Positions 1-47,190 of a stretch of 47,190 nt of DNA are shown here, piece after piece; position 1 is the stretch's first letter, and each line of letters begins with the position of its first letter. This stretch comes from Actinomycetota bacterium (GTDB lineage Bacteria > Actinomycetota > Actinomycetes > Nanopelagicales > Nanopelagicaceae). The stretch spans positions 1 through 47,190 of the forward strand of contig JAPLBF010000024.1 in the NCBI GenBank assembly GCA_026392825.1, given 5' to 3'. The notes under the pieces were generated by a model. That model searched no databases. It was not told the origin of the DNA and worked only from the letters and a program-made list of their open reading frames with translations. Both the position numbers and the translations under genes were made by a program.

Positions 1-2203
1 CGCCTACTCCACGGTGGATAACGCGAAGATCTACTTCGGCACCAACATCGAGTTGCATAAGCGCATCTTCGAGCGCTTCCACCGAACCAGAAACGTCACC
101 CTTAAGAATAAGGTTAAGCGTTGAGACCTTGGACTGCTCCATAAAGTCTTCAAGTGAAACCTTCTTGCGCGCCTTAGCAAGTTGCGCATTTCGCTCTGCC
201 GCTTGACGCTTTTCAGCGATCTGACGCGCAGTGCGATCTTCATCTGCAACCAAGAATGTGTCACCGGCACTTGGCACTGATGTAAATCCAAGAACCTGTA
301 CTGGACGTGATGGTCCAGCAGTTTCAACGTTCTCGCCATGCTCATCGAGCATTGCGCGGACGCGGCCAAATGAACCACCGGCGACAATTGCATCGCCGAT
401 CTTCAAAGTTCCGCGCTGCACAAGGACAGTTGCAACTGGTCCACGACCACGATCGAGGTGAGCTTCAATTGCAACGCCGCGAGCACTATCTTGCGCAACA
501 GCGCGTAGATCAATCGCCGCATCTGATGTTAACAAAATCGCATCAATAAGTTCGTTTACACCGACACCAGATTTGGCAGAGACGTTAACGAATAGCGTTT
601 CTCCACCATATTCTTCAGCGATTAAGTTGTACTCGGTCAATTGCTGGCGGACCTTATCTGGGTTCGCGCCTTCTTTATCAACCTTGTTAACGGCAACCAC
701 AATTGGAACATCGGCTGCTTGCGCGTGATTTAACGCTTCGATTGTCTGCGGCATGATTCCGTCATCGGCTGCCACAACGAGAACAGCAATATCGGTGACC
801 TTGGCACCACGAGCACGCATTGCGGTAAATGCCTCGTGACCTGGTGTATCGATAAAGGTAATCGCCCGGTTTACACCGTCGTGATCGTGGTGAATTTGGT
901 AAGCACCGATGTGCTGCGTAATTCCGCCAGCCTCAGATTTGAGAACCTCAGATTTACGGATGGCATCGAGCAAACTGGTCTTACCGTGATCCACGTGGCC
1001 CATAACGGTTACTACCGGTGGGCGCGCGACTAGAAGATCAGCATCGAGATCAGCAAGTTCTTGCGCTAAATCGATATCGAAATCTTGCAGTAATTCGCGA
1101 TCTTCATCTTCAGGGCTAACAATTTGGATGACATAACCAAGTTGCGCACCAAGAATTTCAAAGGTATCGGCATCTACAGATTGAGTGGCAGTAACCATTT
1201 CGCCTAAGTGGAAGAGCGCGGCAACTAACGCTGCTGCATCTGCGCCAATTTTTTCTGCAAAATCTGCCAAAGTTGAACCGCGACGCATACGGATTTGTGT
1301 CTTGCCATCTCCGTGCGGAATGACTGCGCCACCCAATTGCGGCGCTTGCATATTGTCGAATTCATCGCGTAACGCTTTTCTAGATTTTGGTTTGCGCTTA
1401 CTGCTCTTACTTGCATTCTTTCCAAATGCACCTGCTGCACCGCCGCGACCTGGACCGCGATTTGGTGCGCCGCCCGGACGTTGTGGACCGCCAGCTGCTG
1501 GTGCACCAGTTGATGGACCACCGGAACGATAAGGACTAGAAGATGGTGCACCACCAGTACGTGGTGGGAAATTACTTGGACCGCCGGTTCCTGCAGGACG
1601 TGGAGTATTTGGTCGTGCAGCAAAACCAGGACGAACAGAACCAGGACGCGGACCTGACATTCCAGGTCTTGCACCTGTTGCACCAGCTGGTCGTTGTGGC
1701 GGACGAGGAACTGCGCTACCTGTTGAAAATGGATTATTACCAGGACGTGGTGGACGAGGAACAGAACTACCACCAGTTGAAAAAGGATTATTACCCGGAC
1801 GTGGAGTTGCAGGTTTTGCATCTGCTCCACCTGTACTTGCCTCTGAAATTTTCTCAACTTCTACCGGTGCTGGATTTGATGGAGGCGCAACACTTTCTGC
1901 GCGAGCAGCCTTGAGCGCTTCTAGATCAACGCCAAGTTCAGCGGCTAATTCAGCAGCTAACTCTGGATTTACCTCAGCGCCTTTTTTGGCAGCAGTTTTT
2001 TTAGCAGCAGCCTTCTTGACGGGCTTCTTCTCTTCAACTGGTTTGGCATCGGGATACATCTCAATGAGCTTGCGCACTACTGGCGCTTCTACTGTTGATG
2101 ATGCGGAACGAACGAATTCGCCCATTTCTTGGAGTTTTGCAAGTACAACCTTGCTCTCCATACCGAGTTGTTTTGCCAACTCATGTACGCGGACCTTTGA
2201 CAC
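1..2203 (-). CDS. infB: Translation initiation factor IF-2 (3' end cut off by window edge)
   Basis: GTPase that brings fMet-tRNA to the 30S subunit and promotes subunit joining. About 734 codons are present; the C-terminal part lies beyond base 1. From the GTG start there is a small IF2 N-domain (residues 1-50), a Lys/Ala stretch, a long Pro/Arg/Gly/Ser-rich low-complexity segment (roughly 100-270), a second IF2-N domain (about 300-370) and the G domain. G1 is GHVDHGKT at residues 402-409, followed by DTPGHEAF and NKVD. The segment ends in domain 3 ([10 protein letters not shown] region). The start is GTG at 2203, preceded by AGGAG with 5-6 nt spacing. Actinobacterial IF2 is usually 900-1000 aa, so perhaps 150-250 residues are missing. 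It is last in the rimP-nusA-ylxR-infB order. Confidence 0.97.
1695..1804. repeat. 54-bp imperfect tandem duplication inside infB
   Basis: Two copies of a 29-bp core (1722-1750 and 1776-1804) differ at only a few bases and are spaced exactly 54 bp apart. The flanking GGACGAGGAAC segments repeat with almost the same period. On the protein level this gives two 18-residue units of the type [10 protein letters not shown]...VPRPP in the disordered linker of IF2. It is an in-frame coding repeat, not a CRISPR or mobile element. Confidence 0.8.
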
Positions 2204-2234
2204 ATTTCTCCTGTCTTGGCCCGCAATCTTTATT

Positions 2235-2320
2235 CTAGATATTTATCTAGGGATGCGAGCCTTAGTTTTGCGACCTCATAATCTGAACGAGCTCATTTGA
2301 GTTTCATATCTTTCGCATCC
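2235..2320 (-). promoter_or_regulatory. Structured infB leader with nested inverted repeats
   Basis: The 146-bp gap between ylxR and infB holds no gene. It contains a perfect 16-bp palindrome, CTAGATA-TT-TATCTAG at 2235-2250, 32 nt upstream of the infB start. It also has distant inverted arms GGATGCG (2251-2257) and CGCATCC (2314-2320). A shorter AAGTTC/GAACTT repeat lies near 2333-2350. These could be an operator or an mRNA fold controlling infB; no function can be assigned from sequence alone. Confidence 0.4.
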
Positions 2321-2349
2321 GTCTCTATAGAAGTTCTTTTTGGAACTTT

Positions 2350-2634
2350 CTAATCTTTTGGAAGTTCCTGGAGGAACTTTTTGAATTGAGTAACATCTGG
2401 CATCTCATCGAGCTTGAAGGCCCATTTAAATGCTTTCCGTTCTATAGCAACGTATCCACACTGAATGTGTAGCCACGCTCCCCTACCTTGAGATTTTCTG
2501 CCTTGCGTTGGGGTAATTACCCCATCAATGCAGTTGACTCGAAGTAGTTGTGAAGGTGATTCCGATTTACGACAGACGATGCAGGTGCGTATCGGTTTGA
2601 TACTTAATCGCATTGCAGTCGCTTCTTTCACCAT
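2350..2634 (-). CDS. ylxR: YlxR-family RNA-binding protein (DUF448)
   Basis: Small basic protein of about 94 aa with the family hallmark RTCIVCR near the N-terminus and the GRGAWLH segment in the middle. YlxR proteins are encoded between nusA and infB in many Gram-positives. In Bacillus the protein (RnpM) binds the RNA subunit of RNase P and modulates it; a nucleoid or regulatory role has also been proposed. The start is chosen as ATG at 2634 because a TAGCCT hexamer lies exactly 6 nt upstream, the leaderless arrangement seen elsewhere in this window. TTG at 2637 and ATG at 2613 (starting MRLSIKPIRTC, closer to typical family N-termini) are alternatives. It sits between nusA and infB as expected. 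Confidence 0.9.
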   Translation of the reverse strand: MVKEATAMRLSIKPIRTCIVCRKSESPSQLLRVNCIDGVITPTQGRKSQGRGAWLHIQCGYVAIERKAFKWAFKLDEMPDVTQFKKFLQELPKD

Positions 2635-2640
2635 CAACTA

Positions 2641-2646
2641 AGGCTA
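2641..2646 (-). promoter_or_regulatory. Putative -10 (TAGCCT) for leaderless ylxR
   Basis: TAGCCT matches TANNNT and ends 6 nt before the ATG at 2634. No Shine-Dalgarno sequence precedes that ATG. This suggests a transcript beginning at or next to the start codon. Confidence 0.4.
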
Positions 2647-2689
2647 AAGGATAGCGAATCTGCCCCGATTAACCTAAATACGCACGTAA

Positions 2690-3673
2690 TTAACTGGTTG
2701 CTGGGGTGTCTGGGTGGATATCGATACGCCAGCCAGTCAAACGCGCTGCAAGTCTTGCATTCTGTCCATCTTTGCCGATTGCAAGTGAGAGTTGATAGTC
2801 AGGGACGGTTACTTTCGCAGAACGCATTGCTAAGTCGACGATCTCTACCTTTGAAACTTTTGCTGGAGCTAAGGCTTCTCCAACGAATGTTGCAGGATCT
2901 TCAGACCAGTCGACGATATCAATTTTCTCGCCATGTAATTCATCCATCACCGCACGTGAACGAGCACCCATCGGTCCAATGAGTGATCCTTTTGCAGAAA
3001 CTCCTGCGCGATGTGAGCGAACTGCAATTTTGGTGCGATGGCCTGCTTCGCGCGCTACTTCCATAATTTCTACAATACGGTCTTTGATCTCTGGGACTTC
3101 AAGAGCAAATAGTTGTTTAACAAGTGCAGGGTGGCTGCGCGAGAGCATAATCTCCGGACCCTTTAGTCCTTGCTTAACTTCAACAACAAAGCATTTGATA
3201 CGGTCACCGTGTTGATACTGCTCACCCGGTACTTGTTCTTGTGGCGGAATTCGTCCTTCTACACGACCTAAATTGACGTTAATCATCTTCGGGTCGCGCC
3301 CTTGCTGAACGATTCCTGAAATCACATCGCCTACAGATGCGCTAAATTCACCGACAATTTCTGCATCATTTGTGGCGCGCATCTTTAACTTAATAACTTG
3401 TCTCACGGTTGAGGTAACCGTGCGCGCGAAACCTTCTGGTTCGTCACGATCCTCGCTAATGCGTTCGCCTATTTCATTAAAGGTGGGGACCAAGATCGAA
3501 ATCTCGCCACTTTCGCGATCTATCGAAGCGCGCGCTTGACGCTTTGGCTCGAGCGTTTGATAGTAAGCCTCAAGAACCCCAGCTTCAATTTCGGAAATTA
3601 ATTGTTCGAGTGGAATCTCTTTATGGGTGGCGAGAGCAATCAGCGCATCTACATCGACCTGTGATTTATTCAT
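2690..3673 (-). CDS. nusA: Transcription termination/antitermination factor NusA
   Basis: Binds RNA polymerase and nascent RNA to control pausing, termination and antitermination. The 327-aa form has the NusA N-terminal domain (about 1-125), an S1 domain (about 130-200) and two KH domains ending with SLAIGKDGQNARLAARLTGWRIDI. It lacks the acidic C-terminal repeats of E. coli NusA, as is normal in Gram-positives. The start is set at ATG 3673 (MNKSQVDVDAL), whose codon overlaps the rimP stop by 8 nt (ATGAATAA), indicating translational coupling. A longer in-frame reading reaching 3706 would overlap rimP further and is not supported. Confidence 0.96.
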   Translation of the reverse strand: MNKSQVDVDALIALATHKEIPLEQLISEIEAGVLEAYYQTLEPKRQARASIDRESGEISILVPTFNEIGERISEDRDEPEGFARTVTSTVRQVIKLKMRATNDAEIVGEFSASVGDVISGIVQQGRDPKMINVNLGRVEGRIPPQEQVPGEQYQHGDRIKCFVVEVKQGLKGPEIMLSRSHPALVKQLFALEVPEIKDRIVEIMEVAREAGHRTKIAVRSHRAGVSAKGSLIGPMGARSRAVMDELHGEKIDIVDWSEDPATFVGEALAPAKVSKVEIVDLAMRSAKVTVPDYQLSLAIGKDGQNARLAARLTGWRIDIHPDTPATS

Positions 3674-4145
3674 CGGTTGCATCTTTGCGGTTGAATTCAA
3701 CTTCAACTACAGCACGTTTGATATCTGCGAATGCGATGAGGTGTTCCTTGATTCGCCCTTTGATATTTTCAACCAAAGTCGCGTGGGTTTCGTTAAATTC
3801 TGTTAAGCGACCAATTGTGACTGTGCCATCGCCAAGAGTTACCTTTATCAATCTTGTTAAATTCTTTGTCCAATGGCGTATTTGCGTTAACGGACGATCG
3901 ACCCCTGGTGAACTCACTTCTAATGTAAATGGAGTCTCTCCCATAAATTCAGCAGTATCCAATAGTTCTGAGATAACTCGTGATGCGACCGTTACCTGAT
4001 CAAGATTTAGTGGAGTTTGGCCATCTACTATGCACGTGACTATGCGATGGCTACCTGGAGATGCAATTTGAACTTCTTCTAGAAAGAAACCAGCATCGGT
4101 TACAGCCGGTGAGATTAAATCGGTTATTGATTGTGTCAGTGACAC
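3666..4145 (-). CDS. rimP: Ribosome maturation factor RimP
   Basis: Assists maturation of the 30S subunit (central pseudoknot and 3' domain assembly). The 159-aa protein has the RimP N-terminal alpha/beta domain with the LEVSSPGVDRPL motif (residues 76-87) and a C-terminal SH3-like domain. The start is GTG at 4145, preceded by AAGGAG with 6 nt spacing, a clear ribosome binding site. It heads the rimP-nusA-ylxR-infB run, so a promoter is expected in the 58-bp AT-rich gap upstream (4146-4203); I could not identify its boxes confidently. Confidence 0.95.
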   Translation of the reverse strand: MSLTQSITDLISPAVTDAGFFLEEVQIASPGSHRIVTCIVDGQTPLNLDQVTVASRVISELLDTAEFMGETPFTLEVSSPGVDRPLTQIRHWTKNLTRLIKVTLGDGTVTIGRLTEFNETHATLVENIKGRIKEHLIAFADIKRAVVEVEFNRKDATDE

Positions 4146-4203
4146 TTGTTGCTCCTTAAATATTTAGTTGTTATTAAGTTGTACTACTGAGCAAAGTTTA
4201 ACA

Positions 4204-4989
4204 TTAATTAAAGGCGGAGAAGGTATCGATGGCTACCTTGATGATCAAGGCTAGCGTCACCCCCATAAATACTTTCCGAACGAGATTAGAGCCGCCCTTT
4301 AAGGCTAGGTGGGCGCCGATTAGACCGCCAGCAACATTGGCGATCGCAAGCGTTAGACCAATCTTCCAAATAATTTCGCCGTTTGCCCCAAAGATAATGA
4401 TTGCACCCAGATTTGTGGCCACATTGACCACCTTTGCGATTGCCGATGCCGATAGAAAAGCAAAACCAAGAATTGCAACTAGCGTCAGAACTAGGAATGA
4501 ACCGGCGCCTGGGCCAATTAGCCCATCATAGAAACCAATTACCAGAGCTGCGGCGGCGGCAATCTTTAAGCGAAGTGGCTCGCTGTGGCGAAGTAATTCG
4601 ATCTGGCCAAGTTGTGGTCGCTTCCAGGTGTATATGAGTACAGCAATTAAGAGTGAGACGACTAGCGGCTTTAATACTTCACTTGGGATGCGCGAGGCAA
4701 GGGATGCGCCACCCATGGATCCGATAAATGCTGGTAATACCATTGTTATTAAAAGCTTTGAGTCAGTCTTTATATTTCGGCGATACATCAGGGCTGAAGC
4801 GGAAGTTCCGAAAATGGATGGAACTTTATTGGTACCAAGGATCACGACTGTTTCGGACTTAGCCAAACCAATCATCAGCGCTGGGAGTTGAATTAACCCA
4901 CCACCACCAGCGATTGCATCGATTAGACCCGCAGCAAATGCGGCGATTGCTAAAAAGAGAAGCGTGTAAAGCGTTAGTTCTGCAAACAC
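4204..4989 (-). CDS. TauE/SafE-family membrane exporter (TSUP family)
   Basis: Integral membrane protein of 261 aa with about eight hydrophobic segments. It has the N-terminal AGLIDAIAGGGGLIQLPAL motif and a second related half containing IGFYDGLIGPGAGSFL, the internal duplication typical of the family. Members export sulfite, sulfoacetate or related organosulfur anions or other small acids; the substrate cannot be told here. The start is GTG at 4989, one base after the proS stop codon, so it is translationally coupled to proS. Its pairing with a tRNA synthetase has no obvious functional meaning and probably reflects gene packing. Confidence 0.9.
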   Translation of the reverse strand: MFAELTLYTLLFLAIAAFAAGLIDAIAGGGGLIQLPALMIGLAKSETVVILGTNKVPSIFGTSASALMYRRNIKTDSKLLITMVLPAFIGSMGGASLASRIPSEVLKPLVVSLLIAVLIYTWKRPQLGQIELLRHSEPLRLKIAAAAALVIGFYDGLIGPGAGSFLVLTLVAILGFAFLSASAIAKVVNVATNLGAIIIFGANGEIIWKIGLTLAIANVAGGLIGAHLALKGGSNLVRKVFMGVTLALIIKVAIDTFSAFN

Positions 4990-4990
4990 T

Positions 4991-6724
4991 TTATGAGAGT
5001 GAGGCGATCAAAGCCGTGACTGAATTAACCGCTTCAGCGAGTGCAACCTCAGATTTTTCACCGGTCTTTCGGTTACGAAGTTCAACTTTTCCATCTGCCA
5101 GTGATTTTCCAACGACCATAATTATGGGGATGCCGATTAGCTCAGCATCTTTAAACTTGACTCCAGCGCTGGGATCGCGGCGATCATCCAACATCACCGA
5201 TATTCCAGCTGCTTCTAGTTTATTTCCGATATCTAGAGCGGTATCAAATGGCAGATCTTCTTTACCGGTTGCAACGATATGAACTTTTGCTGGCGCAATT
5301 TCCAGCGGCCAGGACAGGCCGATTTCGTCATAACTCTGTTCGGCTATCGCAGCGACTGCGCGCGATACGCCAATTCCATAAGAACCCATTGTTACCACTT
5401 GGGACTTACCGTTTTGATCTAAGACCGTTAGACCGAGTGCATCTGCATACTTGCGACCGAGTTGGAAGATATGGCCGATCTCAATGGCGCGGTCAATTAC
5501 GACGGCGGTAGTGCACTCTGGACAAGCATCGCCTTCACGAATTTCTGCAGCTTCTACATATGCAAATGGAGTGAAATCTCTGCCATTAACCACATTGCGC
5601 GCATGGCGATTTTTCTTATTGGAACCAGTCACCCAGGATGTACCAGGTGCAACTCTTGGATCTGCATAAACAGTGATTCCAGATTTTTCAGCATCCTGCG
5701 GACCTATGTAACCCTTAACTAAATTTGGGAACTTAGCAAAATCAGCCTCTTCAAATGTTCGCAGCTCTTCTACCCCAGGTAATCCGGCTTGCAAACGTTT
5801 TAGATCTACTTCACGATCACCTGGAACGAGAACTGAGATCGCCTTGTTATCTGCCATTAACATTACATTTTTAAGAGTGGATGCGCCGGTGTAGCCTCCC
5901 CCGAACTTTTCATTTAAAACTGCAACGAGTGAATCAATCGTCGGAGTATTTGGAGTATCCAACTCTTCGAGGGCTGGAACTTTGCTGGCATCTGCCGCAG
6001 CGACTTTGGTGACCATGGCTTCGACATTGGCGGCAAATCCACACTTTGGGCAGAGCACATAAGTATCTTCGCCGGTATCGCAAGGCGCAAGGAACTCCTC
6101 AGATTTTGAGCCACCCATTGCCCCGGAAACCGCTTTAACGATGTTGTATTTCAGGTGTAAGCGATCAAATGTGCTGATGTAGGCATCACGATGTCTCTGA
6201 TAAGAAATATCAAGTCCCTCATCAGTTAGATCAAAAGAATATGAATCTTTCATTACAAATTCACGACCTCGGATAATTCCACTGCGAGGACGCGCTTCAT
6301 CACGGAACTTATTTTGGATCTGATAAATAACTAAAGGTAAATCTTTATATGACGAGTACTCGCCTTTAACCATCAAGGTAAACATCTCTTCATGGGTTGG
6401 GCCTAGTAGGTAATCTCCGCCTTTACGATCTTGCAGACGAAATAGTGATGGACCGTACTCTTCCCAACGGTTGGTAGCTTCATATGGTTCGCGGGGCAAA
6501 AGGGCTGGAAAATGAACTTCTTGGAAACCAGCGGTGTCCATCTCTTCGCGGATAATCCGCTCTACATTGCGCAAGGTGATCACACCGAGTGGTAGCCAGG
6601 AGTAAATACCTGCTGCAATTCGTCGGATATAGCCAGCGCGGACTAGGAGGCGATGGCTTGGTACTTCAGCATCGGCCGGGTCATCGCGCAGAGTGCGAAG
6701 AAATAAGGTGGACATGCGCAACAT
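4991..6724 (-). CDS. proS: Prolyl-tRNA synthetase
   Basis: Class II aminoacyl-tRNA synthetase charging tRNA-Pro in the cytoplasm. The 577-aa length matches the bacterial-type enzyme (E. coli 572). It opens with the typical [13 protein letters not shown]. Motif 2 is [17 protein letters not shown] (residues 140-156). An insertion domain of the editing type occupies roughly 225-400, and the C-terminal third carries motif 3 ([11 protein letters not shown]) and the anticodon-binding domain. The ATG at 6724 has no Shine-Dalgarno, but TAAGGT lies exactly 7 nt upstream, suggesting a leaderless transcript. It lies 21 bp after ispG. Confidence 0.98.
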
Positions 6725-6731
6725 AGGCGCA

Positions 6732-6737
6732 ACCTTA
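6732..6737 (-). promoter_or_regulatory. Putative -10 (TAAGGT) for leaderless proS
   Basis: TAAGGT fits TANNNT and is 7 nt from the ATG. It lies in the 21-bp gap after the ispG stop, so any -35 would overlap the end of ispG. No clear -35 is visible. Confidence 0.45.
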
Positions 6738-6745
6738 TCGCGTAA

Positions 6746-7897
6746 TTACTTGACTGTGACGGAAGGTTCGCCTGAAGTTACTCCGGCAGCTTCCATTTCT
6801 TCAGCAAGACGCATCGCTTCTTCGATTAGGGTTTCAACAATCATCGCTTCAGGCACAGTCTTTATAACTTCACCCTTAACAAATATCTGACCTTTTCCAT
6901 TACCGGAAGCCACGCCAAGATCAGCTTCACGCGCTTCTCCTGGTCCATTGACCACGCAACCCATTACGGCAACGCGAAGTGGAACAGTCATTCCTTCAAG
7001 CCCAGCCTGAACTTTTTCAGCGAGTGAGTAAACATCTACTTGAGCGCGGCCACACGAAGGACAAGAGACGATCTCTAACTTTCGTTGGCGCAGATTTAGT
7101 GATTCAAGAATTGATATTCCAACTTTGACTTCTTCAACTGGAGGCGCTGACATTGATACGCGAATCGTGTCGCCGATACCTTCTGCCAATAAAATTCCAA
7201 ATGCTGTGGCAGATTTAATTGTTGCCTGAAATGCCGGTCCTGCTTCAGTTACTCCAAGGTGTAATGGGTAAGCACATTGAGCGGCTAAGAGGCGATATGC
7301 CTTAACCATTGTTACGGGGTCGTGATGCTTGACCGAGATTTTAATATTTGAGAAACCATGTTCTTCAAATAACGAAGCTTCCCAGAGCGCGGATTCAGCG
7401 AGTGCTTCAGGAGTAGCTTTTCCGTACTTAGCGAGCAAACGAGGATCAAGCGAACCAGCGTTAACGCCAATTCGAATAGGTATACCGGCATCGCCAGCTG
7501 CTTTAGCAACTTCCTTTACCTTGTCATCAAATTGTTTAATGTTTCCAGGATTTACACGTACCGCTGCACAGCCTGCATCAATTGCCGCAAATATATATTT
7601 TGGTTGAAAGTGAATATCGGCGATCACAGGTATCTGAGACTTCTTAGCGATCTGCGCCAATGCGTCGGCATCATCTTGGCTTGGTACTGCAACACGCACA
7701 ATCTGGCATCCCGCTGCAGTTAACTCTGCAATTTGTTGGAGCGTTGAATTTACATCGGCTGTAAGAGTCGTACACATTGATTGAACGCTCACTGGTGAAT
7801 CGCTACCTACGCCAACGCTGCCAACTTGCAATTGATTTGTCTTGCGGCGTGGATGTAGTGGAGCAGGTGGGGCGCTTGGAATACCTAGATCAACCAT
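6746..7897 (-). CDS. ispG: 4-hydroxy-3-methylbut-2-enyl diphosphate synthase (GcpE)
   Basis: Penultimate enzyme of the MEP isoprenoid pathway; converts ME-cPP to HMBPP using a [4Fe-4S] cluster. The 383-aa protein has a TIM-barrel N-terminal part with SVQSMCTT and the C-terminal cluster domain. Cys279, Cys282 (CPSC) and Cys314 ([11 protein letters not shown]) are the cluster ligands, with Glu321 as the likely fourth ligand. The start ATG at 7897 lacks a Shine-Dalgarno; CAGAAT lies 7 nt upstream, a weaker form of the leaderless pattern. It forms a near-continuous run with dxr and rseP, so two MEP pathway genes are clustered. Confidence 0.97.
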
Positions 7898-7940
7898 GGG
7901 CGCTATTCTGCCTTAAAAATCATTGCTGGGCGATTTCTAC

Positions 7941-9089
7941 TTAAAAGTTCAATAAAATTGGATTGAAAATATCTGCAATTAACAGCAAAACAGTGAGTGC
8001 AGCCAAAACGACGAAGACAACGGCCGTTATTGGGGTTAGCACCTTAATATCTATTGCGGCTGGAGCAGGTCGTCCGCGCAACCTGGCGATAAATGCGCGA
8101 ATCGCATCGGCAATCGCAACAGCCATATGCCCGCCATCGAGAGGCAGTATCGGCAATAAATTAAAGAGACCAACAAAAATATTTAGGCTAGCTACGATCA
8201 AGATGAAGGTGCCAATTCTTTGAGATGTCGTCAACTCTCCGCTAGAAGAGACTTGTCCAGATACTCGCGCAACTCCGACTACACCAACGAGACCGTTCTC
8301 ATCACGTTCTTCGCCACCGAAAGTTTGCCCCCAAAGAGCTGGAATTTTTGTCGGTAGCTGAACCAGCGCTTTTGCGGAAGCCGAAGTGAATGTCCAGGTT
8401 AACTTTGCCGCATCTGCAATTGAAGTTACAGGGCTGAGTCGCTTAGTTCCAAATTCATTAATGATTCCAAGTACATACCGAGATGTGCCATCTTCAATAT
8501 CGGTCATACGCGGTGCTGCGGAAATATCCATTTCCATTCCATCGCGCTTAATAGTGAATATCAACTCTTTACCTTCTGAATTCCGGATTTTATCTAATTG
8601 ATTTTGCCATTTGGTATTTCGATCTCCGTTAATTGCGACTATCTCATCGCCTTTCTGGAAACCAGCGGTAGCGGCTGCGCTATTTGGCGAAACAGTGTCG
8701 ATCACAGGAAGTACCTGATTCACGCCGACTCCGGCCAGAAGAGTAAAGAGAAGTAAGTAACCGAGAACAAAATGTAGAAATGATCCTGCGCCTAAAACAA
8801 TTAACTTTTTACCGGCAGATGCACGATAGAAGGCTCGGCCTTCTTCACCCTCTGGCATTTCATCATCAGGTGTCATTCCTTCGATTCGGCAGTAACCACC
8901 GGCAGGAATTGCTTTGATACCAAACTCAGTTTCGCCACGCTTGCGTGACCAAATTCGGGTTCCGAAACCAAGAAAGAATTCAGAGACTCGCATTCCATAT
9001 CTACGAGCAGTTAAGTAGTGGCCAAACTCGTGAATCATCACAGAAACGAGGAGGGCGACAACAAAGGCGAGGATTCCGAGCAGTTGCAT
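7941..9089 (-). CDS. rseP: Site-2 intramembrane zinc metalloprotease (RseP/RIP1 type, M50)
   Basis: Membrane protease that cleaves anti-sigma factors or signal-peptide remnants within the membrane. The 382-aa protein has the zinc motif HEFGH in the first membrane segment (about residues 20-24), a PDZ domain in the middle (about 120-200) and the third-ligand motif NLLPILPLDGGH (about 308-321), followed by a last hydrophobic segment. The start ATG shares one base with the dxr stop (TAATG), indicating translational coupling. The dxr-rseP-ispG order is common in Actinobacteria. Substrates are unknown here. Confidence 0.95.
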   Translation of the reverse strand: MQLLGILAFVVALLVSVMIHEFGHYLTARRYGMRVSEFFLGFGTRIWSRKRGETEFGIKAIPAGGYCRIEGMTPDDEMPEGEEGRAFYRASAGKKLIVLGAGSFLHFVLGYLLLFTLLAGVGVNQVLPVIDTVSPNSAAATAGFQKGDEIVAINGDRNTKWQNQLDKIRNSEGKELIFTIKRDGMEMDISAAPRMTDIEDGTSRYVLGIINEFGTKRLSPVTSIADAAKLTWTFTSASAKALVQLPTKIPALWGQTFGGEERDENGLVGVVGVARVSGQVSSSGELTTSQRIGTFILIVASLNIFVGLFNLLPILPLDGGHMAVAIADAIRAFIARLRGRPAPAAIDIKVLTPITAVVFVVLAALTVLLLIADIFNPILLNF

Positions 9090-10234
9090 TAGCGGGCTAC
9101 TTTCGAGATATGTTCTTGGGCGATCCGTCGCGCATCATTCTCGATAGCACTGACATCGGCTAAATCTCTAATGGAACCCGCTGATTTAGAGCCTAGCGCC
9201 TGAACTACTTCTTCCACGGTTTCGATAATAGAGGTAAAGCCAATTTTTCCCTCAATAAAGGCTGCAACACAAACTTCGTTAGCTGCATTGAAGATAGCCG
9301 GCAGCCCTCCACCTAATTCTCCACAGCGCCTGGCTAAATCAATCGCTGGAAATCTCTCATTGTCGATCGGCTCAAAACTCCAAGTATGTGACTTTGACCA
9401 ATCAAGAGGAGTGGTTGCACCTTTAACTCGATCTGGGTAATTCATCGCGAACGAGATTGGTCCCTTCATATTTGGCGGTGATGCCTGTGCAATAGTCGAA
9501 CCGTCAACATATTGCACCATTGAATGAATAACCGATTGCGGATGGATCACAGCTTCAATCTGCGAATATGGCATATCGAATAAGTAGTGCGCTTCAATTA
9601 TTTCTAAACCTTTATTCATCAAAGTAGCCGAATTGATAGTAACTACCGGACCCATTGACCAAGTCGGATGGTTGAGCGCCTCAACAACTGTTATATCGCT
9701 CAGATCTTTACGCTCGCGAAATGGTCCCCCACTCGCAGTTAAAACTAGTTTAGAAACTTCCCGTTTGCTTCCACCCATTAGGCATTGCCACAGCGCTGAA
9801 TGCTCTGAATCCACTGGTAGAAGTTGATCTGTTTTGGCGATCGACATAACTAAATCACCACCTGCTACTAGTGATTCCTTATTGGCTAAAGCAACCCGAT
9901 TTCCAACTTTTAGCGCGGCCAGCGTTGGTGCAAGACCAATGGATCCGGTGATTCCATTTAATACAACATCACTTGTGATTGCGGCAATTTCGGTTGATGC
10001 ATCTGGGCCATCGATTACCGTTGCATCTGGCAGTGCGCTTTTAATTAAATCTGCGCCTTTTGTAACACCGATTACTCGAACTTTGAATCTCTTAGCTTGA
10101 TCGACGATTAGATTGGGGTTATTTCCCGCTGATGTAATTGCAACAACACGAAAGAGCGATGGGTTGGCTTCAACAATTTCTAACGCTTGCACACCTATGG
10201 AACCAGTTGATCCCAGAATCACTAAATCTTTCAT
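9089..10234 (-). CDS. dxr: 1-deoxy-D-xylulose 5-phosphate reductoisomerase
   Basis: First committed enzyme of the MEP pathway; NADPH-dependent conversion of DXP to MEP. The protein (381 aa from this start) has the nucleotide-binding motif GSTGSIG at residues 8-14, the catalytic/metal segment LPVDSEHSALWQ and the flexible-loop region NHPTWSMG. ATG at 10234 (MKDLVILGSTGSIG) is preferred over TTG at 10240, which only adds two residues. The ribosome binding site is weak (CAGG at about 7 nt). The gene starts 15 bp after the ureohydrolase stop and ends overlapping the rseP start. Confidence 0.96.
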   Translation of the reverse strand: MKDLVILGSTGSIGVQALEIVEANPSLFRVVAITSAGNNPNLIVDQAKRFKVRVIGVTKGADLIKSALPDATVIDGPDASTEIAAITSDVVLNGITGSIGLAPTLAALKVGNRVALANKESLVAGGDLVMSIAKTDQLLPVDSEHSALWQCLMGGSKREVSKLVLTASGGPFRERKDLSDITVVEALNHPTWSMGPVVTINSATLMNKGLEIIEAHYLFDMPYSQIEAVIHPQSVIHSMVQYVDGSTIAQASPPNMKGPISFAMNYPDRVKGATTPLDWSKSHTWSFEPIDNERFPAIDLARRCGELGGGLPAIFNAANEVCVAAFIEGKIGFTSIIETVEEVVQALGSKSAGSIRDLADVSAIENDARRIAQEHISKVAR

Positions 10235-10249
10235 CGTCAAACCTGGTTA

Positions 10250-11248
10250 TTAACGATCTAACAAATTTTGAGTCGGAGAATATGGAGTGCCGCTGCGACG
10301 CTTAGCGATCGCGGATAAAGCTTCGAGCACAACACGGTTAGCCAAGATTGAAGTTATATCTGCAGAATCAAAAGGTGGAGCAACTTCAACAATATCGATT
10401 CCGACAACTGGCAGTTCTAGACAAATTCGGCGGACCGCTTCTAGTAATTCGCGACTGGTCATTCCACCAGGTTCGGGAGTACCGGTGCCCGGTGCCATTC
10501 CTGGATCAACAACATCAATATCCACCGAGAGAAATACTCCATCGCAGCCATCAGTTAACGTTGCAAAGGATTCATCTAAAACCGTATTTAAGCCACGGTG
10601 GTGGATTTCGGTCATTTCGTATGAGCGCATTCCTTGATCGCGCATCCAGTCCAATGTTTTACTATCCGGCCAGTAGCCACGTAAACCTAACTGCAAGAAT
10701 CGATCTCCACGCACTGAACCACTTTCGATCAAGCGACGCATTGGTGTGCCGTGACCAATTAAAGCGCCAAATTGATCTTCACCTGTGTCCGCGTGTGCGT
10801 CAAAGTGGATCATTGAAATTTTTCCTTGACCACGATGATTTGCAATACCTGCAACGTCGGCGGATGCGATCGAGTGATCTCCCCCAAGTACTACTGCAAT
10901 CTTTCCTGCGCGCGAGATCTTCTCTGTCGCTGCCTCGAGGACCTTAAGTGATTTCACTAGATCTCCGGGTGGCATCAACAAGTCGCCTGCATCATAAACT
11001 TTGAGAGCCTTAAAAGCATCGATACGCAGGGCCAAGTGCGGACGCTCTGCATCGTGTGGCAAATAATCTCCACCACGAATTGCTTGTGGGCCAAACTTCG
11101 CACCTGATCTATGGGATGTTCCAGAATCAATTGGCGCACCAACAATAATTACATCGGCATCGGCATATGACTTTGGATCATCTAGATCACATTGCGGGAT
11201 TCCAAGAAATGTAAAACTTGGTCCATACATATTGCCGTGGTTAACCAT
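10250..11248 (-). CDS. Agmatinase-type ureohydrolase (agmatinase or guanidinobutyrase/guanidinopropionase)
   Basis: Manganese-dependent hydrolase that releases urea from a guanidino compound such as agmatine, yielding putrescine. The 332-aa protein has all family metal ligands: His125 (GGDHS), Asp150, His152 and Asp154 (DAHAD), and Asp243 and Asp245 (SVDIDVVDP). The family cannot be split into agmatinase, guanidinobutyrase or guanidinopropionase by eye. The context (Pot transporter, FAD amine oxidase, aldehyde dehydrogenase) favours agmatinase or guanidinobutyrase feeding the same catabolic route. TATCCT lies 6 nt before the ATG, consistent with its own leaderless transcript. Confidence 0.88.
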   Translation of the reverse strand: MVNHGNMYGPSFTFLGIPQCDLDDPKSYADADVIIVGAPIDSGTSHRSGAKFGPQAIRGGDYLPHDAERPHLALRIDAFKALKVYDAGDLLMPPGDLVKSLKVLEAATEKISRAGKIAVVLGGDHSIASADVAGIANHRGQGKISMIHFDAHADTGEDQFGALIGHGTPMRRLIESGSVRGDRFLQLGLRGYWPDSKTLDWMRDQGMRSYEMTEIHHRGLNTVLDESFATLTDGCDGVFLSVDIDVVDPGMAPGTGTPEPGGMTSRELLEAVRRICLELPVVGIDIVEVAPPFDSADITSILANRVVLEALSAIAKRRSGTPYSPTQNLLDR

Positions 11249-11254
11249 TGGTTA

Positions 11255-11260
11255 AGGATA
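11255..11260 (-). promoter_or_regulatory. Putative -10 (TATCCT) for leaderless ureohydrolase gene
   Basis: TATCCT fits TANNNT and ends 6 nt before the ATG at 11248. It lies in the 23-bp gap downstream of the FAD oxidase gene. The ureohydrolase could therefore be transcribed independently of the Pot operon. Confidence 0.45.
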
Positions 11261-11271
11261 GGCGCTTTTCT

Positions 11272-12684
11272 TTAGGAATCGAAACCTAGGCCAAGTGAAT
11301 CTAAGAATTTAAGCCAGAGATTGCGCTTACCACCGTTCTTATCTGCCTGATTTATCGACCATTGCGTAAGGCGAATAAAGATAAAGCGGAACGGCTCTGG
11401 TGGAAATGGCATCGGCTTTCTTTGGACCATGCGCAATTGCGTGCGCTCGTTCTCAACGCCATCCAAGATATCAAGCATGACTTGTGCACCAAATCGCGTT
11501 GAGCCAACTCCAAGGCCGGTGTAACCCAAAACATAGGCAACGCGACCGCTATAGGCAGTCCCCCAAAAAGGTGAGAAGCGCGAGCAAGTATCAATCGCAC
11601 CGCCCCAGCCATGTGTGAACTTGATTCCTGTGAGCTGGGGAAATGTCTCAAGGAATGCTTCGGCTAAATGCGCGTAAGTTTCGGCGTCAGTTTCATATTC
11701 CTGGCGAACTTTTCCGCGGAAGTTATATATCGCATCGTATCCGCCCCATAAAATCTCGTTATCTTTGGTCATACGATAATAGTGGAATTGATTTCCGGCA
11801 TCTGAAAGACCTTCGCGATCCTTCCATCCAATGGAATCAAGTTGTTCTGCGGTCAATGGCTCGGTAACTAACTGGAAATCATAAACAGGAACTACATACT
11901 TATGAGCACGCTTAATAAGAGATTTAAAGACGTTCGTCGCAAGTGCGACTTTATTTGCATAGACGCTGCCGTAAGGCGTGTGCACAATCATTCCATTTTT
12001 GGTTCGCTCAAGTCGTTCAACTTGTGAGTTTTCAAATATCTTCACACCTAATTTAATGCAGGCGCGTTCTAGGCCCCAGACCAGTCGTGCTGGATCTACA
12101 AGAGCAGTGCCATCTGGATCCCAGAGCGCTCCTTTATAAATTGGAGACTTTATGCGAGCTTGTATTTCTGCTTGGCTCAATAGTTCTACATTGTCACCAA
12201 ATGAATTTCGCAGTTGGGCTTCTTCGGCTAGGCCTTCCATCTGCCAGTCTTCTACCGCTACTCGGTACTCACCGTTCCACTCAAAATTACAATCAATTCC
12301 GTATTTGGTGATTGTCGCTTCGATGGCATCTAGATTTTCGCGCCCTAACCGCTCGATAACCGCCATCTCATCTTTAAAGCGGCTATAGCCATTCATAAAT
12401 CCATGGGTCAGTGAGTAACTACAGAAACCTCCGTTGCGGCCGGAAGCACCTGCTCCGGTTTCGCGCTGTTCAACCACGATAACTTCTCTTTCGGGGTTGG
12501 CTTCTTTTGCTAATAGTGCGGTCCATAGCCCGGTGTAGCCAGCGCCGACAATACAAAGATCGGCGGTCACATCACCAATGAGTGTTGGGTGTGGCAGCGG
12601 TTCAAGCGGATCTTCATCCAGCCAGTAAAGCTGCGGTTGCATTAACGATAAATGTTTAAGAATCGATGGGTCGATGTTCGCCAT
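11272..12684 (-). CDS. FAD-dependent amine oxidase of the DAO family (gamma-glutamylputrescine oxidase-like)
   Basis: Flavoprotein of about 470 aa, D-amino-acid-oxidase/glycine-oxidase fold. The N-terminal dinucleotide motif reads CIVGAGYTGLWTALLA (about 43-58), followed by GAGASGRNGGFCS. The C-terminal FAD motif includes YVLGYTGLGVGSTRFGAQVM. Its closest recognisable family is PuuB/OrdL, which oxidises putrescine-type amines to aminoaldehydes with release of ammonia and hydrogen peroxide. The start is ATG at 12684; GTG at 12687 is directly upstream in frame. The Shine-Dalgarno GGAAAG is part of a hairpin (12690-12708). It follows potC by 61 bp. The exact substrate is inferred from context only. 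Confidence 0.85.
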   Translation of the reverse strand: MANIDPSILKHLSLMQPQLYWLDEDPLEPLPHPTLIGDVTADLCIVGAGYTGLWTALLAKEANPEREVIVVEQRETGAGASGRNGGFCSYSLTHGFMNGYSRFKDEMAVIERLGRENLDAIEATITKYGIDCNFEWNGEYRVAVEDWQMEGLAEEAQLRNSFGDNVELLSQAEIQARIKSPIYKGALWDPDGTALVDPARLVWGLERACIKLGVKIFENSQVERLERTKNGMIVHTPYGSVYANKVALATNVFKSLIKRAHKYVVPVYDFQLVTEPLTAEQLDSIGWKDREGLSDAGNQFHYYRMTKDNEILWGGYDAIYNFRGKVRQEYETDAETYAHLAEAFLETFPQLTGIKFTHGWGGAIDTCSRFSPFWGTAYSGRVAYVLGYTGLGVGSTRFGAQVMLDILDGVENERTQLRMVQRKPMPFPPEPFRFIFIRLTQWSINQADKNGGKRNLWLKFLDSLGLGFDS

Positions 12685-12689
12685 CACGC

Positions 12690-12708
12690 TTTCCGGTTAA
12701 ACCGGAAA
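12690..12708 (-). promoter_or_regulatory. Perfect inverted repeat covering the oxidase ribosome binding site
   Basis: TTTCCGGTT-A-AACCGGAAA is a perfect 9+1+9 repeat. As RNA on the minus strand it can form a 7-bp stem with a 5-nt loop. Its 3' arm contains GGAAA, part of the Shine-Dalgarno of the FAD oxidase. It has no U-run, so it is a poor terminator. Occlusion of the ribosome binding site or mRNA processing after potC are the likely roles. Confidence 0.6.
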
Positions 12709-12745
12709 TCACCTCTGCAATTACTAGTAGTAGTTGGACGTTATA

Positions 12746-13582
12746 TTAGCGGGCTTTACGGCGATTGACGAACTGACCCGCTATAACGATCGCAAGTGCT
12801 AAGAAAAACATTGCAGAACCGATCACGTTAGCCTGTGCGGGAATTCCGCGCGCCGCTGCGGTATATACAAATTTAGGGAAAGTTGTAACAGTTCCAGAGT
12901 TAAAGTTAGTAATAATAAAATCGTCGAAAGATAAGCTAAAGGCAAGAAGTGCCGCCCCTGCTATTCCTGGGGCAACAAGTGGAAGTGTCACACGTCTGAA
13001 AGTTTGAAATTCATTGGCATAAAGATCCATAGCAGCTTGTTCTAAGCGAGGGTCAAGGCTTGCAATACGCGCTTTTACAGTCACGACGACGAATGAGATG
13101 CAGAACATTACGTGAGCGATAACAGTTGGCCAAAAGCCTGGGTTGATTTTGAATACCAGGAATAGTGATAAAAGTGATGCACCTAAGACAATTTCTGGAG
13201 TTGCCATTGGCAAGAAAATTAAGAGATTTGAGGTAGAACGTCCCTTAAATTTATGGCGCCCGATTGCAAAAGCAATCATTGTTCCTAAGATTGTCGAGAA
13301 TATTGTTGCCAGTAAACCAATCTTGATCGAGTTAGCTAGTGCTGTGCATACTTCGGGCGCACCACACGGATTCATCCAATTATCTAGCGTGAATCCCTTC
13401 CAGATTAAGTTGCTCTTACCGGAATCATTGAAGGAGAAGGCGAAGGTGTAGGCAACTGGAATGAATAGGTAAGTGAAGGCGATCACCATATAAACGCGGA
13501 TTAAATTTCGCCCAAACCAACGCTGGAATCTTGCCCCCAAAGGAATGGTTGGAATTGTGGCATCGATAACTTTCTTACTCAT
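12746..13582 (-). CDS. potC: Polyamine ABC transporter permease, PotC type
   Basis: Inner-membrane permease (278 aa, about six membrane helices) of the spermidine/putrescine class. The EAA loop with DLYANEFQTFRRVTLPLVAPGIAGAAL-type sequence lies around residues 186-212, the site that contacts the ATPase. The LSFDDFIITNFNSG segment is typical of PotC/PotI. The start ATG overlaps the potB stop by 4 nt (ATGA), so the two permeases are coupled and should be made in equal amounts. Confidence 0.94.
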   Translation of the reverse strand: MSKKVIDATIPTIPLGARFQRWFGRNLIRVYMVIAFTYLFIPVAYTFAFSFNDSGKSNLIWKGFTLDNWMNPCGAPEVCTALANSIKIGLLATIFSTILGTMIAFAIGRHKFKGRSTSNLLIFLPMATPEIVLGASLLSLFLVFKINPGFWPTVIAHVMFCISFVVVTVKARIASLDPRLEQAAMDLYANEFQTFRRVTLPLVAPGIAGAALLAFSLSFDDFIITNFNSGTVTTFPKFVYTAAARGIPAQANVIGSAMFFLALAIVIAGQFVNRRKAR

Positions 13583-14427
13583 ACCAACTCCTCCGTTCCT
13601 GCTTTACGAATATATAGGGTGACCAGAATCAGAATTGCCGCCATTAAGGTAAATGAAAGCGCTGCGGCAGTTGGGTAATCCACAATCTTGAAGTATCTAG
13701 ATTCAATTACGTTACCAATCATCTTGGTGTTCGGGCTTCCCAAGATTGCGGCATTTACGTAATCACCTGCCGCAGGAATGAAGGTCAATAAAGTACCTGC
13801 AACTACTCCTGGCATTGACAAAGGAAGAGTCACCTTCCGAAAGGTTGTAAAAGCGTTCGCATATAGGTCACCAGATGCTTCAAGAGTTCTTGGATCTATA
13901 CGGTCAATGGATGCATATAACGGCAAGGTCATAAATGGAAGGAAGTTGTAAGTCATGCCCATTACGACTGCAAAGGAGGTTGATGTAAGCGTTGTGCTCG
14001 GACTGATTATTCCGATAGTCCGCAGAGTTGGTACGACAAAGCCTTCTTCGCCGAGGATCTGTTTCCAGGCAACTGTACGAAGTAAGAAAGAAGTGAAAAA
14101 CGGTGCAACAACTAGTACAAGTAAGAAATTCTTGAATTTTCCGCCTTTAAATGCGATCGCATAAGCCAACGGATAAGAAATAGCCAGTGCGAGAACTGTT
14201 GCAATTAGAGCGTAAACAAATGAGCGGCTAAACTGTTCTCTATTTTCTATAAAAGCATCAATGTAGTTTTGAAAACGAAGAGTCTGCTCGTATTGACCGG
14301 TATCTCCCCCAGCGATCGGAGTTTGGGTTGACGTCTGAGCTAAATTAAGGATCGGCAGAATAAAGAAGGTAAAGAGAAAGAGAAACCCGGGAAGTAATAG
14401 CAGGTAAGGGGTACGAATCTTTCCCAT
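13579..14427 (-). CDS. potB: Polyamine ABC transporter permease, PotB type
   Basis: Second permease subunit (282 aa, about six membrane helices). It has an N-terminal periplasmic-loop region after the first helix, typical of PotB/PotH, and an EAA loop with DLYANAFTTFRKVTLPLSMPGVVAG around residues 187-212. The AGDYVNAAILG segment is characteristic of this subfamily. It follows potA by 12 bp and overlaps potC by 4 nt. It pairs with potC to form the membrane channel. Confidence 0.94.
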   Translation of the reverse strand: MGKIRTPYLLLLPGFLFLFTFFILPILNLAQTSTQTPIAGGDTGQYEQTLRFQNYIDAFIENREQFSRSFVYALIATVLALAISYPLAYAIAFKGGKFKNFLLVLVVAPFFTSFLLRTVAWKQILGEEGFVVPTLRTIGIISPSTTLTSTSFAVVMGMTYNFLPFMTLPLYASIDRIDPRTLEASGDLYANAFTTFRKVTLPLSMPGVVAGTLLTFIPAAGDYVNAAILGSPNTKMIGNVIESRYFKIVDYPTAAALSFTLMAAILILVTLYIRKAGTEELV

Positions 14428-14439
14428 CGTTGCTTCTAC

Positions 14440-15450
14440 TTATTCTTCGTCTAGTACTTCAGGATTAACTTCTGAACCAGCTGTTACATCTTCATCTCCC
14501 CGAAGTGCGAAGGTAAAGATTGGGTTCCAAGAGATATTTACTGCATCACCCTTGTTAAATGGCGCTACTCCATCGTCGTTTTGTTCAAAGACAATTAACT
14601 CTGCATAAATCGAGTTATCAACTGCGTGAGAGCGCTTCTTTGGAAGCGAAATCTTCTGTCCGTACAAATCAGCGATTATTGAATCTCCGTCATTTCCGGA
14701 GATAGTTCCTTTAATCAAATTAGATTGACCTAAGAAGTTGGCAACAAAAGCAGTCTCGGGGTTGTCATAGAGATCAGCGGGTGAACCCATCTGTTCAATC
14801 TGGCCTTCATTCATAACCGCAATGGTGTCAGCCATTGTCATGGCTTCTTCTTGATCGTGGGTTACGTGAACGAAGGTAAGGCCAACTTCCTTTTGAATCC
14901 ATTTAAGTTCGATCTGCATCTGGCGACGTAACTTCAAGTCAAGAGCGCCCAGTGGTTCATCAAGCAAAAGAAGCGCTGGACGGTTAACAATGGCGCGGGC
15001 TAGTGCGATACGTTGCTGTTGCCCACCAGAAAGTTGTGTTGGTTTACGGCCGGCTAAATGTGGCAGTTCAACTAAGTTAAGAACTTTATTCACTTCTGCA
15101 TCAACATCTTTGATACCGCGGCGACGCAAGCCAAAAGCGATATTTTCAAAGATTGTTAAATGTGGAAACAAAGCGTAGTTCTGAAAGACGGTGTTAATTG
15201 GACGCTGGTAAGGCTTAGTTGTAGTGATATCTGTTTCGCCCAAGTGAATACTTCCGACAGTTGGTTCTTCAAGTCCAGCAATCATGCGCAGCGTTGTGGT
15301 CTTGCCACAACCATAAGGTCCAAGTAGCGCAAAGAATGAACCTTTAGGGATCGTAAGCGTCAGATCATCGACCGCTTTGAAATCACCATATTCTTTGGTG
15401 ATTCGTGTGAGAATTAAATCCCCACGTGCAGTACTTGCATCAAAAGACAC
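14440..15450 (-). CDS. potA: Polyamine ABC transporter ATP-binding protein, PotA type
   Basis: ATPase subunit of 336 aa driving polyamine import. Walker A is GPYGCGKTT (G44 to T52; a Tyr replaces the more common Ser, at a variable position). The ABC signature LSGGQQQR is at 140-147 and Walker B LLLLDE at 160-165, followed by the switch-region His in HVTHDQEEA. The C-terminal part (from about 240) is a TOBE regulatory domain. The start is GTG at 15450, directly after the potD stop codon TAA with no gap, so translation is coupled. Confidence 0.95.
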   Translation of the reverse strand: MSFDASTARGDLILTRITKEYGDFKAVDDLTLTIPKGSFFALLGPYGCGKTTTLRMIAGLEEPTVGSIHLGETDITTTKPYQRPINTVFQNYALFPHLTIFENIAFGLRRRGIKDVDAEVNKVLNLVELPHLAGRKPTQLSGGQQQRIALARAIVNRPALLLLDEPLGALDLKLRRQMQIELKWIQKEVGLTFVHVTHDQEEAMTMADTIAVMNEGQIEQMGSPADLYDNPETAFVANFLGQSNLIKGTISGNDGDSIIADLYGQKISLPKKRSHAVDNSIYAELIVFEQNDDGVAPFNKGDAVNISWNPIFTFALRGDEDVTAGSEVNPEVLDEE

Positions 15451-16626
15451 TTAGTTTCCGGCGGCCTTCTGGAAAGCCTCGGTCCATGCGGTTTCTTCTG
15501 CTGGAGTAAGTGAACGGAACACGCTGAGGTTCTTCATAGTCGCATCCGTTGGGAAGATGTACTCACTCTTGGCAAGATCTGGATCAATCTTTTCCATCTC
15601 AGCTTGCGCACCCTTAACTGGCGTTACGTAGTTAACGTAAGCAGCAACTTCAGCGGCGATCGCTGGGTCGTAGTACCAGTTGATGAGTTTTTCAGCGCTG
15701 GCCTTAGCTTCAGCGGTGGCGGTGGATGGAATCATCATATTGTCACCAGAAATCGTTCCGCCTGATTCAGGAATTGTGAAGTCAAACTTGCCAGCGTTTT
15801 CACTAGCGAGAATAAACATATCGCCCGACCAACCAATAACTGCAGTTGCATCACCTGATGTCAGATCTTCAGCGTATTCATTACCCTTAACGCCACGGAT
15901 CCATCCATCTGAAATCTTTCCAGCCATGAAATCAATTGCATTCATATATTGATCTTCAGTTACAGTCGCTGGATCAGCACCTTGTGCTAACAAAATAATG
16001 CCGATTGTGTCGCGTAGTTCAGAGAGAACAACAATCTTTCCCTTATTTACTGGAGCAAAGAGATCATCGAGTGTGCGAACTCCCTTAGGGTTCTTTTCGG
16101 TATTCCAACCAAAGCCACCCATGATGCCTTGCCAGGTTAGAGTCTGCTCGCGATTAGGATCGTATGAAGGTGTTGCAAGAGTGTCGAGAATATTTGTTTT
16201 ATTTGGAATGTTTGCAGCATCAAACTTTTGGGCATAACCCAAGCGAATCCAGCGCGCTGCCATCCAGTCAGTTGGGCAGACTAGGTCGTAGCCAATATCT
16301 TCGTTTAGCTTTAGCTGTGCCTGCACTTTGCCAAAGAATTCATCGTTATCGTTGTAATCTTCGAAGTATTTAACATCAATTCCAGTTGATTCTGTGAACT
16401 TATCCAAAGTTGGATAGGTCTTCGCGTCTTCATCAAAATCTAAATACAGCGGCCAGTTTCCCCAACGGATTAAATCTCCACCTGCGCCAGAATCGCCACT
16501 TGAACCGCAAGCGGAGAGCGCACCAGCAGCGCCGACGCCACCAATTCCTGCAAGGACAGCGCGACGTGAAACACGTGCGTTAATTATTGAACGTGCTTCT
16601 GGTGATAGTGGTGACTTCTTAGCCAT
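15451..16626 (-). CDS. potD: Polyamine-binding lipoprotein, PotD type, with Tat-like signal
   Basis: Extracytoplasmic solute-binding protein of the Pot importer (391 aa). The N-terminus carries a twin-arginine motif (SRRAVLAG, Arg21-Arg22) followed by a hydrophobic stretch and a lipobox LSAC with Cys40, so it is probably a Tat-exported lipoprotein anchored to the membrane. The binding-protein fold follows, with features such as GWNTEKNPKG and NYVTPVKGA. The start ATG at 16626 has a strong AAGGAG 9 nt upstream; an in-frame extension to 16728 overlaps the promoter region and is rejected. It is the first gene of potDABC. The substrate could be putrescine, spermidine or both. Confidence 0.93.
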   Translation of the reverse strand: MAKKSPLSPEARSIINARVSRRAVLAGIGGVGAAGALSACGSSGDSGAGGDLIRWGNWPLYLDFDEDAKTYPTLDKFTESTGIDVKYFEDYNDNDEFFGKVQAQLKLNEDIGYDLVCPTDWMAARWIRLGYAQKFDAANIPNKTNILDTLATPSYDPNREQTLTWQGIMGGFGWNTEKNPKGVRTLDDLFAPVNKGKIVVLSELRDTIGIILLAQGADPATVTEDQYMNAIDFMAGKISDGWIRGVKGNEYAEDLTSGDATAVIGWSGDMFILASENAGKFDFTIPESGGTISGDNMMIPSTATAEAKASAEKLINWYYDPAIAAEVAAYVNYVTPVKGAQAEMEKIDPDLAKSEYIFPTDATMKNLSVFRSLTPAEETAWTEAFQKAAGN

Positions 16627-16665
16627 GTTGATGGGCTCCTTTTTTTCCGGAACAAGGGACGGTTG

Positions 16666-16705
16666 TGCAGGGCTCATTATGTAACTGATTTGCCCTGCAA
16701 GCCAA
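16666..16705 (-). promoter_or_regulatory. Putative potD promoter with operator-like inverted repeat
   Basis: A perfect 8-bp inverted repeat, TGCAGGGC (16666-16673) and GCCCTGCA (16692-16699), is separated by 18 bp. On the minus strand a good -10, CATAAT (16676-16681), lies between the arms. A possible -35, TTGGCT (16700-16705), is 18 bp upstream, so one arm sits in the spacer and the other at the start point. This layout suggests repressor control of polyamine uptake, but an RNA hairpin is also possible. The 118-bp gap (16627-16744) has no gene. Confidence 0.5.
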
Positions 16706-16727
16706 ACAATTTCGCTGTGATTTAGCA

Positions 16728-16746
16728 AAAAATTTTATAAATTTTT
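16728..16746. terminator. AT-only palindrome after the aldehyde dehydrogenase gene
   Basis: AAAAATTT-TAT-AAATTTTT is a perfect 8-bp inverted repeat overlapping the aldehyde dehydrogenase stop codon. It contains only A and T, so as RNA it is weak. It may assist termination before the potD promoter or act as an AT-rich upstream element; neither is certain. Confidence 0.3.
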
Positions 16747-18172
16747 AACCGTTTAGGTTGGTCATGACGTGCTTGATGCGGGTGTAATCCTCAAATCCGT
16801 AGCTCGAGAGGTCTTTGCCATATCCGGAGCGCTTGAATCCACCATGTGGCATTTCAGCGACGATTGGAATGTGGGTATTGATCCAGACGCAACCGAAGTC
16901 AAAGGCCTTGGCCATCCGCATTGCAGTTCCGTGGTCTTTGGTCCAGACCGATGAGGCCAGGCCATATTCCACGCCATTTGAAAGCGCGATCGCTTCTGCT
17001 TCATCTTTAAATTTCTGAATGGTGATGACCGGTCCGAAGATCTCAGATTGGATGTGTTCATCTTGTTGACGTAGATCTGCAATAACAGTTGGTGCAATGA
17101 AGTATCCAGCGCGATCTAGGGCTGACCCACCCGCAACTACGCGAGCGTGAGATGGAACGCGAGATAAGAAACCTTTAACGCGATCAAATTGCGCTGCGTT
17201 ATTTACTGGACCAACTAAGACGTCTTCATTTGGCATACCAACTGTGATCTCATTTGTCGCTTGATGGGCGAGGAGTTTTACCATCTCTTCGTATACGCCT
17301 TCTTGCACCAAGACGCGAGTTGCGGCGGTGCAATCCTGGCCAGAGTTAAAGAATCCTGCGACTGCGATTCCTGCTGCAGCCGCTTCTAAATCGGCGTCAT
17401 TGAATACAACAACTGGTGCTTTACCACCAAGTTCTAGGTGAACGCGCTTCAATTGCTTGGCTGCACTTGCCGCGACTTCCATTCCTGCGCGCACTGACCC
17501 TGTAATTGAAACCATCGCTGGAGTCGTGTGTTCAACAACTGCTTTTCCAGTTTCGCGTTCTCCGCAAATCACATTGATTACGCCATCAGGAAGAAATTCA
17601 CCCATTATCTCTGCCATAAATACAGTTGAGGCAGGCGTTGTATCGCTAGGTTTTAAAACTACGGAGTTTCCTGCGGCGATTGCTGGCGCCCATTTCCAGA
17701 CAGCCATCATCATTGGGTAATTCCACGGAGTTACTTGTCCGCACACTCCAACTGGTTCGCGGCGGATAAATGAGGTCATACCTTTCATATATTCGCCAGC
17801 AGATTTACCTTCTAAGTTACGTGCTGCACCTGCAAAGAAACGAATCTGATCAATCATCGGAGGCACTTCTTCTGATGCTGTTAAACCCATTGGCTTACCG
17901 CAGTTTTCAGACTCAATTGCAACAATTTCATCGGCGCGAGATTCGATGGCATCTGCGATCTTCAATAAGGCGCGTTGGCGCTCTGATGGCGTTGAGTCTC
18001 GCCAGCCAGTAAATGCATCTGCTGCGGCGGACATAGCTTTATCGACGTCAGCTGCGTTGGAATTCGGAGCAGTCGCAAAGGCTTGTCCAGTTGCTGGATT
18101 AATTAGTGTTGTGACCGCACCTGAAGTTGAGTCCACTAGCTTGCCATTTACAAAATTTTGCAACTTCTTCAT
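16745..18172 (-). CDS. NAD(P)-dependent aldehyde dehydrogenase (gamma-aminobutyraldehyde dehydrogenase-like)
   Basis: 475-aa member of the ALDH superfamily. Catalytic residues are visible: Asn151 (PWNYP), Glu247 (LELGGK) and Cys281 (NSGQDC). FNSGQDCTAATR and the C-terminal MPHGGFKRSGYGKDLS resemble the gamma-aminobutyraldehyde dehydrogenases (PatD/YdcW). With the neighbouring amine oxidase, 4-aminobutanal to GABA is the likely reaction. The start ATG is one base after the DinB-protein stop, so the two are coupled. It precedes potDABC and may be co-transcribed, although potD has a plausible promoter of its own. Confidence 0.9.
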   Translation of the reverse strand: MKKLQNFVNGKLVDSTSGAVTTLINPATGQAFATAPNSNAADVDKAMSAAADAFTGWRDSTPSERQRALLKIADAIESRADEIVAIESENCGKPMGLTASEEVPPMIDQIRFFAGAARNLEGKSAGEYMKGMTSFIRREPVGVCGQVTPWNYPMMMAVWKWAPAIAAGNSVVLKPSDTTPASTVFMAEIMGEFLPDGVINVICGERETGKAVVEHTTPAMVSITGSVRAGMEVAASAAKQLKRVHLELGGKAPVVVFNDADLEAAAAGIAVAGFFNSGQDCTAATRVLVQEGVYEEMVKLLAHQATNEITVGMPNEDVLVGPVNNAAQFDRVKGFLSRVPSHARVVAGGSALDRAGYFIAPTVIADLRQQDEHIQSEIFGPVITIQKFKDEAEAIALSNGVEYGLASSVWTKDHGTAMRMAKAFDFGCVWINTHIPIVAEMPHGGFKRSGYGKDLSSYGFEDYTRIKHVMTNLNG

Positions 18173-18173
18173 T

Positions 18174-18659
18174 TTAGCTCTGACCTTTCACTGCGCGAAC
18201 CAATTGATCACCGTGATCTTTTGGATGATTTGTATAGCCGGTTAACCATCTAGCAATTGTGTACTGACCAATTTCGGAATGCACCCCGGCTTTTTCGAGA
18301 TCTGATTCATTAAGTCGCTTAATAATATCTAGCGACCCGGCACGGACCGCAGCGAAAATTGCAATTGAATTTTCCACTGGCGCGCTCTCGTAACCAAGTT
18401 GTGGAGCAACTGCCCAGAGATTCTCATCGTAACCTTGAATAATTGATCCCTCGGGTTCGGCAACTAAGCGCCGTAGACGCGCATAAGATTGCGCTTCTGA
18501 ATCTGCCAAGTGATGAATTATCTGTCGCGCAGACCAACCTTCGGGATCTTTAACATCTAATTGATCTTTAGTGACGCCACGTGCCAGATTTAAAAAGAAT
18601 TGTGTGGCCGATTCGTAGGCTGCTGCCCATTCTTTGATGGTATTGCCTTGGATGCTCAT
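18174..18659 (-). CDS. DinB-superfamily protein (four-helix metal-binding fold)
   Basis: 161-aa protein with the DinB/YfiT-like helical-bundle pattern: WSARQIIHHLADSEAQSYARLR near residues 47-68 and TNHPKDHGDQL near the C-terminus, giving the usual His triad for a divalent metal. Family members include thiol-dependent transferases and many of unknown role. The start ATG at 18659 is preferred because TAGACT lies exactly 7 nt upstream; a longer in-frame reading to 18797 would run far into rlmN. It is coupled to the aldehyde dehydrogenase downstream (1-nt gap), hinting at a role with aldehyde or amine metabolism. That role is speculative. Confidence 0.85.
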   Translation of the reverse strand: MSIQGNTIKEWAAAYESATQFFLNLARGVTKDQLDVKDPEGWSARQIIHHLADSEAQSYARLRRLVAEPEGSIIQGYDENLWAVAPQLGYESAPVENSIAIFAAVRAGSLDIIKRLNESDLEKAGVHSEIGQYTIARWLTGYTNHPKDHGDQLVRAVKGQS

Positions 18660-18666
18660 ACGGTTG

Positions 18667-18672
18667 AGTCTA
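18667..18672 (-). promoter_or_regulatory. Putative -10 (TAGACT) for leaderless dinB-aldehyde dehydrogenase transcript
   Basis: TAGACT ends 7 nt before the ATG and overlaps the rlmN stop codon (TAG). The same hexamer and nearly the same spacer (CAACCGT here, CAACACC there) precede ilvD. No Shine-Dalgarno is present. Confidence 0.5.
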
Positions 18673-19800
18673 TTTACTCTTTTCGGCTGCTGCCAACTGT
18701 CCGCAAGCACCGTCGATTTCGCGACCGCGGGTATCGCGCACGGTAACGGGGACGCCGTAGCCCTCAAGGATTCGGACAAAAGCTTCTTCATCCTCACGCC
18801 GCGAGGCGGTCCACTTAGAACCTGGTGTTGGGTTGAGTGGAATCAGATTCACATGCGCGTTACGGCTTTTAAGTAAGCGTCCGAGTAAATCTGCGCGCCA
18901 AGATTGGTCGTTTATGTCGCGAATTAGCGCATATTCAATTGAATAACGGCGACCGGTCTTTTTCTCATAGGCATCGGCGGCAGCGAGAACTTCACGAACT
19001 TTAAACCGTGAATTTATCGGTACCAGCGAATCACGTAATTCATCATCTGGAGTATGCAGCGAAACAGCCAAAGTGCAATTGATTCCTTCATCCATCAACT
19101 TCTCAATGCCGTTTACCAAGCCAACAGTTGAAACTGTTACTGATCTAGCGCTGATACCAAGACCATCTGGATTTGGATCTGTGATGTTATGGAGCGTGCG
19201 AACGACTGCGTTGTAATTTGCCAGCGGCTCACCCATTCCCATAAATACAATATTGGAAAGGCGCGCCTCTCCCCCAGGTAGTTCACCATTTACACAAGCG
19301 CGCGCAGCCGCAACGATTTGTTCGGTAATTTCACCAGCAGTTAAGTTACGAGTTAAGCCAGCTTGTCCAGTCGCACAGAATGGACAATTCATTCCGCAAC
19401 CTGCTTGCGATGAAATACAAACGGTGACGCGATCGGTGTACCGCATCAAGACGGACTCAACTAATACGCCGTCGTGCAATTTCCAAAGATCCTTACGGGT
19501 CATTCCGTTATCGGTGGTTCGAGTGGTTACTAACTCAATTAACTTCGGGGTAAGCGCGGCCGCGATTGTTTGTCGCTCAGAAGCCGGAATATCAGTCCAC
19601 TCTTCTGGATTACTTGATAGGTGCGAGAAGTAATGGGTGGCAACTTGTGCGGCGCGAAATGGTTGGAGCCCCAATTCTTTTGCCCACGCTTTGCGATCTG
19701 CTGGTGAAAGATCAGCTAAATGCTTTGGTGCTTTTTTCTTTTGAACTGGTTCGTCGAAAACTAATTTAAGTTCGGGGTTCTGTTCGGGGCGAGTGCTCAT
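18670..19800 (-). CDS. rlmN: Dual-specificity rRNA/tRNA adenine-C2 methyltransferase RlmN
   Basis: Radical SAM enzyme methylating C2 of A2503 in 23S rRNA and A37 in some tRNAs. The 376-aa protein has the CxxxCxxC iron-sulfur motif Cys135-Cys139-Cys142 (CGMNCPFC). Cys128 and Cys366 (DGACGQL) correspond to the conserved cysteines used in methyl transfer. The start ATG overlaps the cdsA stop by 4 nt, which couples the two genes. It is the distal member of the rpsB-tsf-pyrH-frr-cdsA-rlmN run. Confidence 0.96.
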
Positions 19801-20657
19801 AAGAGCCCTGAATCTTGCGCGCGACGCACAACTTCAAGGGCTAACCAAAGTGCAGGAGCTGCAAATAAAACTGAATCAAGGCGATCCATAATTCCACCGT
19901 GGCCGGGAAGAATGTTGCCCATATCTTTAATAGCCATATCGCGCTTAAGCGCTGATTCGATTAAATCCCCAGCAGTTGCGGTGAATACCGTGAGCAGACC
20001 AGCGAGAGCGCCGAGCCACCAATCAGATCCCATGATGAAATGAAAAGCGAGTGCACCACCTAAAACGGTAAAGACCAATGAACCAATCAAGCCTTCGATA
20101 GTTTTCTTGGGGCTGATTTTAGGAGCCAGCGGATGTTTACCGAATAAGACGCCAGTGAGATAAGCGAAGGTATCGTTGCATCCAACCAAAATCACAAAGG
20201 TCATAACGCGCTCTAATCCATTGTCGGGACGCGCCAATAAAATTAGGAAGCCAGCAAGAAATGGCAGGTAAACAAGGGCTAGAGCAGATGCTGATGCGGT
20301 TTTTACAAAGTTATCTACTCCGCGGGGAAGAAGTAGAACTAATAAACAAGGAAGTGCGATTGCGGTAGCAACTGCTAGACCCGAGATTCCACCAAACCAA
20401 GTTGCTGCAGATAAACCAATCGCTGCGGTGGTTAGCGACCAGAGTGGGATATCGATTGAAACTGCAGAGAATGCTTTATGGAGTTCGCGGATTCCTAGAA
20501 CCACTGCAACCGTTACAACCCCAGCGAAAATAGCTCGTTCAAAAGCAAGTGCAAACCAGATCAACGCAACTAGCGAAAGCGAAACAGCGATGGAGGGCAA
20601 TAACTTACGCCCGGCTCGCTTATTGATCGCTTCGTTAATCGAATGTAGATCTGACAT
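19797..20657 (-). CDS. cdsA: Phosphatidate cytidylyltransferase
   Basis: Membrane enzyme forming CDP-diacylglycerol from phosphatidic acid and CTP. The 286-aa protein has about seven or eight hydrophobic segments and ends with the family signature [13 protein letters not shown]...[12 protein letters not shown] (about residues 234-260), containing the metal-binding Asp residues. It lies 18 bp after frr and overlaps rlmN by 4 nt. No distinct ribosome binding site is visible; reinitiation after frr is likely. Confidence 0.95.
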
Positions 20658-20675
20658 ATTTAAGTTGACGAATTC

Positions 20676-21239
20676 CTAGACTTCTAGGAGTTCGACCTCC
20701 TTGTGCTTTAGAAGCTCATCAATTTTTGCAACGTGTTCAGCGGTTACTTTTTCAAGTTCTTTTTCGCCTCGTGCTAGATCGTCTTTACCGATATCGCCAT
20801 CTTTCTCTAACTTTTCCATCATTTCTTTTGCGGCGCGACGGATATTTCTAATTGAAACTTTGGAATCTTCGGCCTTGCCCTTAGCGACCTTGATGTAATC
20901 CTTGCGGCGCTCTTCAGAAAGTTGTGGCAGTGCGACGCGAATAACCACGCCATCATTGCCAGGATTAACTCCCAAATCTGATTCGCGAATCGCCTTTTCA
21001 ATACCTGCCATTGCGCCTTTATCAAATGGTGAAACGATGGCAAGACGAGCCTCTGGCACTTGGATTGACGCCAGCTGTGAAAGTGGGGTGTAAGTACCGT
21101 AGTAATCAACCATGATTTTGTTAAAAAGCGCGGGATGAGCACGACCGGTTCGGATAGTCGCAAAATCATCTTTAGCAACTTCTACTGCCTTATCCATCTT
21201 GCTCTGCGCATCGGCTAGAGCACTTGCGATATCTGCCAT
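20676..21239 (-). CDS. frr: Ribosome recycling factor
   Basis: Splits post-termination ribosomes together with EF-G. The 187-aa length and the motif ATIRTGRAHPALFNKIMVDYYG (residues 26-47) are typical, as are SEERRKDYIKVAK and RNIRRAAKE in the long-helix bundle. The start ATG at 21239 has GGAG 9 nt upstream; the in-frame extension upstream to 21287 is not conserved in the family. It sits between pyrH and cdsA, as in most bacteria. Confidence 0.97.
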   Translation of the reverse strand: MADIASALADAQSKMDKAVEVAKDDFATIRTGRAHPALFNKIMVDYYGTYTPLSQLASIQVPEARLAIVSPFDKGAMAGIEKAIRESDLGVNPGNDGVVIRVALPQLSEERRKDYIKVAKGKAEDSKVSIRNIRRAAKEMMEKLEKDGDIGKDDLARGEKELEKVTAEHVAKIDELLKHKEVELLEV

Positions 21240-21288
21240 CTTCTTCAACTCCTCAAAGTTGTAAATCTTTAATTTGCCAGGTGGCAAG

Positions 21289-22011
21289 TTATGAAACTAA
21301 GGTTCCGATCTTTTCACCACGCACTGCGCGGCCGATATTTCCTGAAGTTAACAAGTCAAAGACGATAATCGGCAGATCATTTTCGCGGCAAAGGCTAAAC
21401 GCTGCGGCATCGGCAACTGCGAGTGATTTTGAGAGAACTTCATCATAGGAAATGGAATCGAATTTTGTGGCTTTAGGATCTTTCTTTGGATCTGCGCTGT
21501 AAACGCCGTCAACCCCGCTCTTGGCGAGAAGAAGAGCTTCAGATCCAATTTCAAGTGCGCGCTGTGCAGCAACTGTGTCGGTTGTGAAGAATGGCATTCC
21601 TGCACCTGCGCCAAAAATTACTACGCGACCTTTTTCTAGGTGGCGGATTGCGCGACGTGGAATGTATGGCTCAGCAACTTGACCCATTGTGATCGCGGTT
21701 TGCACGCGAGTATCAACGCCTTCTTTTTCAAGAAAATCTTGGAGTGCAAGGCAGTTCATAACCGTTCCGAGCATTCCCATATAGTCGGCGCGAGCGCGGT
21801 CCATTCCAACTTGTTGCAGTTCTGCGCCGCGGAAGTAATTACCGCCACCGACAACCACTGCGAGTTGTACTCCACCTTTGACGACATCTTTGATCTGTTT
21901 TGCAACATCGCGCATTACATTGATATCTACGCCGATGCCTTTTTCGCCGCCGAAAACTTCGCCGGAAAGTTTAAGGAGCACCCGCCGATACGTTCCTCTT
22001 GTACCGGGCAT
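21289..22011 (-). CDS. pyrH: UMP kinase
   Basis: Phosphorylates UMP to UDP in pyrimidine nucleotide synthesis; amino-acid-kinase fold, normally hexameric. The 240-aa protein begins the fold with [14 protein letters not shown] and has [12 protein letters not shown], the DADP-like motif [13 protein letters not shown] and the C-terminal [19 protein letters not shown] at 22011 has GGAG about 5 nt upstream. It follows tsf and precedes frr, the standard neighbourhood. Confidence 0.97.
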
Positions 22012-22057
22012 GGGTGCTCCTTTTCTAAATCGACTGACTGGTTCCGCTGTGGTTAGT

Positions 22058-22885
22058 TTACTGACCTACTCGGAAACGGTGGAATGCCTTCACGGCGGTT
22101 CCTGCCTCATCAAGGATCTGCTTGACCGTCTTCTTCGCATCTTTAGCGAAAGCCTGCTCCAGTAAAGAAACTTCCTTCACGAATCCGGTTACGCGACCTT
22201 CCACGATCTTGGTAAGGGAAGCCTCAGGCTTACCTTCCTCGCGGGCGGTCTCTTCTGCGATGCGACGTTCATTCTCAATTAAATCGGCAGGTACATCATC
22301 GCGATGGACGAACTTTGGTGCGAACGCAGCAATATGTTGTGCAACATCTTTGCCGATTTCTGCAGCTGCTGATGCAAGTGATACTAGAACGCCAACTTGT
22401 GGTGGCAAGTCCGGTGAAGTCTTATGTAGGTAAAGTCCCACTGGACCACTAACTACAGCAACGTTACGAATTTCAATCTTTTCGCCAAGCGTTGCATTGC
22501 CTTCATCAATAACTGATTGAACTGTTTTACCGTTAGACATAGTCGATGCTAGGAAAGATTCAACTGTGCCGGTCTTTGATGCGAGCAAATGCTCAACTAG
22601 TTCATCACCAAGGGCGATAAAGCGCTCACCCTTAGCAACGAAATCTGTTTCGCAGTTAAGTTCGAGCATTACACCGACATCGCTGGAAACTTTGGCAACT
22701 ACCAAACCGTTTGAGGTCAGACGACCTTCACGCTTTGTAACTCCCTTAAGTCCTTTAACGCGAATCAAATCGATAGCTTTGTCGTAATCGCCATCTGCTT
22801 CATCTAGCGCCTTCTTGCAATCAAGCATTCCTGCTGCAGTTGCTTCGCGGAGGCGTTTTACATCTTCTGCTGAATAGTTAGCCAA
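22058..22885 (-). CDS. tsf: Elongation factor Ts, with a TTG start codon
   Basis: Nucleotide exchange factor for EF-Tu. The 275-aa protein has the UBA-like N-terminal domain ([19 protein letters not shown]), the core motif [10 protein letters not shown] (residues 75-84) and the second core domain. The start codon is TTG at 22885; the Shine-Dalgarno GGAGG lies 10 nt upstream inside the last codons of rpsB. No ATG or GTG gives the conserved N-terminus, so the rare TTG start is well supported. It may lower EF-Ts output relative to S2. Confidence 0.96.
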
Positions 22886-22890
22886 TTTAC

Positions 22891-23706
22891 TTATGCCTCC
22901 GGAGTAGATTCAAGAACAGCATCTGTAGTCACAGCATCAGCTGGAACCGCGGACAACAATTCGTTAGCAAGTTGTTCGGACACCGCAGCCTCTACAACAG
23001 CAGGAGCAGCAGGAGCAGCAGCGGCGCGAGCCTTCATGCCCTCAACGATTGCATCTGTAATAACGCGAGTTAGCAACCCAATTGAACGGATCGCATCATC
23101 ATTACCTGGAATCTTGAAATCAACTTCATCTGGATCACAGTTTGTATCCAAAATTGCAATTACAGGAATTCCCAGCTTCTTCGCCTCTTGAACTGCGAGG
23201 TGCTCTTTCTTAGTATCGACAACCCAGATTGCTGAAGGCAACTTGGTCATGTGGCGAATACCGTCAAGGTTCTTAAATAGTTTTTCGCGTTCGCGGCGAA
23301 GTACGAGAAGTTCCTTCTTGGTTAGCAAAAGATCATTTGCATTCTCAAGGGCTTCTAGTTCCTTAAGGCGCTGAATACGCTTGTAAACAGTTGGGAAGTT
23401 AGTGAGCATTCCGCCTAACCAGCGCTCGGTGACGGTTGGCATTCCAACGCGAGCAGCCTGCTGCATGATCGGTTCGTGTGCTTGCTTCTTTGTTCCAACG
23501 AATAGAACGTGTCCGCCTTTGGCAACGGTGTCCTTTACGAATTCATATGCTTGATCGATAAGTGCAAGTGATTGCTGGATATCGATAATGTAGATGCCGT
23601 TGCGCTCTGTGAAAATAAAACGCTTCATCTTTGGGTTCCAGCGACGTGTCTGATGTCCGAAGTGGACTCCACTGTCGAGGAGTTCTCGCATTGTTACAAC
23701 TGCCAT
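22891..23706 (-). CDS. rpsB: 30S ribosomal protein S2
   Basis: Ribosomal protein of the small subunit, 271 aa from this start. It begins [27 protein letters not shown] and contains FVGTKKQA and [13 protein letters not shown], all diagnostic. The C-terminus is extended by an Ala/Glu-rich tail as in other Actinobacteria. The ATG at 23706 is chosen over an in-frame extension to 23748, which is outside the family consensus. It heads the rpsB-tsf pair and has a leader of over 100 nt that could be subject to S2 autoregulation. Confidence 0.97.
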
Positions 23707-23748
23707 GGCAGCGCTCTCTTTCTTAGGTTTACGCGCACAGCGCAGCAA

Positions 23749-23964
23749 ACCTGATCGGTTAGTGGCTTAACTATTTGTTAGGCCCGTCGCACCTACAACG
23801 CCGACCACAAACAAGTTTGCGGACCGAAGTGGCTTGTATTCCCTACAATTCAATTACTGAATTGGTCAGTTCATACATAAGTGCTGAGATGTCACCAGAT
23901 TTCCCCGGTGCGGGGGAAATCTTACCTGCCGCCATGGGGTGCTAAATCCACCCCCATTCATGAC
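23749..23964 (-). promoter_or_regulatory. rpsB upstream region with several inverted repeats
   Basis: No gene is seen in this gap. It contains a perfect repeat CAATTCA-N5-TGAATTG (23846-23864) lying exactly between CTGACC (a possible -35, 23864-23869) and TAGGGA (a poor -10, 23840-23845). It also has a 9-bp perfect hairpin GATTTCCCC-N6-GGGGAAATC (23898-23921) and a bulged ATGGGG/CCCCAT hairpin (23934-23957) next to the xerC stop. A possible CCGCAAA/TTTGTGG stem with a CTTG loop (about 23803-23820) lies in the presumed 5' UTR. The first two may be promoter control and xerC 3' processing; the assignments are tentative. Confidence 0.4.
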
Positions 23965-24882
23965 TTATGCGCGGGGATGGGCTTGCTTAAAGGCCTTTTG
24001 CAATCTTTCAGTCGATACGTGGGTATATATCTGAGTTGTGGCAAGGGATGCATGCCCCAAGATTTCCTGCACCGTTCGCAAGTCTGCGCCACCTTCTAAT
24101 AAATGCGTGGCGGCGGAATGGCGCAGTGCGTGCGGGCCCATCTTCTCCACACCTTCCAGCGCTGCAAGTGCGTGATAAACCATTGTGCGAACAGTGCGTT
24201 GATCAATTCTCTTTCCGCGCGTTCCGAGAAATACAGCGCGTTCCGATTTTGTTCCAGCTATTGAACCGCGTCCATTTTCCAGCCAAAGTTCAAGTGCGCG
24301 CATTGCTGGATTGCCGATCGGAATTGTCCGTTCCTTATTTCCTTTACCTAAAACTCGAATTGTCTGGCGCGCATAATCAATATCTTCAAGATCGAGACCA
24401 CAGAGTTCAGAAACGCGCGCACCGGAGGCATACAAGATTTCCAACATCGCAGCATCGCGCTTTGAAATAGGGCCATCTTCTTCACCAACTCGAGCAGCCA
24501 TGGCATCCATTGCCAGCGATGCATCCGCAACAGTCAGCACACCTGGCAATGTGCGAGAGCCCTTAGGCGTTGCTAGCGTCGCACCGACATCTTTTGGCAA
24601 ATATCCCTTTTTCGTTGCCCATTTCGTAAAGAGGCGAATAGAAGTTGCACGTCGTGAAAGAGTTGTGCGCGCTCCCCCTTTAACTTGTTGATTAGCCAGC
24701 CACGAGCGAATATGTGAAAGCTCCAGCGCTGACAAATCATTTAAATCAAGTCTTTCTAAATGATCAAAGAAAGAGTCGAGATCACCAAGGTAGGCGCGAA
24801 TCGTGTGAACTGAGAGATTGCGCTCTGCTTCTAAATATCGCTCAAATGCTGTGCGCACTTCTTCCAAGGTTGCGCTACTCAT
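23965..24882 (-). CDS. xerC: Tyrosine recombinase XerC-type
   Basis: Site-specific recombinase resolving chromosome dimers at dif, or a related housekeeping role. The 305-aa protein has an N-terminal SAM-like core-binding domain (about 1-90) and a catalytic domain with the full residue set: Arg156, Lys180, His251, Arg254, His277 and Tyr286 (TTQIYTH). Location next to rpsB is common in Actinobacteria, where this copy is usually called XerC. It starts 10 bp after cimA; TAACCT lies exactly 7 nt before the ATG and overlaps the cimA stop, so it may also have its own leaderless transcript. It is not associated with phage or integron features. Confidence 0.93.
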   Translation of the reverse strand: MSSATLEEVRTAFERYLEAERNLSVHTIRAYLGDLDSFFDHLERLDLNDLSALELSHIRSWLANQQVKGGARTTLSRRATSIRLFTKWATKKGYLPKDVGATLATPKGSRTLPGVLTVADASLAMDAMAARVGEEDGPISKRDAAMLEILYASGARVSELCGLDLEDIDYARQTIRVLGKGNKERTIPIGNPAMRALELWLENGRGSIAGTKSERAVFLGTRGKRIDQRTVRTMVYHALAALEGVEKMGPHALRHSAATHLLEGGADLRTVQEILGHASLATTQIYTHVSTERLQKAFKQAHPRA

Positions 24883-24889
24883 AAATTAA

Positions 24890-24895
24890 AGGTTA
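24890..24895 (-). promoter_or_regulatory. Putative -10 (TAACCT) for leaderless xerC
   Basis: TAACCT fits TANNNT, ends 7 nt before the ATG at 24882 and includes the cimA stop codon TAA. No Shine-Dalgarno is present. Confidence 0.45.
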
Positions 24896-26482
24896 CTCGG
24901 GTTTGCGACCTTGGCGCAGTAAGCCAAAGGTAACTGCATCTTCTAAGGCCATGGCAGATGCGGCGATAACGTTCTCGTGAACGCCAACGGTGTTCCACTC
25001 ACCTTTACCATCTGATGTTTCGACAAGTACGCGAGTGATTGCACCGGTGCCGAGGCGACCTTCAAGGATGCGAACTTTATAATCTGTCAGTTCAAGTATT
25101 GATAACTCTGGATAAAGTTGTTTTAAACCAGAACGAAGTGCGTTATCGAAGGCGTTAACTGGACCATTTCCAGAGCCCGCGCAAGAAATTTCTTTTCCTT
25201 GCGCCGTAACCGTAACTTCAGCTTTCGTAACAATGCTCTGATCTTGGGCGCGTTCTACCGTTGTTAACCAATGATTGATTTTGAAAAAGGATGGCCGCTT
25301 GCCGGAGATCTCTTCTAGAAGTAAAAGTTCAAAGGAGGCATCTGCTGCTTCGAAGGTAAATCCGCGTGATTCCATTTCCTTTACACGGTCAACAATTCGA
25401 CCCACGAGTTCGCGGTCTCCCCCGAGATCCACGCCAAGCTCTTGTGACTTAAGTTCGATAGATGCTCGACCGGCCATATCGGAGACCAACATCCGCATGT
25501 CATTTCCGACTGATGATGGATCTTCATGTTGATAGAGCGCGGAATCAACTTTGATTGCAGATGCGTGCAACCCAGCCTTGTGCGCGAAGGCTGAAAAGCC
25601 AACATAAGGCTGGCGTCCGGAAGGTGCAATATTTGTAACTTCAGCCACTGCATGTGAAATTCTAAATGATTCGCGAAGTGAGTTTGTTGGAAGCACTAAC
25701 TTCTTCTTCTTCAGTTCTAAATTAGCAATGATCGTTACTAGGTCTGCATTTCCAGTGCGTTCGCCGTAGCCATTTAAAGTTCCTTGCACGTGAGTGGCTC
25801 CTGCTGCAACGGCTGCCATTGAGTTAGCAACAGCGCAACCTGTGTCGTTGTGACAGTGGATGCCGAGGCGAGCCGAAGTTGTAGTTAAGACATCGTGCAC
25901 AACATCAGCAATTTCGTCAGGCAACATTCCACCGTTTGTATCGCAGAGCGCAGCAACATCAGCGCCCGCTTCCATAGCAACGCGAATTACCTCAAGTGCA
26001 TAGTCGCGATTTGCGCGATAGCCATCAAAGAAATGCTCAGCATCAAGAAAAACTCGCTGACCTTCTTGGCGAAGATGGAGAACGGATTCACGCACCATCG
26101 CTAAGTTCTCTTCCAGCGTTGTCTTTAGGGCAAGATCAACGTGGCGATCAAATGCTTTGGCGACCAAGGTAACAACTGGCGCTCCACTATCGCGCAAGGC
26201 CCCTAGTAACACATCATCTGCGGCTTTTACATTAGGACGACGGGTTGCACCGAATGCAACAAAGGTCGCGTTCTTGAGTTTTAACTCGGTCTTAGCCAGT
26301 GCAAAGAACTCAGTATCTTTTGGATTAGCCCCAGGCCAACCACCTTCAATAAAACCAACACCAAGATCATCTAGGTGGCGAGCAATCGTTAACTTATCGT
26401 GGACTGAAAGATTAAGACCTTCTTGCTGCGCACCATCGCGCAAGGTGGTGTCATAGATATGAAATGCATCTGATACTGGCAT
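24893..26482 (-). CDS. cimA: (R)-citramalate synthase-type enzyme
   Basis: Condenses pyruvate with acetyl-CoA to citramalate, a threonine-independent route to 2-oxobutyrate and isoleucine. The 529-aa protein has the HMGL-like barrel with DTTLRDGAQQEG (residues 11-22), the metal motif GIHCHNDTG and the GNGPVNAFDNALR C-terminal regulatory (LeuA dimer) domain. The two-domain length and FIEGGWPGANPKD favour the CimA/alternative 2-isopropylmalate synthase branch over LeuA. The start ATG shares one base with the ilvE stop (TAATG). It is downstream of ilvE in the branched-chain run. Substrate preference needs assay; LeuA activity is not excluded. Confidence 0.85.
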   Translation of the reverse strand: MPVSDAFHIYDTTLRDGAQQEGLNLSVHDKLTIARHLDDLGVGFIEGGWPGANPKDTEFFALAKTELKLKNATFVAFGATRRPNVKAADDVLLGALRDSGAPVVTLVAKAFDRHVDLALKTTLEENLAMVRESVLHLRQEGQRVFLDAEHFFDGYRANRDYALEVIRVAMEAGADVAALCDTNGGMLPDEIADVVHDVLTTTSARLGIHCHNDTGCAVANSMAAVAAGATHVQGTLNGYGERTGNADLVTIIANLELKKKKLVLPTNSLRESFRISHAVAEVTNIAPSGRQPYVGFSAFAHKAGLHASAIKVDSALYQHEDPSSVGNDMRMLVSDMAGRASIELKSQELGVDLGGDRELVGRIVDRVKEMESRGFTFEAADASFELLLLEEISGKRPSFFKINHWLTTVERAQDQSIVTKAEVTVTAQGKEISCAGSGNGPVNAFDNALRSGLKQLYPELSILELTDYKVRILEGRLGTGAITRVLVETSDGKGEWNTVGVHENVIAASAMALEDAVTFGLLRQGRKPE

Positions 26483-27561
26483 TAGATGACTCGCTTTACC
26501 CAGTTGTGCTTATCAGCAGTAGTTCCGTGTTGAATAGCAAGTAGGTGATTACGGATTTGCATTGTGATTGCACCTGGTTGCCCGTCGCCTGTAACCCAGG
26601 TTCCCATAGCGCTCTTAGCTTGCCCGACTGGGGAAACAACCGCGGCAGTACCACAGGCGAAAATTTCTGTGATTTCTCCGAAGGAAACGCCTTCACGCCA
26701 ATCATCAATTGAAAGCATTACTTCATCAGTCTTATAACCCAAATCCTTTGCAGCAGTAAGAATGGAATCTCGGGTAATACCTGGCAATAAAGTGCCGGTT
26801 AACTTTGGAGTAATGACCTTTGCATCTGCGCCTTTACCTTTTACAAAGTAGAGGTTCATGCCGCCCATTTCTTCAATCCATTTACGTTCTTTGGCATCGA
26901 TCCAAACAACCTGATCGCATCCCTCTTTAGCGGCAGCTTTTTGTGCAATCAGCGATGCAGCGTAATTTCCGCCGCACTTTGCTTCGCCGGTTCCACCTTG
27001 TGCTGCACGAACATATTCGGTTGAGATCCAAACTGAAACTGCTTTCGATGGATCAAAATATGCACCAGCTGGCGTTGCTATCAATAAGTAAGTTGCTTTA
27101 TTTGTTGGGCGAACGCCAAGTCCTACTTCGGTTGCGATCATAAATGGGCGAATATAGAGAGATTCGCCAACTTTATTTGGAACCCATCCTGCATCTTGTT
27201 TTACAAGAGTTTCAACTGTCTCCAAGAAAAGCGCTTCTGGCATTTCAGGAAGAGCGAGTCGCGCTGCAGATTTTGCAAAGCGACGCGCATTTGCTTCAGG
27301 GCGAAATAGTGCAATGCCACCATCAGGTTGGCGATATGCCTTCATTCCCTCAAAGATTTCCTGACCATAATGAAAAACTGCAGTTGCTGGATCAAGTGAA
27401 ATTGGGCCGTAAGGAATTAACTCCGGTTCGGCCCACCCATCTTTTTCGGTCCATTCACAGATCACCATGTGATCTGTGTAGTACTTACCGAATCCACCCT
27501 CAGCCACCAAAGCATCGCGAACCGCGGCATCTTTAGCGTTTGGATTGAGGGTTATTTTCAT
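26482..27561 (-). CDS. ilvE: Branched-chain amino acid aminotransferase
   Basis: PLP class IV aminotransferase making Val, Leu and Ile from their 2-oxo acids with glutamate. The 359-aa protein matches the longer actinobacterial/eukaryotic BCAT form. The PLP lysine is Lys195 (AKCGGNYAAS). FHYGQEIFEGMKAYR (63-77) and EEMGGMNLYFV are family motifs. It begins 2 nt after the leuB stop and overlaps cimA by one base, so translation is tightly linked. Confidence 0.96.
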   Translation of the reverse strand: MKITLNPNAKDAAVRDALVAEGGFGKYYTDHMVICEWTEKDGWAEPELIPYGPISLDPATAVFHYGQEIFEGMKAYRQPDGGIALFRPEANARRFAKSAARLALPEMPEALFLETVETLVKQDAGWVPNKVGESLYIRPFMIATEVGLGVRPTNKATYLLIATPAGAYFDPSKAVSVWISTEYVRAAQGGTGEAKCGGNYAASLIAQKAAAKEGCDQVVWIDAKERKWIEEMGGMNLYFVKGKGADAKVITPKLTGTLLPGITRDSILTAAKDLGYKTDEVMLSIDDWREGVSFGEITEIFACGTAAVVSPVGQAKSAMGTWVTGDGQPGAITMQIRNHLLAIQHGTTADKHNWVKRVI

Positions 27562-27563
27562 TT

Positions 27564-28601
27564 TTAAAGTAGCGCGACTAGCGCATCTCCAACTTCTGTA
27601 GTGCTGCGCTTCTTATCTCCGCGAGCAAGTAAATCGGCAGATACAGCAACTTCGATTTCGCGAGCCGCTTCATCTAGCCCCATGTGCTCCAGCAACATTG
27701 CAACTGACATAACAGTGGCCGTTGGATCAGCTAAATTCTTTCCAGCGATATCTGGCGCTGAACCGTGTACTGGTTCAAACATAGATGGGAATTCGCGAGT
27801 TGGGTTGATATTGCCTGAAGCAGCAAGTCCGATACCACCACAAATAGCTGCAGAAATATCGGTCAAGATATCTCCGAACAAGTTATCTGAAACAACTACA
27901 TCGAAACGTTCTGGGCTGTTTACAAAGAACATAGCAGCGGCATCGACGTGTAGATAATCGGTTGTTACTGTTGGAAATTCCTTTGCGACCTCTTCAAAGG
28001 TGCGCGTCCAAAGACTTCCGGAGTGAACTAGAACGTTGTTCTTATGAACAAGAGTTAACTTCTTGCGGTCGCGCTTTTCGGCGCGAACAAAGGCATCACG
28101 AATAACACGTTCTGCCCCGCGACGGGTGTTAAGTGATTCTTCGGTTGCAATTTCATTTGCAGTTCCTACGGCGAGTGCTCCACCTGCCCCAGAATATGGT
28201 CCTTCGGTTCCCTCTCGAATCACGATGAAATCGATTGGTGCTTTGGTGGCAAGTGGGCCATTTACTCCAGGTCGCAAAAGCGCTGGACGTAGGTTTACGT
28301 AGTGATCAAATGCGAAACGAAGTTTTAGTAGCAATCCGCGTTCCAAAATTCCACTCGGAACAGTTGGGTCTCCAACGGCTCCAAGCAAAATGACATCTGA
28401 TTTGGCAAGTTCTGCCATTACGGAATCTGGAAGGGCTTCCCCGGTGCGATGCCAGTAAGCGGCGCCTAGGTCGTATTCGGTCTTCTCAAAAGTTACACCG
28501 TGCTTTGCGGCAACTTTATCTAGAACACGAAGTCCTTGTCCGATCACCTCTGGACCAATTCCATCGCCGGCTATAACTGCAAGATTAATCTTCTTCATCA
28601 T
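27564..28601 (-). CDS. leuB: 3-isopropylmalate dehydrogenase
   Basis: NAD-dependent oxidative decarboxylase of the leucine pathway; in the citramalate route it can also act on 3-methylmalate. The 345-aa protein has the [10 protein letters not shown]-terminal motif, LRPALLRPG for substrate binding, and [32 protein letters not shown] near residues 215-245. Two adjacent ATGs occur (28601 and 28598); GGAAGGAAG directly upstream serves either. leuA and leuCD are not in this window. It lies between serA and ilvE in one run. Confidence 0.93.
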
Positions 28602-28610
28602 CTTCCTTCC

Positions 28611-31242
<2,632 letters not shown>

Positions 31243-31267
31243 TTAGATTTGTAGTTTGGGTTGCGGT

Positions 31268-31555
31268 TTAGTTCTGGTAATCGGGTTGGGTGTCGTGCTT
31301 GGTATTACTGATCGCACCTTCGAGGACTTCTTCGATACGGATCACATTTATCAACTTGTCTAGCTGAGCAATTACTTGTTCCAGTGAATGACCCTCGACG
31401 CTTACTTCGATGATCATCTTGGAAATTTTGGAATTCTCGGTTGGGCCTACGACAAGGGAATCAATGTTGTAGGTACGTCGTGCAAATAGCCCAGCAATTC
31501 GAGCTAGTACACCTGGCTCGTTTTCGACAAGAACTTCTAGTTTATGAATGGCCAT
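31268..31555 (-). CDS. ilvN: Acetolactate synthase small (regulatory) subunit, short single-ACT form
   Basis: Regulatory partner of IlvB giving valine feedback control. The 95-aa protein is essentially one ACT domain (HKLEVLVENEPGVLARIAGLFARRTYNIDSL, residues 4-33). Most actinobacterial IlvN/IlvH proteins have a second C-terminal domain and are about 160-175 aa; here only 37 bp separate the stop from ilvC, so the second domain is truly absent and not lost by a nearby frameshift. E. coli IlvN (96 aa) shows that the short form can work. The start ATG overlaps the ilvB stop by one base. Confidence 0.93.
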   Translation of the reverse strand: MAIHKLEVLVENEPGVLARIAGLFARRTYNIDSLVVGPTENSKISKMIIEVSVEGHSLEQVIAQLDKLINVIRIEEVLEGAISNTKHDTQPDYQN

Positions 31556-33315
31556 TAGAGCTCCTGTGAATCCCAGTCAGGCGCAGTTGCGCGAGCGATC
31601 ATAATTTCATCATTAGATGTTCCTGCAGCGACCATCGGCCAGACCATTGCATCGCGATGAACGCGGAAGTCAACAACGACAGGTTGGTCATTGATTGACA
31701 TTGCTTTTTCGATTGTTGCATCAACATCTGCTGGACTCTCGCAAGAAAGTCCGACGCATCCCATTGCTTCAGCTAACATTGGAAAGTTAGGTACGCGCTT
31801 TGACTCGAGGCTGGTATTTGAATAACGACTGTCATAGAACAAGGTCTGCCATTGGCGAACCATTCCTAAGCTTTCGTTATTGATAATTGCAACTTTAATT
31901 GGAATATTATTTAGCGCACAGGTAACGAGTTCCTGATTTGTCATTTGGAAACAACCATCGCCATCTATCGCCCAGACAGTTGTATCTGGTGCGCCAACTT
32001 TTGCTCCCATTGCTGCTGGAACCGCATAACCCATAGTTCCGGCACCGCCTGAGTTAAGCCAAGTGCGTGGTTTTTCATAACTAATAAATTGCGAAGCCCA
32101 CATCTGATGTTGACCAACGCCCGCCGCGAAAATTGTGTCAGGTCCACAGATTTTGCCAAGACGTTCAATTACAAACTGTGGTGAAAGTGCACCATCGGCA
32201 GGCGTGTCATAACCCAACGGATAAGTTGCTTTCAACTTATTAACACTGGCCAGCCAAGGGGAGAGATCCGCTCTGCCCTTAGCCAGAGTCGCTGTTAACG
32301 CCGGGATCAAGGCCTTAATTGTTTCGCGCAAATCACCAATAACTGCAACATCGGCATACCGATTCTTGCCGATTTCAGCAGGGTCGATATCTGCGTGAAT
32401 AACCTTAGCGTTCGGTGCAAAAGTAGAAAGTTTTCCGGTTACGCGGTCATCAAAGCGCGCACCTAAAGTAATCAGTAAATCCGCTTTCTGCAGGCCAGTT
32501 ACAGCCGCAACAGTTCCGTGCATTCCTGGCATTCCAAGATGTAACGGATGCGAATCAGGGAATGCTCCGCGAGCCATCAAAGTTGTTACAACTGGTGCAC
32601 CAAGTAATTGTGCGAGCTCTAGTAATTCACGCGCTGCATTGGCCTTTATCACACCCCCGCCAACATAGAAGATTGGTTTTGCGGATTGCGCGATTAGTGC
32701 TGCCGCATCATTGATCGCACCCTTATTTGGTTGCGTTTGTGGTTTGTATCCTGCTAAATCGATTGATGTCGGCCAGTTATAGGAAGTCTGCTTCTGCAGC
32801 GCATCTTTTGCAATATCAACCAATACCGGTCCGGGACGTCCAGAAGTTGCGATATGAAATGCCTCTGCAATAACGCGTGGAATATCATCTGGATTAGTAA
32901 CCAAGAAGTTATGTTTTGTAAATGGCATCGTGATGCCGCGGATATCGGCTTCCTGGAAAGCATCGGTACCAATTGCAACAGAAGGAACTTGACCGGTTAT
33001 CGCGACAAGAGGAACAGAATCCATTGCAGCATCAGCAAGGGGCGTTACAAGATTTGTTGCACCCGGACCAGAAGTTGCAATACAAACACCAGCGCGACCA
33101 GTTACTTGTGCATAGCCAGTTGCAGCGTGTCCGGCACCTTGTTCGTGGCGCACCAAGATATGGCGAATTGTGGAGTCATAAATCGGATCGTAAGCAGGAA
33201 GAATCGCGCCGCCAGGAATTCCGAACATCACATCGACTTTGGCAGCTTCTAGGCTTTTCACCAATGAAGTTGCTCCAGTCATTGCCGTGCCGTTGGCAGT
33301 AGGTACGTGTGCCAT
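31555..33315 (-). CDS. ilvB: Acetolactate synthase large (catalytic) subunit
   Basis: ThDP- and FAD-dependent condensation of two pyruvates, or of pyruvate and 2-oxobutyrate. The 586-aa protein has catalytic Glu58 ([11 protein letters not shown]), the acetolactate motif [13 protein letters not shown] and the ThDP-binding segment [12 protein letters not shown] (around 449-460). It begins at ATG 33315 after a strong AAAGGAG. Upstream lies a leader peptide and terminator, so its expression is probably attenuated by Val/Ile/Leu supply. It heads the ilvB-ilvN-ilvC-serA-leuB-ilvE-cimA run. Confidence 0.97.
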
Positions 33316-33370
33316 CTTCTTACTCCTTTCCGTTCGATTCCGTTTGAATAAAATTCCATGCAGAGAAATG

Positions 33371-33394
33371 AAAAAACCCTCAGAATTCTGAGGG
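33371..33394 (-). terminator. Intrinsic terminator (attenuator) in the ilvB leader
   Basis: The stem CCCTCAG-AATT-CTGAGGG (33377-33394) is followed on the minus strand by six U residues (33371-33376). It is a textbook Rho-independent terminator placed between the leader peptide and ilvB, 56 nt before the ilvB start. It is directly preceded by an 8-bp hairpin that abuts it. Confidence 0.9.
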
Positions 33395-33418
33395 CGCGTG
33401 CTTTAAAAAGGCACGCGC
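33394..33418 (-). promoter_or_regulatory. Upstream hairpin of the ilvB attenuator
   Basis: GCGCGTGC (33394-33401) and GCACGCGC (33411-33418) form a perfect 8-bp stem with a 9-nt loop. On the transcript it begins inside the leader-peptide stop codon and ends at the base where the terminator stem begins. A ribosome stalled on the Val/Ile codons would cover its 5' arm. The competing antiterminator pairing is not obvious by eye. Confidence 0.75.
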
Positions 33419-33477
33419 TATCGAATCACCACCACAATTACAGACGATGAAGAGATAAGCGCGAGCTTCTTTTGCAT
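33418..33477 (-). CDS. ilvB leader peptide (attenuation)
   Basis: A 19-codon reading frame, MQKKLALISSSSVIVVVIR, ends at TAG. Ten of its residues are Val, Ile or Leu (4 Val, 3 Ile, 2 Leu) or hydrophobic neighbours, with the run VIVVVI immediately before the stop. This is the expected sensor of charged Val/Ile/Leu tRNA for ilvB control, comparable in position and content to the Corynebacterium ilvB leader peptide. The ATG is 6 nt after GAGAAT, so the transcript may start at or next to the ATG (leaderless). Confidence 0.85.
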   Translation of the reverse strand: MQKKLALISSSSVIVVVIR

Positions 33478-33483
33478 AGCCTT

Positions 33484-33513
33484 ATTCTCCAACGCCAATG
33501 GCGCTTGCGTCAA
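33484..33513 (-). promoter_or_regulatory. Putative ilvB promoter
   Basis: A -35 TTGACG (33508-33513) and a -10 GAGAAT (33484-33489) are 18 bp apart. The spacer holds the palindrome CGCCA-A-TGGCG (33493-33503). Just upstream of the -35 there is a TGAGA-N6-TCTCA repeat (33518-33533). Either repeat could be an operator. The gap between ilvD and ilvB (33316-33543) contains only this control region. Confidence 0.6.
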
Positions 33514-33543
33514 GGCGTGAGATGTAAGTCTCAAATTGTGAAA

Positions 33544-35217
33544 CTAACCGCAGACCGCGCCCTTTGAGGCAGAGCCCACTGATTTAGTGAACTTTGCCAG
33601 CACTCCGCGTGTAAATTTATGAGGAAGTGGATTCCAGCCGACTTTGCGGGAAGCAAGTTCGGCTGGATCTACTAAGAGATCCAAGGTGCGAGCCTTAATA
33701 TCAATTCGCACTAGATCTCCCTCTTTAATAAATGCAATTGGGCCGCCATCGACTGCTTCAGGGGAAATGTGACCCACGCACAATCCAGTTGATCCACCGG
33801 AGAAACGTCCATCAGTTAAAAGTAAAACTGACTTTCCTAACCCTGCGCCTTTAATTGCGCCAGTAACGCTCAACATCTCGCGCATACCTGGTCCACCCTT
33901 TGGGCCTTCGTAACGAATAACAACTACATCGCCAGCTTTAATTGTTCCGTTTTCCACGGCAGCCATCGCTGCAGGTTCGCGATCGAAAACGCGAGCTGGA
34001 CCTTCAAAAGTTTCAATACCAATACCAGCGGTCTTAGAAACTGCGCCTTCAGGTGCAAGAGAACCACCCAGAATTGTGATGCCAACATCAGTTGATAAAG
34101 GCTTTGAAATCGCATGCAAAATATCTCCATCAACATCAGGTGGATTAATTCCAGCAAGATTTTCCGCCATAGTTTTTCCGGTTACGGTCATCACATCGCC
34201 GTGCAGTAGGCCAGCATCGAGTAGCGCCCTTAGCACCACTGGTACTCCGCCAACTTTATCCATATCGCTCATGACGTAACGTCCGAAAGGCTTTAAATCA
34301 CCAAGAAGTGGAACTTTGGATCCGATTCTGTGGAAGTCGTCTAATTCGAGGTCGACTTCTGCTTCGTGCGCAATGGCTAAAAGATGTAGTACTGCATTTG
34401 TTGATCCACCGAGCGCCATCAAAATTGTTATCGCATTTTCAAATGCGCGCTTTGTCAAAATGTCACGCGTAGTTATTCCTTGACGAATCAGTTCGACAAC
34501 TGCAGCGCCAGATTTAACGGCAAATGCATCGCGGCGGCGATCAATGGCAGGGGGTGCAGCAGAACCAGGAAGAGATAGACCGATCGCTTCTCCGATACTG
34601 GCCATTGTGTTAGCTGTGTACATGCCACCACAAGCACCTTCACCTGGACAGATTGCTCGCTCAATTTGATCAAGTCGTTCTTTTGTAATCAATCCGCGCG
34701 CACAAGCGCCGACTGCTTCGAAGGCATCGATGATCGTGACATCTTTTCCATCTAGCTGTCCTGGCAGGGTTGAACCAGCGTAAACGAAGACAGATGCAAC
34801 ATCGATGCGAGCTGCCGCCATCATCATTCCGGGCAGAGATTTATCGCATCCAGCGAATGTCACCATTCCATCGAAACGCTCTGCCTGCATCACAGTCTCG
34901 ACAGAATCAGCGATGATTTCACGCGAAACGAGCGAGAAGTGCATTCCTTCGTGGCCCATCGAAATTCCGTCAGATACAGAGATGGTGCCAAATTGCATAG
35001 GGAAACCACCAGCATCAATCACGCCTTGCTTTGATGCCTTTGCTAAACGATCCAGAGATAAATTGCAGGGGGTGATTTCATTCCAAGATGATGCGATGCC
35101 AATTTGTGGTTTAACCCAATCTTCATCACCCATACCAACGGCACGTAACATTCCGCGGTTAGGGGCTCGCTCTAATCCATCTGTGACCAAACTGGACCTT
35201 GGATTCATCTTCGCCAT
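33544..35217 (-). CDS. ilvD: Dihydroxy-acid dehydratase
   Basis: Iron-sulfur dehydratase forming the 2-oxo acid precursors of valine and isoleucine. The 557-aa protein has the three cluster cysteines Cys51 (TPCN), Cys124 (GCDKSLPG) and Cys196 ([12 protein letters not shown]), and the C-terminal [20 protein letters not shown] motif. The ATG at 35217 lacks a Shine-Dalgarno, but TAGACT lies exactly 7 nt upstream, pointing to a leaderless transcript. It is upstream of and co-directional with ilvB but separated by 228 bp of control DNA, so it is probably its own unit. It is divergent from the MFS gene. Confidence 0.97.
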
Positions 35218-35224
35218 GGTGTTG

Positions 35225-35230
35225 AGTCTA
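35225..35230 (-). promoter_or_regulatory. Putative -10 (TAGACT) for leaderless ilvD
   Basis: TAGACT ends 7 nt before the ATG at 35217, with spacer CAACACC. It lies in the 75-bp divergent gap to the MFS gene. The same TAGACTCAAC string precedes the DinB gene at 18663-18672. Confidence 0.5.
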
Positions 35231-35292
35231 ATAGACTCTGCTCATTCACTCCAGTTAAAAACTCAGTAATTTACTTCTCAGAGGAGATCCTT

Positions 35293-36765
35293 GTGTCAAA
35301 AAAGCCTGTCCAACTTGGAACAGATGGACTAGATCCAACAAGATGGCGAACTTTATTCGTTGTGGCAATTTCCCAATTGATGATCGTGCTCGATAGCTCG
35401 ATTATGAATATCGCGATTCCGAGCGCCAAAATTGATCTCGGAATTAGTGATGCCAATCAACAATGGGTTATCACTGCATACACCTTGGCATTTGGGTCGC
35501 TGCTTCTACTCGGTGGACGCATTGGCGATTACATGGGTCGCAAGAAAATATTCTTAGTTGGGCTTGTTGGTTTTGCTGCAGCATCGGCCCTCGGTGGAAT
35601 TGCATCGACTCAAGGTTTGCTATTTGCATCGCGCGCTTTGCAAGGTGTCTTTGGTGCACTACTTGCACCGGCAGCGCTTGCCATCATTTCTGTAACTTTC
35701 ACTGTCCCAGCAGAGCGCGCCAAGGCTTTCGGTGTAATCGGTGCGATCTCGGGCGGAGGCGCCGCTATCGGCCTTATCTTGGGTGGAACATTGACTGAGT
35801 TCTTTTCTTGGCGTTGGTGCTTGGGCGTAAACACTCCAATCGCGATAGTTGCCGCACTTCTTGCGATCAAATATGTTCGCGAGTCAAAAGCTGAAGGCAA
35901 TAACACATATGACATTCCAGGAGTGTTTACTGCAACTGCCGGTCTCTTCTCGCTTACCTACGGATTCAATGAAGCTGCGACAAAAGGTTGGTCATCTTCT
36001 ACAACAATCTCATTCTTGATTGCCGCTGTCGTTCTTCTCGTAATATTTGTAGTCATTGAAATGAAAGTGGCGAATCCACTTATGCCACTTCGAGTTGTGA
36101 CAGAGCGCAACCGTGGCGGTTCATACCTTGGTTCGCTAGTTGTTGGAGCCGGTCTTTTCTCAATGTTCTTATTCCTCGGTCTCTATCTTCAAGTAATTCT
36201 TGGATACACACCCTTGAAATCAGGTTTTGCATTTCTACCATTTACCGCAGGCATAATCGTCTTCGCTGGAATTGCATCTCAACTGCTTCCAAAGGTTGGT
36301 CCACGAGCGCTTATGGTTCCGGGGCTAATAGCTGCTGGTGCAGGAATGTTGATGATTTCTCGAATCACTCCAGAAACGTCATACACAACTCATGTTTTGC
36401 CAGCTCTCTTGATCATGTCTAGCGGCATGGCTTTGGTATTCATTCCACTTACATCTACTTCATTACACGGCGTCTCATCTCACGACACGGGAGTTGCAAG
36501 TGCAATGCTCAATACATCACAGCAAATTGGTGGATCGTTGGGAACTGCACTGCTAAATACCGTAGCTGCAACCGCTACAACCACATTCGCAGCGGCTAAC
36601 ACTCAACTCGGTGAGAAATTGATGCCATTTGCAATGACTCACGGCTTCACCGTTGCATTCAAATTTAGCGCGGTTCTGCTATTTGTTGGAGCAGTCGTTC
36701 TCTTCTTCTTTATCAATGTTGGAAAAGATTCATTGGTTGAAACAGAAGGCATGGCTGTCCACTAA
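35293..36765 (+). CDS. MFS transporter, DHA2 family (EmrB/QacA-like, 14 TM)
   Basis: Proton-coupled efflux or uptake carrier of 490 aa with about 14 hydrophobic helices. It has VLDSSIMNIAIPSAK in helix 1 (motif D1-like), GGRIGDYMGRKKIF between helices 2 and 3 (motif A), the SRALQGVFGALLAPAALAII motif B region, and GGGAAIGLILGGTLTEFFSWRW (motif C). GTG at 35293 has AGGAGA about 5 nt upstream. Substrate is unknown; members export drugs, dyes or metabolites including amino acids. It is divergent from ilvD, so the two could share control, but no regulator gene is adjacent. Confidence 0.9.
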   Translation: MSKKPVQLGTDGLDPTRWRTLFVVAISQLMIVLDSSIMNIAIPSAKIDLGISDANQQWVITAYTLAFGSLLLLGGRIGDYMGRKKIFLVGLVGFAAASALGGIASTQGLLFASRALQGVFGALLAPAALAIISVTFTVPAERAKAFGVIGAISGGGAAIGLILGGTLTEFFSWRWCLGVNTPIAIVAALLAIKYVRESKAEGNNTYDIPGVFTATAGLFSLTYGFNEAATKGWSSSTTISFLIAAVVLLVIFVVIEMKVANPLMPLRVVTERNRGGSYLGSLVVGAGLFSMFLFLGLYLQVILGYTPLKSGFAFLPFTAGIIVFAGIASQLLPKVGPRALMVPGLIAAGAGMLMISRITPETSYTTHVLPALLIMSSGMALVFIPLTSTSLHGVSSHDTGVASAMLNTSQQIGGSLGTALLNTVAATATTTFAAANTQLGEKLMPFAMTHGFTVAFKFSAVLLFVGAVVLFFFINVGKDSLVETEGMAVH

Positions 36766-36928
36766 TTAGGAGTTAACGGAAGCAAGGTCTTATGCACTAC
36801 TAATCACGCAAACTGCCGCGTGCAATAAGCCAAGCAACCACTCCATAATCGAATTTTGCACCCAAATGACTATCCGTGTTGCAGCGTGGTTGCTATCTTT
36901 CTCTTGTGATTGAAACTGACGGCGCTCA
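36766..36928 (+). promoter_or_regulatory. Gap with inverted repeat, -10-like box and possible 8-codon leader ORF
   Basis: Arms AGCAACCAC (36833-36841) and GTGGTTGCT (36886-36894) form a perfect 9-bp inverted repeat with 44 bp between. The right arm touches TATCTT (36894-36899), which is 6 nt before a GTG at 36906. That GTG opens an 8-codon frame (MIETDGAQ) whose TGA at 36930-36932 overlaps the ATG of the VOC gene. No T-run follows the repeat, so a terminator is unlikely. Confidence 0.4.
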
Positions 36929-37414
36929 ATGATTATTGGAGTGATGCACTTTTCGTTTACCGTTTCAGATATTGATAAATCTGTCACCTGGTATACGGAT
37001 GTACTTGGTCTTGAATTGGTTGGTCGCCAAAGTCAGAATAACAAATACACCAAAACATTAGTTGGTATGCCAGAAGCAGTTCTTGAGGTTGCACGATTCC
37101 AAATTCCCAATGCTCCTCTCGCTCCCTCTGATCATATTTTGGAGCTAGTTCAGTATGTTGAACCAATTGGCCAAGTCGTTCCTTTGAAAACAAACAGTCC
37201 TGGCGTCGCACACCTTGCATTTCTAGTTTCTGACATCGTAGAAAGATTTAACAGACTCTCAAGCCTAGGAGTTATCTTTAGAAATCCTCCGGTTTTAATA
37301 ACTGAAGGAACTAATCGTGGGGGTATGGTTTGCTACTTCCACGGACCAGATGGTGAAACATTAGAGCTTTTACAACCTTCTCCTGAAAATCTCGAAAAAA
37401 TACTTCACAAATAG
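36929..37414 (+). CDS. VOC-superfamily protein (glyoxalase/epimerase-like)
   Basis: 161-aa protein with two beta-alpha-beta-beta-beta repeats of the vicinal oxygen chelate fold. Putative metal ligands are His7, Glu72, His95 and Glu146, the HEHE arrangement of glyoxalase I and methylmalonyl-CoA epimerase. The overall sequence (MHFSFTVSDIDKSVTWYTDVLGLELV) places it among lactoylglutathione lyase-like proteins of unknown substrate. ATG at 36929 has no Shine-Dalgarno; it overlaps the stop of a tiny leader frame. It contains AGA arginine codons that neighbours seldom use. It is 16 bp upstream of the zinc dehydrogenase, so the two form an operon and may act on related substrates. Confidence 0.85.
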   Translation: MIIGVMHFSFTVSDIDKSVTWYTDVLGLELVGRQSQNNKYTKTLVGMPEAVLEVARFQIPNAPLAPSDHILELVQYVEPIGQVVPLKTNSPGVAHLAFLVSDIVERFNRLSSLGVIFRNPPVLITEGTNRGGMVCYFHGPDGETLELLQPSPENLEKILHK

Positions 37415-37430
37415 AAACGGAGAAAGCCGC

Positions 37431-38441
37431 ATGAGTGAATCTCCAAGGAGCATGACAGCGATAGTTAAGATGGCAAGCGGTTCCGATTCAATTTCCGTGA
37501 TCTCGTGGCCACGTCCCGTCCCTAAAGCGAATCAAGTGATTGTAGAAGTACACGGTGCTGGTGTTTGTGGAACGGATCTTCATATAGCAGTTGATACATA
37601 TCCAAATATTCCACCAGTTGTTATGGGACATGAAGTTGCAGGGAAAGTCGTTGAAATCGGCAACGATGTAGATGCCAAATGGTTGGGTTTAAGAGTTGCC
37701 TGCGAAACACATCACCAAGTTTGTAAGTGTGATTTTTGTAGAGACGGTCGAAGAAATTTGTGCAAGAACAAGACATCAATGGGATCTTTTGTTGACGGCG
37801 GATTTGCTACATACGTTGCAGTAGCTGAGGAGTTGCTTCATTTAATTCCGGATTCGATTACAGATCATGAAGCTGCGTTAACGGAACCCTTGGCCTGTGT
37901 CTGCCACGTTCTTTTAGATCCACCCTTAATTAATGTCGCGGATACGGTATTAGTGACAGGTCCTGGGCCGATTGGGTTACTAGCTGCCCAGGTGGCCAGC
38001 GCAATGGGAGGCATCGTGACAATTTCTGGCTTAGCAAAAGATCAAATGCGATTAGGCGTAGCCCAAGAAATGGGTTTCAACACGACGTACTCTCCAGAAC
38101 CAGAAGGTTTTGACGTTGTCATTGAATGTTCTGGTAGCGAAGGCGGGATTAGCACGGGGCTCAAATCAGCACGACGTGGTGGTCGTTATGTCGCCGTAGG
38201 AATAGTTGGCCATGATGTTAATTTCTCCGCAGATGCAATTCTGTACAAAGAACTCTTAGTTAGTTCTGGTTTTGCGTCCACACCTCAATCATGGAATCGA
38301 GCTCTTAGGCTCTTAGAAAATTCACAAGTATCACTTTCACCACTGATTAGCAGGGTAGAACCGCTCAAGAATTGGCCGAGCGTTTATAGAGATTTAGGAA
38401 ATGCTGATGTCCTAAAAATAGTATTTGATCCGAGAATGTAG
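37431..38441 (+). CDS. Zinc-dependent medium-chain alcohol/polyol dehydrogenase
   Basis: 336-aa MDR enzyme of the threonine/sorbitol dehydrogenase type. The catalytic zinc site is Cys46 (GVCGTDLH), His67-Glu68 (GHE) and Glu152 (TEPLACVCH). The Rossmann motif is GPGPIG (177-182). The structural zinc region has Cys98, Cys100, Cys103 and Cys111, a C-x-C-x2-C-x7-C spacing instead of the usual C-x2-C-x2-C-x7-C. ATG at 37431 has GGAG 9 nt upstream. It forms an operon with the VOC gene; both use AGA codons and look less like their neighbours. It ends 11 bp from the convergent gatB. Substrate is unknown. Confidence 0.88.
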   Translation: MSESPRSMTAIVKMASGSDSISVISWPRPVPKANQVIVEVHGAGVCGTDLHIAVDTYPNIPPVVMGHEVAGKVVEIGNDVDAKWLGLRVACETHHQVCKCDFCRDGRRNLCKNKTSMGSFVDGGFATYVAVAEELLHLIPDSITDHEAALTEPLACVCHVLLDPPLINVADTVLVTGPGPIGLLAAQVASAMGGIVTISGLAKDQMRLGVAQEMGFNTTYSPEPEGFDVVIECSGSEGGISTGLKSARRGGRYVAVGIVGHDVNFSADAILYKELLVSSGFASTPQSWNRALRLLENSQVSLSPLISRVEPLKNWPSVYRDLGNADVLKIVFDPRM

Positions 38442-38452
38442 CTGCTTAAGGC

Positions 38453-39961
38453 TTAATTAGAAGGTTGACCTAAGTGGCCAAGCAGAAGCTCTCGTACGCG
38501 AGCGGCATCTGCTTGGCCTTTTGTCTCTTTCATAACCGCGCCAATGAGCGCACCGGCTGCAGGAATAAGTCCGTTGCGTACTTTGTCGGCAGTTTCGGAT
38601 TGTTCCGCACAAACTTTTTCAATGGCTGCCATAAGCGCACCATCATCGTTAACAACTTTAATTCCGCGCTTGGCAACAACTTCGCTTGGGGTTCCCTCCC
38701 CCGCAATTACGCCTTCGACAACTTGGCGCGCCAATTTATCTGTTAGTTCGCCTGCAGCGACTAGTGCGACAATTTCAGCAACATCTTTCGGTGAGATTGT
38801 TAGATCGGTAAGGGCAATTTCTTTCTCATTAGCAATACGAGAGATCTCACCGAGCCACCAAGTACGTGCCTTGGTTGGATCCGCACCTAACAAAACAGTC
38901 TCTTCCACAATATCTAAAGCATCAGCGTTAATCATCGCTGCCATTTCTTTATCAGGCACTGCCCATTGTTCTTTCAAACGCTTGCGACGAAGTGAAGGGC
39001 GTTCTGGTTGTTGTGCTCGAAGTTCTTCAATCCAGGCGGGAGCAGGAGCAACTGGAACTAGATCTGGTTCTGGGAAGTAACGGTAATCCTCGGCTTGCTC
39101 CTTTGAGCGGCCAGATCGCGTTAGGCCGGTATCTTCTTGGAAGTGACGAGTCTCTTGCTTAACTTTCTTGCCCTCATTTAATAACTCTGCGTGGCGGATC
39201 ATTTCGCCGCGAATGGCGCGTTCAACGGAACGAAGTGAGTTAACGTTCTTAGTCTCTGAACGAGTACCTAATACAGCGGACCCAATTAAGCGCAGTGAAA
39301 CGTTGGCATCACAACGAAGCGAACCTTGCTCCATCTTTACATCTGAAACTTTTAAGCCGCGCAAAATATCGCGCAATTCGGCAACATAAGCCTTGGCAAC
39401 TTCTGGAGCATATTTGCCTGTGCCAGGAACAATCTTGGTAACAATTTCAACTAGCGGAATTCCGGCGCGGTTGTAATCAAGGAGTGAATATTCGGCGCCG
39501 TGAATGCGACCGGTTGCACCGCCAACGTGGAGTGACTTGCCGGTGTCTTCTTCCATGTGAACGCGTTCGATTTCGATACGGAACTGCTTTGGACCTTCTT
39601 CGGTATCGATTTCAACATCTACATAACCATCAAAACAAATTGGCTCGTCGTACTGTGAAATCTGGAAGTTCTTCGGCATATCTGGATAGAAATAGTTTTT
39701 ACGGGCGAATCGGCTACGCGGTGCAATCTGGCAGTTCAGAGCTAAGCCAATCTTTATTGTTGACTCAATTGCCTGGGCATTTACAACTGGCAGGGCACCA
39801 GGAAGTGCCAGGCAGACCGGGCAGGTTTGAGTATTTGGCTCTCCCCCGAATGTTGTGCTGCAAGAACAGAACATCTTGGATTCAGTATTTAACTCAACGT
39901 GAACTTCTAGTCCCAGTACCGGTTCGTACTTTGCAATTACATCATCGTATGAAAGCGCCAT
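38453..39961 (-). CDS. gatB: Aspartyl/glutamyl-tRNA amidotransferase subunit B
   Basis: Kinase/amidotransferase subunit of GatCAB, converting Glu-tRNA-Gln (and Asp-tRNA-Asn) to the amidated form. The 502-aa protein has the family opening [21 protein letters not shown] with zinc-site cysteines (CSCSTTF...CPVCLALPG), the [24 protein letters not shown] core and the C-terminal YqeY-like tail domain. ATG at 39961 shares one base with the gatA stop (TAATG); an in-frame extension to 40012 is not supported. Confidence 0.96.
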
Positions 39962-41457
39962 TATCTGGCACCTCCCAAAGCTGGTGCTTTTGAAATTAAA
40001 TGTCCGCCCCATTTAGAAACAAGCGCTGCTTCAAGTGCTGCACCAACTTGATACAGGCGTTGATCCTGCATCGCTGGAGCCATAATCTGGAAACCAACTG
40101 GCAGGTTATCTTCATCTGCGAGGCCTGCAGGCAAACTCATTCCGCATATGCCAGCTAAGTTAACTGGAATTGTTGCAACATCGGCTAGGTACATTGCAAT
40201 TGGATCTTCGGACTTCTCACCGATCTTAAATGCGGTGATCGGAGATGTTGGAGATACCAACACATCGGCCTGAGTAAATGCTTTCTTGTAATCTTCAATG
40301 ATCAGAGTGCGAATCTTCTGTGCACTTCCGTAATAAGCATCGTAATAACCAGATGAAAGTGCATAGGTTCCGAGAATAATTCGTCGCTTAACTTCGCGGC
40401 CAAATCCTGCTTCACGCGTTGCATTCATAACTGTTTCTGCTGATGCTCCATCAACCTCACCGGTGCGAAGTCCGTAGCGCATGGCATCAAAGCGCGCTAG
40501 GTTGGATGAGCATTCAGAAGGTGCAATTAAATAATATGCAGCAAGTGCGTACTCAAAACTTGGGCAATCTACCTGCACTATTTGCGCACCTAGCGACGCC
40601 AAAATATCTAAAGATTCACTAAAGCGCGCCTGTACTCCTGTTTGATAACCATCGCCTTGTAATTGCTTTATGACGCCGATCTTTAAACCTTTAACATCAC
40701 CTGATTTTGCAGCGGCAACAACTGCTGGCACCGGTGCATTAATGCTTGTCGCATCTTTAGGATCGTGGCCAGCAATAACTGCATGCAACATCGCGGTATC
40801 TAGAACGGTGCGACCAAATGGTCCTGCTTGATCCAAACTAGATGAGTAAGCAATCAACCCGTAACGAGAAACTGCGCCATAAGTTGGGCGAACGCCGACA
40901 ATTCCTGTAAGTGCAGCAGGTTGGCGAATAGAACCGCCAGTATCTGATCCGATTGCAAGGGGCGCTTCGAAAGCGCTCACTGCCGCCGCAGAGCCACCAC
41001 TTGATCCACCAGGTGTGCGCGTTAAATCCCAAGGATTAAAGGTTGGGCCATAACCAGAATTTTCAGTTGACGAACCCATCGCAAATTCATCCATATTTGT
41101 CTTGCCTAAAATTACAACGCCAGCTGCTTTCAACTTTGCTACAACAGTTGAGTCATAAGGCGGCTTCCAGCCTTGCAAAATCTTGGATCCTGCAGTTGTC
41201 GGAACTCCTTCTTGAGCAAGTACATCTTTAAGCGCAAGCGGAATTCCAGCAAGCGGACCGAGCTTCTTCCCGCTTGCCCGATCCGCATCAACAGCAGCTG
41301 CCTGCTTTAAAGCACTTTCTCCATCGACATGTAAAAATGCCTTAACTTTTTGATCAACATCTGCAATGCGATCTAAATGGATTTTTGTTAATTCAACTGA
41401 AGTAGTTTCACCCTTTTCCAGGGCAGATGACATTTGTGCAGCAGTATTTTTGATCAT
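39961..41457 (-). CDS. gatA: Aspartyl/glutamyl-tRNA amidotransferase subunit A
   Basis: Amidase subunit releasing ammonia from glutamine for GatB. The 498-aa protein has the Lys-cisSer-Ser triad of amidase signature enzymes: Lys77 (LALKD), Ser152 (TPGGSSGGS) and Ser176 ([10 protein letters not shown]), with the same spacing as Staphylococcus GatA (Lys79, Ser154, Ser178). The start ATG overlaps the gatC stop by 4 nt and its own stop overlaps gatB, giving a fully coupled gatC-gatA-gatB operon. Confidence 0.97.
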
Positions 41458-41753
41458 TCTGCTTCACCTAAAATTTGTGGAACTCGGAAACGCTGATCTT
41501 CCTGCGCAGGCGCACCCGATAACGCTTGATCTGGAGTCAGACTTGGCAGAACTACATCTTCTCTAAAGATATTTTCAAGCGGTTGCGGATGTGAAGTCGC
41601 CTTTACGCCATCCAGATTTAGCTCTTGGACTCTAGCAACCGCATCAAGAATGCTGCCAAACTGTGATGAAAGGCTTACGAGTTCGGCTTCACTCATTTCA
41701 ATGCGAGCCAGCGCGGCCAGTTTGGCTACTTCATCACGCGAAAGGCTGCTCAT
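41454..41753 (-). CDS. gatC: Aspartyl/glutamyl-tRNA amidotransferase subunit C
   Basis: Small clamp subunit that holds GatA and GatB together. The 99-aa protein matches the family ([20 protein letters not shown] near the N-terminus and a C-terminal LREDVV-type segment, here [11 protein letters not shown]). ATG at 41753 has AGGAG about 5 nt upstream. It is first in the gatCAB order and lies 29 bp after proA. Confidence 0.95.
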
Positions 41754-41782
41754 AATGCTCCTGAGTTTAATGAGAAAGTTGG

Positions 41783-43051
41783 TTAGTTGCGAATTTGACC
41801 GTCACCAGTGACGATCCAAGTAGTAGTTGTCATCGCTTCCAACCCCATAGGTCCACGGGCATGCAGCTTTTGATTTGAAATCCCAATTTCCGCTCCGAAG
41901 CCCATCTGTTCACCGTCGGTGAATCTAGTTGATGTATTTACCATTACGGCGGCGCAATCAGAGAGCGCGATGAAACGATCAGCGTTGGCTTTATTTTCGG
42001 TGACAATGGCTTCGGTGTGATTTGTTCCGTACTTTGCAATGTGATCGGCTGCTGCATCTACTGAATCGACAACACCAACATTCATCTCAAGAATTCCGTA
42101 CTCAGTAGACCAATTCTCTTCGGTTGCAGCGGTGGCTGTGATTCCAAACTTTTCAGCAACTTTCTGTGCAGTTGAATCTGCATGCAGAATAACTCCAGCA
42201 TCAGAGAGCGCCTTAAGTGCCATTGGCAAAAAGGTAGGGGCGATTGCGCGATGTACCAGCAGAGTTTCTGCTGCGTTGCAAACACTAGGGCGATGGGTTT
42301 TCGAGTTAATCAGAATTGGCAGTGCTTTTTCAATATCAGCGAATTCATCTACATAAACGTGACACACCCCAGCGCCTGTTTCAATGGTCGGCACAGTTGA
42401 CTCATCTACCACCATCCGAATTAAAGCGGCACTTCCGCGTGGAATTACTAAATCAACTTTGCCGCGCGCGTTAAGTAGCGCCTTAACCGTGGCGCGGTCA
42501 TCTGATGGCACAAGTTGAATCACTTCTGGAGAAATCTTTGTACCTGCAAGGGCATCACGCATAACAGTCACAAGAACCTGATTGCTGGCGGCAGCAGTTG
42601 AAGATCCACGTAATAAGGCTGCATTGCCGGACATCAACAAGATAACTGCTGCATCTACTGTCACATTAGGGCGTGCTTCATAAACCATCCCGATCACGCC
42701 GAATGGAACTGAGATCTGCTTTAGATCCAATCCATTAGGCAGGGTTGAGTGGCGAAGCACTTGCCCCAGAGGATCTGGCAAGTCAGCGACTAAGCGCGCT
42801 CCATTTGCAATTCCAGCCACACGAGAATCATTAAGAAGTAACCGATCTTGCATTTGTGGGTGCATATCTTCGGCTTGTGCTCGCGCAATATCTTCAGCAT
42901 TAGCCTTCAAAATTTCTGCACTGCGCGATTCGATAGCATCGGCGATTTTATATAGAGCTTCTTTACGTTCAACGCCAGTAGCTGTAGATAGAGTGCGGGC
43001 AGCCGTGCGCGCTTTGAGTGCCAACTCTGAAACTATTGCGACCGCATCCAT
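41783..43051 (-). CDS. proA: Gamma-glutamyl phosphate reductase
   Basis: Second step of proline biosynthesis, reducing gamma-glutamyl phosphate to the semialdehyde with NADPH. The 422-aa protein has the catalytic Cys258 (HRPSVCNAAETLL) and the VYEARPNVTVD motif at about 122-132. ATG at 43051 lacks a Shine-Dalgarno; TAGGCT lies exactly 7 nt upstream. It is separated from proB by a plus-strand hydrolase gene, so the usual proB-proA adjacency is broken. It lies upstream of gatCAB. Confidence 0.97.
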   Translation of the reverse strand: MDAVAIVSELALKARTAARTLSTATGVERKEALYKIADAIESRSAEILKANAEDIARAQAEDMHPQMQDRLLLNDSRVAGIANGARLVADLPDPLGQVLRHSTLPNGLDLKQISVPFGVIGMVYEARPNVTVDAAVILLMSGNAALLRGSSTAAASNQVLVTVMRDALAGTKISPEVIQLVPSDDRATVKALLNARGKVDLVIPRGSAALIRMVVDESTVPTIETGAGVCHVYVDEFADIEKALPILINSKTHRPSVCNAAETLLVHRAIAPTFLPMALKALSDAGVILHADSTAQKVAEKFGITATAATEENWSTEYGILEMNVGVVDSVDAAADHIAKYGTNHTEAIVTENKANADRFIALSDCAAVMVNTSTRFTDGEQMGFGAEIGISNQKLHARGPMGLEAMTTTTWIVTGDGQIRN

Positions 43052-43084
43052 AGGTTTAAGCCTAGCGGGAGTTACCCTTTCGTT
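43052..43084. promoter_or_regulatory. Back-to-back leaderless promoters of proA and the serine hydrolase
   Basis: The 33-bp divergent gap holds TAGGCT on the minus strand (43059-43064), 7 nt before the proA ATG, and TACCCT on the plus strand (43073-43078), 6 nt before the hydrolase GTG. Only 8 bp separate the two hexamers. Each -35 region would fall inside or at the start of the opposite gene. Two RNA polymerases could not bind together, so the promoters should compete. Confidence 0.5.
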
Positions 43085-44230
43085 GTGTTCAAATTATTTC
43101 GCAGAATTGCAGTGGTTCTCCTTGTCCTATACATAGCCTTATTTGGTCTGACTAAGGCCATTAGATATCCAGAGCCGATTGCAGCGATCAAGTTAGGACT
43201 TGCGCCTGCTTCCAAGACACCTGATCTAATGCCCTTTCACGTAATTTCGGCTGAACCTGCTGAGGCATCCGCTTGGCAAATGGGCAAGCCAGAAGTTATC
43301 GATGAGGTCACGTGGAACGGTGCGAAGATTTCTTTCGATGAATTTATGAAAGCCACTCAGACAAATGCTTTTCTGATCATCCGAGGCGGAAAGATTACTT
43401 ACGAAAAATACTTTAATGGAAAAACCGAATCAACGGTGCTTCCTTCATATTCGGTTGCTAAGACGATGACTTCGCTGGTGATTGGTCAACTAATTGATGA
43501 GGGCAAGATCAAAGAATCAGATACCTTCGTTTCAATCCTGCCAGAATTTAAAGCCGAATCTTCCTTTGACAAGGTGACAATTAAGAATTTGTTAGATATG
43601 AATTCCGGTATCGGAGTTTCTGATAACTACCCATCGGGGCCTTCTGGCTGGGGCGTTGCTATCGCGCAAATGTATGCGACCACGGATATGAATTTCTTTA
43701 TAAAAAATAATCGTAAAATGAGGGAGGAACCAGGTACATATCCCGAGTATCGAAGTGTTAACACTGAACTACTTGGTTTGATTATTCAAAAGGTAACTGG
43801 AAATAAATTAGCCGATGAATACAGCGAACGAATCTGGAAAAAGGTTGGCGCAGAATACGATGCAACTTGGAACGTAGATAAAGTTGGCGGCCACGAAAAG
43901 GCCTTCTGTTGCTTTAACGCAACAGCACGAGATTACGCACGCGTTGGTCAGGCGTTGATGAGTGGAGTACCCGCAATAGCTAGTACTTCCTGGAAGGCGC
44001 GACTTTCCAATCCCGTAGTGAATCTTGATTATGGCTGGGGATATGCAGCGCAGATGTGGCATCCCTATCAGGGAATTAATTTAATGATGGGGCTACACGG
44101 TCAATACATTTATCAAGATGCGCTTCACGATACGGTCATTGTTAAGTTAAGCGATATGCCAACCAGCGCGGATGGTACCAGCGATAAAATCGCTTCTGTG
44201 TTGCGTGAAGTTGCTGCGAAGAAGAGTTAG
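43085..44230 (+). CDS. Membrane-anchored serine hydrolase, beta-lactamase class C family
   Basis: 381-aa protein with an N-terminal hydrophobic anchor (about residues 8-24) and a penicillin-binding/beta-lactamase fold. The nucleophile motif is SVAK (Ser123, Lys126). YRSVN (222-226) corresponds to the Tyr motif region, and GLHGQYIY (about 336-343) to the third motif in the NylB/EstB-like branch. Such proteins are esterases, amide hydrolases or peptidases; true beta-lactamase activity is not implied. GTG at 43085 has no close Shine-Dalgarno; TACCCT lies 6 nt upstream. Its stop overlaps the proB stop convergently by 4 bp (TTAG). Its codon use is not obviously foreign, but it interrupts proB-proA. 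Confidence 0.85.
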   Translation: MFKLFRRIAVVLLVLYIALFGLTKAIRYPEPIAAIKLGLAPASKTPDLMPFHVISAEPAEASAWQMGKPEVIDEVTWNGAKISFDEFMKATQTNAFLIIRGGKITYEKYFNGKTESTVLPSYSVAKTMTSLVIGQLIDEGKIKESDTFVSILPEFKAESSFDKVTIKNLLDMNSGIGVSDNYPSGPSGWGVAIAQMYATTDMNFFIKNNRKMREEPGTYPEYRSVNTELLGLIIQKVTGNKLADEYSERIWKKVGAEYDATWNVDKVGGHEKAFCCFNATARDYARVGQALMSGVPAIASTSWKARLSNPVVNLDYGWGYAAQMWHPYQGINLMMGLHGQYIYQDALHDTVIVKLSDMPTSADGTSDKIASVLREVAAKKS

Positions 44231-45342
44231 AGAAGCACCAAATCATCGCGATGAACTAGTTCGCGCTCAAATTCCGCACCCAATGAAGTGGCAAGCTCTT
44301 TAGTAGAGCGACCCAGCATTTGCGGAATTTCATCTGAATCAAAAGCCACAAGACCGCGGGCGATAACTTTGTTATCTGCGCCGACTAGTTCTACGGTGTC
44401 ACCAGAAATAAATTCACCTTCTACTGAGGTAACTCCAGCAGGAAGGAGTGAAACTCCACGCTCCTGAATTGCGGTGACTGCTCCGGCATCAAGAATCAAA
44501 CGGCCACGTGGAGTTGAAGCATGCGCTAGCCATAACAATCGTGAATTTGAACGTGTGCCGTGTTCCGCGAAAAAAGTTCCGGTTTCTTCGCCCAATAGGG
44601 CAGCGGCTGACTTTGCTAATGAAGTGAGCAACATAGGAATACCTGAACTGGTTGAAATTCGGGCTGCTTCGATCTTGGTGACCATTCCCCCGCTACCTAC
44701 GCCAGATGAGCCAGCTCCACCGATTTCTATATTTTCTATCTCGCTAATTCGATCGACAAAATGAATAGCTTTTGCGCCAGATTGTGAAGGTGGCGCATCA
44801 TAAAGAGCATCTACATCTGAGATTAAAACTAATAAATCCGCCTTAACTAAAAGTGAAACTAGCGCTGCTAGGCGATCATTATCACCAAAGCGAATCTCTT
44901 GCGTTCCCACCGTATCGTTCTCATTGATAATTGGAACAACCCCAAGTGAGAGTAATTTGTTGAGAGTCTGCTGCGCATTTTGATAGTGCGAGCGACGGAC
45001 TACATCTTCGGTTGTAAGAAGAACTTGCGAAGAAACTAAATTATGACGCGAGAAATTATCGTTGTATTTGGCAATGAGTAAACCTTGTCCGACTGAGGCG
45101 GCGGCTTGTTGCGTTGCAAGATCCTTTGGGCGCGCACTTAAACCAAGTGGCGCTAAGCCCGCGGCGATTGCGCCCGATGAAACTAAAAGAACTTCTGCTC
45201 CTCGCGCGCGAAGTGAAGCGACTAAATCAACAATCTTTGATACTGACTCGGAATCTAACTTTGATCCTGCAGTACCAGTTAGTGAAGATGAGCCGATTTT
45301 GATTACAACGCGTTTTGCTGTGGTGACTGCGTTGCGGCTCAT
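44227..45342 (-). CDS. proB: Glutamate 5-kinase with PUA domain
   Basis: First step of proline synthesis. The 371-aa protein has an amino-acid-kinase domain (VVIKIGSSSLT at 12-22, VSSGAIAAG, INENDTVG, FGDNDRLAALV) and a C-terminal PUA domain (from about 285, GRLILDAGAVTAI...GVTSVEGEFISGDTVEL). Proline feedback inhibition is usual in this family. The start ATG directly follows the obgE stop (TAAATG), so it is coupled to obgE. Confidence 0.97.
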   Translation of the reverse strand: MSRNAVTTAKRVVIKIGSSSLTGTAGSKLDSESVSKIVDLVASLRARGAEVLLVSSGAIAAGLAPLGLSARPKDLATQQAAASVGQGLLIAKYNDNFSRHNLVSSQVLLTTEDVVRRSHYQNAQQTLNKLLSLGVVPIINENDTVGTQEIRFGDNDRLAALVSLLVKADLLVLISDVDALYDAPPSQSGAKAIHFVDRISEIENIEIGGAGSSGVGSGGMVTKIEAARISTSSGIPMLLTSLAKSAAALLGEETGTFFAEHGTRSNSRLLWLAHASTPRGRLILDAGAVTAIQERGVSLLPAGVTSVEGEFISGDTVELVGADNKVIARGLVAFDSDEIPQMLGRSTKELATSLGAEFERELVHRDDLVLL

Positions 45343-46833
45343 TTACTTATCCTCGCTTGGAGTTGGCTCGATGAGGCGTGGAGTTTTTGGGTCCTCCACG
45401 TTGTACTCCCATTGTTGCGCAATTTCATCGTCAGATAGTTGATCGACAACTTTTTCTTCTACTACCCAGGCGCCTTCTAGGCGAGAATCCTCACCACGGC
45501 GATGCAAGTGACCAGCTAATTGTTCCGCGCCAGCTTCAATAGTTGGCTCCCATTCGAAAACAACTTCATTATCGCCGGAGCCGATTCGTACTTCACTTCC
45601 GGCAACGGCTCCCTTTTTAAATAGCTCTTTCTCAACGCCGAGTTGTGCCAGGCGATCTGCAAGATAACCAATCGCTTCAGCGTTCTTAAAGTTTGTTTGA
45701 CGTACCCAACGAACAACTTTCTGTCCTCGCACGCTAAAGGAGCCATCGGCATTTGCTTGCACTGTGTATCCAGAGTCATCTACCGCTGTTGGGCGCAAGA
45801 TGATTCGTGTGCGCTCTTCGGTTACTGCAGCAGCACGCTCTTTCTGAACTAGTCGCGCCATCGCATAAAGAAGTTCTTGCAGGCCTTCGCGGCTGGCAGC
45901 CGACACTGGGTAAACCTCATAGCCCTTATCGCGCAGAGTTTGTGCAACCATATCCGCCATAGCTCGACCATCAGGTAAGTCAATTTTATTTAGAGCGACG
46001 ATACGAACGCGATCTTCTAGGCCACCGTATATAGCTAACTCAGCTTCGATAATTTCTAAATCACTGACTGGATCACGATCGGTTTCTAAGGTTCCGCAAT
46101 CAAGTACGTGAACTAAAGCCACGCATCGTTCCACGTGACGTAAAAATTCGAGGCCCAGGCCCTTACCTTGTGATGCACCTGGAATTAAACCTGGCACGTC
46201 GGCAACTGTGAAGCGAGTTTCTCCTGCTTGAACAACGCCCAAGTTAGGAACCAAAGTTGTGAATGGATAATCTGCGATCTTAGGACGAGCCGCAGAAATC
46301 GCTGCGATCAGTGATGACTTACCTGCACTTGGATATCCAACGAGTGCAATATCAGCGACAGATTTAAGTTCTAAGTAAAGAGTGCGTTCTTCGCCTGGTT
46401 CACCAAGGAGTGCGAAACCTGGTGCACGGCGCTTAGAAGATGAGAGAGCTAAATTGCCGAGCCCGCCATGTCCGCCCTGTGCTGCAAGAAACGTTGTGCC
46501 GGTACCAATCAAATCTGCGAGTTGGTTGCCTTTTGCGTCGAACACAACCGTGCCATTTGGAACAGGCAGAATTAAATCTTCGCCGTATGTACCATCTTTA
46601 CGATCGCCATAGCCTTGAGAACCTGATGTTGCCTTGCGATGTGGTGAGTGATGGAAATCTAGAAGCGTAGTAACGCTGGGATCAACGATAAGAATAATGT
46701 CGCCACCGCGACCACCGTTGCCACCATCTGGGCCGCCCAGCGGTTTAAATTTCTCGCGCTTAACAGAGACACAACCGTCGCCGCCCTTTCCGGCAGAAGC
46801 ATAGAGCGTTACGCGATCGATAAATGTTGTCAT
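45343..46833 (-). CDS. obgE: Obg family GTPase
   Basis: GTPase involved in 50S assembly and stress control. The 496-aa protein has the glycine-rich Obg fold (1-158; [13 protein letters not shown]), a G domain with GYPSAGKSS (166-174), [10 protein letters not shown] and NKID, and the C-terminal OCT domain (around 350-425), followed by an acidic actinobacterial tail. ATG at 46833 has AAGGAG 9 nt upstream. It lies downstream of rpmA but is separated by a strong terminator-like hairpin. Confidence 0.97.
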
Positions 46834-46869
46834 CTCTTAACGCTCCTTTCCGAAAACTGTTAATGAAAT

Positions 46870-46905
46870 AAAAAGAGCGAGCCACGGACGCGGCTCGCTC
46901 TTTTT
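46870..46905. terminator. Terminator-like hairpin between rpmA and obgE
   Basis: A perfect 14-bp inverted repeat, AAAAAGAGCGAGCC and GGCTCGCTCTTTTT, with an 8-nt loop (46884-46891). On the minus strand the stem is followed by TTTTTATTTC. It should end most rplU-rpmA transcripts before obgE or attenuate readthrough. Confidence 0.88.
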
Positions 46906-46917
46906 GAGAAACCTAAA

Positions 46918-47172
46918 TTAAGCTACCGGAACCACATTCACTACACGGCGTCCGCGAGCGCGACCGAATTCAACAGCGCCTGCAGCAAGTGCAAACAAAG
47001 TGTCATCCTTACCGCGACCAACGTTCTTGCCTGGGTGAAAATGTGTACCGCGCTGACGTACCAAAATCTCGCCAGCATTTACTTCTTGTCCACCGAAGCG
47101 CTTGATGCCCAGGTACTGTGGATTTGAATCGCGACCGTTACGTGTCGAGGAGACACCCTTCTTACTTGCCAT
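46918..47172 (-). CDS. rpmA: 50S ribosomal protein L27
   Basis: Large-subunit protein near the peptidyl transferase centre. The 84-aa protein opens [20 protein letters not shown] and has the conserved [22 protein letters not shown] core. ATG at 47172 is preceded by AAGGGG. rplU is expected just upstream, beyond the window end. The N-terminus starts directly at the mature-type sequence, with no Firmicutes-style cleavable extension. Confidence 0.97.
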
Positions 47173-47190
47173 TGTTCAGCCCCTTATTTC

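Follow-up and report, generated by a model that had tools for sequence, protein, structure and literature searches.

The ilvBNC operon of the window (the whole 47,190-nt stretch of DNA analysed in this study) is very probably controlled by an ilvL-type, translation-dependent transcription attenuator located upstream of ilvB, in which a hairpin adjoining the terminator is proposed to serve as the switch. This reading is based on parts found at defined sites, their conservation in 105/106 ilvB upstream regions of the family, covariation, the register between leader codons and hairpin, a ribosome model and published precedents.

Organisation of the ilvB upstream region

The window belongs to an acI-type Nanopelagicaceae genome (1.38 Mb, 38 contigs). 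Its IlvB shares 97% identity with the IlvB of the acI-A4 strain Actinobacteria bacterium IMCC26103 (PMC5301498). The genes, with neighbours named from their sequences, are arranged in the order ilvD-ilvB-ilvN-ilvC-serA. The upstream gene is a 557-aa open reading frame on the minus strand (33544–35217), whose naming as IlvD is based on sequence and on its place in the operon, and ilvB, the gene of the acetolactate synthase large subunit, lies on the same strand (31555–33315). Between the end of ilvD (33544) and the start of ilvB (33315), the minus strand reads TTGACG-18-GAGAAT-AAGGCT-ATG, followed by the leader, hairpin 1 and the terminator. All features given below are on this strand.

The −35 element TTGACG (33508–33513) and the −10 element GAGAAT (33484–33489) are separated by an 18-nt spacer, and TTGAC is found in nearly all of the 105 family members that keep the arrangement. 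The leader peptide ilvL (MQKKLALISSSSVIVVVIR, 33418–33477) comprises 19 codons, ends with TAG (33420–33418) and carries the regulatory codons GTA ATT GTG GTG GTG ATT (VIVVVI, 33424–33441). Hairpin 1 (GCGCGTGC-N9-GCACGCGC, 33394–33418), the candidate antiterminator, has 8 bp and begins with the final G of the TAG codon. The stem-loop of the intrinsic terminator (33376–33395) is formed by CCCTCAG-AATT-CTGAGGG (33394–33377) and can be extended by a G–U pair (33395–33376), so that hairpin 1 and the terminator have 33394–33395 in common. The U-tract (T6, 33371–33376) and the ilvB ribosome-binding site AAGGAG (33323–33328) were read directly in the sequence. The promoter, 19-codon peptide, 8-bp hairpin and 7-bp terminator with six U residues that were described in the initial annotation were all found at the positions originally assigned to them.

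The leader RNA is more stable than expected by chance, with a minimum free energy (MFE) of −39.7 kcal/mol compared with −26.1 ± 3.35 kcal/mol in shuffled sequences (z −4.1; 0/200 shuffles as stable). The stability of hairpin 1 also exceeded that of its shuffles (z −3.1; 0/100 as stable). Branched-chain amino acid genes are elsewhere under the control of ppGpp riboswitches and T-boxes (PMC10272879), and the region might accordingly hold such an element in place of an attenuator. However, searches of the window with Rfam release 15, T-box and riboswitch families included, returned no match at the gathering threshold and only spurious matches, none of them credible, at a relaxed E ≤ 5. The short leader is moreover occupied by the peptide and two hairpins, and a riboswitch or T-box at this site is hardly conceivable.

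Conservation of the arrangement in the family

A sample of 121 genomes was drawn evenly from the family; ilvB was found in 111 of them, and 106 upstream regions, including that of the window, were readable. The complete arrangement was kept in 105 of the 106, a count that was made separately from the automatic detector, which is stricter. The detector demanded a −35 element, a start codon at 34–38 nt, an open reading frame of 7–35 codons with at least two adjacent V/I/L residues, and a terminator. It matched 152 of 186 ilvB upstream regions (high-GC actinobacteria included), 1 of 1860 Markov-shuffled sequences and 0 of 186 reverse complements. The interpretation of the region as an attenuator, which had been proposed from a single sequence, is thus borne out across the family, and the close relatives conserve both the peptide frame and the stems.

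In the sole exception (L170, G057:C191), the promoter and peptide are missing and ilvD continues directly into the 3′ hairpin arm and the terminator, possibly through a genuine deletion or through collapse of the assembly in this fragmented metagenome-assembled genome (MAG). Four records (L003, L024, L026 and L035) are titled Bifidobacterium breve and have ilvB regions that resemble those of freshwater actinobacteria, with the IlvB of L003 being 97% identical to that of the window. These records are probably mislabelled MAGs.

It is conceivable in principle that the terminator is a constitutive element that merely insulates ilvB from ilvD and that the leader frame arose by chance. The terminator does follow ilvD in most relatives, but the arrangement is also kept where the gene upstream of ilvB is not ilvD (L012, L025 and L028), and it therefore belongs to ilvB. 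The V/I/L run, the frame and the register are conserved, and synonymous changes are in excess in the leader frame: nearest-neighbour comparison gave 59 synonymous changes among 138, against 29% expected (p = 3e-4, for pairs that are not fully independent). Simple insulation is therefore a very improbable explanation.

The initial annotation had stressed the intact attenuator in a compact genome. Its presence was confirmed, but the feature is not special to one genome, being retained in 105 of 106 relatives. There is a bias against transcriptional regulation in streamlined acI genomes (PMC5301498). Almost the whole family nevertheless possesses this cis-acting switch, so that these abundant freshwater bacteria apparently continue to sense amino-acid supply at the ilvB operon.

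Promoter geometry and predicted leaderless translation

The first transcribed base is predicted to be the A of the leader ATG (33477), 6 nt after the −10 element. Counted from the first base of the −35 element, the distance to the start codon in 101 distinct promoters of the family was 35 nt in 49, 36 nt in 49 and 37 nt in 3; counted from the −10 element, it was 6 nt in 89 and 7 nt in 12. The promoter search demanded a start codon at 34–38 nt, and this spacing is therefore partly built in, whereas the −10 element and the base at −1 were free. The −10 element took the forms GAGAAT, GACAAT, GAAACT, GATAAT, AATAAT, GATACT and others, with A at −11 in 88% and T at −7 in 99% of the 101 promoters. 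The base at −1 was C in 80% and T in 16%, which is the pyrimidine–purine pattern of start sites. A sequence similar to a Shine–Dalgarno (SD) tetramer was present in just 38 of the 101 and is not conserved. Leaderless translation of the peptide is well supported at the sequence level by the fixed spacing between −35 and start codon, the pyrimidine at −1 in 96% and the lack of a conserved SD-like sequence. The earlier suggestion of a probably leaderless peptide, made from the −10 element 6 nt before the ATG of the window, is consistent with this family-wide geometry.

Alternatively, the peptide could be translated from a leadered transcript that begins at a promoter further upstream, with GGAG (33490–33487) as its SD sequence. 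This motif lies 9 nt ahead of the ATG in the window and could be used by readthrough from ilvD. It is better regarded as part of the −10 region, given that SD-like tetramers occur in only 38/101 promoters, whereas the −10 element and the −35/−10/start spacing are found in all of them and GATAAT, AATAAT or GAAACT stand in for GAGAAT in relatives. The homologous leaders of C. glutamicum and S. lividans have also been measured as leaderless, and a leadered origin of the peptide is improbable.

Register and codon choice of the leader

In all 85 distinct leaders, the V/I/L run ends 2–7 nt before hairpin 1 (sd 0.9). The position of the stop codon is much looser, ranging from 13 nt inside hairpin 1 to 4 nt before it, a 17-nt spread (sd 5.0). 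These figures refer to hairpins anchored beside the terminator; an unconstrained search returned the same core, or a longer hairpin reaching further into the terminator, in nearly all leaders and preferred another fold in a few (L110, L111, L142 and L181). Because the distance from run to hairpin is fixed while the stop codon wanders, the codon run and not the end of the peptide appears to be held in place, as ribosome stalling would need. The genus of the window is unusual in that the stop codon precedes hairpin 1; in most other genera, translation continues through the 5′ arm of the hairpin (peptides ending in ...ERAI or ...RCA).

Valine in the runs was encoded by GTG in 67% of cases (170/252, in 78 distinct leaders), although no valine codon is rarer in the genes nearby, where GTG accounts for 12% of 2633 (13% in the window). 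Both tRNA-Val(GAC) and tRNA-Val(UAC) are encoded in the window genome and in G091, a complete genome, and tRNA-Val(CAC) was not found in either of the two; GTG is therefore presumably decoded by tRNA-Val(UAC). In the high-GC relatives, 54 of 69 valine codons were GTA, which is also a UAC codon. Theory predicts that leaders favour codons read by the isoacceptor that responds most sharply to starvation (PMC1183508), and the choice of GTG, as far as codon counts can tell, fits this theory. The preference may also have a structural cause, as GTG|GTG yields GGU.

Hairpin 1, the terminator and the proposed switch

Covariation was analysed in 43 distinct sequences aligned with MAFFT. Both sides had changed in 7 of the 11 pairs of hairpin 1, and its covariation (0.163) was higher than in shuffled alignments (0.119 ± 0.008; 0/500 as high) and in every slid register. 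These values are probably underestimates, since the window clade is misplaced in the alignment, with its hairpin shifted by 2 nt. Compensatory changes are thus evident in one of the two stems in which they were sought; the pair counts of the terminator on this alignment are uninformative owing to misaligned CCC/CCCC variants. In L164, the terminator stem differs (GCCCACTGA/TCAGTGGGT) and its pairing is retained. The 2-nt overlap between hairpin 1 and the terminator occurs in the window and its close relatives, and in about half of the relatives the stems merely abut (gap 0 or +1).

The effect of the ribosome was computed with a model in which the 12 nt past the A-site codon are occluded. A ribosome placed on the first run codon gave a mean predicted probability of hairpin 1 of 0.87, which fell to 0.16 for the last run codon and to 0 for the stop codon; in the window, it was 0.98 at the first regulatory codon and 0 at the stop. 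The position of the ribosome would thereby switch hairpin 1. In the window, the modelled probabilities of the basal terminator pairs fell from 0.92/1.00 with the ribosome at the stop codon to 0.13/0.44 at the first run codon, because 33394–33395 are common to hairpin and terminator. For the abutting stems in about half of the family, the model predicts that the basal terminator pairs are unaffected, and competition at the boundary is consequently not established as a general feature.

We propose the following mechanism. Ribosomes would load on the leaderless AUG of a transcript whose start at the A of this codon is suggested by the promoter geometry. When charged valine and isoleucine tRNAs are ample, the ribosome would reach the UAG codon and its footprint would cover the 5′ arm of hairpin 1; with hairpin 1 blocked, the terminator would form completely and transcription would end before ilvB. 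Under a shortage of valine or isoleucine, stalling of the ribosome within VIVVVI would leave hairpin 1 free, and the 3′ arm of this hairpin would take 33394–33395 from the foot of the terminator, so that the weakened terminator would permit readthrough into ilvBNC. Against this proposal stand the restriction of the overlap to part of the family, the lack of leader–terminator pairing above the null models and the regulatory-codon substitutions in S. coelicolor that had no effect.

A substantial possibility, though one we favour less, is that the attenuator is the same and hairpin 1 acts as a pause or coupling hairpin for RNA polymerase, or in RNA protection, and not as an antiterminator. The switch would then lie elsewhere, for example in contact between RNA polymerase and ribosome or in stacking of the adjoining stems. 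In about half of the relatives, hairpin 1 and the terminator have no bases in common and can coexist, both are formed in the MFE structures, and the first hairpin of C. glutamicum has been proposed to act in pausing (PMC11857589). However, a place next to the terminator and dependence on ribosome position are constant features of hairpin 1, and in the window the hairpin costs the terminator its foot. While the attenuator is well supported, hairpin 1 is best described as a candidate antiterminator.

Other antiterminators were sought by computing how strongly the leader pairs with each arm of the hairpin and of the terminator (duplex energies, each compared with 200 codon shuffles). Pairing between leader and terminator was not above that of codon-shuffled leaders family-wide (mean p 0.43–0.45), and the leader–terminator antiterminator of the classical four-segment attenuators (trp, his and ilvGMEDA of enterobacteria) was rejected on a family-wide basis. 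An extended pairing of GGU (from GTG|GTG or a Gly codon) with RCC at the terminator foot had at least two extension pairs in 21 of 87 leaders; it was likewise rejected as it did not beat synonymous-codon nulls (mean p 0.34, by a measure that also takes in leader-internal structure). Leader codons 5–9 (33465–33451) can pair with the 5′ arm of hairpin 1 in the window and its nearest relatives (about −12 kcal/mol, p about 0.01). Strong pairing of this kind is confined to the window, L103, L105, L107, L104 and L108 (p 0–0.02), and the pairing is lost in L109–L111; on its sequence distribution, it may at best be a clade-specific feature resembling an anti-antiterminator. The earlier remark that antiterminator pairing is not apparent therefore holds for a classical conserved pairing, and the question is narrowed to hairpin 1 as the sole ribosome-sensitive structure adjoining the terminator.

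Palindrome upstream of the promoter

The palindrome TGAGACTTACATCTCA (33518–33533), a putative regulator site located 4 nt upstream of the −35 element and conserved in the family, was absent from the initial annotation. The motif TGAGA-N6-TCTCA, with at most one mismatch, lies 4–5 nt upstream of −35 in 81 of the 105 family members. Perfect copies of TGAGAY-N4-RTCTCA were found 0–2 times per genome in 14 genomes, mostly at ilvB. High-GC relatives have a related TGRGAC half, with a GTCCCA partner in Streptomyces. In L227 (G000 C16), an IclR-type gene is divergent to leuC, and the ndgR-leuC gap holds ATCCCATCTAATGAGAT, which corresponds to the ilvB half-sites facing outward and is conserved in other genera. 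A similar ATCTC/TGAGA pair (ATCTCCTCTGAGA) occurs upstream of ilvD (35277–35290), and ilvD may therefore share the regulator.

These sites raise the rather unlikely possibility that the main control is exerted by a DNA-binding regulator at the palindrome, with attenuation being secondary and an IclR protein of the NdgR/LtbR type as the best candidate. The palindrome is conserved and nearly ilvB-specific, the same half-sites lie outward in the gap between leuC and the divergent IclR gene, and NdgR of S. coelicolor binds ilvB, ilvD and ndgR-leuC (PMC4340878). However, the published NdgR motif (GTCCAC-N3-GTGGAC type) is unlike TGAGAY-N4-RTCTCA, and NdgR itself is for this reason no more than a possible binder of the palindrome; a regulator of the NdgR/LtbR type is a plausible putative binder. 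Such a regulator would not be exclusive with attenuation, which we continue to favour as the principal reading.

We also put forward, quite tentatively, a more specific form of the attenuator for Nanopelagicaceae with two hairpins and no classical antiterminator. A ribosome-gated hairpin in register with the valine codons, and not with the stop codon, would set termination by boundary competition or stacking; mainly tRNA-Val(UAC) would be sensed through the GTG runs, and an ilvB-only operator would add control at the promoter.

Comparison with known systems

The switching mechanism of attenuators that lack an obvious antiterminator is only partly settled for C. glutamicum and is still in question for Streptomyces; about 100 diverged copies, with leaders of 8 to 30 codons, allow it to be approached by comparison. 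Leaderless ilvL peptides have been published for C. glutamicum and S. lividans, and this part of the finding is therefore less novel than was first implied.

The ilvL of C. glutamicum ilvBNC (Morbach 2000; PMC11857589; ilvB-II motif, PMC10272879) precedes the same gene and encodes a leaderless Val/Ile peptide. Its transcription start and start codon are 1 nt apart, and control by valine is lost when Val codons are changed to Ala (PMC11857589); in line with this, the attenuator of the window would be expected to respond to branched-chain amino acids. As in the window, a hairpin adjoins the intrinsic terminator with a short common boundary, and the 2-nt overlap of the window resembles the boundary-trinucleotide model (PMC11857589). 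In C. glutamicum, however, the leader measures 292 nt, the boundary is GCC/GGC and there are three hairpins, of which the first folds over the start codon; the leader described here is compact, with two conserved hairpins and with leader–hairpin pairing in the window clade only.

In S. lividans and S. coelicolor (PMC8079986; PMC1262725), the same leaderless type of peptide precedes ilvB, 37 nt from the −35 element, and a hairpin is followed by the terminator. The ilvL of S. lividans is leaderless and encodes MRTRILVLGKRVG (PMC8079986); exactly this peptide recurred in the Streptomyces loci fetched here, with its start 37 nt from −35. Streptomyces differs in its codons (GTA/CTT/ATT instead of GTG/ATT) and in a long, variable hairpin loop. 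For S. coelicolor ilvB, substitutions of the regulatory codons are cited as having no effect (in PMC1262725). The ilvB1NC operon of M. tuberculosis has the same kind of branched-chain upstream open reading frame (uORF; LVVI) and an intrinsic terminator, with a longer leader of 166 nt, and changing LVVI to AAAA abolishes induction (PMC13236596). The polycysteine uORFs of mycobacteria (Canestrari 2020, as cited in PMC13236596) are also leaderless regulatory peptides, but they sense cysteine and are described there as acting by translational attenuation. The ilvB attenuator of Nanopelagicaceae is a further case of the switch known in Corynebacterium, Streptomyces and Mycobacterium.
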